Origin: Candidatus Gastranaerophilales bacterium
GTDB lineage: Bacteria; Cyanobacteriota; Vampirovibrionia; Gastranaerophilales; Gastranaerophilaceae
Assembly (NCBI GenBank): GCA_944325075.1
Contig: CALUYU010000015.1
Span: forward strand, 1-42,359
Direction of reading: 5' to 3'
DNA: 42,359 nt
The notes beneath the pieces are model-generated. The model was not told the origin of the DNA, did no database searches, and was given only the letters and a program-made list of their open reading frames with translations. Numbering within the stretch: position 1 is the first letter of the stretch; the number at the start of each line of letters is the position of its first letter. Positions 1 through 42,359 of the stretch are shown here, one piece after another. A program made the translations under genes and the position numbers.

Positions 1-22
1 ATCAAACGTAAATAAATATTAT

Positions 23-45
23 GTTGGGGTGAAACCCCAACCTAC
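23..45. repeat. REP-like hairpin, left copy
   Basis: An 8-bp perfect stem (GTTGGGGT / ACCCCAAC) is followed by CTAC. The same GTTGGGG and CCAACCTAC words recur in the larger palindrome at 113-170, so this looks like a half-unit of one REP/BIME-type family. It overlaps the possible GTG start of the prepilin-like gene. Confidence 0.55.
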
Positions 46-1024
46 ATTGAACTGTGTTGGACGCATATGGAAAAGGTTGATAAAAAATTCTCTATGTCAT
101 CCTGAAATTGCAGTAGGTTGGGCTTTCAGCCCAACATTAAAATATTGTTGGGGTAGAAAACCCAACCTACAAAAAGCTATATCTTATGCATCTCGAAAAG
201 CGACGCGTCATGTAAAAGGGGACTTAGTCCCCACGTTTACTCTCGCTGAGTTTTTTTCACCATACTATTTATCGCCTCGTCGAATTGCATTTACTCTGGC
301 GGAAGTTTTTTTACCATCCTACCACTCGCCTCGCAAGGTCGCGTTTACTCTAGCGGAGGTTCTTATAACCCTAGGCATAATCGGAGTAGTAGCGGCAGTG
401 ACCTTGCCGACCTTGATGGCAAAGCTTCAGCAGAATGTGACGGTAACAAAGTTAAAGAAATTTTATTCAACAATGAACCAAGCCGTAAATCTTTCTGTTG
501 CGGCTAATGGTGAGACTCAATACTGGGTTTTCCCGGATCTTTCAGAAGATGATCCGGACCTTATGTTAAATTCAATTTTTGATTTTTATAATAAATACTT
601 TAAAAATTACCTAAAAGTTTTAAAAATTGAAGACTACAATGGTAATTTGGTTTTGTACTATGCTGATGGAACCGGTGTTTATTTAGCCAATTTGGGAAGA
701 GATTGGATATTTTGTATTAATGCAAGTGATATAAAAAAACTAATTGATGGAGGCAGTGAAGTGAAAAATTCTTTATATGGTAGAAGCTGCTTTCGATTTG
801 GATTTTATCCTAAAGATGGAATGGCTTGCTATTCGGGCTCTTACTCAAATAAAAATTTCTTCAATAAAGGTATAGAACCTTATGTAAGATGTGCATCTAC
901 AGGTGAAGATGGTTCTGTTCATTATACTACAGCAGATGATTTATATAGCGATCCGCTTTTATACACAAAACTGATTCAAATTAATGGCTGGGAAATTCCT
1001 AAAGATTATCCAATAAAATTTTAA
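29..1024 (+). CDS. Prepilin-like (type IV pilin / T2SS pseudopilin family) protein with repeated cleavage motif
   Basis: This is a prepilin-like secreted or surface protein. The pilin signal lies at about residues 106-130 (FTLAEVLITLGIIGVVAA), the hydrophobic helix that prepilin peptidase exposes by cutting before F and methylating. Two extra 18-residue copies of FTLAE(V/F)F...SPR(K/R)(V/I)A stand in front of it (residues 70-105). The C-terminus ends GWEIPKDYPIKF, matching the GW(E/Q)IKDDYP ends of the two paralogues at 15.6-17.6 kb, so the three form one family; their ligand or assembly role is unknown. The start is uncertain: no in-frame ATG precedes the signal, and the candidates are GTG 29, TTG 47 and TTG 77, none with a good ribosome site. 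The first ~70 codons translate REP-like DNA, so the original start may have been displaced by REP insertion. A terminator follows at 1046. Confidence 0.75.
   Translation: MKPQPTLNCVGRIWKRLIKNSLCHPEIAVGWAFSPTLKYCWGRKPNLQKAISYASRKATRHVKGDLVPTFTLAEFFSPYYLSPRRIAFTLAEVFLPSYHSPRKVAFTLAEVLITLGIIGVVAAVTLPTLMAKLQQNVTVTKLKKFYSTMNQAVNLSVAANGETQYWVFPDLSEDDPDLMLNSIFDFYNKYFKNYLKVLKIEDYNGNLVLYYADGTGVYLANLGRDWIFCINASDIKKLIDGGSEVKNSLYGRSCFRFGFYPKDGMACYSGSYSNKNFFNKGIEPYVRCASTGEDGSVHYTTADDLYSDPLLYTKLIQINGWEIPKDYPIKF
113..170. repeat. REP/BIME-like palindrome
   Basis: Outer 10-bp arms GTAGGTTGGG / CCCAACCTAC enclose an inner hairpin (TTGGGC...GCCCAA). The first 26 nt (113-138) are identical to 42283-42308 at the other end of the window. 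The element is read through in frame by the prepilin-like ORF. GTAGGTTGGG-type palindromes are a known sort of dispersed repeat in cyanobacteria-related genomes; no transposase is visible here. Confidence 0.7.
218..232. repeat. Short perfect palindrome
   Basis: GGGGAC-TTA-GTCCCC is a perfect 6-bp stem immediately upstream of the 54-bp coding repeats. It adds to the cluster of palindromes at 23-170. It lies inside the ORF, so a transcription role is unlikely. Confidence 0.4.
236..370 (+). repeat. Tandem 54-bp coding repeat encoding prepilin cleavage motifs
   Basis: Two full 54-bp units (236-289 and 290-343) and the start of a third (344 onward) each encode FTLAE(V/F)F-x6-SPR(K/R)xA. The third copy runs into the real pilin helix. 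Each junction (basic residues, A, then FTLAE) resembles a prepilin peptidase site. The paralogue starting at 17645 carries one such 18-residue unit. Confidence 0.75.
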
Positions 1025-1045
1025 ATTAATTTATAAAGTTATTAT

Positions 1046-1085
1046 AAAAAGCGAATTCCCATTATTATAAGGAATTTCGCTTTTT
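1046..1085 (+). terminator. Rho-independent terminator of the prepilin-like gene
   Basis: AAAAAGCGAA-TTCC and GGAA-TTTCGCTTTTT form a ~14-bp stem with one bulged T and an ~11-nt loop, ending in a T run. It lies 21 bp after the stop codon. The 150 bp between here and the typA stop hold only weak dyads. Confidence 0.75.
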
Positions 1086-1235
1086 ATATCTTGCAGGTAC
1101 AACTTTTACATTGGAGGTAAAAGTAAACTTCTTTTATGGTAATGCCGCCTGCCCCTCTGTTGTCTATATATTATTTACAATATAGATAACAAGTACACTC
1201 TCTTAAAACTTTTTAAGTGAGTCTCATTCGTATCG

Positions 1236-3035
1236 CTAATTATATACTTTCCTAGTCAAATCAGCTTTTCTTATACGAATATTTTGAGGAGTTATTTCTA
1301 CAAGTTCATCATCTGCAATATACTCAAGGCTCTCCTCCAGTGATAAAATCTTAGGTGCCTGAAGTGTTACCATTACGTCTGCCGTTGCACTTCTCATATT
1401 GGTTAATTTTTTTGTTTTGCAGATATTTACCATAACATCTTGGGGTTTGTTGCATTCTCCAATAATCATGCCTCTGTACACTTTAGTTTTTGGGGTTATG
1501 AAGAACGTACCGCGGTCTTCAAACTGAGCCAGTGCGTATGGAATAGCTTCACCTTCTTCAAATGCTATGATAGAACCGTTTCTTTGACGAGGAATATCGC
1601 CTGCGTACGGTCTGTAGTGAAGAAATGTATGGTACATAATCCCTTCTCCGCGTGTCATTCTTATAAATTCACTTCTGAACCCGATAAGTCCTCTTGCAGG
1701 AATGTGGAATGTCATTGTTGTACGGCCTTTTGAATTTTGCATATCTTTCATTTCAGCTTTTCTTCCGGCCAATCTTTCTATGCAGCCGCCCGCGTTACTT
1801 TCAGGAACATCTATGATAAGATTTTCGTAAGGTTCACAGTGTTCGCCGTTAATTGTTTTATAAATAACTTCCGGTTTCGATACCTGAAATTCGTAACCTT
1901 CACGGCGCATTGTCTCTATTAAAATTCCAAGGTGTAGTTCGCCGCGCCCGCTTACTCTGAATACATCGGTACTTTCTGTATCTTCTACACGTAAACTTAC
2001 ATTTTTTTCTAATTCATTGTATAGACGTTTTCTCAATTGACGTGAAGTTACAAACTTTCCTTCCTGACCGGCAAACGGACTGTCATTAACTGAAAAGTTC
2101 ATCTGTAAGGTAGGTTCATCAACATGAATTAAAGGTAAAGGCTTAGGATCATCAAGGCTGCATATGCTTTCACCAATTTGAATATCGGAAAATCCCGCAA
2201 TACCTACTATATCACCTGCGCTTGCTTCTTCTATTTCAATTCTGCCAAGATCGTGGAATCCAAATAATTTTGTAATTTTCCCGCGTTCTTGCGAGCCGTC
2301 TGCGTGTACTACACAAACTTGTTCCTGAGATTTTACTTTCCCGTTTACTATTCTTCCGATAACAATCCTTCCGACATATTCGTTATAGTCGAGCGTTGTT
2401 GCCTGAAATTGAAGAGAAAGGTTTTCATCTCCGGAAGGCGGTTGAATATTTTCCATTATACAATCAAGCAGTGGAACCATATCTTTTCTTTCATCATCAA
2501 GGTCTTTTACAGCAAAACCGTTTAAGCTGCTTGAGAAGATAAACGGAAAATCAATCAGGTCTTCTCTATCAGTCAATTCCGTAAACAAATCAAAAACTTT
2601 ATCTAATGCAGTAAGAGGTTCTGCTGCCGGTTTATCTATTTTATTAATTACAACAATTATTTTCAAACCCAACTCAAGCGCTTTAGAAAGAACAAATCTT
2701 GTTTGCGGCATCGGTCCCTCTGCGGCATCAACGATTAATAGTGCGCCGTCAACCATTCCCAATACCCGTTCAACTTCCCCGCCAAAATCTGCGTGTCCCG
2801 GGGTATCCACAACATTAATTTTGCAGCCTTTGTAATTGATAGAGATATTTTTTGATAATATTGTAATACCTCTTTCTTTTTCTAAATCGTTGCTGTCGAG
2901 AACGCGCTCCTGAACTTGTTGATTTTCTCTGAATGCTCCGGTCTGTTTCAGCAAACAGTCAACAAGGGTTGTTTTTCCGTGGTCAACGTGCGCAATTATT
3001 GCGATATTTCTGATATTTTCATTTACGTTAGTCAT
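1236..3035 (-). CDS. typA: Ribosome-binding GTPase TypA/BipA
   Basis: TypA/BipA is a translational GTPase that binds the 70S ribosome and helps 50S assembly and stress adaptation in the cytoplasm. Numbered from the upstream ATG at 3047, the GTPase motifs are AHVDHGKT (19-26), RGITI (59-63), DTPGH (81-85), NKID (135-138) and SSLNG (173-177). EF-G-like domains and the BipA-specific C-terminal domain follow, and about 600 aa is the usual length. I take the second ATG (3035) because AGGA lies just before it and the protein then begins MTNVNENIRNIAIIAHVDHG, as in the family; starting at 3047 adds only four residues. The gene stands alone between tRNA-Pro and a convergent prepilin-like gene. Confidence 0.95.
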   Translation of the reverse strand: MTNVNENIRNIAIIAHVDHGKTTLVDCLLKQTGAFRENQQVQERVLDSNDLEKERGITILSKNISINYKGCKINVVDTPGHADFGGEVERVLGMVDGALLIVDAAEGPMPQTRFVLSKALELGLKIIVVINKIDKPAAEPLTALDKVFDLFTELTDREDLIDFPFIFSSSLNGFAVKDLDDERKDMVPLLDCIMENIQPPSGDENLSLQFQATTLDYNEYVGRIVIGRIVNGKVKSQEQVCVVHADGSQERGKITKLFGFHDLGRIEIEEASAGDIVGIAGFSDIQIGESICSLDDPKPLPLIHVDEPTLQMNFSVNDSPFAGQEGKFVTSRQLRKRLYNELEKNVSLRVEDTESTDVFRVSGRGELHLGILIETMRREGYEFQVSKPEVIYKTINGEHCEPYENLIIDVPESNAGGCIERLAGRKAEMKDMQNSKGRTTMTFHIPARGLIGFRSEFIRMTRGEGIMYHTFLHYRPYAGDIPRQRNGSIIAFEEGEAIPYALAQFEDRGTFFITPKTKVYRGMIIGECNKPQDVMVNICKTKKLTNMRSATADVMVTLQAPKILSLEESLEYIADDELVEITPQNIRIRKADLTRKVYN

Positions 3036-3257
3036 AATTCCTGCCATTTATTTTTGTACGTCTGTCAATTTAAAGATTATTATTTATTAGTAATTTTTAA
3101 AGGGTAAATACCAGATTAAAGCATAACTCACTTAGAAAAATTTTTCAAGTTATGATTGCGAATTATTAATGTCCAAAATTAGTATTTGACCATGAGGTAT
3201 TATTAATAAATTTAATAATAAGGTATGAATTTTTGCGACTGTCCGAAAACCTGACAT

Positions 3258-3290
3258 AAAAAAAAAGGCCGACTTTCGTCAGCCTTTTTA
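3258..3290 (-). terminator. Terminator of tRNA-Pro transcript
   Basis: On the minus strand AAAGGCTGAC-GAAA-GTCGGCCTTT forms a stable stem with a GAAA tetraloop followed by a run of T. It begins a few bases after the encoded CCA of tRNA-Pro. Confidence 0.85.
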
Positions 3291-3292
3291 AA

Positions 3293-3369
3293 TGGTCGGG
3301 ATGACACGATTTGAACGTGCGACCCCCTCGTCCCAAGCGAGGTGCGCTACCAAACTGCGCCACATCCCG
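3293..3369 (-). tRNA. tRNA-Pro (anticodon UGG)
   Basis: The minus strand folds as a full cloverleaf: acceptor CGGGATG/CATCCCG, D stem GCGC/GCGC, anticodon stem CCTCG/CGAGG with loop CTTGGGA (anticodon TGG, reading CCA), T stem GCACG/CGTGT with TTCAAAT, then discriminator A and an encoded CCA. It reads proline codons. The nearest promoter on this strand is about 320 bp upstream, beyond three repeats that copy the tRNA's first 19 nt, so the precursor has an unusually long leader. Confidence 0.95.
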
Positions 3370-3668
3370 ATATTCAATTTTCAATTATGTAGCGCACCCA
3401 CGGTGCTACCTCTCACAAAACAATACTTAATTGTTTTGTTCGGCAGAGTCAAACTGCGCCACATCCCGGTATTTAGTTTTCAAATTATGTAGCGCACCTA
3501 CGGTGCTACCTCTCACAAAACAATACTTAATTGTTTTGTTCGGCAGAGTCAAACTGCGCCACATCCCGGTATTTAGTTTTCAAATTATGTAGCGCACCTA
3601 CGGTGCTACCTCTCACAAAACAATACTTAATTGTTTTGTTCGGCAGAGTCAAACTGCGCCACATCCCG
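3370..3668 (-). repeat. Three ~100-bp tandem repeats carrying the tRNA-Pro 5' end
   Basis: The 19-nt 5' end of tRNA-Pro (minus-strand CGGGATGTGGCGCAGTTTG) recurs at 3450-3468, 3550-3568 and 3650-3668, giving periods of 99, 100 and 100 bp. Between copies lie ~81 nt with two hairpins: a perfect ACAAAACAAT-TAAGT-ATTGTTTTGT stem and a D-arm-like GGTAGCACC...GGTGCGCTAC stem. The two units farther from the tRNA are identical; the one next to it has diverged slightly. The block lies between the promoter at 3691 and the intact tRNA, so it should be transcribed. The 561 bp up to yidC otherwise hold only this promoter, a T-rich tract (3721-3830) and the yidC promoter region. Confidence 0.9.
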
Positions 3669-3690
3669 ATTATTATCGGTCACAAGTTTT

Positions 3691-3719
3691 ATTCTATGCA
3701 AAACATTTTTTTTCGTCAA
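3691..3719 (-). promoter_or_regulatory. Promoter of the repeat/tRNA-Pro unit
   Basis: Minus strand: -35 TTGACG, 17-bp spacer, -10 TAGAAT. Transcription would start near 3684, just before the first tRNA 5'-end copy, run through the three repeats and the tRNA, and stop at 3258. Confidence 0.65.
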
Positions 3720-3877
3720 GAGGCTTTATTATTTTTTTTTATTTTTTTACATTTTATTTCTTTATTTCTTACTTTCTTTTTTACCTTTTATTCCTGCTTC
3801 CAAGTAATTTTATTATTGTTTGTTATAGACTAAGAATTTACAATCATTAACCCAATTCTTGACTTGACATGGCTTTT

Positions 3878-3901
3878 ATAATACTCTGTACTGAGTATTA
3901 T
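3878..3901. promoter_or_regulatory. Operator-like palindrome at the yidC promoter
   Basis: ATAATACTC-TGTACT-GAGTATTAT has perfect 9-bp arms with a 6-nt centre. It overlaps TATAAT (3877-3882), a possible -10 box; TTGACT/TTGACA at 3859-3869 lie too close to it for ideal spacing. It sits 31 bp before the yidC start. A repressor site is plausible, but no regulator is identified. Confidence 0.4.
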
Positions 3902-3931
3902 ATTTTATGAATAAAGAAGAGGATTAGGGAA

Positions 3932-5020
3932 TTGGATTTTGTAAGTTTAACTATTCATTTTTTAAAAATATTAGCTTCATATGTCGGAAGTTACGGTGTT
4001 GCAATTATATTGCTTACTCTTATTATGCGGGCTGCTCTGTGGCCGCTTAATGTTTCACAGCAGCGAAATATGCGCGCGATGCAGTCGCTTCAGCCTAAGC
4101 TAAAAGCTATTCAGGATCGTTACAAAAGTAATCCGCAAATGATGCAGCAAAAAATGATGGAGTTCTATAAAGAACATAAATTTAATCCTATGGGCGGGTG
4201 CCTGCCTTTGTTAATTCAAATGCCGATTTTTATTCTTTTGTATACATCATTGATGAGTCCTCAGTTTATTCAAATTGCTGGTGATTCAAAATTTTTGTTT
4301 ATAAATAGACTTGATACAACTCTAAGGGCTAATGCAGGTATTTCTAATGACGGTGTTATGGGCACTTCTAAATATGATGTGTTTATGCCAGGAAAAACTG
4401 CAAGAGTATTTATCGGGGACGAAATTTTGAATAATGTTAAAATTACCAACCCTAAAAAAGCGCTCGAAATTCAGGGTGACATTGTTCCCGGTGAAAATAT
4501 TGATTTCAAAATTAGTCTTGACCATTTGGATTTGAAATTTTCACAGCTGGAAAAAGTTACTAAAGCCGAAATTACTGTGACAGATGTTAATACTCGTGAA
4601 AATGAACTTATTACTTTTGACAGACACGATGGGCTTTTAACGGCCTCTGTTCCTACTGTTGAAATTAAAAAATCTTTCCATTGGGATATATTTGCTTTAA
4701 TTGTAATTTTTGCACTTACAATGCTTTTGTCTCAACATCTTATGATGTCCATGAACAAGCAAAATACTAAAGATATGGATCCGACTCAGCAGGCTATTCA
4801 AAAATCTATGGGAACTTTTATGCCAATCATGATTATTGCCACTTTCATCATGATTCCTATTCCGGCCGGTGTCTTTATTTATCTTATTGTAAGTAATATT
4901 GTTCAGGTTATTCAAACTGTGGTTGTTAATAAGCAAATTGATTTAGAAGAGGCTAAAAAAGCAGCCAAAGTTAGTGACATAGATCTGGCAAATGCTAAAA
5001 ATGTAACAAAGGATAAGTAA
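3932..5020 (+). CDS. yidC: Membrane protein insertase YidC/Oxa1 family
   Basis: YidC inserts and folds inner-membrane proteins, alone or with SecYEG. The core is recognisable: the groove arginine R33 in LIMRAALWP, a cytoplasmic helical hairpin (about 42-88), GGCLPLLIQMPIFILLY (88-104), then core helices at about 252-272 and 296-330. Unlike proteobacterial YidC there is no large domain after the first helix. Instead about 115 residues (130-248), predicted mostly beta from their pattern, are inserted after the FLFINRLD segment, in the normally short extracytoplasmic loop between core helices. The start is TTG with GAGGATTAGGGA upstream; no ATG is available in frame. queA follows 5 bp later, so they probably form an operon. 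The usual rnpA/rpmH neighbours are absent. Confidence 0.92.
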   Translation: MDFVSLTIHFLKILASYVGSYGVAIILLTLIMRAALWPLNVSQQRNMRAMQSLQPKLKAIQDRYKSNPQMMQQKMMEFYKEHKFNPMGGCLPLLIQMPIFILLYTSLMSPQFIQIAGDSKFLFINRLDTTLRANAGISNDGVMGTSKYDVFMPGKTARVFIGDEILNNVKITNPKKALEIQGDIVPGENIDFKISLDHLDLKFSQLEKVTKAEITVTDVNTRENELITFDRHDGLLTASVPTVEIKKSFHWDIFALIVIFALTMLLSQHLMMSMNKQNTKDMDPTQQAIQKSMGTFMPIMIIATFIMIPIPAGVFIYLIVSNIVQVIQTVVVNKQIDLEEAKKAAKVSDIDLANAKNVTKDK

Positions 5021-5025
5021 TTATA

Positions 5026-6081
5026 ATGTTGTTGTCAGAATACGATTATAATTTACCCGAAGAGTTGATCGCCCAGCAGCCGGCTGACCGCAGGGAAAAT
5101 TCTAAGATGATGGTTTTGACAAGAGCTGACAAATCAATTAAGCATATGCATTTTTATGATATTGTTGACTTGATTGATGAAAATTCCGTTCTGGTTCTTA
5201 ACGACACAAAAGTTTTACCGGCTCGCCTTATCGGGTATAAGGATACCGGCGCAAAGATAGAAGTCTTTTTACTAAAGCCCCTGAAAGATGGGGATTGCGG
5301 CCCTGACTGGCAGGCATTAATAAAACCGTCAAAGAGGGTTAAGCCGGGAACTATTGTATCAATTAGTGATGAGCTTTCCGTCGAGGTTATCCAAAGGCTT
5401 GAAGATGATGGCGAATGGCTGGTTAAACTTATTTATAACGGCGATTTGTTTGAAGTCCTTCACCGTAACGGAAATATTCCCTTGCCTCCGTATATTGAGA
5501 GAAAAATGCCTTCTGAAGAATTGAAACAGCTTGATTTTGAACGTTATCAAACTGTGTATGCCAGAGATGAGGGTTCTGTTGCGGCTCCGACTGCCGGGCT
5601 GCACTTTACCAAAGATATACTTGAACGCCTTAAATCCAAAGGCGTTGAGATTGTTTATGTGACTTTAAATGTTGGGATTGGGACTTTTAGGCCAGTTAAG
5701 TGTGAAAATATTTTGGATCATAAAATGCATGCTGAAACCTACAATATTACAAGCGAGGCTGCTGATAAGATTAACCTGGCAAAAAAGGCAGGGAAAAAAA
5801 TTGTTGCGGTTGGAACTACTACTGTTAGAACACTGGAATCCGCTTTCAAAAAGTTTGGAGTAGTTAAAGCATGTCATGATAGTTCCGAGTTATTTATTTA
5901 TCCGCCGTATAAATTTGGTGTGGTCGATGAATTGATAACTAATTTCCATTTGCCTAAGTCGACTCTTTTGATGCTCGTGAGTGCCCTTGCCGGTAAGGAT
6001 TTTATTTTTAAGGCTTATAATCAGGCTGTCGAAAATAATTACAGATTCTTTAGCTATGGTGATTGCATGTTTATTCGTTAG
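5026..6081 (+). CDS. queA: S-adenosylmethionine:tRNA ribosyltransferase-isomerase
   Basis: QueA transfers and isomerises the ribosyl group of SAM onto 7-aminomethyl-7-deazaguanine in tRNA, making epoxyqueuosine at wobble position 34. Family signatures run the full length: YNLPEELIAQQPADRREN at the start, LVLNDTKVLPARL, EGSVAAPTAGLHFT, GIGTFRPV, VGTTTVRTLES and TNFHLPKSTLLMLVSALAG near the end. At 351 aa it has the usual length. It starts 5 bp after yidC and is probably cotranscribed with it. No other queuosine gene is in the window. Confidence 0.96.
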   Translation: MLLSEYDYNLPEELIAQQPADRRENSKMMVLTRADKSIKHMHFYDIVDLIDENSVLVLNDTKVLPARLIGYKDTGAKIEVFLLKPLKDGDCGPDWQALIKPSKRVKPGTIVSISDELSVEVIQRLEDDGEWLVKLIYNGDLFEVLHRNGNIPLPPYIERKMPSEELKQLDFERYQTVYARDEGSVAAPTAGLHFTKDILERLKSKGVEIVYVTLNVGIGTFRPVKCENILDHKMHAETYNITSEAADKINLAKKAGKKIVAVGTTTVRTLESAFKKFGVVKACHDSSELFIYPPYKFGVVDELITNFHLPKSTLLMLVSALAGKDFIFKAYNQAVENNYRFFSYGDCMFIR

Positions 6082-6114
6082 TTAATCGTATTTATTTTTT
6101 ATTCTATTGCGATA

Positions 6115-6137
6115 TCGGGCGGCCCGAAATCCTTTTT
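6115..6137 (+). terminator. Possible weak terminator after queA
   Basis: TCGGG-CGG-CCCGA is a 5-bp stem followed after a few bases by a short T run. The stem is short, so this is tentative. Confidence 0.35.
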
Positions 6138-6175
6138 ACTTTTTGACAAATTGAAAAAAATCATTAATTTATACG

Positions 6176-6204
6176 ATAACAATAGCAGTAGTTAGGTCTA
6201 TAAT
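6176..6204 (+). promoter_or_regulatory. Candidate promoter of the transglycosylase gene
   Basis: ATAACA, 17-bp spacer, TATAAT, ending 29 bp before the ATG. A separate TTGACA at 6143-6148 has no well-spaced -10 box. Confidence 0.4.
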
Positions 6205-6233
6205 AAAAATGCCAAGATAAGGGTAGAGTAGAT

Positions 6234-6992
6234 ATGTTTTCAGAAATGATTCAAAGCTTGTTGAATTCCGGCGGGAAGAGTGCTGCAATGCAGCGCTATG
6301 CAGCTTTAAACAATCAGGTTAATAATATTAAATCCAAGCTTCAGTCTCCTGTGCAGAATATCAGCCAAAATCCAATGGATACAATCTATCCTGCCAATAG
6401 ACAAATCAGCGGGTTTGAAAGTGTTTTGCAATCTTCTTCTCCCGCCAATTTTGGAAATCTGCTCTTAAACTCTCCGTCAATGCAGGTAAATGCATCTTTA
6501 GTAAATGGTACAAATTATGAGAATTTTAATGTGTATGATAACATTAAAGATATCAAGAACGAGGATGCTGTTTCCCAGGCAGGGGCGATTTTTCAGGGAG
6601 GATTTGCTAATGCTTCAAGATCCCAGCTTATTGGTATGATTGAGCAAGTGGCGGAAAAGCATGGAGTTGATGATAAACTTGTAAAAGCTCTTATCCGTCA
6701 GGAATCCGGATTTAATCCTAATGCAAAATCTAAAGCCGGAGCAATGGGGCTTATGCAATTAATGCCTGCAACGGCCAAGGCTTTAGGAGTGAATGACCCT
6801 TATAATCCTTTGCAAAATGTTGAGGGCGGCATAAAGTATTTAAAATCAATGCTGAATAAATATAATGGAAACATAATTTTAGCACTTGCGGCATACAATG
6901 CAGGGCCAAATGCTGTTGATAAGTATTCCGGCGTCCCGCCTTACAAAGAAACCCAAAATTATGTAAAGAGTATCTTAGCGAACTATTTATAA
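6234..6992 (+). CDS. Lytic transglycosylase (SLT domain) without a signal peptide
   Basis: The C-terminal half (about 140-252) is a Slt/GH23 lytic transglycosylase domain, which cleaves peptidoglycan glycan strands. Seen: RQESGF with catalytic E157, the [20 protein letters not shown] block and [10 protein letters not shown]. The first ~130 residues are polar, Asn/Gln/Ser-rich and low in complexity. There is no Sec signal, lipobox or membrane helix, although the substrate lies outside the cytoplasm. The protein therefore needs a non-Sec route (as known for flagellar or type III-associated transglycosylases), or the start is misplaced; the ATG used is the most upstream in frame after a candidate promoter. 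It is monocistronic; the next gene has its own promoter. Confidence 0.88.
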
Positions 6993-6997
6993 ACTTT

Positions 6998-7026
6998 TTG
7001 CATTAATTTGTTGTTTTTGTTACAAT
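6998..7026 (+). promoter_or_regulatory. Promoter of the MCE/MlaD gene
   Basis: TTGCAT, 17-bp spacer, TACAAT: a good sigma70-type match, ending 33 bp before the ATG. AGGAAGG precedes the start codon. Confidence 0.65.
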
Positions 7027-7059
7027 ATTAAATGTGATTAAGCAACAGGAAGGTTTGTA

Positions 7060-8424
7060 ATGAAATTTTCATCATCTTTTAAGGTAGGACTTTTAACTCT
7101 TTTATCGCTTATTTTGTTAATAGGTGTTGTATTAAAGGTTAAAGGACGTGCATTTTCATCGGCTCCAAGAGTTGAAATACAATTTAAAGATGTAAATGGC
7201 ATGCGTCCTGGCGCCGGTGTTCAGATGATGGGGTTGAAAGTCGGCCAGGTTGAAGAGGTTTCACCGGTTATAAAAGATGATGACAGCTATGTTAATGTAA
7301 AATTCGTAATCACAGACCCTAATGTTCAAATTCCGCGGGCATCAGTATTTTCCATTCAACAATCAGGCTTAATTGGTGAATTGTTTCTGGAAATAACACC
7401 TCCTAAAACCAGAACTATATATATTCCAATGGTGAATAAGGATGTTTTATATAAAGATGATCCTGTTGAAATGAAATTAAGCGATAAATACTATGATGTA
7501 GGGATAATAAAGGATATTCAGGTTGTTCATAAAGATGCTCTGCCTTATATGGTTAGAGATAAGGTAGATACTAATTATGCTTATAAAATTGATTATATAA
7601 TAAATCTTCCCGGCTTAATTATGCCGGAATTTATTAAAGGGGAAGCGGTCAGCAGCAAGGATGGAAAGAAAAAACTGAGAATTGCATCATTGGATAATAC
7701 AGTTTTGCCTTATCCAAAACAAACTTCTCCGTATACAATTATAGAACCTATGAGAATTGCGGACTTTTTAGACTGGCAGTACAAGGCGGCTGAGAGTTTA
7801 ACGGAAACCAATATGAAAGTAAATACACTGCTTTCTGATAAGGCTATTGCTGATTTACAGATGACAGTTAATAATATAGATGAAATTTCACGTAAGGCTT
7901 CAGTAACAGTTGATAAAGTTAATCAGCTTCTTGATGATTCAAGGGACGATATAGAAGAACTTATGGCTCTTGTAAATCATGCTACGGCTGACTTTAATGC
8001 GTTGTCCGGAAACCTTAATAATATAGTCGGGGACCCGATATTTAAGAAAAATCTTATTTCAACATCAACTTCCATTGATCAGCTTGCACGTAATTTGAAT
8101 AAGATTATGGGTAATGAAGAAGAATCTCAAAAAATGGCTGAAGATATCAGGACTATAACCAATAACCTTGCAGAAATTTCGACTTCAGTCGAGGCCATGA
8201 CCAAGGATGAACAGCTTAAAAATGACTTGAAAAATACTATAGCTAATACAAATAAGGCTTTGAACAGCGTATCAACAACGCTTGCCTCTGTTAATAAGAT
8301 GACTCCTGAAAATAAAACCGAACTTGAAACTATTTTGGAAGATACAAAAGTTACTACATGTAACTTGAGAAAATTCTCTGAAAAACTTAATAAACGGTTC
8401 CTTATTTTCAGATTGTTATTCTAA
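7060..8424 (+). CDS. MCE-domain (MlaD-like) lipid transport protein
   Basis: This is a substrate-binding MCE protein of an ABC-type phospholipid transport system between the inner and outer membranes. One N-terminal membrane helix (about 7-25) is followed by the MCE domain (about 35-112: RVEIQFKDVNGMRPGAGVQMMGLKVGQVEEV and the SGLIGELFLEITPP strand). A lineage-specific middle region (about 130-240) and a long helical tail (about 245-440) with repeated Asn/Thr/Ser-rich coiled-coil heptads follow. The cognate permease and ATPase (MlaE/MlaF) are not in the window. lpxK follows 103 bp later on the same strand, which fits a shared outer-membrane role. AGGAAGG lies before the ATG. Confidence 0.88.
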   Translation: MKFSSSFKVGLLTLLSLILLIGVVLKVKGRAFSSAPRVEIQFKDVNGMRPGAGVQMMGLKVGQVEEVSPVIKDDDSYVNVKFVITDPNVQIPRASVFSIQQSGLIGELFLEITPPKTRTIYIPMVNKDVLYKDDPVEMKLSDKYYDVGIIKDIQVVHKDALPYMVRDKVDTNYAYKIDYIINLPGLIMPEFIKGEAVSSKDGKKKLRIASLDNTVLPYPKQTSPYTIIEPMRIADFLDWQYKAAESLTETNMKVNTLLSDKAIADLQMTVNNIDEISRKASVTVDKVNQLLDDSRDDIEELMALVNHATADFNALSGNLNNIVGDPIFKKNLISTSTSIDQLARNLNKIMGNEEESQKMAEDIRTITNNLAEISTSVEAMTKDEQLKNDLKNTIANTNKALNSVSTTLASVNKMTPENKTELETILEDTKVTTCNLRKFSEKLNKRFLIFRLLF

Positions 8425-8527
8425 ATAATTAATTCTGCTAAGGGCCGTTTGCAGGTCTTTAAGTTGTGCGAATTATCTTTGACGCTGTGTATATTTTGTA
8501 TGTCGTTTTAGTTTTGAGGAATATAAA

Positions 8528-9541
8528 TTGAATTTAAAGACCGAAATAACAAAAATTCATTATAATAAAAATGCTAAAGGATGCATATTTTCTATATTAA
8601 AATTCGCATCACTATTTTATGGAATAGGCAGCGGATTGAAAAATTTGTTTTATGATAAAAAAATTCTTAAACCTAAAAAAGTCAGCGCATATGTTATTTC
8701 TGTCGGGAATATCACGACCGGAGGAGTTGGTAAGACTCCGGTTGTTGCAGAAATTGCCAAATATTTTATTCAAAAAGGCGAACATGTTGCTGTTATATCA
8801 AGAGGGTACGGCGGAAAACTTTCTAATAAAGTTGTAAATGTTATATCAGATGGCAAAAATATATTTTATAATGCAGAATTGGCCGGGGATGAACCATATT
8901 GGCTTGCTGAAAATACAAAGGCCGTTGTTCTTACATGTAAAAATCGTGTCAAGGCGGCTGAATATGCAATCAGGGAATTTGGAGTGAGTAGAATTATTCT
9001 TGACGATGGATTTCAACACCGAAAAATTCATAGGGATATTGACATTGTATTGGTCGATAGTGAAAAAGTTTTCGGAAATGAATGTTTGCTTCCGGCAGGG
9101 CCTTTGCGAGAGGGTGAGGAATCTTTGGACAGAATTGACAAGCTTGTTATTGTGAGCAAAAATACATCCCATGTTCGTGCAGAGAAATTGGCGAAAATTT
9201 TCGGTAAAAAACTAAAAAAAGATACTCTGGTTTGTAAAACAGAACCGGATTATGTATATAATATTTCTAACGGTTCTATTCTCCCGGAGGGGGCAGAGGC
9301 GGTTGCTGTTTGTGCTATCGGACAGCCGGAACAGTTTTTTCAGTTTCTTGATAAATACAAAATTACGGATAAAATTGTGTATGATGATCATCATCAATAT
9401 ACAGAGTCTGAAATTTCAGATATTTCTAAGCCGGTTATTACAACTGAAAAAGATGCTGTTAAATTGTCTGCTTTTAATTTTAATAATATTTATGCTCTAA
9501 AACTTAAAACTTCTTTTGATATGGATAAACTCTTTAAATAG
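8528..9541 (+). CDS. lpxK: Tetraacyldisaccharide 4'-kinase LpxK
   Basis: LpxK phosphorylates the 4' position of the lipid A disaccharide on the inner face of the inner membrane. Seen: an amphipathic N-terminal segment, the P-loop region ISVGNITTGGVGKTPVV (58-73), SRGYGGK, GDEPYWLA, the catalytic-type LDDGFQHRKIHRDIDIVLVD, LLPAGPLREG and a C-terminal TTEKDAVKL. Its 337 aa is typical. The start is TTG with GAGGA upstream. It shows that the organism makes lipid A or a related outer-membrane lipid; other lpx genes are elsewhere. Confidence 0.95.
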   Translation: MNLKTEITKIHYNKNAKGCIFSILKFASLFYGIGSGLKNLFYDKKILKPKKVSAYVISVGNITTGGVGKTPVVAEIAKYFIQKGEHVAVISRGYGGKLSNKVVNVISDGKNIFYNAELAGDEPYWLAENTKAVVLTCKNRVKAAEYAIREFGVSRIILDDGFQHRKIHRDIDIVLVDSEKVFGNECLLPAGPLREGEESLDRIDKLVIVSKNTSHVRAEKLAKIFGKKLKKDTLVCKTEPDYVYNISNGSILPEGAEAVAVCAIGQPEQFFQFLDKYKITDKIVYDDHHQYTESEISDISKPVITTEKDAVKLSAFNFNNIYALKLKTSFDMDKLFK

Positions 9542-9590
9542 TTTGTCCATTTTTGTGTTACTGCTGATAAAAGTTAAACAATGAAATTTT

Positions 9591-9631
9591 TACCTTAAGT
9601 ATAGGTAATATGTGTATGTATAACGTTATAC
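9591..9631. promoter_or_regulatory. Operator-like dyads upstream of the XRE regulator
   Basis: Two inverted repeats: TACCT-TAAGTAT-AGGTA (9591-9607) and the perfect 14-bp palindrome GTATAACGTTATAC (9618-9631). GTATAAC recurs at 9657-9663, and GTTATAT at 9679-9685. XRE-family repressors commonly bind such palindromes at their own promoters. Confidence 0.5.
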
Positions 9632-9718
9632 TTATAATTCATAATGAATTTTAAGCGTATAACGATATTTAAGAAAAAGTTATATATCGGTATCATATAA
9701 ATGAGGTTAAATTAGAGT

Positions 9719-10048
9719 ATGAAATCCGGTAATAAATCCTTTGGAAAAAGATTAAGAATTTTGAGAGATATCAAGGGCTATACTCAGGAAGAGCTTGCTG
9801 AATTAGTTGATCTTGAATATCAAACAATAAGCAGAATAGAAACCGGTACTTATTTTACTTCTTATGAAACTCTTGATAAACTTGCGAAAGCACTTGATGT
9901 TCCAATAAAAGAACTTTTTAACTATGAAGAATCAAATAACCGTGAAGAAGTTATTTTCCGGATTAAAAATCTTCTGGATTATTGTTCTGATAAAGAATTA
10001 GATTTTATTTACGCTACTTTATTAAATTTGAAAAAAATTTATAATTAA
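9719..10048 (+). CDS. XRE-family transcriptional regulator
   Basis: A small DNA-binding protein. An HTH_3/cro-C1 domain occupies about residues 8-66: FGKRLRILRDIKGYTQEELAE, then QTISRIETG as recognition helix, then LAKALDVPIKELF. The C-terminal ~40 residues are helical and may dimerise. No ligand domain is seen. Several GTATAAC-type dyads lie in its 177-bp upstream region, which fits autoregulation. nth follows 14 bp later and is probably cotranscribed. Targets are unknown. Confidence 0.88.
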   Translation: MKSGNKSFGKRLRILRDIKGYTQEELAELVDLEYQTISRIETGTYFTSYETLDKLAKALDVPIKELFNYEESNNREEVIFRIKNLLDYCSDKELDFIYATLLNLKKIYN

Positions 10049-10062
10049 TTTAGAATATTTTT

Positions 10063-10698
10063 ATGAACGATAAAGATATAGATCAAGTAGTTAAGCTATT
10101 AAAAGATGCTAAGCAGCAAAAGAGTGATTTTGTCGGATTAATGGATAGTTTTCATGATCCTTATCTGGTGTTAATATCTTGTATTTTGAGCCTGAGAACA
10201 AACGACAAAACGACTTATCCTGCTACATTACGTATGCTGGAGCTTGGCAAAACTCCGGCAGATTTTGCCAAGTGTGATGAGAAAGTTTTGGCGGATGCTA
10301 TTTATCCGGTAGGATTTTATACAAATAAGTCCAGGCAGATAATTCAACTTTCAAAGGAACTTGTTGATAAGTATAACGGTAAAGTTCCTGATACGATTGA
10401 GGAGCTTGTCAAATTCAACGGCGTTGGACGTAAGACTGCCAATCTTGTTGTTGCAAGAGGGTTCAATAAACCGGCAATATGTGTTGATGTCCATGTTCAT
10501 AGAATATTTAACCGCCTCGGATATGTTAAGACTAAAACTCCGGAAGAAACAGAATTTGCTTTACGCAAAAAATTGCCGGTTAAATATTGGATAGATATAA
10601 ATACACTGATTGTAACTCATGGTCAAAATATCTGCAAACCTCAGAAGCCTTTATGTGACAAGTGTCCTGTTAAAGATTACTGTTCAAAGTTAATATAA
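10063..10698 (+). CDS. nth: Endonuclease III (base-excision DNA glycosylase/AP lyase)
   Basis: Nth removes oxidised pyrimidines from DNA and cleaves the abasic site. Seen: helix-hairpin-helix [13 protein letters not shown] with catalytic K124, [13 protein letters not shown] with D142, and the [4Fe-4S] ligands C191-x6-C198-x2-C201-x5-C207. At 211 aa it is full length. The segment usually reading LS(A/S)Q-T-D is [10 protein letters not shown] here, as in some Nth relatives; K124 and D142 support activity. It sits 14 bp after the XRE gene and lacks a strong ribosome site, so it may rely on coupling. Confidence 0.94.
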
Positions 10699-10776
10699 CT
10701 TAATAATTTCCAATAATTTGGCAAAAAATAATGTTCATATTCTTTATTTTTTCAGTAAGTAACCGGAGAAAGAATT

Positions 10777-11286
10777 ATGAAAATATCTAATATCTTTGCA
10801 AATGTTCAGAAAAGAATAAACGTATCACGTATTTTGAAAAGAGAAGCAGATATTAACAAATATGTCGGGCTGCACGATTCCGGAAGATTACCGGACGGAG
10901 TATTGGAACAACTTGAAACTTCCAGGGAAATAATTGCAAATTTTGCCAGAAAAAATTCAGTTAAGGTAGATATATATAATGCAAGAGTTCATCAGCAACG
11001 ATTAGCCTCCGGTGGTATATCTAATTCCGGGAATGGTTTCCTTGGAAATTTGGAAGTTGTTGTTTCCAATTTAAAAAATGGTATTGTCAAAAGAGCATTT
11101 GTTTCTTCAAACACAAAAGAATTACACCCGAAAGTTAAGCAAACTAATATAATTGTTCCGATTAGAGAGGCAGATATAGAGCGTGTATGGAAGGCCCAAT
11201 ATTATACTGAAGATAATTTTCTGAGAAATTTATACAGAAATATTGAAGAGCTGACAAAATCAGTAAAATCTAATAGTTCTACATAA
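10777..11286 (+). CDS. Conserved-looking protein of unknown function, 169 aa
   Basis: I do not recognise a family. The protein is soluble, basic (K/R-rich) and mixed alpha/beta, with no signal peptide or membrane segment. The N-terminus MKISNIFANVQKRINVSRIL is amphipathic; the middle (about 85-135) looks like beta strands (LEVVVSNLKNG.VKRAFVSS), followed by helices. CGGAGAAAGA precedes the ATG, a clear ribosome site. The spacing to nth (78 bp) and to the hydrogenase promoter (beginning 9 bp after the stop) suggests a separate or read-through unit. Function unknown. Confidence 0.7.
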   Translation: MKISNIFANVQKRINVSRILKREADINKYVGLHDSGRLPDGVLEQLETSREIIANFARKNSVKVDIYNARVHQQRLASGGISNSGNGFLGNLEVVVSNLKNGIVKRAFVSSNTKELHPKVKQTNIIVPIREADIERVWKAQYYTEDNFLRNLYRNIEELTKSVKSNSST

Positions 11287-11295
11287 TTATCACAC

Positions 11296-11324
11296 TTGCT
11301 TTTAAAATATGATTATGCGATAAT
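11296..11324 (+). promoter_or_regulatory. Candidate promoter of the hydrogenase operon
   Basis: TTGCTT, 17-bp spacer, GATAAT. Downstream, GATTGTA (11332-11338) and TACAATC (11356-11362) form an inverted repeat within the leader. Its spacing does not fit the usual Rex site (TTGT-N10-ACAA). Confidence 0.45.
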
Positions 11325-11395
11325 TTATATAGATTGTAGTAGTTTTTGGGTTAATTACAATCATAGTGTAATACATATTTTAACAGGAGTGCGAG

Positions 11396-11890
11396 ATGAG
11401 TGTAGGAAATTCTCATAAGATCGACACATCCAGGTTAGACGAAATTATAAATTCGTATGATGCTAAAAAGTCTAACTTGATTGCGATTTTACAAAAAGTT
11501 CAGGAAGTTTACCGGTATCTGCCTGAGGAAGCAATGATATATATCGGTACAAAGATAGAAGGGCTTTCTCCGGCAACGGTTTTTGGTGTTGCAACTTTTT
11601 ATGCCCAGTTTTCATTAGAGCCTAAGGGAAAATTTGAGATTAAAGTTTGTGATGGTACAGCTTGCCATGTCCGTGGTTCAATGCCGGTATTGAATGCTAT
11701 AAAATCACGTCTTGATTTAAAAGACGGCCAGTTGACAACAAATGACGGTTTGTTTTCTCTGGAAACGGTTAGTTGCCTAGGTGCTTGCGGGCTGGCTCCG
11801 GTTGTTGTTATTAATGACAAGGTTTATCCGCAAATGACATCAGATGCAATTACAATTGTGTTGGATACCTTATTGAAAGAGGACAAATAA
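11396..11890 (+). CDS. NuoE-like [2Fe-2S] subunit of NAD-linked [FeFe] hydrogenase
   Basis: This is the small thioredoxin-fold subunit (HydC/HndA/NuoE family) of a cytoplasmic multimeric [FeFe] hydrogenase. It carries one [2Fe-2S] cluster on C85, C90, C127 and C131 (VCDGTACHVRGS and SCLGACGLAP). At 164 aa it matches the ~160 aa of known HydC. AACAGGAG lies before the ATG. The NuoF-like gene begins 1 bp after the stop and the catalytic subunit follows, so this is the first gene of a three-gene operon in the order small, flavin, catalytic subunit. Confidence 0.93.
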   Translation: MSVGNSHKIDTSRLDEIINSYDAKKSNLIAILQKVQEVYRYLPEEAMIYIGTKIEGLSPATVFGVATFYAQFSLEPKGKFEIKVCDGTACHVRGSMPVLNAIKSRLDLKDGQLTTNDGLFSLETVSCLGACGLAPVVVINDKVYPQMTSDAITIVLDTLLKEDK

Positions 11891-11891
11891 T

Positions 11892-13754
11892 ATGGAAAAA
11901 ACAGCTTTAAATATAGATATAAAAGAAGAACAGAAAAAAGCTCAGGAAAGCCTTACCAAGCAAGGATTACGGGTTCTGGTTTGTGCAGGGACAGGCTGTG
12001 TTGCAAACGGATCTTTAAAAGTTATTGAAAAGTTCAGGGAACTTGGAGCTGATGTATCGGTTTTGTCGGATTATGACAAGATGACTATAGTCCCTACCGG
12101 ATGCCACGGTTTTTGTGAACAGGGGGTTCTTGTTGTTATTCCTGATATGCACGTTACATACGTTAAAGTTAAAGTTGAAGATGTTGAGGAAATTTATAAA
12201 AGCCATATTCAAAACGGAGTTCCGGTTGAGAGACTTTTATACACTGACCCAAAAACACATGAACGGGTTATGGATGATGAACATATAAACTTTTATGCAA
12301 AACAAACACGTACGGCACTTGCTAATTGCGGAAATATTAATGCAGAATGTATTGATGAAGCAATTGCGGTAAGAGGTTATGAGGCATTGGCAAATGTGCT
12401 TGCTCAAAATGATCCTGATGCTGTTATTGCAGAAATAGAAAAATCCGGTCTCCGCGGAAGAGGCGGCGGCGGTTTCCCTACCGGCCGCAAGTGGCGATTT
12501 ACTGCTGCAAACAGAGGCGGTAAATCTTATATAGTTTGTAACGGAGATGAAGGTGATCCGGGCGCGTTTATGGATCGTTCTGTTATGGAAGGTGACCCGC
12601 ATAAGCTCCTTGAAGGGATGGCAATTGCTGCTTTTGCAATCGGGGCCGATGAGGGATATATATACGTTCGTGCAGAATATCCTTTGGCAATTAAACGTCT
12701 TAGAAAAGCTATTGCTGATGCTGAGGAAAGAAATTTTCTCGGAAAAAATATTATGGGAAGTGATTTTTCTCTTACCATACATATTAAAGAAGGCGCAGGC
12801 GCTTTTGTTTGCGGTGAAGAAACAGCACTTATGGCCTCTATTGAAGGTGAACGCGGTATGCCAAGACCTAAACCGCCTTTCCCGGCAAACAAAGGATTAT
12901 TTGGCCGTCCGACCTTGATTAACAATGTTGAAACCTTAGCCAATGTGCCGGTTATTATGCTTAAAGGCGCGGATTGGTTTGCTTCTTTAGGAACAGAAAC
13001 ATCCAAGGGGACTAAGACATTTGCGCTTACCGGCGAGGTTAATAATACCGGATTGATTGAGGTTCCTATGGGCACAACTTTACGCCAAATTGTATTTGAT
13101 ATTGGCGGGGGTATCAGAGGCGGTAAGAAATTTAAAGCCGTTCAAATCGGCGGACCTTCAGGTGGATGTTTAACAGAAGAACATCTGGATATTCCGATGG
13201 ATTATGACAGCTTGATTAAGGCCGGTGCAATGGTTGGATCAGGCGGACTGGTTGTTATGGCGGAAAATACTTGTATCGTTGAAGTCGCCAGATTTTTCAT
13301 GAACTTTACCCAGCACGAAAGCTGCGGTAAATGCGTCCCTTGCCGCGAAGGTACAAAGAATATGCTTAGAATATTAGAAAAAATTGTTGCCGGTAAAGGA
13401 GAAATGAAAGATCTTGATACGCTGGAAGAACTTGCTAAATCCGTTAAGGAAGGTTCTCTTTGCGGGTTGGGAAAAACTGCTCCTAATCCGGTTTTATCTA
13501 CTCTTAAATACTTTAGAGATGAGTATATCGCTCATATTAAAGATAAAAAATGTCCGGCAGGTGTTTGCGCAGCGATGAAGAAGATCGTTATTGTGCCTGA
13601 ATTATGTAAAGGATGTACTAAGTGTGCCAGAACTTGTCCGGTCGGAGCAATTGACGGTGCTGTTAAGCAGCCTCACCATATTAATCAGGAAAAATGTATT
13701 AAGTGTGAAGCTTGTTTGACTAATTGTCCGTTTAAGGCGATTGTATTGGAGTAG
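11892..13754 (+). CDS. NuoF-like flavin/NADH subunit of [FeFe] hydrogenase
   Basis: This subunit (HydB/HndC type) exchanges electrons with NAD(H) and, in bifurcating enzymes, ferredoxin. Domains: an N-terminal thioredoxin-like [2Fe-2S] domain (about 25-105; C31, C36, C71, C75); the NuoF FMN/NADH core with RGRGGGGFPTGRKW (188-201) and CNGDEGDPGAFMDRS (216-230); an SLBB domain; a [4Fe-4S] site C478, C481, C484, C524; and a C-terminal 2[4Fe-4S] ferredoxin domain (C572/575/578/582 and C602/605/608/612). Thus the function encoded separately as HndB in some operons is fused here. Length 620 aa matches Thermotoga-type HydB. Whether it bifurcates cannot be read from the sequence. Confidence 0.94.
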   Translation: MEKTALNIDIKEEQKKAQESLTKQGLRVLVCAGTGCVANGSLKVIEKFRELGADVSVLSDYDKMTIVPTGCHGFCEQGVLVVIPDMHVTYVKVKVEDVEEIYKSHIQNGVPVERLLYTDPKTHERVMDDEHINFYAKQTRTALANCGNINAECIDEAIAVRGYEALANVLAQNDPDAVIAEIEKSGLRGRGGGGFPTGRKWRFTAANRGGKSYIVCNGDEGDPGAFMDRSVMEGDPHKLLEGMAIAAFAIGADEGYIYVRAEYPLAIKRLRKAIADAEERNFLGKNIMGSDFSLTIHIKEGAGAFVCGEETALMASIEGERGMPRPKPPFPANKGLFGRPTLINNVETLANVPVIMLKGADWFASLGTETSKGTKTFALTGEVNNTGLIEVPMGTTLRQIVFDIGGGIRGGKKFKAVQIGGPSGGCLTEEHLDIPMDYDSLIKAGAMVGSGGLVVMAENTCIVEVARFFMNFTQHESCGKCVPCREGTKNMLRILEKIVAGKGEMKDLDTLEELAKSVKEGSLCGLGKTAPNPVLSTLKYFRDEYIAHIKDKKCPAGVCAAMKKIVIVPELCKGCTKCARTCPVGAIDGAVKQPHHINQEKCIKCEACLTNCPFKAIVLE

Positions 13755-13812
13755 TTGATTGTGAATTGTCCGGTGATCCCGTACAATAACTAATATAATA
13801 AGGATTTTAATT

Positions 13813-15564
13813 ATGACAGATAAAAAAACATTATTTATAGACGGCAAAGAGGTAGAATTTAGCGATGAACCAAATTTGCTTGAAGTTATACGAAAAGCCG
13901 GTATGAATGTCCCTACATTTTGTTACAGACCGGATTTAACTTCTTTCGGGGCTTGCAGAATGTGCGTTGTGGAGATTGAAGGAAGAGGAATTCAGTCTTC
14001 TTGCACTATGCCTCCTGAAGCCGGCTTAAAAGTTCATTTGAATACGGAAAAAACAAGACGTATTAGGAAAACAGTTCTTGAACTGCTGCTTGCAAACCAT
14101 GATAAAAAATGTTTGACTTGTGAGCGAAACGGAAACTGTGAATTACAGCAATATGCTGAAGAATACGGAATTAAGGATATCCGATTCCCTGATAAAGACC
14201 TTGAAGATTATCTTCCGGTAGATGACAGCAGTCCATCTCTTGTCAGAGATCCTAATAAATGTATTCTTTGCGGAGCTTGCGTAAGGGCTTGTTCAGAATT
14301 TCAGGGGCATGCGGTTTTAGGATTTGCAAACAGAGGTTCTAAAACTGTTGTTCAGCCTATGAATGGGCGTCCTTTGGGGCAAGTTGACTGTGTAAATTGC
14401 GGCCAGTGTGCGGCTGTATGTCCTACAGGTGCGTTGACTATTAAAAATGAAACAGATCTTGTTTGGGATGAAATTACAAATCCTGAAAAGACAGTTGTTG
14501 TTCAAATGGCGCCTGCAACCCGTGTTGCATTAGGTGAAATGTTTGGACTTGAGCCAGGTGAAAATACTATTGGGCTGATGAATGCCGCTCTAAGAAAAAT
14601 TGGTTTTAATCTCATTTTCGATACTAATTTTGGTGCTGATTTGACCATCATGGAAGAGGCAAGCGAATTTTTGGAAAGACTTAAGTCTGGTAAAAATCTT
14701 CCATTATTTACTTCTTGCTGTCCGGCTTGGGTTAAATACCTTGAAACTGAACATCCGGAAATGGTAAATCATCTTTCTACTTGTAAATCACCGATGAGTA
14801 TGCTTTCTCCGGTTTTGGTAGATTTAGTTCCAAAATATTTTAATGTTGCACGTGAAAATTTGGTTGTAGTTGGTGTAATGCCTTGTACTGCTAAAAAGTA
14901 TGAGTGTAAGCGGCCTGAAATGTACAGAAACGGTCGTCCTGATACTGATTACGTAATAACAACACAGGAGCTAGGGAAAATGATTAAATCTGCCGGGATT
15001 GATTTCAATGCTCTTACTCCTGAGGATCATGATTCTCCGTTTGGAGAATATACCGGTGCAGGTACAATTTTCGGAGCATCCGGAGGTGTTGCGGAAGCTG
15101 CTGTTAGAACGGCTTACGAGTTCGCTACCGGTGAACCTCTTAATGATGTTGATATCAAGCAGATGAGAGGTACTTCAAACCGCTCAAGAAGCATTGAACT
15201 TGACCTTAAAGGAACCAAACTTGTGGTAAGAGTTGTTTCAACATTAAGAGAGGCAGAAAAGGCTATTCAGGAAATTAAAGAGGGTAAAGCTGATTTTCAG
15301 CTTTTGGAAGTTATGGCTTGCCCGGGCGGCTGCGTTAACGGCGGTGGTCAGCCTAGAAGCTGCGACGATTCCAAAATAAAAGCTGAACGTGCTGACGGGT
15401 TGTATAAAGAAGATGAGAACCTTCCTATCAGAAAATCTCATCTGAACCCTTCAATCCAAAAGCTTTATCAAGAATATCTTGAACATCCGGGTTCGCATAA
15501 ATCTCATGAGATCCTGCATACAACATATACAAACAGATTTGCCGGATCTTACAAGGATGTATAA
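13813..15564 (+). CDS. hydA: Catalytic subunit of [FeFe] hydrogenase
   Basis: HydA reduces protons to H2, or the reverse, at the H-cluster. N-terminal accessory clusters: [2Fe-2S] C37, C48, C51, C64; His-ligated [4Fe-4S] H96, C100, C103, C109; and two [4Fe-4S] sites C150/153/156/160 and C193/196/199/203. H-cluster motifs: TSCCPAW (proton-transfer C302, ligand C303), MPCTAKKYE (C358) and MACPGGCVNGGGQP (C503, C507). All key residues are present, so it should be active. Architecture and partners indicate the trimeric NAD-dependent (group A3-like) type. Maturases HydE, HydF and HydG are needed but are not in the window. A strong terminator ends the operon. Confidence 0.96.
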   Translation: MTDKKTLFIDGKEVEFSDEPNLLEVIRKAGMNVPTFCYRPDLTSFGACRMCVVEIEGRGIQSSCTMPPEAGLKVHLNTEKTRRIRKTVLELLLANHDKKCLTCERNGNCELQQYAEEYGIKDIRFPDKDLEDYLPVDDSSPSLVRDPNKCILCGACVRACSEFQGHAVLGFANRGSKTVVQPMNGRPLGQVDCVNCGQCAAVCPTGALTIKNETDLVWDEITNPEKTVVVQMAPATRVALGEMFGLEPGENTIGLMNAALRKIGFNLIFDTNFGADLTIMEEASEFLERLKSGKNLPLFTSCCPAWVKYLETEHPEMVNHLSTCKSPMSMLSPVLVDLVPKYFNVARENLVVVGVMPCTAKKYECKRPEMYRNGRPDTDYVITTQELGKMIKSAGIDFNALTPEDHDSPFGEYTGAGTIFGASGGVAEAAVRTAYEFATGEPLNDVDIKQMRGTSNRSRSIELDLKGTKLVVRVVSTLREAEKAIQEIKEGKADFQLLEVMACPGGCVNGGGQPRSCDDSKIKAERADGLYKEDENLPIRKSHLNPSIQKLYQEYLEHPGSHKSHEILHTTYTNRFAGSYKDV

Positions 15565-15580
15565 GCAGTAATACAACGAT

Positions 15581-15616
15581 AAAGCGCCCGATTTAATTTT
15601 AAATCGGGCGCTTTTT
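15581..15616 (+). terminator. Strong terminator of the hydrogenase operon
   Basis: AAAGCGCCCGATTT and AAATCGGGCGCTTT form a perfect 14-bp stem with a 6-nt loop and a T run. With A-tracts on the other side it could also serve the convergent prepilin gene ending at 15636. Confidence 0.93.
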
Positions 15617-15635
15617 AATTTAATGAACTTTTTAG

Positions 15636-16457
15636 CTATAGATAAGGGTAGTCATCTTTGATTTCCCAACCGTCAAATTCTATGAGTCTCCCGCATCTTT
15701 GCGCATAAAGTTTACAATCTTCCAATATATCTGTTCTGTTCTTATTTTCAAATCGCATCAAATTGGCTCCTCCGGTTAAGGTCCAGTTTTCGCACATAAT
15801 GAATTTGGCCTTATTGGCAAATGGAATTTCTGAAACGAATATATCTTTTCCAACGGTATTTTTACCTTGTGGCCCGTTAATGTCCATATATAAGACCATC
15901 CCTCTTACAATCATTTTTCCTGTAACCGGATCTTGCGGGCTGGTATCCGCTGCTAATAGAATAACTGTCCCATTGTTAAGTCTTATAATCGGGCCGGAAT
16001 TGTCTAAATTGAACCATACTGAACCATCCGGAAAAACAATAGGTGTCTTGTACCCTAATTGTTTAAGAGTTGTAGTTTCAGTAAGCTGTGCTCCTGTCAA
16101 ATAAGGCATAATATATTTTTTTGCTATTTGAACCCTGAGTGCTCTGTTAGATGTTGTTTCATATTCTTGTTTGGCGTTACTTACTAAATCCCACTCCGCT
16201 ATCTCTCCACTATGCGCTTCCGCCATCCTAACTACATTGCTCATAATATTAAAATTAACCTTAAGTCTGTTAGTAATGACGTGTTTTTCGTAATTTTGAA
16301 TAAGTGTCGGAAGTGTCAGCGCCGCAACCACTCCAATAACACCTAAAGTTATTAAAACTTCAGCAAGAGTAAACGCCATTTTAGCCGCATGGCCAATAAC
16401 ACGCCGATTTGCAGTTCTGTACGCCACAAGAATATTAGTATCTTTTTTAATTTTCAT
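15636..16457 (-). CDS. Prepilin-like protein, paralogue A
   Basis: Type IV prepilin/pseudopilin-like protein, 273 aa. An unusually long basic leader (about 27 residues) precedes the cleavage site KMA/FTLAEVLITLGVIGVVAALTLP; the hydrophobic helix is followed by a pilin-like globular domain that ends FDGWEIKDDYPYL. It has only one copy of FTLAE, unlike its two paralogues in the window. GGAGG lies 5 bp before the ATG, with a TTGAAT-17-TATAAT promoter directly upstream. It is about half identical, by eye, to the gene at 16815-17645, and both share a near-identical upstream cassette, so they arose by tandem duplication. Surface pilus, secretion or adhesion roles are all possible. Confidence 0.85.
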   Translation of the reverse strand: MKIKKDTNILVAYRTANRRVIGHAAKMAFTLAEVLITLGVIGVVAALTLPTLIQNYEKHVITNRLKVNFNIMSNVVRMAEAHSGEIAEWDLVSNAKQEYETTSNRALRVQIAKKYIMPYLTGAQLTETTTLKQLGYKTPIVFPDGSVWFNLDNSGPIIRLNNGTVILLAADTSPQDPVTGKMIVRGMVLYMDINGPQGKNTVGKDIFVSEIPFANKAKFIMCENWTLTGGANLMRFENKNRTDILEDCKLYAQRCGRLIEFDGWEIKDDYPYL

Positions 16458-16476
16458 ATACCCTCCAGTTAAATAT

Positions 16477-16505
16477 ATTATACCATATTAAAAACCTTAA
16501 TTCAA
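16477..16505 (-). promoter_or_regulatory. Promoter of prepilin paralogue A
   Basis: Minus strand: TTGAAT, 17-bp spacer, TATAAT, ending 19 bp before the ATG, which implies a very short 5' UTR. Confidence 0.75.
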
Positions 16506-16572
16506 TATAAGTCATAAATAAAATTCCGCAGTACAAATCTGTGAAATAAATTAATTTCACCAAAATCAATTC

Positions 16573-16741
16573 TGCAAAACAAAAAACTTCTTAAATAATG
16601 ATACAGCAAAGCGTGAAAAACGTTACTAAAACTGCTAAAACCGGAGCTGTAACAAGTGCAAAGTCTCTTATACCAAGGGATTACACCCTTAGTCAGCCCC
16701 CCCCCCCATCGGGGAAATCCGCACTATGATTGGGTTTTGCA
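16573..16741. other. 169-nt inverted-repeat-bounded core element, copy A
   Basis: Bounded by TGCAAAAC and GTTTTGCA. It contains internal hairpins (AAGGG-TGTAAT-CCCTT and CCCC-GAT-GGGG on the minus strand) and a C11 homopolymer at 16697-16707. It is identical to copy B except for one base near the end. On the plus strand it can encode a 43-residue peptide beginning MIQQSVKNV whose C-terminus depends on the length of the C tract; no ribosome site is seen. It may be a non-autonomous mobile element, a structured RNA or an upstream control element. Confidence 0.55.
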
Positions 16742-16814
16742 TATATAGCACCTCCACGGTAAATACTATAATTACTTTTTTATTATACCATATATGTTTA
16801 AAATATTCAATTGT

Positions 16815-17645
16815 TTACCACCACGGGTAATCGTCTTTGATTTGCCATCCGTCAAATTGGATAAGCGCCCCGCAATATGTTCCGGTCGTTTTACAACTAG
16901 TCATTAAGGTGTTTCTGTTAACGAGTTCTAATGTTATTTGTTGCGTGTTACTATCAAATCCATAATTTTGGAAAAATATTAATTTAGTGTTATTAGCATA
17001 AGGTACTGTTGCCATGAATACATCTTTCCCTAAAGTATTTGAACCATTTGGCCCGTCAATATCAATAGTGAAAGTCATTCCCATTAAGTATTGTCTTCCA
17101 GTATCAGGCACATTGTTTGTTGATATTCCGATAAGCATTACTGTACCGTTTTTTAGTGTTAATATAGGGCCTGAGGCTGTTACCGGAGCATATGTTGAAC
17201 TACCTCTCTTCCACATAATAGGCCTTTTATATCCTAATTGAGCTAATGTTTTTGTTTCTGAATATTGAGCTCCGCTAAGGTATGGTAAAATGTATTTCTT
17301 AACAATTTCGCCAGCTTGTAATTTTGCGTTGGCTTTGTCATCCGATGAATAATCGGTATCATAATGACTACTTGTTTCTTCCCAAGATGTTATGTCCCCA
17401 TATTCTGCTTCGGCCATTCTTATTGCATTACTCAAAATATTATAGTTAACTTTTAATCTGTTGACTGTAACATGTTTCTGGTAATTTTGAATAAGATTGG
17501 GTAGCGTAAGTGCGGCAACAACACCTATAACGCCTAAAGTAATTAAAACCTCAGCCAGTGTAAACGCGACTTTGCGAGGCGGGTGGTCGTGTTGTGAAAA
17601 AACTTCTCCTAATGTGAATCTGTTTTCATTTTTCATCTTTATCAT
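16815..17645 (-). CDS. Prepilin-like protein, paralogue B, with one extra signal repeat
   Basis: Prepilin-like protein of 276 aa from the ATG at 17645, chosen because GGAGG lies 4 bp before it (an upstream TTG would add five residues but contain that ribosome site). The N-terminus has one 18-residue unit, FTLGEVFSQHDHPPRKVA, and then the true signal FTLAEVLITLGVIGVVAALTLP. The globular part parallels paralogue A (NRLKVNYNILSNAIRMAEAE, KKYILPYLSGAQ, LGYKRP, DIDGPNGSNTLGKD) and ends FDGWQIKDDYPWW. Its promoter and upstream cassette copy B match those of paralogue A. The conserved C-terminal GW-x-IKDDYP motif may matter for folding or sorting. Confidence 0.85.
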   Translation of the reverse strand: MIKMKNENRFTLGEVFSQHDHPPRKVAFTLAEVLITLGVIGVVAALTLPNLIQNYQKHVTVNRLKVNYNILSNAIRMAEAEYGDITSWEETSSHYDTDYSSDDKANAKLQAGEIVKKYILPYLSGAQYSETKTLAQLGYKRPIMWKRGSSTYAPVTASGPILTLKNGTVMLIGISTNNVPDTGRQYLMGMTFTIDIDGPNGSNTLGKDVFMATVPYANNTKLIFFQNYGFDSNTQQITLELVNRNTLMTSCKTTGTYCGALIQFDGWQIKDDYPWW

Positions 17646-17664
17646 TAATCCTCCAATCAAATAT

Positions 17665-17693
17665 ATTATACCATATTAAAAACCTTAGTTCAA
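17665..17693 (-). promoter_or_regulatory. Promoter of prepilin paralogue B
   Basis: Minus strand: TTGAAC, 17-bp spacer, TATAAT, ending 19 bp before the ATG, as in paralogue A. Confidence 0.75.
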
Positions 17694-17760
17694 TATAAGT
17701 CATAAATAGAATTCCGCAGTGCAGAGCGGTGAAATAAATTAATTTCACTAAAATCAATTC

Positions 17761-17929
17761 TGCAAAACAAAAAACTTCTTAAATAATGATACAGCAAAGC
17801 GTGAAAAACGTTACTAAAACTGCTAAAACCGGAGCTGTAACAAGTGCAAAGTCTCTTATACCAAGGGATTACACCCTTAGTCAGCCCCCCCCCCCATCGG
17901 GGAAATCCGCACTATGATTAGGTTTTGCA
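17761..17929. other. 169-nt inverted-repeat-bounded core element, copy B
   Basis: Same element as at 16573-16741: ends TGCAAAAC / GTTTTGCA, internal hairpins, C11 tract. One base differs (GATTA versus GATTG near the right end). Confidence 0.55.
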
Positions 17930-18003
17930 AAGTTTTCTGTTTCACTAAATCCTCCAGACTGTCTTAATTATTATAACTTATTTTGTTATAATATTCAAGT
18001 ATA

Positions 18004-19233
18004 TTATCTATTCTGACTTATCATTTTTGAAAGCAGATTTTTTGCAGTTTGAAGCTGTACATCTTCTCGGTTTCGAATATTTTTTTCGGTAAATTGTACT
18101 TCAATATCTGGTTTTATACCTTTTTTGTTAATATCAGTTCCTGCTGGGGTAAGGTACTTTGCGACTGTAAGATTTAATCCGGTCTCGTTTTCAAGCGGGA
18201 TAATTTTTTGAACCATACCTTTTCCAAATGTTTTTGTTCCCACAAGTTTTGCTCGCTTGTAGTCTTTCAATGCGCCGGATAGAATTTCACTGGCGCTGGC
18301 ACTGCCTCCATCGACAAGTACTACTACCGGTTTTTTTATTTCAAGATCAGTTTCCTGAGCCTGAATGTCATATTTATAGCCGTTTCTTCCCACAATACTT
18401 ACAATTTTCCCGTGCGGAATAAATAAATTTGCGATGAATATTGCGTTTGGCAAAAGTCCGCCGGTATTGCCGCGTAAATCTATTACCAGTCCGTCGGTAT
18501 CTTTAGTTTTCTCTATTGCTTCCAAAAATTCATTTGGAGTGGTAGAGCCAATGAAACTGCTTATTTGTATATAGCCAATATTGCTATCTACCGAGCTTTT
18601 TACAGTTTTTATTTTTATTTCTTTTCTTACAACTTTTTTGGTAAACTTGTCTTTATTTCTAAGAATAGTCAGCTGTACAAATGTATTTTCCGGCCCTCTG
18701 ACAAGGTTTGCTACCTCTGCAATTGATAATCCGTTGGCATCTTTTCCGTCAATATCAAGTATTATATCTCCGGCTTGTAAATTTGCATTTTGTGCGGGAG
18801 TTCCGTCAATAACGTTTATTATATGGATTTTCCCGGCTATTGATGAAATATTTACACCAATTCCGGAAATTTTTGAACTTATTGAAGTATTTTGATCGTT
18901 GTATTCGGTCTTGTTCATGAACCTTGAGTAAGGATCATTCAGACTGGCAAGCATTGTATCAATGGCTACTTTTGCGTCTTCATCACTTTTAATCTTGCCA
19001 TCATACCTGTTTTCCCATCTTGACCAATCCTGATTGTTCATTGTCGGATCATAGTAGTTTGTCTTTATTACTTTCCATACATTATCAACAAGTTTTTGAG
19101 GAGAAATATGGTCATGGTTTACCATTTCCTCTGTTTCTGTGTATACCGGGTGATTAATGTTCATGAATACTTTGTTTAGAACAAACAAAGTAAAAACCAT
19201 GACTATAAAAATATATAACTCTTTTCTCTTCAT
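18004..19233 (-). CDS. C-terminal processing peptidase (S41 family)
   Basis: A membrane-anchored serine protease that trims or degrades envelope proteins from the C-terminus. Numbered from the upstream TTG at 19251, which precedes this start by six codons: membrane anchor (about 12-28); PDZ domain (about 125-205, GIGVNI...GDIILDIDGKDANGL); S41 core with YIQISSFIG, DLRGNTGGLL; catalytic Ser319 in GGSASASE and Lys344 in TFGKGMVQ, exactly 25 residues apart as in CtpB. I prefer the ATG at 19233 (MKRKELYIF), which gives a normal n-region. It is 68 bp after the HEALH-motif gene and likely cotranscribed. Substrates are unknown. Confidence 0.93.
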   Translation of the reverse strand: MKRKELYIFIVMVFTLFVLNKVFMNINHPVYTETEEMVNHDHISPQKLVDNVWKVIKTNYYDPTMNNQDWSRWENRYDGKIKSDEDAKVAIDTMLASLNDPYSRFMNKTEYNDQNTSISSKISGIGVNISSIAGKIHIINVIDGTPAQNANLQAGDIILDIDGKDANGLSIAEVANLVRGPENTFVQLTILRNKDKFTKKVVRKEIKIKTVKSSVDSNIGYIQISSFIGSTTPNEFLEAIEKTKDTDGLVIDLRGNTGGLLPNAIFIANLFIPHGKIVSIVGRNGYKYDIQAQETDLEIKKPVVVLVDGGSASASEILSGALKDYKRAKLVGTKTFGKGMVQKIIPLENETGLNLTVAKYLTPAGTDINKKGIKPDIEVQFTEKNIRNREDVQLQTAKNLLSKMISQNR

Positions 19234-19319
19234 ACAAGTATTAAACACCAAGATATTTTTATAATCAATATACTTTTTATGTAGTTTAAATGAGTAATTA
19301 AATTTTTATTGATTATAAA

Positions 19320-19994
19320 TTACAAATCTTCAAACCCTGGTGATGTTTGTGGAAGATTTTTGTAGCCCTTATTTGAATGAACTGTTTTTTTTATGTATTT
19401 ATTTGAATAATTTCCTTTTTCAAACAGCTGTTTTAAAGTATTTTCCCTTGTCACAAGCGGATGAAGATTTTCACTGCTTTCAGGGTATATTCTCAGGATA
19501 TCGCACCAGACAGAAGCCTCCATTGTCCATGCATAAGTTTCTTCCGCTAATGAATTATACTCATCCTGGTGTAATGCTTCATGAGCCAGCAGCGCAGCAA
19601 GTGCTCCCGGAGGCGCGTCTTTATGTCTAGGATTTATGAATATATATAATTTTTTCCCTTTTTTCCACCCTAAAGCATCAAAACTACTGTAATCCTGATT
19701 TATTTCTCCCAGATTTTTAAACTGGATTTTAACCGGACGGCGGCTTAAGTTCTCTCCCAAAATTGCATTTCTCGAAAATTCTCCATTTGTACCTTTAAGC
19801 ATATCCAGTGCAACATAAATTACGGTGTCATCTCCGACAGATTTATAAACCGGCGTTATTTGTTTTACATATTCTTTTGTATATTTTTTAGGAAAATTTG
19901 CAGGTATAACAATATCATCGGACTTTGCCAAAACCGGCATCATAAACAATGCCTGCCCAAGTGTAAGTGTTAATATGATTCTTCTTAAATCCAT
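19320..19994 (-). CDS. Exported protein with HExxH motif, putative metallopeptidase
   Basis: 224 aa with an N-terminal signal peptide (hydrophobic about 5-20, cleavage probably after VLA). The mature part carries LLAHEALHQDEYNSLAEE: H138-E139-A-L-H142, the zincin HExxH motif, with E151/E152 downstream as candidate third zinc ligand. This suggests a periplasmic zinc peptidase, but I recognise no defined family, and similar motifs occur in inactive proteins. GAGGAGAG lies before the ATG. It sits between the TPR gene and the S41 peptidase, so two envelope protease candidates may be in one transcript. Confidence 0.6.
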   Translation of the reverse strand: MDLRRIILTLTLGQALFMMPVLAKSDDIVIPANFPKKYTKEYVKQITPVYKSVGDDTVIYVALDMLKGTNGEFSRNAILGENLSRRPVKIQFKNLGEINQDYSSFDALGWKKGKKLYIFINPRHKDAPPGALAALLAHEALHQDEYNSLAEETYAWTMEASVWCDILRIYPESSENLHPLVTRENTLKQLFEKGNYSNKYIKKTVHSNKGYKNLPQTSPGFEDL

Positions 19995-20069
19995 ATAATA
20001 AGCTCTCCTCTAAGATTCACAGCCCTAATATATCAATATTATACTAATATTAATTTGAACGTCAAATTT

Positions 20070-21647
20070 TTATTTTCTGTTCAATGCCGCAAATTCTCTA
20101 TATAAAATTTTATATTCTTCTGAATTATTTATACTTTCTGCTTCCTTAATGTATTCAAAAGCGGTTTTATTATCACCGGATAATTTGTATATTTCTGCCA
20201 TTTTTGCATAATACTTTGCATTATTTACATCGAGAATTATGGCTCTTTTCATGCACTCAATTGCCTCTTCATAATCTTCTTCTTCCAGTCTTACAAGTGC
20301 AAGGTAGTAATAACCTTCTGAAGTGTTAATATCTACCGATATTGCCTGCTGTGAGAACTCTTTTGTTTGAGCAAAATCTTTATTTAAATATGCTGCCTGT
20401 GCTCCAAGAATATAGCCATATATATAATTTTCATTTTTTTCTAAAACGTTTTTGGCAATTTCTATTGCCTTTTCATATTTTTTTTCTTTAATATATATAT
20501 CGCCAAGATCACATTGATATTTTAAATTTTCCGGTTCACGTTCCAATACCTGCTGCATATATTTTTCCGCAAACGAATATTTGCCAAGTTCACTCTCGAT
20601 TTTGGCAAGTGAGCATAGTGTAAAATTATTATCACACCCCTCTTTTAGATTTGATAAAAGTATGTTTTCCGCTTCAAGAAATCTTTTTTCATGTAACAGC
20701 AGCAGTGCCCTGATTACTTTTGCATTATAGTACTTACCATTAATCTCATGAATATAATCTATTTCCTTTTTAGCTTTTTCGTATTCTTTGTGTTCCAGAT
20801 ATATGTATGCAAGAGAATATCTATAATCAAGATTATCAGGAGTTATACATATAGCCTTTTTATATGACGCAACAGATTCTTCATACCAGCCGTTTAAGTA
20901 GTAGGCATTTCCAAGATTATTAAGATATAATGGATTTTTAGTGTCCGTATTCGCCGCCTTGGAAAAATATTTAATAGCCTCAATGAAATTTAAATCCTCC
21001 ATCGCAAATAATCCAAGGTAATTTAAAACTTCAGGAGCTTCTGATATTTTGGAAAGTTTTAGAAAGATTTCTTTTGATTTAGAAAATTCATTACGGTCAA
21101 AAAGAATTTTTCCTTTTAGAATTTCGCAATCTATGTTGTCGGGGTTGATTGATAGTGCTTTTTCAATAATTTGTTCTGCTTTATCATTATTTTGGCTTTT
21201 GTAATAAGCGTTTGCATATTCAAAAAGACACCTGTCACTTTTTTCAATTTCAGGCATATATTTTGATAATTCTTCAAACAATCCGAGTTTTCCATAAAGC
21301 TTGACAATATCAACAAGGTTCTTCTCTGAATTATCAATCGAATAGATTTTTTCAGCAGTATCTTTAGCAGACGCAATTTCGTTTTGATTTATATAAATAT
21401 TTTTTAAAAGAGTTAATGTTTCTATGTGGTTTGGAGTTACCTCAAGAACTTTCTCCGCATATTGAATAGCTCGTGGATAATTTAAAAGCAGATAATAAAG
21501 TTCTCCTATCTGATAAAGTAATTCAGTGTTATCAGGTTCTATTGCAAGTGCCTTGTATAACATTTCAATTGATTGCTTGTAACATTCCTGGTTTTTTAAT
21601 TCAAATGCTCGTTTTATATAATTTAAAATTTCTTCATTTTGAGACAT
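20070..21647 (-). CDS. TPR-repeat protein
   Basis: 525 aa made almost wholly of tetratricopeptide repeats (about 14 by eye, residues 5-515), with the TPR pattern in units such as LYLNNLGNAYYLNGWYEESV and AYIYLEHKEYEKAKKEID. There is no signal peptide or membrane segment and no catalytic domain, so it is likely a cytoplasmic scaffold for protein-protein contacts. The ATG follows the stop of the DivIC/FtsB-like gene directly, with CCGGAG upstream, so the two are translationally coupled; a role at the division site or envelope is possible but unproven. Confidence 0.9.
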   Translation of the reverse strand: MSQNEEILNYIKRAFELKNQECYKQSIEMLYKALAIEPDNTELLYQIGELYYLLLNYPRAIQYAEKVLEVTPNHIETLTLLKNIYINQNEIASAKDTAEKIYSIDNSEKNLVDIVKLYGKLGLFEELSKYMPEIEKSDRCLFEYANAYYKSQNNDKAEQIIEKALSINPDNIDCEILKGKILFDRNEFSKSKEIFLKLSKISEAPEVLNYLGLFAMEDLNFIEAIKYFSKAANTDTKNPLYLNNLGNAYYLNGWYEESVASYKKAICITPDNLDYRYSLAYIYLEHKEYEKAKKEIDYIHEINGKYYNAKVIRALLLLHEKRFLEAENILLSNLKEGCDNNFTLCSLAKIESELGKYSFAEKYMQQVLEREPENLKYQCDLGDIYIKEKKYEKAIEIAKNVLEKNENYIYGYILGAQAAYLNKDFAQTKEFSQQAISVDINTSEGYYYLALVRLEEEDYEEAIECMKRAIILDVNNAKYYAKMAEIYKLSGDNKTAFEYIKEAESINNSEEYKILYREFAALNRK

Positions 21648-22091
21648 TTATTTTTCTCCGGTTTTATTTTTCTTTTTCTTATGTTCTTTGGCTTTAGCTG
21701 ATTCCTGAGATGTGTTATTTATTATGACAAGAACTTCCTTTTCTCCAGCCATTTTTAAATTATTTCTGGCAATTTCTTCCAGGCTTGATGTCTTAGAGAA
21801 CAATTTTATATCACTTTTTAAATCCTTATTCCGTTGTTCAGCTTCATCTCTAACACGTCTCATTGTGTTAATTTTGCTTTTATAAGATATGGTTTTTGAA
21901 ATGTTTAAAATAGCGCCAAATCCTACTTGAACAAGACAAAACAGCAGTACAAATGTTAAAAAGGAATAATAAAATCCAATTTTTTGTTTATGTTTTTTCG
22001 ATTTTCGTTTGGATTTCTCTGCTATTTTGGGATTAGTTTTTTCAACTTTTGGCTGCGGAGAAATCCCATTTTTATCTTGTTCACTTCCCAT
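21648..22091 (-). CDS. Septum formation initiator (FtsB/DivIC-like) protein
   Basis: 147 aa with bitopic division-protein topology: a highly basic cytoplasmic tail (about 15-38), one membrane helix (about 39-65) and an extracytoplasmic coiled coil (about 66-105) ending in LEEIARNNLKMAGEKEVLVII, the conserved end of the DivIC/FtsB family. Such proteins link FtsL and FtsQ in the divisome. A Lys-rich C-terminal tail is extra. It is translationally coupled to the TPR gene that follows. Confidence 0.82.
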   Translation of the reverse strand: MGSEQDKNGISPQPKVEKTNPKIAEKSKRKSKKHKQKIGFYYSFLTFVLLFCLVQVGFGAILNISKTISYKSKINTMRRVRDEAEQRNKDLKSDIKLFSKTSSLEEIARNNLKMAGEKEVLVIINNTSQESAKAKEHKKKKNKTGEK

Positions 22092-22154
22092 TATGCAAGC
22101 TCCTGGTATTATTATATTAAAAATAACAGCAGGTGTCCAGAATTATTTTAAAAG

Positions 22155-23066
22155 TTACCATTTAAATTGTGTTGAAAACTTAAGTTGAGATTTTATGACT
22201 GCGCGATTTTCATCATATGTTTGACCGGCTCCAAATTCAAACCTTACGCGATCTGTTTTTGTAGGCTTTATAGAAAGGATTAAGGAATTTTCTTTTCTGT
22301 TTCTTGTTATATCAGAAGTAAGAACATCTTTTATTGATATGTGATCATTTAGTTTAAATTCCGGTGCAAATGAAAATTTATCAACCACAGTACTATAGGA
22401 TACCCCGGAATTTTTGTCATATGACGAGCTTAATGAAAAATATTTTTTTTCATATTTTGTAAAGAATGAAGTTGTAAATCCAAGATCTGAGGTGTCAATA
22501 CTTTCATTGTATGCTGTTCCAAATGAAAAATCTCCATATGTAGTAACTGCTGAAGTATCTAAAGGAGCTATATTATATGAAATATCATCAGTTTTTGAAT
22601 ATACACTCCGGGCAAAATTTGTTTGAGGAAGTTTATGTATTGCATCTGAGGCTTTTAATGTTTCAAATTCTTGCGGAACACTTAAATTTAAAACAAAGTC
22701 CTTATCAGGTTTTTTTAGTATTATGTCATTAGAGCCTTCACTGTATTCAATATATCCCTTTGCAACCGGTTCATCAAACAGTTCTATTACATCTCCTGTT
22801 TCTTCCGGAATTGGTTCGGCTGTTTCATCATCACCAATCCCTGAGTTATCTTCTAAATTTATTTCTTCTTGTCTTAGCGGTTTATCAGGAATTTCCCATA
22901 TAAATATATTTTTTAAATGAGACTCTTCCGGTAAAGACTCTGTATTTATTGTATTCTTTACTTCTTCTGCATACTTTATTTGCAAATCTTCTGATGCTAT
23001 AGAAGGCAGGCAGAATAAGCTGAATAATAAAGCTGTAAATAAAAATTTTTTCATACCCCTCTTCAT
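22155..23066 (-). CDS. Probable outer-membrane beta-barrel protein of unknown function
   Basis: 303 aa. A signal peptide (KKFLFTALLFSLFCLPSIAS) is followed by an acidic, proline-rich linker (about 30-120) and a C-terminal region (about 155-303) of alternating polar/hydrophobic strands with many aromatics (DFSFGTAYNES, GFTTSFFTKYEKKYFSLSSS, RVRFEFGAGQTY), ending in ...FSTQFKW with the terminal aromatic typical of BAM substrates. I recognise no specific family. Two ATGs are possible (residues 1 and 5). It lies upstream of the DivIC/TPR pair on the same strand. The 139 bp before it hold a CCGTTT-AAAT-AAACGG hairpin (23148-23163) without a T run. Confidence 0.65.
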   Translation of the reverse strand: MKRGMKKFLFTALLFSLFCLPSIASEDLQIKYAEEVKNTINTESLPEESHLKNIFIWEIPDKPLRQEEINLEDNSGIGDDETAEPIPEETGDVIELFDEPVAKGYIEYSEGSNDIILKKPDKDFVLNLSVPQEFETLKASDAIHKLPQTNFARSVYSKTDDISYNIAPLDTSAVTTYGDFSFGTAYNESIDTSDLGFTTSFFTKYEKKYFSLSSSYDKNSGVSYSTVVDKFSFAPEFKLNDHISIKDVLTSDITRNRKENSLILSIKPTKTDRVRFEFGAGQTYDENRAVIKSQLKFSTQFKW

Positions 23067-23205
23067 ATTGTTATTGTAGTCTTATTTTTCGGTTTCGTCA
23101 AATATTTTAATTATTAACCATGGGGATTATTGCCATAATTAATTTCCCCGTTTAAATAAACGGATTATCATTGTATGTTACAGTAAGAATGTTCTTTAAC
23201 CCCAA

Positions 23206-25236
23206 TTACTCAGTTTTTTCTTTAAGAACTTCTGCATAATACCCTAACTTTTCAAGAGTTGGAGCCATTCTTTCGTTAAGGCGTCCGCGGAATTCATCAA
23301 TTTTGGCTTCATCCTGGCTTCCGTCAGGCATTGTTGCAAATCTGTTGCTAAAGTTGACTACATCCATATCAATTTTTGCCTGTACGGCCGTCTTTAGAAT
23401 TTCAGGTATATTTAGTGCTGTTGGAGCTTCTCTTTCAAGATTTTTATAATATTCATCTTCAAAGTTATTGTTCAATCTAAGCTTCCAGTTATAAGCAGAT
23501 TTAGTACCCTTTTCATTGTAGCGTTCTTCTATTCCAAAGAAATCATTGAATGGAATTTGAATTCTGTCTGCAGTAGTAAATAATTCTGCAAATTTTGCTT
23601 TTACTCTTTCCATTGGATTTTCTAAAAGTTTTTGTTTAAAAGCTTCTTTTTCATTTTGGCGTTTAGGATCAGAATTAAGGTATCCTGCCAGATAATCTAT
23701 ATGCCATGCTCCGTTGCCTTTATCCCAATTGTCTGTAAAATTCTTATCCTGGATAAGTTTGATGGCAGCCGGTTCATCATGGGAGCCCATTAATGCCCAG
23801 TTTCTTCTTGATGTTCCCTCGCCTCTTTCCCAATGAAGTTGTGTCATGCCGGGAATATTCAATTCATTTTTATATATTGATCTGAATACATCTGTTTGGT
23901 TCCCTAAATCTTCCCATACTGCTTTCTCAGGGGGTATACCATGCGACGCAAGTGTTGGAAGAACAATCTGCTCTAATACTTTTTGGTAATTACCATCAGG
24001 ATCGATTTCTTTTAGTTTAGACATATTGTTTGCCCTGAATTTGCTCCAGTCAAGGTGTCCGTTAACATATGAAACACTTTTTTTATCGTAAACATAAGGG
24101 TCTACCAAGCCTAATACGTGGTCTATTCTTATATTTTCACAGTATTCCAATCCTGATTCAAGCTTTTCTTTTAGAAATTTTCCGGCCGGTCCAATGCTTC
24201 CGTTTTTATTAAACAATTTTTTAGGATCAAGTACCGGGATATCCCAAAGTTGCGGACCTCCGTCCAGTCCGCCTTCCGGACAACCAAGACGAAAATCTTT
24301 TAAGAAGATTTCTCTATGCATCCACTCTTCGCTTGTATCATTTCCTACAAGGTTATCATTTATGTATTCAAATCCTCCGATACTATCTCTGTATACTTTA
24401 TTTTCTTTTAATTGTTTATCTACCAGAAATTGTCCGAATACATAACTATTTATATCTTCTTTGGATCTTGATAAAATTTGTCTGTATCTGTTAATTGCTT
24501 CAATATCATGTTTTTTCAGCAATGATATTAAGTTCCTGTCAATTTCACTTTCCCAAACATCAGTATCTCTTGTTCCGTATGTTCTGCTCAAAACCTCAAA
24601 AATTCCGGCTTGCAGCATTTTATTCCCTTTTCTTGCTTTGAAGTCATTATATTCTTTAAGAAGTTTCATTGCATTTTTATCTTTTACACGGACTTTATCT
24701 TTAAAGTTTTCGTATGCATCTTTAATTATTTTGTCGTAATTTTCAAATGCATCAAAGAATTTTGAATATTCAAAAGTATTTACATCATTGTAATATTTAA
24801 CTCTTAATGATTTTAGTTCTTCATCGTTTATGATATTTGCATATTTATCTGTTGCAAGTTCATCCGCATCAATGAACATCTTGTTAAGAGCAAAAATTGA
24901 ACCTGAGTATGGAGAAATATCGCCTCGTGTAATTTCTCCCATTGGTCCAAGCTGATTTGCGTTGAAACCATGAAGTCTTTCCAAATTGATTAATTGTTTT
25001 GCTGTTGCACTAACCGGAGAACCTATCCCGAGATCATTTTCCTTAACCGGGTTGCAAGGCCCATGCAGAACCATTGCCACTGACACTACTCCAAGGTAGT
25101 CTAAAGCACTTTTTATAGCATTAGTATTGTAATCTTCTTCTTCCTCTTTGTTTAATCGGCGTGTAAAGGCAGGTGAAGAGCTATATTTTCCTGTATTATA
25201 GTAATTATTAAATACGTTTATTTTCCCTATTTGCAT
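23206..25236 (-). CDS. Divergent 4-alpha-glucanotransferase (GH77, MalQ-like)
   Basis: GH77 enzymes transfer alpha-1,4-glucan chains in glycogen or maltodextrin metabolism. All three catalytic carboxylates are visible: nucleophile D372 in IRIDHVLGL, acid/base E442 in WEDLGNQTD and D487 in GSHDEPA. Also seen are LGPMGEITRGDISPYSGSIFALNKMFID (94-123) and PQLWDIPVLD (328-337). At 676 aa it is longer than typical amylomaltase (~500), with extra helical segments (about 130-300). The substrate may therefore differ. The N-terminus MQIGKINVFNNYYNTGKY is a non-catalytic tag-like extension. No other glycogen genes are near; it follows the FlhA-like gene by 54 bp. Confidence 0.85.
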   Translation of the reverse strand: MQIGKINVFNNYYNTGKYSSSPAFTRRLNKEEEEDYNTNAIKSALDYLGVVSVAMVLHGPCNPVKENDLGIGSPVSATAKQLINLERLHGFNANQLGPMGEITRGDISPYSGSIFALNKMFIDADELATDKYANIINDEELKSLRVKYYNDVNTFEYSKFFDAFENYDKIIKDAYENFKDKVRVKDKNAMKLLKEYNDFKARKGNKMLQAGIFEVLSRTYGTRDTDVWESEIDRNLISLLKKHDIEAINRYRQILSRSKEDINSYVFGQFLVDKQLKENKVYRDSIGGFEYINDNLVGNDTSEEWMHREIFLKDFRLGCPEGGLDGGPQLWDIPVLDPKKLFNKNGSIGPAGKFLKEKLESGLEYCENIRIDHVLGLVDPYVYDKKSVSYVNGHLDWSKFRANNMSKLKEIDPDGNYQKVLEQIVLPTLASHGIPPEKAVWEDLGNQTDVFRSIYKNELNIPGMTQLHWERGEGTSRRNWALMGSHDEPAAIKLIQDKNFTDNWDKGNGAWHIDYLAGYLNSDPKRQNEKEAFKQKLLENPMERVKAKFAELFTTADRIQIPFNDFFGIEERYNEKGTKSAYNWKLRLNNNFEDEYYKNLEREAPTALNIPEILKTAVQAKIDMDVVNFSNRFATMPDGSQDEAKIDEFRGRLNERMAPTLEKLGYYAEVLKEKTE

Positions 25237-25290
25237 GTCAATACTAAAACCTCAACAAAAATTTTTTTGCTATTACTTTGAAAAATTTTT

Positions 25291-26769
25291 TTATATATTT
25301 GTAACAATTTCTATAGGAAAATTGCAGCCTATTTCTTCTCTTGTTATTACGGTAATATCATTTAGGTAATTTGACAAAAGGGTAAAAAACAGATGCCGGT
25401 ATTCCATTTGAACAAGTATTTTAGGACTTTGGATTCCATACTGTTTTGATTTTTTTGCAATTTTAGCGGCCAGTTTTTCTGCAAAGTCTCCGTCTACTTT
25501 TATTATATAGTCGTCATCTTCTTCAAACCTTGGCGTAAATGCTTCTAATGTTTTGTCACTTATTTCAAAGACCTGTATAACTCCGTCTTGATTTACTAAT
25601 TTTTTGCATATATGTTTGGATAATGCAATTCTGATTTTTTTTAGCAAATCAGACTTTGGACAATCATCTGCATAGTCATTAAGTTTCTCAAAAATATATG
25701 TAATATCTTTTATTGATACTCTTTCTTTTACAAGATTAGATAATATGAATTTTAAATCAGCAGGAGTTATAAAATCAGGGATTACATTGTCGACCAGGAA
25801 AGGATTTGCCTGGGAGGCAATATTTATATATTTATCTATATCAGAGTAATCAAGCAGTTCGTCAACATATTTTACTGCATAAAATTCCAAAAGTCTTGCA
25901 ATATATTCTGAGCCGGTAACACCTTTTTCCCAAAAATCTTTTGTTTGGGATTGTTCCAGCCAAATAGTTTTTTTGCCGGTTATTACATCAATTCCGTATA
26001 TTGAATTTTTAGGCTTTTTCTCAAGATGAAGGTCTTCTGCAAAAAACATTGAATAAGACGGATAAACGCAGGATCTATGAACCTCCAGCCCTCTTATTTT
26101 TATTGAGAATTCGTAAGGATTAAGCGTTTCGTCATCTTTAAAAACAATTTTAGGAATAATATAACCGAGTTCGTCTGTAAGTTTTAATCTTGTTTTTACT
26201 GTTGCTGCCAGAAGTCCTTCTTCCTGAGGTTCTTTTTCTGTATTTAAGTAATCCAGTAATTCTTCACTCAGGTTTATTGACAGCTTATCTTCATGAAGCC
26301 TTGAGTACATAACATCAGGGGATGTTGCTTTTGATAATTTTTGTTTTAGATCATCCAGCTCCTTTAATCCCGCAGAAATTTTATCATTTAATTTTTTTCT
26401 GTTTACCGATGCCGGTGCTTCGCACTCTAGCTCAGATTTAATTTTTGATATTTTTTTCTGCTGGCTTACTATTTTTGATTGAATATCAATACAATTTTCA
26501 TAAGGCGTAAGTTCCGGAGAAAGCATTTTTTCCATTTGGCTTTTAAATGATGTTATGTTGATAATATCTCCGTTTCCGTTGTCTTCCGGTGATTTCAGTT
26601 CAGACATAAAAATACAGTTATACTTGAAACCGTCATCTGTTTCAATTTCGTTCATACTGTATAATTCCCAGCCGTTCATAGACATTTCGTTTAATAAATT
26701 CTGTAACTCCTGAGGATTATCACTTGAGCAGCTTTTTATTATGTATTGCATTCTGTTACTTTTAAACAT
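25291..26769 (-). CDS. Soluble FlhA cytoplasmic-domain (FHIPEP) protein with DUF4177-like N-terminus
   Basis: 492 aa. About residues 165-492 follow the C-terminal cytoplasmic domain of FlhA/SctV export-gate proteins in order: LTDELGYIIPKIVFKDDETL, NPYEFSIKIRGLEV, YGIDVITGKKTIWL, a helical block with VPDFITPADLKFILSNLVKERVSIKD-like spacing (about 330-355), and the end ILVQMEY...ITREEIGCNFPIEIVTNI, matching the family's SPEL...SYNEI...V ending. The ~320-residue membrane part of FlhA is absent. Instead there is an N-terminal DUF4177-like fold (about 6-58; LLNEMSMNGWELYSM) and a coiled coil (about 95-150). No flagellar or type III genes are in the window. FlhA-C normally forms the nonameric ring that receives chaperone-substrate complexes; what a soluble one does is unknown. 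AGGGA lies before the ATG. Confidence 0.82.
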   Translation of the reverse strand: MFKSNRMQYIIKSCSSDNPQELQNLLNEMSMNGWELYSMNEIETDDGFKYNCIFMSELKSPEDNGNGDIINITSFKSQMEKMLSPELTPYENCIDIQSKIVSQQKKISKIKSELECEAPASVNRKKLNDKISAGLKELDDLKQKLSKATSPDVMYSRLHEDKLSINLSEELLDYLNTEKEPQEEGLLAATVKTRLKLTDELGYIIPKIVFKDDETLNPYEFSIKIRGLEVHRSCVYPSYSMFFAEDLHLEKKPKNSIYGIDVITGKKTIWLEQSQTKDFWEKGVTGSEYIARLLEFYAVKYVDELLDYSDIDKYINIASQANPFLVDNVIPDFITPADLKFILSNLVKERVSIKDITYIFEKLNDYADDCPKSDLLKKIRIALSKHICKKLVNQDGVIQVFEISDKTLEAFTPRFEEDDDYIIKVDGDFAEKLAAKIAKKSKQYGIQSPKILVQMEYRHLFFTLLSNYLNDITVITREEIGCNFPIEIVTNI

Positions 26770-26785
26770 TTTTATATCCCTTTTT

Positions 26786-28096
26786 TTATGGTTTTATAAT
26801 TTCATAAATTTGCTTGATTGCGGCAGGCTTTTCGGTGCAAATTTCAAATGCCTCATCCAAATATTTTTTGCATTCTTCTGTTTTTGCAGGGGCATTTGAA
26901 TATATTGTGTATAATACGTCGCCATTTGCAACCGGTTCACCTGTTTTTTTATTTAAAAATACCCCTACACTGTAATCTATCGGATCATTTTTTTTATCGC
27001 GGCCTGCGCCCAAAAGCTTACATCCATATGCTGTTTTGTATGCATCAATTCTTTTTATGTAGCCGGAGCTTTTCGCTTTTACTTCTATTTTGAATTGTGA
27101 TTGAGGAAATTTCGAATAATTATTTATAACCTCGGGATCGCCCCCCTGGGCAATAATTAATTCCTTAAATTTGTCGATAGCTTTACCTGTGTATATAAGT
27201 TCTTTCAGGTAAGCTCTTGCTGTTTCTTCATCAATAAATTTTCCTGTCTGCATTAGAGCAATTGTTGCAAAATCATAAGTTAATTCTGCAATATCTCCCT
27301 TTATGATATTCCCTTTTAGAAATTCTATTGATTCAATAATTTCAAGAGCATTCCCGACAGCTCTGCCAAGTGGTTCTTCCATTGACGTAACTACTGCGAT
27401 AATTGATTTATTAAGGTGTTTCCCGACCCGAACCATTAATTTTGCCAGTTCAACAGCGTCTTGAGGTGTTTTCATGAACGCTCCGGAACCGTATTTTACA
27501 TCAAGAATTATATGGCCGGCGCCGGCTGCTATCTTTTTAGAAACAACTGAAGAGGCAATTAAAGGCATTGAATCAATCGTTGCCGTTACGTCTCTCAGTG
27601 AATATAAAATACCGTCTGCCGGTGTAAGATTATTTGTCTGCTGACCTATTGCAACTCCGATTTTTTTTACCTGGTTTATCATTTCTTCGACTGAAAGCCG
27701 GCAGGAAAAATTCGGAATAGATTCAAGTTTATCAATTGTTCCGCCGGTATGCCCAAGGCCTTTCCCGGATAATTTGGCAATAGGTATTCCGGCCGCAGCA
27801 AGAAGAGGAATTAATGTTATTGTAACCTTATCCCCGACTCCGCCGGTGGAGTGTTTATCAAATATTTGTTTACTAAATTCTCCAAAATCAATGCAGTCAC
27901 CGGAATTGATTATTGCATCCGTTAAATTGGCTGTTTCAATTTCGCTCATGCCGCGGAACCATACAGCCATTAACCAGGCGCTTGCCTGATAATCCGGCAT
28001 GCTATTATCCGTCAAAGATGAAATAAAATAATTTATTTCATCTTTGGATAATTCTTTGCCTTGTTTTTTCTTATCGATTATATCGACTATTCTCAT
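26786..28096 (-). CDS. Pyrimidine-nucleoside / thymidine phosphorylase
   Basis: Phosphorolysis of thymidine, deoxyuridine or uridine to base and sugar-1-phosphate in nucleoside salvage. Family signatures: the helical N-domain ending WFRGMSEIE, KHSTGGVGDKVT phosphate loop, SGKGLGHTGGTIDKLESIPNF, SSVVSKKIAAGAGHIILDVKYGSGAFMK, and the C-terminal domain. At 436 aa it is the size of DeoA/Pdp. Sequence alone does not separate thymidine (deoA) from broad pyrimidine (pdp) specificity. The ATG lies 2 bp after the ompH stop, with no strong ribosome site, so it is translationally coupled to the chaperone gene, an odd partner. Confidence 0.95.
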   Translation of the reverse strand: MRIVDIIDKKKQGKELSKDEINYFISSLTDNSMPDYQASAWLMAVWFRGMSEIETANLTDAIINSGDCIDFGEFSKQIFDKHSTGGVGDKVTITLIPLLAAAGIPIAKLSGKGLGHTGGTIDKLESIPNFSCRLSVEEMINQVKKIGVAIGQQTNNLTPADGILYSLRDVTATIDSMPLIASSVVSKKIAAGAGHIILDVKYGSGAFMKTPQDAVELAKLMVRVGKHLNKSIIAVVTSMEEPLGRAVGNALEIIESIEFLKGNIIKGDIAELTYDFATIALMQTGKFIDEETARAYLKELIYTGKAIDKFKELIIAQGGDPEVINNYSKFPQSQFKIEVKAKSSGYIKRIDAYKTAYGCKLLGAGRDKKNDPIDYSVGVFLNKKTGEPVANGDVLYTIYSNAPAKTEECKKYLDEAFEICTEKPAAIKQIYEIIKP

Positions 28097-28098
28097 TC

Positions 28099-28554
28099 TT
28101 AGTTACCGCTTTTTAACTTTTGTATAACTTGATCCGTAATATCTACTCCGCCGACAAATATTACTCTGAAGTCAACTACTGCGTCTAAATGCTGTTCTAC
28201 AAGAACTTTTTTTGCTGCAGCCTGGATATTATTATATACCATTTCTTCTTTTTGGCTTCTTAATTTTGCATAAGCATCTTGTTTAGCGTCAAGTTCTTTT
28301 GCGGTTGCTTCTTCAAAATTTTGTTTTTTCAAAGGTGTGTCTAATGATTTATATTGTTTTTCTTTATCAACCATAAACTGTTGAAGTTCTAACGCCTTTG
28401 CATCAACTTCCTTAATTGCCTGTTGTGCAAGAGGATAACCTTCTTGAACTTTTTGGTAATTAATGTAGCCTACTCCGCCTGCAAAAGCCTGATTTGCTCC
28501 GGCCATTACAAGTCCGCATCCTAGTAACGTCATTGCCATTTTTAAGTTTTTCAT
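28099..28554 (-). CDS. OmpH/Skp-family periplasmic chaperone
   Basis: 151 aa. A signal peptide (cleavage probably after NQAFA) precedes a Skp-type helical hairpin: IGYINYQKV-like start (GYINYQKVQEGYPLAQQAI), long coiled-coil arms rich in K/E/Q/A, and a C-terminal strand VGGVDITDQVI. Skp trimers hold unfolded outer-membrane proteins for delivery to BAM, and bamA lies directly upstream (32 bp), as in many diderms. AGGAGG lies 4 bp before the ATG. Confidence 0.92.
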   Translation of the reverse strand: MKNLKMAMTLLGCGLVMAGANQAFAGGVGYINYQKVQEGYPLAQQAIKEVDAKALELQQFMVDKEKQYKSLDTPLKKQNFEEATAKELDAKQDAYAKLRSQKEEMVYNNIQAAAKKVLVEQHLDAVVDFRVIFVGGVDITDQVIQKLKSGN

Positions 28555-28586
28555 AATACCTCCTGTATTTGTTTTTATTATTGTAA

Positions 28587-30527
28587 TTAGTATAAGAAAT
28601 CACCTACACCAAAAGTAAAGTATCCGCCTTTAGATCCGTTATCACCCACTGGTGTAAGAGGAATACCATAATCAACCGAAAGCGGGCCTATACCAGGTAT
28701 ATACAATTTTACACCAACACCGGCTGATACAGCATACAGCGGACGATCATATAATGTTGATGATATTGTCGGGTTAAATACTTTCCCGGCATCAACGAAT
28801 GCAGTTAATCTTACGTTATTAAGAAATCCTCCGATTTTTGACCTTGATAATCTTGTCCGGTCGAGGAAAGGAATTGGTGTTGCAAATTCCATTGACCCCA
28901 TAACAAAAGCATCGCCGGTTCCGACTCCGCTCATTTTAAAGCCGCGGATTGAGTATGGGCCTCCTAAACGGTAAGCCATTACCTCAGGCATATCGTCTCC
29001 GTGAATTCTTCCGCCGGCTCTTGCCATAAATGACAAGGATGATTTTTTAGCAATTGGGATATAGTGCTTAATTGAACCTGATAATTTCCCGTGGGTTTTA
29101 TCAAATCCATCCAGCCCTATTTCTTCATCAAATCTGATATTTGCAATTGTACCTTTTCTGGTTACAACAGAGGAATCTCTTGTATCATAGATTAGTGCAG
29201 GGCTTAAGGACAAGAATAACCCTCCGTCAAGTTGTTTTGCACGTTCGCTTATCGGCACGCCATAGCGGGCGTACATACTTGCAATTTTGTTGAAATCTCC
29301 TTCTCTTACGTCAACATTTTCAACTCCAAGAGAGAAGGTTGATGTCATATGCCGATTTTTCTTCATACGGTGAGCTACTGTAACTTCACCGCCAAAACGT
29401 CTTTCTATTGCAAGAGGAACCTGATATGACCCGTAATCTCTGAAATAGAGTTTAGACATTAATGATGTATCTGCATTCAGAAAATGCGGTTCAAAAAAGC
29501 TTAATTCAAATTGCATATTCACGCGGCGTTTAATTGAAGCGTCGTTTAGGATTACACCTGAACCTACTATACCGTTTAAGGAAATACGCTGGTTCAGACC
29601 GCGGAAGTTGTTATTTGCAAGCCCGGCAGATCCAAATACACCGGTTACGGAATCAATACCGCCGCCAATCGAAATCGTTGCGGTATTTTGTTCCTGAACA
29701 TTTATTGTAATGTCATATTTATCAGGATCATCTTCGCATGGGGTTATTTCTCTTGTTACATCTTTAAATGACTGGGTTGCGTATAATCTTACCAAATCCT
29801 GTTTTACCTGGTTTTCATTATAAACCATGCCCGGTTCGACCAGAATATTTCGTTCAATTACAAAATCTTTAGTCTTTTTATTTCCAGAGATTGCGATTGA
29901 ATTAACTATCCCTTCCTTAATTTTGATATTTATGGTTCCGTCCGGATCATCTGTTACAGATTCAATCCTTGAAAGAATATAACCTTTTGAACTGTATATT
30001 GACTGAATTTTTTCAATAGCCTCATTTAGCTGGCTGATATTTTGGGGTTTCCCTTTCATTGGAAGCAGAGGTGCTAAAATTTCATCGGTAGGAATTACGG
30101 TATTTCCTTCAATAGTAAAATCTGTAACCGGAGCATTTTCTTCCAGTATGACTTTTAATGTTACGGTTCCGTCGGGATTATTTACCGGAATTGCGCGCAT
30201 TTTTTCTGTAAAATATCCCATTTGGTATACATTTTTCAGACCATCTTGAATGGAGTCTCTTTTGTACGCATCTCCTTTATGGAGATTAAGTTTAGATAGG
30301 ATTTCTTCTTCTGAGACAACATTTGTGCCATGAATTTCAATGTCTTTAATATAGCGGAGATTTTTTTCTCCGGATGTCTTTTCTTCTTTAGCGGCAGGCT
30401 TAGGGGCTTCTATGTTTCCTGAGTCGGCGATACTTGGGAAGTAGTCCTCCGCTGCTAATGACGCAAGGGGACATGACGCTGCAAACGCCAATGCCAATAT
30501 TAATTTATATATTTTTGGAGTATTCAA
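28587..30527 (-). CDS. bamA: Outer-membrane assembly factor BamA (Omp85)
   Basis: BamA folds beta-barrel proteins into the outer membrane. It has a signal peptide (KIYKLILALAFAASCPLASLA), three POTRA domains (starting near YIKDIEIHGTNVVSEEEI, VTDFTIEGNTVIPTDEIL and VNSIAISGNKKTKDFVI) rather than the five of proteobacteria, and a 16-strand-type barrel with the conserved GPYSIRGF loop-6 motif. Three POTRAs are typical of cyanobacterial Omp85, which supports the taxonomic guess. I choose TTG 30527 (AGGA upstream, clean signal peptide): the in-frame ATG at 30560 lies at the expected transcription start of the extended -10 box and would add a poor leader. It begins the bamA-ompH-nucleoside phosphorylase run. 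Confidence 0.93.
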   Translation of the reverse strand: MNTPKIYKLILALAFAASCPLASLAAEDYFPSIADSGNIEAPKPAAKEEKTSGEKNLRYIKDIEIHGTNVVSEEEILSKLNLHKGDAYKRDSIQDGLKNVYQMGYFTEKMRAIPVNNPDGTVTLKVILEENAPVTDFTIEGNTVIPTDEILAPLLPMKGKPQNISQLNEAIEKIQSIYSSKGYILSRIESVTDDPDGTINIKIKEGIVNSIAISGNKKTKDFVIERNILVEPGMVYNENQVKQDLVRLYATQSFKDVTREITPCEDDPDKYDITINVQEQNTATISIGGGIDSVTGVFGSAGLANNNFRGLNQRISLNGIVGSGVILNDASIKRRVNMQFELSFFEPHFLNADTSLMSKLYFRDYGSYQVPLAIERRFGGEVTVAHRMKKNRHMTSTFSLGVENVDVREGDFNKIASMYARYGVPISERAKQLDGGLFLSLSPALIYDTRDSSVVTRKGTIANIRFDEEIGLDGFDKTHGKLSGSIKHYIPIAKKSSLSFMARAGGRIHGDDMPEVMAYRLGGPYSIRGFKMSGVGTGDAFVMGSMEFATPIPFLDRTRLSRSKIGGFLNNVRLTAFVDAGKVFNPTISSTLYDRPLYAVSAGVGVKLYIPGIGPLSVDYGIPLTPVGDNGSKGGYFTFGVGDFLY

Positions 30528-30565
30528 ACACCCAGTCCTTAATAATTCTATCCTACCCATTCAGT

Positions 30566-30574
30566 ATTATAACA
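30566..30574 (-). promoter_or_regulatory. Extended -10 promoter of bamA
   Basis: TGTTATAAT on the minus strand is an extended -10 (TGn plus TATAAT). No good -35 box is seen. The start point would fall near 30559, supporting translation from the TTG at 30527. Confidence 0.5.
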
Positions 30575-30605
30575 TAAAACATTTAAAAGGAAACATGTAA
30601 ATATA

Positions 30606-31424
30606 TTATTTTTTCATGCCGGTTAAATAAGAGTATATGTCGTTTTTGTTAATGTTATAAAGCGTTGATATTATCATTGAAATGTCTTTATCTGAAAACT
30701 TTTTTTCTTGTAAAGCTTTAATCTTATCATCAAATTCTTCAGCGTTTAACTGTTTTGTTGATCTGTGAACCATGCCGGCAATTTCTCCCTTGAGAATATT
30801 TCCGCTAAAATACTTGATAACATTTTCAACATTATCCGTAACTGTTTCTTCAAAAATTTTTGTTAGTTCGCGGCCAATGGATACTGTTTTCTCCGGGAAA
30901 TGTTCCGATATTATTTTAAGTGTTGCAAGTAGCCGGTTTGGTGATTCATAAAACACCATATCAATATTTTTATATTTATTTAGTAGATTTGTAATTTGAT
31001 TTTTTGATTTTGGTAAAAATCCTACAAACGCGAATTCCTCATTTTCTCTTGGAATTTGAGATAGGAGAGTAACTGCTGCATTTGCTCCCGGCAAGGCTGT
31101 AATGCTTATTCCTTCTTCCCGTAATTCTTTAACAAGTATTGCTCCGGGATCACAAAATAACGGGGTACCGGCATCAGAGACTAATGCCATTTTCTTACCG
31201 CTTTTAAGTATTTCCAAAAATTTTGATATCCGTTCTTTTTCGTTAAATTTATGGTAGGAAATGCATTTTGTTTTTATTGAGAAGTGATTCAGAAGTTTTT
31301 GGGTATTTCTCATATCTTCACAAGCAATAATGTCCACCATATTTAACACGTCAAGTGCTCTGGCTGTAATATCGCCAAGATTTCCAATAGGAGTTGGTAC
31401 AATATAAAAATCATATTCTTTCAT
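30606..31424 (-). CDS. rsmI: 16S rRNA (cytidine-1402 2'-O) methyltransferase RsmI
   Basis: RsmI methylates the ribose of C1402 in 16S rRNA, tuning decoding fidelity. The tetrapyrrole-methylase fold is clear: YIVPTPIGNLGDITARALDVL, ACEDMRNTQKLL, LVSDAGTPLFCDPGAILV, ALPGANAAVTLL, FVGFLPKSK and YESPNRLLATL. Length 272 aa is usual. It follows lepB by 51 bp and precedes the bamA promoter, ending the prenyl synthase-lepB-rsmI unit. No strong ribosome site is seen. Confidence 0.95.
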   Translation of the reverse strand: MKEYDFYIVPTPIGNLGDITARALDVLNMVDIIACEDMRNTQKLLNHFSIKTKCISYHKFNEKERISKFLEILKSGKKMALVSDAGTPLFCDPGAILVKELREEGISITALPGANAAVTLLSQIPRENEEFAFVGFLPKSKNQITNLLNKYKNIDMVFYESPNRLLATLKIISEHFPEKTVSIGRELTKIFEETVTDNVENVIKYFSGNILKGEIAGMVHRSTKQLNAEEFDDKIKALQEKKFSDKDISMIISTLYNINKNDIYSYLTGMKK

Positions 31425-31475
31425 ACGTTTTTATTGTAGCACAAATTCCTTGGTTAGGATTATTCATGATAGGAA

Positions 31476-32120
31476 TTAGTTTAATTTTTTTACCCTTGTA
31501 AACGGCCAGAACAGAAAAACTGCCCTTCCTATAAATCTATCTTCAGGTAATAATCCCCAATATCTTCCGTCCTGGGAATTCCCTCTGTTATCACCCATCA
31601 TCATATAGTGTTTTTCAGGTATAACAACCGGCCCGCACAGCATTGCCTCGGTACATGGGGTGTAATCGTATGGACTTTGGATATATGGTTCATTTAAAGG
31701 TTTATCATTTATATAAACCGTGTATTTTCCGGTAGAATCGGATTTCAGCTCGAATTTATCACCGGGTACGCCTATTACTCGTTTTATATATGCAATATCC
31801 TTGCAGAAGAAACCGGTTAATCTTGCGAATACTTTTAATGGTGTGTTTTTCAGCTGCTCAAAAGGCGGATAAAAAACCATAATATCTCCGCGTTTTGGGG
31901 TTGAGTAGAACCTTGAATATCTTTCAACAAATATCCGGTCTCCTTCAACCAGTGTCGGCCGCATTGAACCCGATGGTATCCATCTGATCTCTCCAATGAA
32001 AAATCGTATGATAATTACCATTACAACTACAAATACAACTGTATCAACAGTTTCTTTTATTGCCGGTTTGTTTTTTTCGTAAGATTCTTTTATTATTTTT
32101 TTTATTTCTTCTTTAGTCAT
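31476..32120 (-). CDS. lepB: Signal peptidase I
   Basis: LepB removes signal peptides from Sec- and Tat-exported proteins at the outer face of the inner membrane. One N-terminal membrane helix (about 25-43) precedes the catalytic motifs: WIPSGSMRPT with Ser52, AYIKRVIGVPGDKF with Lys113, and box E MGDNRGNSQDGRYWG. Length 214 aa is typical. The gene overlaps the upstream prenyl synthase by 8 bp, so translation is coupled. Confidence 0.95.
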   Translation of the reverse strand: MTKEEIKKIIKESYEKNKPAIKETVDTVVFVVVMVIIIRFFIGEIRWIPSGSMRPTLVEGDRIFVERYSRFYSTPKRGDIMVFYPPFEQLKNTPLKVFARLTGFFCKDIAYIKRVIGVPGDKFELKSDSTGKYTVYINDKPLNEPYIQSPYDYTPCTEAMLCGPVVIPEKHYMMMGDNRGNSQDGRYWGLLPEDRFIGRAVFLFWPFTRVKKLN

Positions 32121-32979
32121 TATTTATTAGTTCCAAAAGCTCTATCAACGCAATTTTATATTTATTTTCGGGCAAAGGGTTAATAAATCCTGCTGCTTTT
32201 CTTACATAATTATCCAATAAAGTTTTTGCTTTTTCAATACCTTTATGCGGTTCATCGGGATTTAGGGAATATATTACCGGTGCGGTGTATATTCCGTTTT
32301 TTATGTCACTATCTGCTTTATGTTGTATTATATTTAAGATATCGTCGCGAATTTGGAACGCTATTCCAAAATTTTTGGCAAATTCCGAGGCCGTTTCATT
32401 TATTTTTCCGTTTTCTGCTAAGAATGATGCTGATAAGGCGGTTTCAAACAACGCTCCGGTTTTTCTATATGTTTTTTCTATGTACTCTTCAATTGTCGGG
32501 ATTTTAAATTTTGTGAAGTTTTGGCTTATTTCTCCTATGCACATAGAATTTAATGTGTTTGCAAATATTTTTAAGATTTCAGGAGAATTTATTTCTGCAA
32601 TTTTTTTTAGTGCAAACGATAGTATAAAATCTCCAGCTACAACTGATAAATGATTACCAAATCCTGCATTAAAAGATTTAAAACCTCTTCTTTCATTACA
32701 ATCATCTATAACATCATCATGGATTAATGAGGCATTATGCACTAGTTCTATTACCGTTTGAACATCTATTTGCGTTTTATTTATCGTAACTCCTGATGAT
32801 TTTAGATATAAAAAGCTCAAGACTGCTCGGATGTGTTTTGACGGTAAACTGAAAAAATCCCTTATCCCTTTGTTAAGCTGTGTATTGTTATCAATTTCTT
32901 GTAAAATTTCCCTATTTAATGCCGCTAATTCTTCTTTAACAAGCTCTTTAATTAAATCGTATTTTTCTGAAAAACTCAT
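32113..32979 (-). CDS. Polyprenyl diphosphate synthase (trans-isoprenyl)
   Basis: Chain-elongating prenyltransferase, giving quinone side-chain or other isoprenoid precursors. The first aspartate-rich motif is intact (HDDVIDD, D88-D89-x-x-D92). The second, normally DDxxD, reads DDILN (D212-D213-x-x-N216), so one metal-coordinating aspartate is replaced. The usual N-terminal GKRIRP is SKHIRAVL. At 288 aa it is somewhat shorter than long-chain synthases (~320), so product length is uncertain. It overlaps lepB by 8 bp. Activity is likely but not assured. Confidence 0.85.
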   Translation of the reverse strand: MSFSEKYDLIKELVKEELAALNREILQEIDNNTQLNKGIRDFFSLPSKHIRAVLSFLYLKSSGVTINKTQIDVQTVIELVHNASLIHDDVIDDCNERRGFKSFNAGFGNHLSVVAGDFILSFALKKIAEINSPEILKIFANTLNSMCIGEISQNFTKFKIPTIEEYIEKTYRKTGALFETALSASFLAENGKINETASEFAKNFGIAFQIRDDILNIIQHKADSDIKNGIYTAPVIYSLNPDEPHKGIEKAKTLLDNYVRKAAGFINPLPENKYKIALIELLELINND

Positions 32980-33035
32980 AAGTTTATCTTATCACGAAAA
33001 ACTTTTAATTCCCAAAACGCATTTGCATGCATAAA

Positions 33036-33063
33036 GAAAAACGACTAAGTAATCTCAGTCGTT
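33036..33063 (-). terminator. Terminator of the coiled-coil protein gene
   Basis: Minus strand: AACGACT ... AGTCGTT with a 10-nt centre that partly pairs further, then a T run (TTTTTC). It lies about 50 bp after the stop at 33111. Confidence 0.7.
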
Positions 33064-33110
33064 GGAAAATTAATAGGAAAAAGGAAAAAGGGAAAGGAAA
33101 ATCTGTTTAA

Positions 33111-34136
33111 TTAACCGAATGTTTTGAATGTATCACCGGTATTTTTTTCAATAACTTTTTGAACAGCTTCTTTTTCTGTTTGAATAGCTTCCTGTTCAGT
33201 GTCTAGTTGTTTTAGTCTTAATTCAAGGTTTTTGTCTTCTGCCTGAATAATTTCTATTTGTGAGTTAATATCATTAATTTCCTGATCGTAAAGATATTTT
33301 TCATACTCATATTGGTTCATGGCGTCATTATATGCGTCCTGATCCGTAACTGTTTCGGTTGTAAGTGCATATTCCGTATAGATTGTTTCACCATTAACTT
33401 CTTCAGGAATACTCAATGAGATAAATCTTCCGGATGAATCTTTTTCAACTTTGCAGTTTTTAATTGCCTTAAATTCTTCAACTTTTTCTTCACTGCCTAT
33501 TGTGTAGCACTTAATATTACTTAATGAAGTGTTTGTTTTGTTGTCATAAGAGGCTGTTTCAAGCGAATTCTTTTCATAGAAATAAGGTTTTTCTGTTCCG
33601 GTTGAGGTGTCGGTAACATATCTTACCAGCCATTCACCGCTGCCGTATTTTTGTTCCAAAAGATTTAGCCATGCTTGTTCTTCGGCTTGTTTTGCAGCTT
33701 GTTTTTCCGGATCTGTTTCTTCAGGATCAACAGTCCCGAGTTCTCTAAGCTCTGAAGTTCCTACTGAATATACATAATCCGGTTCAGTCCCGGTTCTGGT
33801 AACAACACTTGTTGATGCAGCTACCGGTGCATAATCATCCTGCCATTTTGACAAATAGCTTATTGTATATGTACCGTTTGACTGTGCAATTAATGAAGTA
33901 ACTGTATTTGTTAATGCTCCATCTGCAAATGAGTAGATTGTTTTTGTATAATTATCTACTGACGGAGGTGTTGGAACGGTCATGCCTAGAAGGTCATTAT
34001 AGTAATTTGCAGATTGGTTGGACAACGTTGTACGCTGTTGGTTAATCTGCTGGCCTTCAAACTCGACGTTGTTTTGTCGAGCGGTCAAACCTAAAAATCT
34101 AGCTTGTGATGCGGCCATACCCATAATGGCATCCAT
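33111..34136 (-). CDS. Lineage-type protein of unknown function with C-terminal coiled coil
   Basis: 341 aa. It opens MDAIMGMAASQARFLGLTAR, then a polar NNVEFEGQQINQQRTTLSNQS helix. The middle (about 55-255) is Thr/Ser/Asp-rich with beta-like segments and one YVYSVGTSELREL stretch. The C-terminus (about 275-330) is a strong coiled coil (INDINSQIEIIQAEDKNLEL...) ending TFKTFG. There is no Sec signal and no membrane helix. The polar amphipathic N-terminus plus coiled-coil end resembles the layout of type III/flagellar axial proteins, but no family match can be claimed. AAAGGA abuts the first ATG, so the start may be the ATG at 34124 or 34118. It diverges from the EF-hand-like gene. Confidence 0.7.
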   Translation of the reverse strand: MDAIMGMAASQARFLGLTARQNNVEFEGQQINQQRTTLSNQSANYYNDLLGMTVPTPPSVDNYTKTIYSFADGALTNTVTSLIAQSNGTYTISYLSKWQDDYAPVAASTSVVTRTGTEPDYVYSVGTSELRELGTVDPEETDPEKQAAKQAEEQAWLNLLEQKYGSGEWLVRYVTDTSTGTEKPYFYEKNSLETASYDNKTNTSLSNIKCYTIGSEEKVEEFKAIKNCKVEKDSSGRFISLSIPEEVNGETIYTEYALTTETVTDQDAYNDAMNQYEYEKYLYDQEINDINSQIEIIQAEDKNLELRLKQLDTEQEAIQTEKEAVQKVIEKNTGDTFKTFG

Positions 34137-34399
34137 TCCTTTCTTAGTTCTTGTGTGTTTCCAAATGTGTTATCGACTGTTTGGTTTGTAAACTTTAATT
34201 TTTCTGTTTTAAATGTTAAGAATTTGTAATATATATTAACAATATATGCCCGGACTATTTTTCTGAAATTCTGCCTGTGTAAGCTTATTCGGTATGTTTT
34301 TATTTATGTTACAAATGTAAAGATTTTTTAGTTATTACGCAATTTTATATATTAAATATTTTTTTTTATATGTATAGAGAGCAAAAAGAGAGGTATATT

Positions 34400-35320
34400 A
34401 TGAGTGGTCCAAATATTGACCCCATAAAATTTAAGAAGAATGCCTTTACGGCATGGCAAAACCGGATTAATACGCCTAAGGGAAATCCGAATTTTGCGAT
34501 TCCCTTAAACTTTTCGGCAAGGCCCGGTGTTGGAGCCGTTAAATATAATGATCCTCAATTTGCCATGGCTTATAATAATTATTGCCAGCAATGCATTGCT
34601 AACGGTAATGCAATTATTTCACCTGACGACTTTGCATCTCGGTTCTATGGAAATGCAGGGCCGGTTGCTAATGCAGCAGAAGGTGCAGTTGGTGTTTCGG
34701 CTTTAGGAGATGCAATAACTAATTTAGCTTCAAGTGTAAAATCATTATTGGGTAAAGGCAAAACTCAGCAAACCACTCCTAAAAATTTGACTGATGCTCA
34801 AAAAACAGAATTGCAAGAGATGGCTAATAATTTTGCGGCCGAAATGCAAAAAGAAAACGGTGAGTTTAGCGTTACAGATTTGAATCAATTTTTGCAGGCG
34901 CAAATCTATGCTATGAACCCGAATGGCGATGGAGCATCAGTTAATGTCGATCAATTCAGTCAAAATTTAAAATTAATAGACCCTGAATTGACAGATGATA
35001 TGGCAAAAGAATTTGCTGCTCCGTTGGCGGATTCTTCAGGAAATATATCTAAAGAGACTCTTTCAAAATTATATAACGGAGCGGTTGACTCTAATGGAAA
35101 AATCACAGGGCAAAGTTTTGTTAATTCATTGATTCAGGTGTCAACTGATCAGGTTGCCGGTTCTTATGAGGGCGGTGAAGCATTCAATCAGGGCCTTAAT
35201 CAAGCACTTTCCCAGGGATATGAAATCTCTGAGAAAGGCGGTAATATTGTTTACACAAAAGATGGCAAAACATTTGAAGTAAATATGCAGACCGGATTGC
35301 CGGTTCTTCCTGAGGAATAA
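34400..35320 (+). CDS. Protein of unknown function with EF-hand-like loops
   Basis: 306 aa from the ATG at 34400, chosen because GAGAGG lies 7 bp before it; an upstream in-frame ATG at 34370 lacks a site. No signal peptide. The N-terminal part is Asn/Pro-rich (FAIPLNFSARPGVGAVKYND) with a Cys pair (YCQQC). The C-terminal half has acidic helix-loop-helix units with loops like NPNGDGASVNVDQF, DSSGNISKETL and DSNGKITGQSF, resembling EF-hand calcium loops (D-x-D/N-x-G pattern), though not all ligand positions are ideal. Possible calcium-responsive or structural role. It has no partner genes on its strand and converges on the rhodanese gene. The 263 bp upstream are AT-rich with no clear promoter. 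Confidence 0.65.
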   Translation: MSGPNIDPIKFKKNAFTAWQNRINTPKGNPNFAIPLNFSARPGVGAVKYNDPQFAMAYNNYCQQCIANGNAIISPDDFASRFYGNAGPVANAAEGAVGVSALGDAITNLASSVKSLLGKGKTQQTTPKNLTDAQKTELQEMANNFAAEMQKENGEFSVTDLNQFLQAQIYAMNPNGDGASVNVDQFSQNLKLIDPELTDDMAKEFAAPLADSSGNISKETLSKLYNGAVDSNGKITGQSFVNSLIQVSTDQVAGSYEGGEAFNQGLNQALSQGYEISEKGGNIVYTKDGKTFEVNMQTGLPVLPEE

Positions 35321-35339
35321 CGACCGTAAGACTTAATTC

Positions 35340-35729
35340 TTATTCGCCGTTGGCCGTTGCAAACCTAAAATTATTTACCCAAACATCAAAACCTCCCTCC
35401 ATCAAAACAACCGGGTAAGTGTATTCTGCTAAAATAAGACAAGCTTCAGCCCCGAGATGGCACTGCTGATTATAGCAATATACAACATTAACATTATCTT
35501 TAGAGAGTTTATCAAGATTTTTGTCTAATTCATCTTTAGGTATTGATATTGCTCCGGGGATGTGGGCCTCTTTATAATCTTCATGATCTCGAACGTCAAT
35601 GACTGTAGCTTTTTCCTGCTCAACCATTTGTTTTAATTCAAAAGGGCCTATGGTATATGCCAGGTATTTGCTAAAATAACATGCTGTTTTTTCACTATCG
35701 TATCTTAAGCTTTTAATTTTTTCGTTCAT
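35340..35729 (-). CDS. Single-domain rhodanese-like protein
   Basis: 129 aa. A rhodanese domain covers about residues 28-122: VIDVRDHEDYKEAHIPGAISIP, VVYCYNQQCHLGAEACLILAE and LMEGGFDVWV. C86 (YCYNQQC) is the expected persulfide-forming cysteine, and the loop carries a second Cys, so sulfurtransferase or thiol-redox activity is plausible. AAGGAG lies before the ATG but is buried in a hairpin. It is a single gene facing the EF-hand-like gene 19 bp away. Confidence 0.9.
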   Translation of the reverse strand: MNEKIKSLRYDSEKTACYFSKYLAYTIGPFELKQMVEQEKATVIDVRDHEDYKEAHIPGAISIPKDELDKNLDKLSKDNVNVVYCYNQQCHLGAEACLILAEYTYPVVLMEGGFDVWVNNFRFATANGE

Positions 35730-35738
35730 AATTTGATC

Positions 35739-35770
35739 TCCTTTTCCTTTGTTGTATTCAAGGAAAAGGA
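35739..35770 (-). promoter_or_regulatory. Hairpin covering the rhodanese ribosome binding site
   Basis: Minus strand: TCCTTTTCCTT / AAGGAAAAGGA, a perfect 11-bp stem with a 10-nt loop. The 3' arm contains most of the AAGGAG Shine-Dalgarno, so folding should block initiation. It may act as a thermometer-like or ligand- or protein-controlled switch. Confidence 0.6.
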
Positions 35771-35881
35771 TAAATCAAATTACAATAAAGATACTTAGTA
35801 ACATGTTTACATTACATTTAGTATTTTTTCGGGGTAAATAAAAGATTCATTATCTGAACTTTTTTCATAAAAACACTTTGA

Positions 35882-36151
35882 CTAACCAAGGAAAGAAATG
35901 TGCTGGTCAGGAGCATTATTATGTTTTGGTTCAGATGAAGATACTACATATTTATAAGTTCTTGCAATTTTTTTAATCACAGTTGAAATTGGGTTAGATG
36001 GCATTGCATTGTTAAGATTACCCTCAAATTCTCTGCGAGCATTTGGATTTTGCAGTGCAAGAATCGCCATGTTCGGTGTCACATTGTTTCCATCTCCAAA
36101 AGAGATGTACTGTTTTGTTGTGTTAAATTTTACAGGATTAATTGTTATCAT
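35882..36151 (-). CDS. Small protein of unknown function, 89 aa
   Basis: The start is the ATG at 36151 because GAGGAGG lies 7 bp before it; the longer ORF extends into the leader and promoter. The protein opens MITINPVKFNTTKQYISFGDG and ends DQHISFLG, with a helical, basic middle (PNARREFEGN...VIKKIARTYKYVV). There is no signal peptide. The INPVKFN...ISFG opening resembles the tag-like starts of other proteins here (for example the GH77 protein's INVFNNYYN...AF). Function unknown. It has a near-consensus promoter and is probably well expressed. Confidence 0.65.
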   Translation of the reverse strand: MITINPVKFNTTKQYISFGDGNNVTPNMAILALQNPNARREFEGNLNNAMPSNPISTVIKKIARTYKYVVSSSEPKHNNAPDQHISFLG

Positions 36152-36179
36152 ATGCTTCCTCCTCTCTTGAGGTTTTATT

Positions 36180-36198
36180 AAGTGTTTTTTTAACACTT
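36180..36198 (-). promoter_or_regulatory. Leader hairpin of the 89-aa gene
   Basis: Minus strand AAGTGTT-AAAAA-AACACTT, a perfect 7-bp stem just after the transcription start. Further on, CCTC...GAGG can pair across the ribosome site region. Confidence 0.45.
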
Positions 36199-36212
36199 CA
36201 TCTAACACTTTT

Positions 36213-36241
36213 ACTATACAAGATAAAAAAAGTTTTGTCAA
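36213..36241 (-). promoter_or_regulatory. Strong promoter of the 89-aa gene
   Basis: TTGACA, 17-bp spacer, TATAGT: 6/6 and 5/6 consensus, one of the best promoters in the window. The start point would be near 36206, giving a ~55-nt leader. Confidence 0.8.
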
Positions 36242-36501
36242 CCCCTCTTGTAAAGTTTTGTAAATTTGGCTGAAATTTAGTAATAACAATAATTGTAGAT
36301 AAAGTGGTAAAAGTACACTTATTCTTTAGTCCCCGGATTTTTTATACTTCTAAAAATTATAGCCATGCGTCTAACTCTTTATTTTATGAAAAAATTTTTT
36401 TAATATAAGTATTACCTGATTGGGTAATTGTAAAAAATACACTTAATTTGTTAAATATAATTAAATCTTTTTCATACTTCCAGCTATTCTTAATTCCAAC
36501 T

Positions 36502-36525
36502 GAGCCCTTTGGGGCTCTTTTTTTT
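36502..36525 (+). terminator. Orphan plus-strand terminator
   Basis: GAGCCC-TTTG-GGGCTC followed by eight T. No plus-strand gene precedes it: the region 36242-36501 upstream is AT-rich and non-coding, and the nearest plus-strand gene stops at 35320. TATAAT at 36456-36461 lacks a good -35. It may end a small RNA of ~60 nt or an unseen transcript. The rest of the 36152-36591 gap shows nothing else except the promoter and leader of the 89-aa gene. Confidence 0.6.
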
Positions 36526-36591
36526 ATAGGTATTTATCCGGAAATCATTAATTCTCACTATTGAGTGTGACGAATTCTACATTTCTTTCTT

Positions 36592-37095
36592 TTAATTCTT
36601 AAATCGGTCTGAAATATAACTCAGTATTGCCCCGCCTATTTCTTCATTAGGATCAAAGCAGGCTGGCTGTCCGGATTTTAGCGAGTTTTGAATAAGCATT
36701 TTAACCAGCGGGCCAAATGCGTCCGGTATTTGGGTTTTTCTGTAAATCCCGGCCAGAAATGATTGTATATTGGGTGATTGGGTGTTGTTAAACCTGGACA
36801 ATGCAGGATACATTTTATCAATGCCTTTTGTTCCGTTTTCAAGCATTCTGTCCAGGATGTATAGAGTTTCGGTCACTTGTGCTTCATTATTGGAATGAAT
36901 AAGAATATCATTTAAATACGGTAAAGCAGTTTCTTTTTGTTTTACGAAATAATCTACCCTGACCGGGTCAAATAAACAATAATTCCTTTGAGTGGTTGGA
37001 AATTGAATTTGCGGCAGTACCGGATTCCAGGTGTACATTTGGGGCACCCGGGTTCTGGTTGCATATAAATTAAAATTATTCACTTGCTGTATCAT
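36592..37095 (-). CDS. Protein of unknown function, third gene of a putative operon
   Basis: 167 aa. The first ~40 residues are Asn/Thr/Pro-rich (MIQQVNNFNLYATRTRVPQ). The rest is helical, with HEAT-like helix pairs (VKQKETALPYLNDILIHSNNEAQVTETLYILDRML, IQSFLAGIYRKTQIPDAFGPLVKMLIQ). No signal peptide, membrane segment or catalytic motif is seen. AAGGA lies before the ATG. It follows the 497-aa membrane protein by 9 bp, so the two probably work together. Function unknown. Confidence 0.7.
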   Translation of the reverse strand: MIQQVNNFNLYATRTRVPQMYTWNPVLPQIQFPTTQRNYCLFDPVRVDYFVKQKETALPYLNDILIHSNNEAQVTETLYILDRMLENGTKGIDKMYPALSRFNNTQSPNIQSFLAGIYRKTQIPDAFGPLVKMLIQNSLKSGQPACFDPNEEIGGAILSYISDRFKN

Positions 37096-37104
37096 TGATA
37101 TTCC

Positions 37105-38598
37105 TTACGAGTATACAAACGGAGGCCCATTTTTAATTTCCAGTAAAATATTTTCAGCCATTGTTTTGAGCTGTTCTTTAGGCTTTCCTTCATCTACCTG
37201 TTTGTAAAATTCATCAACCAGAGGCTGTATTGCAGCATCTTTTTTAGATTTAAAGTTTCTTAACTCTGTTGAGACAAGCCGTTGTTGAAGATCTAATTCA
37301 GTTTTTGCATTAATTTTTTTTACCTGAACTTCTTTTATGGCATCTCCTATAAGCTTTCCGCCATAACTAACAGCCGCAAGAGCAGTTGTCCCATAGAAAA
37401 GCTGCTGGAATTGTTTATTATCTGGTTCAATCAGAAGGTTATAGAAAAACGCTCGATAATCATCTACAAATGAAGATAGAGAAGGTTTTTGGGTTCCGTC
37501 GCCGCCTATATTCGGATTTACTTTTACTGTAGATGTTTCAATTTTTTTGTTAATTTCATCTATAAATGATTGTTTTTCCGCGTCAGACCAGCTTGTTTTG
37601 CCGACGATGGCTTCTATGTCCTTCTTTGGTGCGCTTATAAATTGCAGCCCGTTTTCAAGGTATTCTTTTATTAAATTTTTGTCTTTGCCCGATGTGGCAA
37701 TGAATTCAAGGTCTTTTTTAGTTTTTTCTATAAATTTTGAAACTTCTTTATTTCCTGAACGGAGGTTTTTCATTGAATATAGTGACAAACCTATAATTGA
37801 GGCTATTGTTGCGCCGCCTAACAGAAAATATTTTATTCCTGCCGAATTTTGTTGTTTTTGTCTTTTGTTATTTCCAAACGAAAGATTTTTGGAGTTTTGG
37901 AACATGCCAAAGGGCTGTTCTACCGGAGGATTATAGGAAAGATATTTAGAAAACATTTTCGTTTTTTCAGAGAGAGAATTTCTGATTATCTGTATTTTCC
38001 CGCTGAATGACTGTGTTTCAATATCAATTAATCTTTCCTGAAGATTTTTTTGAATGTCGGCTTCTTTTTTCTTAACCCAAACTTCTTTAAATCCATCAAA
38101 GAATGTTTTACCCATAAATGCAGTAGCCGTAAGAGTAAACACTCCTAAACCGGCTCTTATGGTTTTTTGATTAGGGTTTTGAACCATTTGGACAAGTGCT
38201 TGGTCTGTTTCGTTGTTAATAGAGATATTTCTGGTGAATGAGCTTATCCATTTTTCTTTGGCGATTTCATTTGTAATTCTGGCATTACGTTTTACAAACC
38301 AGGTTAATCCGGCAATGACGCCCATTACGCCAACAGCAAGCCCGCTTATCGGCAAAAGATTTTTTTCGGGCTGGATGTTACGGTCTTTCAGCTGTGACGG
38401 TAATTTTGCTGAATCTGATATAATCAGGGAATCTCTTGTTTCATCCAGGCTTAAATTAGGAAATTCATTCTCATTATCTTTTATAAAATTGTTGACGATA
38501 ACGCCTTCTTTGGTTTTGTTGTTGTTGCGTTTCTGGACTCCGGTTAAATTCCTTTGCTGCCGGCGTGTTTCGCCATCGTTAAATGCTGTAACATTCAT
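37105..38598 (-). CDS. Multi-pass membrane protein with internal duplication, unknown function
   Basis: 497 aa with four hydrophobic segments at about 82-102, 148-166, 255-274 and 396-414. Two modules appear duplicated: segment 1 (LPISGLAVGVMGVIAGLTWFV) and segment 2 followed by FKEVWVKKKEADIQKNLQERLIDIE (about 170-194) correspond to segment 3 and segment 4 followed by IKEVQVKKINAKTELDLQQRLVSTE (about 419-443). Between them is a polar linker with NLSFGNNKRQ. There is no signal peptide; soluble parts are Lys/Glu-rich coiled coils. Its ATG overlaps the upstream gene's stop by one base (TAATG), indicating translational coupling. Family not recognised. Confidence 0.75.
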   Translation of the reverse strand: MNVTAFNDGETRRQQRNLTGVQKRNNNKTKEGVIVNNFIKDNENEFPNLSLDETRDSLIISDSAKLPSQLKDRNIQPEKNLLPISGLAVGVMGVIAGLTWFVKRNARITNEIAKEKWISSFTRNISINNETDQALVQMVQNPNQKTIRAGLGVFTLTATAFMGKTFFDGFKEVWVKKKEADIQKNLQERLIDIETQSFSGKIQIIRNSLSEKTKMFSKYLSYNPPVEQPFGMFQNSKNLSFGNNKRQKQQNSAGIKYFLLGGATIASIIGLSLYSMKNLRSGNKEVSKFIEKTKKDLEFIATSGKDKNLIKEYLENGLQFISAPKKDIEAIVGKTSWSDAEKQSFIDEINKKIETSTVKVNPNIGGDGTQKPSLSSFVDDYRAFFYNLLIEPDNKQFQQLFYGTTALAAVSYGGKLIGDAIKEVQVKKINAKTELDLQQRLVSTELRNFKSKKDAAIQPLVDEFYKQVDEGKPKEQLKTMAENILLEIKNGPPFVYS

Positions 38599-39293
38599 TA
38601 TTGTAATTCCTTTTGAGTTTCTTCTTCTCCGGCGATTTTTTTGTATAAATCGTGGATGAATGTTTTTAATCTAAATGTTTTTTTAGTTTCATCGATTTGT
38701 TTGTCGTCGTTGTCAATGTTGTTAGGATTAAATATTGAAAATATTGATTTGATTTTCTTTTTCAACTCATTAAGAGGTTCGCCGATTTTTTTTGCAATGA
38801 CTGCTTTAATTTCTCCGTAAACAGCGGTAAGCTTGTCTGATATATCTGCAAGTTTCTGGCTTAAATTTTGAGTAAAATTGCTGATAGCTGCCGGAATATT
38901 TTTTATCAGATTTATTGTACCGCCAATGAAAGTATTTAATATAAAGTTTACCGGTTTTGCAATAATCGGCGGCATATTTGCTGAAATAGCGCCGGTAATA
39001 TTTGCTAGCCGCTGGGAGGCATTCATTAATGCATTTTGAAAGGCTATTGCCCTAAGAGCAAAGTTTTGGGCATCCTGCTGCCTTGCAAGTTTTGCATTCT
39101 GTTGGGCTTTAAGAAAAGCACCTATTGCGGCGCATTCATTCCAGCTCATTTCTCCGGGTTTTGCGGAAAAATCGGCTTTTCGCATACCTCCGCCTCCGCC
39201 CATTCCGTTACAGATAGGGCATGCTCCAAGCGGGAGTCCGTGAGGACAAGTTCCCGGTTTCACGATGCTGGCTTGTGATATTGCCGATGGCAT
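38598..39293 (-). CDS. Protein with CPHG...CPIC zinc-ligand-like motif and amphipathic helices
   Basis: 231 aa from the ATG at 39293, which has AGAGGA 7 bp upstream (a longer frame reaches 39326 but includes this site). Near the N-terminus, TCPHGLPLGACPICNGMGGGGG carries a C-x-H-x6-C-x2-C arrangement that could bind zinc, followed by a Gly run. The rest is Ala/Asn/Lys-rich and helical; about 110-155 (ANMPPIIAKPVNFILNTFIGGTINLIKN) is hydrophobic enough to touch membrane, and about 155-200 is coiled coil. It is the first gene of a three-gene operon with the duplicated membrane protein and the HEAT-like protein. Function unknown. Confidence 0.7.
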   Translation of the reverse strand: MPSAISQASIVKPGTCPHGLPLGACPICNGMGGGGGMRKADFSAKPGEMSWNECAAIGAFLKAQQNAKLARQQDAQNFALRAIAFQNALMNASQRLANITGAISANMPPIIAKPVNFILNTFIGGTINLIKNIPAAISNFTQNLSQKLADISDKLTAVYGEIKAVIAKKIGEPLNELKKKIKSIFSIFNPNNIDNDDKQIDETKKTFRLKTFIHDLYKKIAGEEETQKELQ

Positions 39294-39300
39294 TAAAAAA

Positions 39301-39323
39301 TCCTCTTCACACTGTTTAGAGGA
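39301..39323 (-). promoter_or_regulatory. Hairpin covering the ribosome site of the CPHG-protein operon
   Basis: Minus strand TCCTCT (39323-39318) pairs with AGAGGA (39306-39301), the Shine-Dalgarno, around an 11-nt loop. Just upstream ATATTTTCA/TGAAAATAT (39342-39368) forms a second, 9-bp hairpin. Confidence 0.5.
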
Positions 39324-39369
39324 CACTAAAGAATTATTTGCATATTTTCAAATCGCGCGTGAAAATATT

Positions 39370-39422
39370 GCTATCCTTTGAGTGTTCCGGCTTTTACGGC
39401 TGCGGCTACAGCTGAAGATTTT
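39370..39422 (-). other. Possible short leader ORF and structured 5' UTR
   Basis: In the ~145-nt leader of the CPHG operon a GTG preceded by AGAGGA could open a ~25-residue Arg/Ser-rich peptide (MKIFSCSRSRKSRN...) whose end reaches the 39342-39368 hairpin. GC-rich words (GTAGCCGCAGCC, GCCGG) in this otherwise AT-rich leader suggest structure. No known riboswitch consensus fits. Start and end are approximate. Confidence 0.25.
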
Positions 39423-39444
39423 CACTTCATTTCCTCTTATCTTA

Positions 39445-39473
39445 ATCCTATGATAAGGTATTACCCATGTCAA
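39445..39473 (-). promoter_or_regulatory. Promoter of the CPHG-protein operon
   Basis: TTGACA, 17-bp spacer, TAGGAT. The start point near 39438 gives an unusually long leader (~145 nt) for this window. Confidence 0.7.
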
Positions 39474-39535
39474 CGAATTGTTATGTTTGGTTAAGTAATT
39501 ATTGATATATTTCGGCTTGCAGAAGTTATTGTATT

Positions 39536-39565
39536 AAAAAAGAGGTACAGCCTATCTGTACCTCT
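39536..39565 (-). terminator. Terminator of leuS
   Basis: Minus strand: AGAGGTACAG ... CTGTACCTCT, a perfect 10-bp stem with a 5-nt loop, then TTTTT. It lies 11 bp after the leuS stop. Confidence 0.9.
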
Positions 39566-39575
39566 TCTCTTTGAT

Positions 39576-42068
39576 TTATTTAACAACTATGTTCACAAGT
39601 TTTTTAGGAACAACAATTGTTTTTACAACTGTTTTGTCTTTTGTTAGTTCTTTAATTTTCGGACTACTAAGAGCCAGCTCCTTCATTTCTTCCTGGCTTA
39701 ATCCTTCATCCGCTTCTATCTTGTCTTTAACTTTTCCGTTAATCTGAACAACTAATGTTATGGAGCTTGCTTTTGCAAGATTTTCATTCCATTCACACCA
39801 AGGCTGATCATGGATAGAGCCTTTTCCGCCAAGTTCATGCCATGCCTCTTCTGTTAAGTGAACAGCAACAGGAGACATTAGTTTTATTAGTGTTGTTATT
39901 GCAAAACTCATAACTTCTTTGTCTTCCGTGTCCAATTCTTTTTTAGTGTTCCGCCAGTCATAGATGGCATTTGTAAGTTCGCGGTATTTCGAGATTACCG
40001 TATTAAATTGGAAATCATTAGAAATATCATTTGTAATGCCCTTTATTGCCATGTGAACAATTCGAACTAAATCATCATTGTCTTTTCTGAGTTTTTCTTC
40101 TTTAATTTCAGAATTATTTACATCAATGTAGTCCGCGTTTGTAGAAATTAATCTCCAAACTCTGTTTAAAAATTTGTAACAGCCTTCCACTCCGGCATCT
40201 GACCAGTCAAAATCTCTTGCCGGCGGTGAATCGGAAAGAATAAACAATCTTGCCGTATCTGCTCCGTAATTTTCGAATATTTCATCCGGATCAACAGTGT
40301 TGCCTTTGGATTTTGACATTTTTGAACCGTCTTTAAGCACCATACCTTGCGTAAGCAAGTTTTTAAAAGGTTCGTCAAAGTCAAGAAGCCCTAAGTCTCT
40401 TAAAGCCTTTGTAAAAAATCTTGAGTATAATAAATGCAGTATAGCATGCTCAATTCCGCCGACATACTGATCAACCGGCAGCCACTTGTTAACCAAATCA
40501 CGGGCAAATGGTTTTTCTGTATTTTTTGCATCCGCGTAACGCAGATAATACCAGCTTGAACACATAAACGTATCCATTGTATCGGTTTCTCTGACTGCGT
40601 GTCCGCCGCATACCGGACAAACTGTATCTTTAAATGTTTTTGATGTTGTTATAGGGGATTTGCCTATAACTTTAAAATCAACATCTTTAGGCAGCAACAC
40701 CGGTAAATCTTCTTCTTTAACCGGCTGTATGCCGCATTTGTCGCAATATACAACAGGAATTGGCGCTCCCCAGTATCTTTGACGGGAAATAAGCCAATCT
40801 CTTAGTCTGTATTGGGTTTTGAATTCTCCAAAACCTTCTTTTACGGATTTTTCGGTAATAGCCTTTTTAGCATCTTCATTTTTCATACCGTTAAATTCAC
40901 CTGAATTAATTAGTATGCCTGGTTCTGTATAAGCGGCATTTACACAATCATCCGGATTTTGCGGATTTTGTATAACAACTTTTACAGGAAGGTTATATTT
41001 TTTTGCAAAATCAAAATCTCTGGTATCGTGAGCCGGAACAGCCATTACAGCACCGGTTCCGTATTCTACAAGCGCATAATCCGCAGTCCACAACGGGAAT
41101 ATTTCTCCGGTAAATGGATTTTTACAGTGAGAGCCAAGAGGTACCCCGGTTTTGGTTCTTTCAGTTGAAAGTCTTTCTATTTCAGTCATTTTTCGTGCAT
41201 TTGCCCGGTATTGCTCAACTGCATCTTTGTTTTCAGATGTTGTAAGTTTTTCTATATCTTTGTATTCAGGAGCGACAACAAGGTAGGTAATTCCGTGTAC
41301 CGTATCCGGGCGTGTTGTGTATACCGGAACTTCCAGGTGTTCTCCGCTTGGGGCATCAATTACCGGAAATCTAAATATTGCGCCCTGGGATTTACCAATC
41401 CAGTTTGCCTGCATTGTTTTAACGTTGTCTCCCCATCCTTCAAGCTTGTCCAGGTCTTTTAGAAGTACTTCTGCATAATCCGTGATTTTCAAAAACCATT
41501 GGGAAAGGTATTTTTTTTCGACAATATGGTCACATCTCCAGCATTTTCCGTCAATTACCTGCTCGTTAGCAAGCACGGTTCCGCATTCTTCACACCAGTT
41601 AACCGCTGCTTCTTTTTTATAAGCAAGACCTTTTTTATATAGTTGAAGAAATAGCCACTGAGTCCATTTGTAATAATCCGGTTTACAGGTTGTCACTTCC
41701 CGATCCCAATCATAAGAAAGCCCCAGCATTTTTAGTTGTTTTGTCATATAAGCAATATTTTCATCAGTCCACTTAGCAGGATCCGCTCCGTGCTTCATCG
41801 CTGCATTTTCGGCAGGAAGTCCGAAACTATCCCAGCCCATCGGGTGCAGTACATTATACCCTTGAGCTTTTTTAAATCTTGCAATTACGTCGGTTATCGT
41901 GTAATTTCTAACGTGCCCCATGTGAAGTTTCCCGGATGGATACGGAAACATTGACAATGCGTAATATTTTGGCTTACTGCTGTTGTCTTCTGTTTTAAAG
42001 GCTCCGTCCTTTTCCCATTGTTTTTGCCATTTCTTTTCTATTTCCTGTGGAAAATATGCTTCTTTCAT
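39576..42068 (-). CDS. leuS: Leucyl-tRNA synthetase
   Basis: LeuRS charges tRNA-Leu with leucine and edits mischarged products. A class I synthetase of the bacterial type, 830 aa. HIGH-type motif PYPSGKLHMGH (42-52), zinc-finger pairs CEEC (159/162) and CWRC (176/179), and a second set CDKC (442/445) with CPVC (484/487); CP1 editing domain with the TTRPDT threonine-rich region (251-256) and GTGAVMAVPAHDTRD (338-351); KMSKS at 583-587; C-terminal domain ending VVPKKLVNIVVK. GGAGAG lies before the ATG. It is a monocistronic gene with its own terminator. Confidence 0.98.
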   Translation of the reverse strand: MKEAYFPQEIEKKWQKQWEKDGAFKTEDNSSKPKYYALSMFPYPSGKLHMGHVRNYTITDVIARFKKAQGYNVLHPMGWDSFGLPAENAAMKHGADPAKWTDENIAYMTKQLKMLGLSYDWDREVTTCKPDYYKWTQWLFLQLYKKGLAYKKEAAVNWCEECGTVLANEQVIDGKCWRCDHIVEKKYLSQWFLKITDYAEVLLKDLDKLEGWGDNVKTMQANWIGKSQGAIFRFPVIDAPSGEHLEVPVYTTRPDTVHGITYLVVAPEYKDIEKLTTSENKDAVEQYRANARKMTEIERLSTERTKTGVPLGSHCKNPFTGEIFPLWTADYALVEYGTGAVMAVPAHDTRDFDFAKKYNLPVKVVIQNPQNPDDCVNAAYTEPGILINSGEFNGMKNEDAKKAITEKSVKEGFGEFKTQYRLRDWLISRQRYWGAPIPVVYCDKCGIQPVKEEDLPVLLPKDVDFKVIGKSPITTSKTFKDTVCPVCGGHAVRETDTMDTFMCSSWYYLRYADAKNTEKPFARDLVNKWLPVDQYVGGIEHAILHLLYSRFFTKALRDLGLLDFDEPFKNLLTQGMVLKDGSKMSKSKGNTVDPDEIFENYGADTARLFILSDSPPARDFDWSDAGVEGCYKFLNRVWRLISTNADYIDVNNSEIKEEKLRKDNDDLVRIVHMAIKGITNDISNDFQFNTVISKYRELTNAIYDWRNTKKELDTEDKEVMSFAITTLIKLMSPVAVHLTEEAWHELGGKGSIHDQPWCEWNENLAKASSITLVVQINGKVKDKIEADEGLSQEEMKELALSSPKIKELTKDKTVVKTIVVPKKLVNIVVK

Positions 42069-42280
42069 CTTTTTCTCTCCATAAGCATTTTAATATCACG
42101 GATAAGGGTAATGTTTCTCCCTAATCATTCATTCAGAAGATTAACACAAAGATATTTTGTTGTAAATTCTGATTTTTACTCTTTATTCTAACTTTTTTAT
42201 TTTTCGTGTATTGTAAAACGGATTTTCGGTAGGGTGAACAGAGCGAACCCGTAAGGTGTCAGGAAACATCCAGTTAAATA

Positions 42281-42341
42281 AAGTAGGTTGGGCTTTCAGC
42301 CCAACATTGAAATTATATTTCCCCCCCTTGCAAACCTACTT
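42281..42341. repeat. REP/BIME-like palindrome, right copy
   Basis: Outer arms AAGTAGGTT / AACCTACTT enclose the TTGGGC...GCCCAA hairpin, a C7 tract and AT-rich DNA; a T run follows. 26 nt are identical to the left copy at 113-138. About 40 bp before it, AGGGTGAACAGAGCGAACCC (42231-42250) is another REP-like dyad. The 290 bp upstream of leuS otherwise hold only an AT-rich stretch with no gene. Confidence 0.7.
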
Positions 42342-42359
42342 TTTTCTTTGGCTAAAAGA

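Follow-up and report, generated by a model that had tools for sequence, protein, structure and literature searches.

Insertions are not normally tolerated in essential single-copy genes. In the window analysed here, a stretch of 42,359 nucleotides from the genome of a Candidatus Gastranaerophilales bacterium (G000), three units of about 100 bp lie on the minus strand between the promoter and an intact tRNA-Pro(TGG) gene, and the 19-nt 5' end of this tRNA opens each of them. Of the 39 distinct tRNA genes that we read in G000, only one is a Pro(TGG) gene, and this intact copy is therefore probably essential. How did such units come to stand in front of such a gene, and what are they made of?

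The tRNA-Pro(TGG) locus

The intact tRNA-Pro(TGG) gene, whose CCA end is encoded, is found at 3369..3293 on the minus strand and is the sole tRNA gene in the window (ARAGORN; Rfam RF00005, 63.9 bits). A preliminary description of this DNA had the first 19 nt of the gene recurring three times upstream at 99-100-bp spacing, which is borne out: the partial copies 1, 2 and 3 occur on the minus strand at 3668-3650, 3568-3550 and 3468-3450, with spacings, counted outwards from the gene, of 99, 100 and 100. Tandem Repeats Finder reports the array at 3351-3668 with a period of 100, 3.2 copies, 97% matches and a score of 601, values which place it far beyond chance. The array units of the window are 92-97% identical to the reference copy.

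The same description had placed a promoter beyond the array and a terminator after the tRNA, and both were found. TTGACG-17-TAGAAT, at 3719..3691 on the minus strand, is the only promoter-like match on either strand between 3200 and 3900 (1 observed vs 2.0 expected in shuffles), and both it and the intrinsic terminator at 3289..3262, on the same strand, are consensus matches only. The position and sequence of this native tRNA-Pro promoter are conserved among relatives, including those with empty sites. It is followed by the native leader (3690..3669, minus strand), whose junction with partial copy 1 is the same as its junction with the tRNA at empty sites (L268 of G010 being empty and L269 of G006 filled). 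One promoter-like site and one terminator are compatible with a single transcript, and the predicted fold of this whole transcript is better than that of shuffles (z -7.55). As read from these signals, transcription from the native promoter probably carries through the array, which would form a long leader. When the Rfam 15 covariance models are applied to the array region, the tRNA alone reaches the gathering score, and no other known structured RNA is found there. Elsewhere in the window, an AdoCbl-II (cobalamin) riboswitch scores above the gathering score at 39377-39446 on the minus strand.

Composition of the units and the palindromic element E

Each unit consists, in order, of the tRNA 5' end, an A, a 40-nt palindrome that we call E (CTCTGCCGAACAAAACAATTAAGTATTGTTTTGTGAGAGG), part of the tRNA D-arm, an inverted copy of that part, and a spacer, for example TTGAAAACTAAATA. 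The three copies of E occupy 3648..3609, 3548..3509 and 3448..3409 on the minus strand in units 1, 2 and 3, respectively. In the unit nearest the tRNA, the part that follows E (3408..3370, minus strand) comprises a remnant of the 3' half of the D-arm, the inverted copy GGTGCGCTAC and the spacer TTGAAAATTGAATAT. E has the layout CTCTGCCGA-stem-GAGAGG and stands at the tRNA D-arm, more specifically at the TTTG|GTAGCGC junction of the tRNA-Pro sequence within the unit. The insert of about 81 nt is thus a composite of a genome-wide 40-nt palindrome and a part particular to this tRNA (3408-3370 in the unit nearest it). The earlier proposal of an 81-nt element inserted at the D-loop position therefore stands in part: the insert does lie at the D-arm position of a partial copy, the gene is intact and the units are in tandem, but the mobile-looking part is the 40-nt palindrome.

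Among distinct copies, E measures 36-46 nt. The stem covaries: in 115 distinct E, whose foot is fixed by the search pattern and whose stem varies with compensation, the outer six positions are Watson-Crick paired at a frequency of 0.939, vs a mean of 0.697 and a maximum of 0.733 for shuffled partners. The sequence of E also holds a candidate k-turn-like pattern, CUC-UGCC-GA...GA-GAG. E is dispersed; in the window's own genome, it is also found in partial copies before tRNA-Leu(TAG), tRNA-Pro(CGG) and tRNA-Ile(GAT), as well as at solitary sites. It further occurs in the loops of other palindromic repeats, where it is able to replace a few bases. Indeed, when an E-free version of one repeat (L160) is set against E-bearing versions (L075 and L134), E stands for 5 nt, so that it swaps out a few target bases and no clean insertion is seen. 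In the relative G016, E is found inside large nested composite intergenic repeats a few hundred bases long (L245-L260).

Empty and filled sites

Within the genus, the tRNA-Pro(TGG) locus lacks a partial copy in G010, G009 and G008 and carries units in G000 and G006, the contig of G006 ending within its first unit. In G010 the native promoter and its leader (CTTGTGACCGA or near variants) run directly into the tRNA; in G000 and G006 they run directly into partial copy 1. The leader junction is 20 to 22 nt away from the -10 box in all three. In G000, a new spacer precedes the displaced intact tRNA. Because the leader abuts the first copy and the intact tRNA is displaced, the structure is leader-T-insert-T-rest, where T is the tRNA end. 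Of 29 tRNA-Pro loci inspected by eye, 8 lack a partial copy, and at least 4 sequence types are represented among the inserts of the others; one relative (L273) has a run of N within its array. The link between the repeat and tRNA-Pro, whose absence from relatives was named at the outset as the finding that would speak against it, is thus present in relatives, with empty and filled sites at the same tRNA.

Distribution of E and its link to tRNA genes

With a looser pattern, E is found in 36 of 57 relative genomes, vs 0/57 for the reversed control pattern. In a sample of the phylum, the E pattern is matched in 138/292 genomes, mostly of the window's family, with a maximum of 86 copies (G195); the listed matches outside the window's family and order have no obvious stem. 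G016 holds 44 copies. An exact-pattern scan of named genomes gave at least 80 loci among the matches listed, under titles of Candidatus Gastranaerophilales, Melainabacteria, Cyanobacteria and unnamed uncultured bacteria, plus one of Acinetobacter (L112), which is probably a mislabelled metagenome-assembled genome.

We fetched 118 loci with 156 E. Counting as near any E at most 350 nt from a tRNA predicted by ARAGORN, 72 of the 156 are near one, vs 152 of 2360 positions drawn at random from these loci (Fisher p 2.8e-38); this proximity count covers all 118 loci, and one locus listing covers 80 of them. The orientation is polar, the tRNA being 3' of E on the strand of E in 68 of the 72 tRNA-linked copies. 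The tRNA is on the same strand in 57 of those 68, with the unit upstream and the 5' end copied, and on the opposite strand in 11, with the unit downstream and the 3' end copied. The left flank of E matches the nearby tRNA in 61/72. The tRNAs concerned are Val, Leu, Lys, Ile, Pro, Arg, Met, Gln, Glu, Thr and Phe, and the tRNA-Met of G016 (L263) has both a 5' unit and a 3' unit, the E of each oriented toward the tRNA.

Copies of tRNA ends surveyed without regard to E

We searched 500 nt on each side of every distinct fetched tRNA gene for 13-nt copies of its ends with at most 1 mismatch, counting identical tRNA sequences once and masking other tRNAs in the flanks. Outward copies, that is, 5' ends upstream or 3' ends downstream, accompany 10 of 39 tRNA genes in G000, a strict count that misses the Pro(CGG) and Leu(TAG) arrays visible by eye in this genome. 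They accompany 12/32 genes in G016 (same order; best 30 of 37 loci) and 3/32 in G044 (same order; best 30 of 43 loci). None was found at 31 genes of G017 (same family; best 30 of 43 loci) or at 30 genes of G056 (same class; best 30 of 42 loci). The four control classes (5' copies downstream, 3' copies upstream, and reverse-complement copies on either side) gave 0 in all five genomes. Both gene ends are copied; 3' ends recur downstream of other tRNAs in the window's own genome, so that the 5' copying at tRNA-Pro is not special, contrary to the preliminary description.

Most of the surveyed units hold inserts other than E, which makes E a frequent passenger rather than the sole cause of the copies. 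Conversely, G017 has E at 3 sites, yet tRNA end copies were not found there, and on this absence we argue that the tRNA-Pro array is dispensable. By eye, the downstream units at Thr(CGT) (L175), Glu(CTC) (L201) and Ser(GGA) (L205) of the window's own genome seemingly have a common insert family, with an TATGCAAGGCT-like stretch. At Tyr (L172), the downstream unit stands behind a terminator-like hairpin. Longer parts of the tRNA, including the anticodon arm, are kept in some units (Met L176, Arg L186), and the Ile and Thr units have remnants of other tRNA arms. Since several arrays of the same kind stop at contig ends (C25 at both ends, C2 and C64), copy numbers in these draft genomes are lower bounds.

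Inverted copies and pairing

Inverted pieces of the tRNA end, of at least 10 nt exact, are enriched beside the copies. They accompany 11 of 28 genes with upstream copies vs 3 of 105 genes without (p 1.4e-6), and, on the downstream side, 6 of 17 vs 8 of 115 (p 0.003). In G016 these pieces reach 17 nt at Arg(CCG) and 16 nt at Asp, and some units of relatives hold 13-17 nt of exact antisense to the 5' part of the tRNA. In the window, AUGUGGCGCA is able to pair with UGCGCUACAU. A rule by which the tRNA copy pairs with the part after E to close a stem is not general: against mismatched controls, 51 units (tRNA downstream within 350 nt, flank score of at least 8, duplicates removed) have a median rank of 0.43, with 5/51 in the top 5%. 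Its weaker form, the enrichment of inverted end copies near units, holds. The inverted copies fit fold-back copying or hairpin-directed insertion.

Search for a mobilising enzyme

Neither of two candidate enzymes is associated with E. E is found in 7/13 genomes with a Y1 (RAYT/IS200-type) transposase and in 17/25 without, and in 13/18 genomes with a reverse transcriptase and in 11/20 without, G016 with its 44 copies being among those without. Judging representatives by eye, we find no recurrent transposase- or recombinase-like open reading frame near E. By GC skew there is no bias towards the lagging strand of the kind seen for single-strand transposons (22/43 and 34/65 loci). The GTAG foot lies within 8 nt to the left of the 5' end of E in 9/72 tRNA-linked copies and 3/84 others; to the right it is found in 40/72 and 16/84, respectively, and in the tRNA units this right-hand GTAG is the tRNA's own GGTAG.

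Origin of the units

On balance, we favour the reading that the array consists of lineage-specific hairpin units gathered at the outer ends of tRNAs, formed as an insert enters, the terminus is duplicated, E joins and the units multiply. A hairpin insert would enter a tRNA gene at one end, and the terminus T would be duplicated. Of the two T copies in the resulting flank-T-insert-T-rest, the outer one is partial and can be spared, and the inner one makes the gene complete. E, a separate mobile palindrome, would often settle in the stem-loop of the outer copy that comes first (the D-arm from the 5' side, the T-arm from the 3' side), almost always facing the intact gene. The units could then have been multiplied by unequal exchange or by repeated insertion. 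The hairpin insert itself is best read as lineage-specific, and either mobile or recurrently generated. The first unit would have been made by insertion and not by plain duplication, in a process that presumably acts on DNA, through hairpin-directed insertion or template switching, and we infer that the units are selfish or neutral and not useful to the host. Selection may explain why only outward ends are seen, since a duplication that broke the tRNA would be lost. Symmetric target duplication does not account for the fact that E points one way, which therefore calls for a polar process. Several observations weigh against the favoured reading: among the representatives judged by eye, no transposase-like frame recurs near E; neither Y1 transposase nor reverse transcriptase tracks E; most surveyed units have other inserts; E takes the place of a few target bases; GC skew reveals no strand bias; and G017 has E but no tRNA end copies were found in it. 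A bolder version, which we consider doubtful, would make these units a new class of noncoding mobile hairpin that inserts into stem-loops, duplicates the gene terminus as a direct and an inverted copy through polar copying, and can settle at either end of an essential, single-copy tRNA gene while leaving it functional, its arrays joining the tRNA leader.

The main rival remains plain tandem duplication of tRNA genes or their ends, by slippage or unequal crossing-over, with outer copies that decay and gather dispersed palindromes and with no dedicated insertion mechanism. The 92-97% identity of the window units to the reference copy is what recent unequal exchange would give, and the longer tRNA parts kept in some units (Met L176 and Arg L186, both with the anticodon arm, and the Ile and Thr units) also point this way. 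Decay of full duplicates, however, should leave random parts, whereas only the outward-facing terminus is kept and the opposite classes are 0 in all controls; the inverted end copies are left unexplained, and the leader is outside the repeat when empty and filled sites are compared. We therefore regard this origin as unlikely, if still to be reckoned with. It is clearly improbable that the units are remnants or minimal cassettes of site-specific integrative elements with the tRNA terminus as att site, where the gene would be restored by a crossover within T and arrays would grow through successive integrations. Although flank-T-insert-T-rest is also the product of Campbell integration, the units are gene-free and about 90-200 bp long. 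Attachment sites usually lie at the 3' end of tRNAs, a point that we count against such cassettes, whereas copies occur here at both ends, with a similar look at the starts of FTLAE prepilin genes. Many islands at a single RNA gene are known, on the other hand, from the ssrA islands, as far as that account describes them (PMC3146451).

The leader array might instead regulate tRNA-Pro: three strands (the T copy, the inverted GGTGCGCTAC and the authentic 5' part of the tRNA) would compete for pairing and so tune processing or transcription. Probable transcription from the native promoter, the strong predicted fold, the AUGUGGCGCA/UGCGCUACAU pairing in the window and the 13-17 nt of exact antisense in some relatives' units would agree with such a role. 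We nevertheless consider it very improbable, given that the tRNA copy and the sequence beyond E do not pair as a general rule (5/51 in the top 5%), that units are absent at 8 of 29 tRNA-Pro loci by eye and at 31/31 tRNA genes of G017 (best 30 of 43 loci), and that downstream units can stand behind a terminator-like hairpin, as at Tyr L172. The preliminary description supposed that tRNA-half decoys in the transcript could affect RNase P processing or aminoacylation; no sign of a function was seen. An artefact of assembly or binning is hardly credible: these are draft genomes, several arrays end at contig ends and a run of N lies inside the L273 array, but the same structure recurs with different sequences in many genomes, the control classes are 0 and the array of the window is contig-internal.

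Comparison with known systems

Rickettsia palindromic elements and the double-hairpin elements of fungal mitochondria are mobile palindromes that enter RNA or protein genes and other palindromes and are tolerated by virtue of their structure. By this analogy, our units would differ in that the end of the gene hit is duplicated, the gene stays intact and tandem arrays are formed. Direct repeats of a gene end are typical of integrative elements in tRNA and tmRNA genes, and here, too, such repeats flank the insert and the gene is intact. The ssrA islands of Dehalococcoides are described as integrative elements at the end of one intact tmRNA gene (PMC3146451). Set against islands as portrayed there, the units are small (about 90-200 bp), have no genes, concern both 5' and 3' ends, and carry a palindrome within the partial copy.

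REP sequences, with their RAYT partners, are characterised as short, dispersed, imperfect palindromes that are lineage-specific, mostly extragenic and thought to be mobile (PMC3733652, PMC2817692). As far as these accounts go, E resembles REP in being a lineage-specific palindrome dispersed in tens of copies, its size and copy number (36-46 nt; 44 in G016, 86 in G195) agreeing with the 20-40 bp size and copy criterion. Within the same accounts, E differs from the REP/RAYT system in having no GTAG foot at its 5' end and no obligate Y1/RAYT partner, and from REP in its strong link to partial tRNA ends, its one-way orientation and its direct tandem arrays, in place of inverted dimers. By analogy, the units may act like REP- or MITE-type palindromes combined with the gene-end regeneration of integrative elements.

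No description of tRNA-end arrays or palindromes in Gastranaerophilales was found in the open-access literature, and hairpin units with end copies at intact tRNA genes look like a route, so far undescribed, by which tiny mobile DNA could establish itself at essential genes and leave them unbroken. If true, an element that supplies a replacement gene end, at both tRNA ends and perhaps at prepilin starts, would represent a new safe-address lifestyle for tiny mobile DNA. It would also account for the fast-changing intergenic regions and assembly breaks of these gut bacteria, and it makes testable predictions on orientation, empty sites and transcripts. Should the leaders have an effect, they would add a new layer of tRNA regulation.

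Repeats at prepilin gene starts

Two further repeats lie near the beginning of the window. At 234-361, the start of an FTLAE prepilin gene is present in three in-frame copies with 54-bp spacing, which have the look of T-insert-T, and similar arrangements occur in L056 and L140. At 21-170, palindromic repeats GTAGGTTGGG..CCCAACCTAC are found in both orientations within the beginning of that same prepilin open frame.

Follow-up and report, generated by a model that had tools for sequence, protein, structure and literature searches.

Structure of the orphan FlhA-type protein

The analyzed stretch of 42,359 nucleotides (hereafter, the window) carries on its minus strand an ORF that starts with ATG 16 bases after deoA and encodes a 492-residue protein (Table 1); over the same interval, the plus strand is stop-rich. 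Residues 142-481 of this protein match the Pfam family FHIPEP (PF00771) with 157.2 bits (E 8e-46, cut-off 29.1), the only significant Pfam family found in it, and all 26 analyzed orthologs match this family as well. The match spans profile positions 312-653 of 657 and thus covers the linker and the cytoplasmic domain only, so that the eight-helix N-terminal membrane domain, the ion channel of the export gate, is missing. A phmmer comparison with FlhA-C of B. subtilis (3mix) gave E 3e-24. With the NCBIfam models, the protein scores 145 bits for FlhA (TIGR01398) and 76 bits for SctV, both far under the full-length cut-offs (772 for the FlhA equivalog). Judged by these scores, the protein, hereafter termed the orphan, is classified as a paralogous domain protein and not as FlhA. 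No transmembrane segment was found by 19-residue hydropathy, the maximum being 1.14 vs 2.96 in the full-length FlhA2 described below.

An AlphaFold2 model built on 51 orthologs (mean pLDDT 82.8, pTM 0.69) suggests the following architecture: (i) a beta-alpha-beta-beta domain at residues 7-57, (ii) a weakly predicted stretch at residues 58-88 with one helix at 72-83, (iii) a helical hairpin formed by helices 89-115 and 122-148, and (iv) a complete FlhA-C fold. Residues 157-492 of the model align with the nonameric FlhA-C of V. parahaemolyticus (7amy) with Z 29.4 and an rmsd of 2.7 Å over 329 residues. The orphan is therefore predicted to be a soluble FlhA-C fold with an N-terminal domain and a helical hairpin of its own. 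An earlier note, made from the sequence alone, had described a soluble FlhA-C domain lacking a membrane part and preceded by a coiled coil at about residues 95-150; the profile and structure matches confirm the first two of these claims and place the gene on the minus strand, and the coiled coil is confirmed as the modeled hairpin.

Table 1. Features of the window related to the orphan protein and to the second export system
Feature	Position	Strand	Evidence
Orphan soluble FlhA-C paralog, 492 aa	25291..26769	-	ORF; FHIPEP 157 bits; clade; dN/dS
N-terminal beta-alpha-beta-beta domain, residues 6-58, DUF4177-like (putative)	26596..26754	-	10 invariant residues; model pLDDT 88; single copy
Helical hairpin, residues 89-148, at the place of TM8 and linker of full-length FlhA	26326..26505	-	AlphaFold model
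FlhA cytoplasmic domain (linker end and D1-D4), residues 151-492	25294..26319	-	Pfam, phmmer, structure alignment
Ser168-Glu169-Glu170, replacing the conserved Gly368 hinge (Gly-Tyr-Arg in E. coli/Salmonella FlhA)	26260..26268	-	Ortholog residue counts; PMC9431611
SLT lytic transglycosylase of the second export system	6234..6992	+	SLT 118 bits; ortholog placement

The N-terminal region had previously been likened to DUF4177. Ten residues are invariant in this region among 26 orthologs (Y9, L26, N27, M29, W34, Y37, E41, C52, I53, and F54), and the separate AlphaFold model of the domain has a pLDDT of 88. The orphan scores 13.2 bits with DUF4177 (PF13783), below the gathering cut-off of 25, and 17 of the 26 orthologs match this family weakly (E up to 1, the best being 3e-4). 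The region is a real and strongly conserved domain, for which the DUF4177 label is only suggestive and membership in the family putative. A fold search of the PDB gave no clear structural relative of the domain (best Z 6.5, KCTD5), and a profile search of the genome detected a single copy.

Distribution, ancestry, and selection

FHIPEP proteins were surveyed in 57 genomes, 56 of which belong to the order Gastranaerophilales; those with named records belong to Candidatus Gastranaerophilales or to further Melainabacteria from the gut. The survey revealed three kinds of proteins: (i) FlhA1, the flagellar FlhA, which scores about 860-890 bits and is present in some genomes only, (ii) FlhA2, a second full-length FlhA, which scores about 670-730 bits and is present in almost all genomes, and (iii) the orphan with the C-terminal domain only, which scores about 142-184 bits, is encoded by ORFs of approximately 490 aa, and was found in 52 of the 56 genomes of the order. 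The lengths of the orphan ORFs range from 360 to 544 aa, with the 360-aa one located at a contig start.

In the phylogeny, the 52 orphans group together in a single clade (100/100 support), whose branching follows the families. Between the orphan of the window and its nearest relative, a 92% identical protein, dN is about 0.04 and dS about 1.7, the latter near saturation, which argues for strong purifying selection. These data indicate that the gene arose once, has been inherited vertically, and is under purifying selection. The possibility that the orphan is a decayed FlhA fragment, raised in the earlier note, was rejected because of the single clade, the intact ORFs, and dN far below dS.

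No orphan was found outside the order in a class-wide sample, where other orders have the full-length FlhA2-type protein and the flagellar FlhA. Since the orphan occurs in 52 of the 56 genomes of the order, forms one clade, and is absent from the other orders sampled, its distribution identifies it as an innovation of this order, retained since the ancestor of the order. Four genomes of the order have FlhA2 and lack the orphan. The orphan of the window (P0001) scores about twice as high against full-length FlhA2 as against FlhA1 (150 vs 75 bits). Its branch in the tree is long and fits either a split from FlhA2 or an earlier one, with a sister relation to FlhA2 or to all FlhA. Flagellin is absent in 25 of the 52 orphan carriers; the orphan is thus not tied to the flagellar filament.

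Soluble FlhA-C proteins other than the orphan clade also exist, as judged from two genomes. In G003 (L096 8216-10123, minus strand), a 635-aa protein joins the N-terminal part of a relative of the FliG-position protein described below to the C-terminal part of FlhA; its FHIPEP match begins at profile position 255 and may thus extend into the last membrane segments. A related 593-aa protein with the same kind of joining is encoded in G024 (L097 8042-9823, minus strand). Neither belongs to the orphan clade, and both have long branches.

A second, filament-less export system

The earlier note described the window as showing no flagellar genes and the ring as lacking the gate. An organism without the gate or flagellum-like genes is not supported, as the genome encodes FlhA2 and most of a second apparatus, and the window carries an ortholog of its transglycosylase (Table 1). 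In the genome of the window (G000), one operon of this apparatus encodes FliE, FliF, an unassigned protein, FliH, and FlhA2 (contig C46, L033 10589-16675). The gene at the FliG position (L033 12672-13721) has neither a FliG match nor a match to any family, and its product is possibly a novel component of the C-ring or a linker. The other operon encodes a 409-aa SctQ-like protein with two SpoA matches, FliO, FliP, FliQ, and FliR; FliI and two Flg_bb_rod matches were found in addition. Relatives further have FlgB, FlgC, two FlgF/G-like, FliJ-like, FliK-like, and FlgE/F/G-like proteins, and FlhB. A complete core (FliP/Q/R, FlhA, FlhB, FliI, and FliF) together with the rod proteins FliE, FlgB, and FlgC is present in the related genome G017.

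The genome search suggested in the earlier note thus recovered FliP/Q/R and FliI in G000, and FlhB only in relatives. The whole export core of G000 was found except FlhB, which was detected neither by profile search nor by DNA synteny. The nearest sister genome carries FlhB on a 3.9-kb contig, so that the absence in G000 is likely due to an assembly gap.

No flagellin was found in G000 or in any genome of its genus. In the flagellated families, the second set is present beside the flagellar one, with two full-length FlhA proteins, two strong FliI matches, and usually two FlhB and two FliP proteins. Because the two sets coexist there, we consider the second set to be a separate filament-less export system and not the remains of a flagellum. 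The presence of FliE, FlgB, and FlgC, the marker genes for the flagellar type according to Abby and Rocha (PMC3459982), assigns it to this type. Where gut species have partial sets of flagellar genes, these have previously been taken as incomplete or lost flagella (PMC3787301, PMC4040986). In the open-licence literature, no soluble FlhA paralog was found, nor was a second type III system for these bacteria; a filament-less flagellum-like secretion system in gut Gastranaerophilales therefore seems to be undescribed so far.

In operons of the second system, orthologs of the transglycosylase gene of the window directly precede fliE (e.g., L038 12484-13101 and L039 3796-4413), and the copy in the window stands apart from that operon. 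In three genomes of two families, a sigma-factor-like gene adjoins flhB of the second system (L235 8914-9588, plus strand; L239 9021-9683, minus strand; L242 10185-10850, plus strand) and may control this system.

Conserved replacements in the hinge and the chaperone pocket

In Salmonella FlhA, Gly368, a residue of the GYXLI motif, drives the opening and closing of FlhA-C (PMC9431611). This position is occupied by Ser in 51 of the 52 orphans, as opposed to Gly in all 22 FlhA2 and all 25 FlhA1 proteins, and position 370 (Glu170 of the orphan) is Glu in all 52 orphans. The chaperone dimple of Salmonella FlhA is formed by Asp456, Phe459, and Thr490 (PMC8166844). Asp456 is retained in 50 of the 52 orphans, Phe/Tyr at position 459 is replaced by Thr/Ser in 45, and Thr490 is mostly replaced by Arg (24 of 52); the dimple thus reads mostly D/T/R in the orphans vs D/Y/T in 18 of the 22 FlhA2 proteins. 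These changes in the hinge and the dimple are conserved lineage-specific replacements, not drift.

The linker residues Glu351, Trp354, and Asp356 of Salmonella FlhA grip the neighboring subunit (PMC8166844). The orphan has P151/M154/Y155 in its linker, the same as FlhA2 (Pro/Met/Tyr). With the borders of D1-D4 placed where we take them to be, agreement of the orphan with the FlhA2 consensus is higher in D1+D3 (73 of 173 positions) than in D2+D4 (40 of 148; Fisher P 0.005), a drop that is absent between FlhA1 and FlhA2. The most diverged domain of the orphan is D4. This pattern suggests that the ring-building surface may have been retained and the moving and cargo-binding parts altered.

Gene neighborhoods and proposed role

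In the family of the window, the orphan is located amid deoA, skp, bamA, and malQ, the commonest order being rsmI-bamA-skp-...-orphan-malQ, and no type III genes are adjacent to it. This pattern is confined to part of the family; the neighbors differ between families, and the gene is retained elsewhere. In two flagellated genomes of one genus (L037 and L040), the orphan adjoins fliJ-fliK-flgD-flgE, where flgE is probably the flagellar hook gene. Assignment of function by gene-neighborhood association was abandoned, since the neighbors change between families.

FlhA-C is the cargo docking ring in flagella and injectisomes. We propose, with a probability of about one half, that the orphan is a specialized soluble FlhA2-like paralog that acts on the cytosolic docking ring of the second system by mixing or stacking, and that holds, gates, or re-sorts substrates. 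The orphan would dock on, mix into, or stack below the cytoplasmic ring of FlhA2 via D1/D3 and the linker motif; as a subunit of reduced mobility, it would not accept the usual chaperones; and the anchoring or partner binding provided by the membrane domain in FlhA would fall to its N-terminal domain and helical hairpin. In broader terms, the orphan is probably an extra part or a regulator of the filament-less machine. This role is supported by the order-wide presence of the orphan beside the FlhA2 system, by its single clade under selection, by its flagellin-free carriers, by the replacements in the hinge and the dimple, by its higher score against FlhA2 than against FlhA1, and by the linker and the ring-building domains D1/D3 being closest to FlhA2. 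It is weakened by several observations: (i) the orphan has no neighborhood link to the second system in the family of the window, (ii) the fliJ-fliK-flgD-flgE neighborhood belongs to flagellated species, (iii) FlhA2 manages without the orphan in four genomes of the order and in other orders, and (iv) the long orphan branch also fits a split before FlhA2. The earlier note envisaged a repurposed stand-alone docking ring without a gate. Repurposing is plausible, and the orphan may form a ring by itself, but it is an extra soluble copy beside FlhA2, an intact gate protein. Tentatively, the type III machine, common in gut Gastranaerophilales, might have two kinds of docking subunit, the membrane-anchored FlhA2 and the soluble hinge-altered paralog, whose mixed or stacked rings choose the substrates for the gate.

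A somewhat unlikely alternative is that the orphan never enters the FlhA2 ring and is instead a soluble decoy or stand-alone adaptor, whose cytosolic targets would be type III substrates, FliJ, or regulators and which would either limit export or couple it to gene expression. Such a role would suit a soluble protein with an additional N-terminal domain and hairpin, with altered hinge and dimple, and with D4, the domain that contains the FliJ-binding cleft (PMC8166844), as its most diverged domain. However, the linker motif and D1/D3 closest to FlhA2 would not be needed by a pure decoy, and no gene neighborhood speaks for it.

Less probable is a repurposing of the FlhA-C fold outside type III export, e.g. 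as a scaffold in envelope biogenesis or metabolism. It is the rsmI-bamA-skp-...-orphan-malQ order with no adjacent type III genes that points in this direction; nevertheless, the limitation of this order to part of one family and the presence of FlhA2 in almost all orphan carriers argue against it. Finally, a part for normal flagella persisting as a relic in non-motile species, as the L037/L040 neighborhood and the earlier interpretation of partial flagellar sets as loss (PMC3787301, PMC4040986) might suggest, is very improbable and already disfavored, since the orphan is present and constrained in 25 flagellin-free genomes, is closer to FlhA2 than to FlhA1, and is absent from flagellated relatives in other orders.

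Comparison with known systems

The orphan shares the complete, predicted D1-D4 fold with FlhA-C of Salmonella, Vibrio, and B. subtilis (Z 25-29, about 20% identity). It differs from FlhA in having no membrane domain, in having the N-terminal domain and the hairpin, and in the replacement of the hinge glycine and two of the three chaperone-pocket residues. The fold is also shared with the cytoplasmic domain of SctV/CdsV from injectisomes (Z 21-28), although the orphan sequence is nearer to FlhA by the NCBIfam scores given above.

A free C-terminal domain, Spa33-C/SctQ-C of Shigella, is needed in a type III system as a partner of its full-length counterpart (PMC4832279), and thus sets a precedent for the partnership proposed for the orphan. 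Spa33-C, however, is a C-ring component produced by internal translation within a single gene, whereas the orphan is encoded by a separate diverged gene with new domains and derives from the gate protein. Buchnera has filament-less flagellar basal bodies and export genes, whose role is not known (PMC8109811); the abstract mentions no soluble FlhA copy. The system described here likewise has flagellar-type basal body and export genes without a filament; in contrast to that of Buchnera, it forms an additional set, found in other families alongside real flagella.

The fold itself is known; as far as the open-licence literature shows, the combination of the N-terminal domain, the hairpin, and FlhA-C without the gate, present order-wide beside a filament-less system, is new. 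How cargo is sorted by the opening and closing of FlhA-C is an open question, on which a natural soluble copy bears: with its hinge glycine replaced and its chaperone pocket altered across the order, the orphan already presents the ring apart from the gate. The finding also directs attention to gut relatives of cyanobacteria, whose flagellar genes were formerly taken as partial or lost flagella, and to their second export system, which has no filament.

Other observations in the window

The gene at 33111-34136 (minus strand) encodes a 341-aa protein without a Pfam match, the start of which (MGMAASQARFLGLTARQNNVEFEGQQINQ) is shared with other proteins of the order; it is possibly a secreted or hook-like substrate. 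Two neighboring pilin-like proteins encoded at 15636-17660 (minus strand) have near-identical N-terminal methylation motifs (FTLAEVLITLGVIGVVAALTLP), and this motif is repeated in many genes of the genome.
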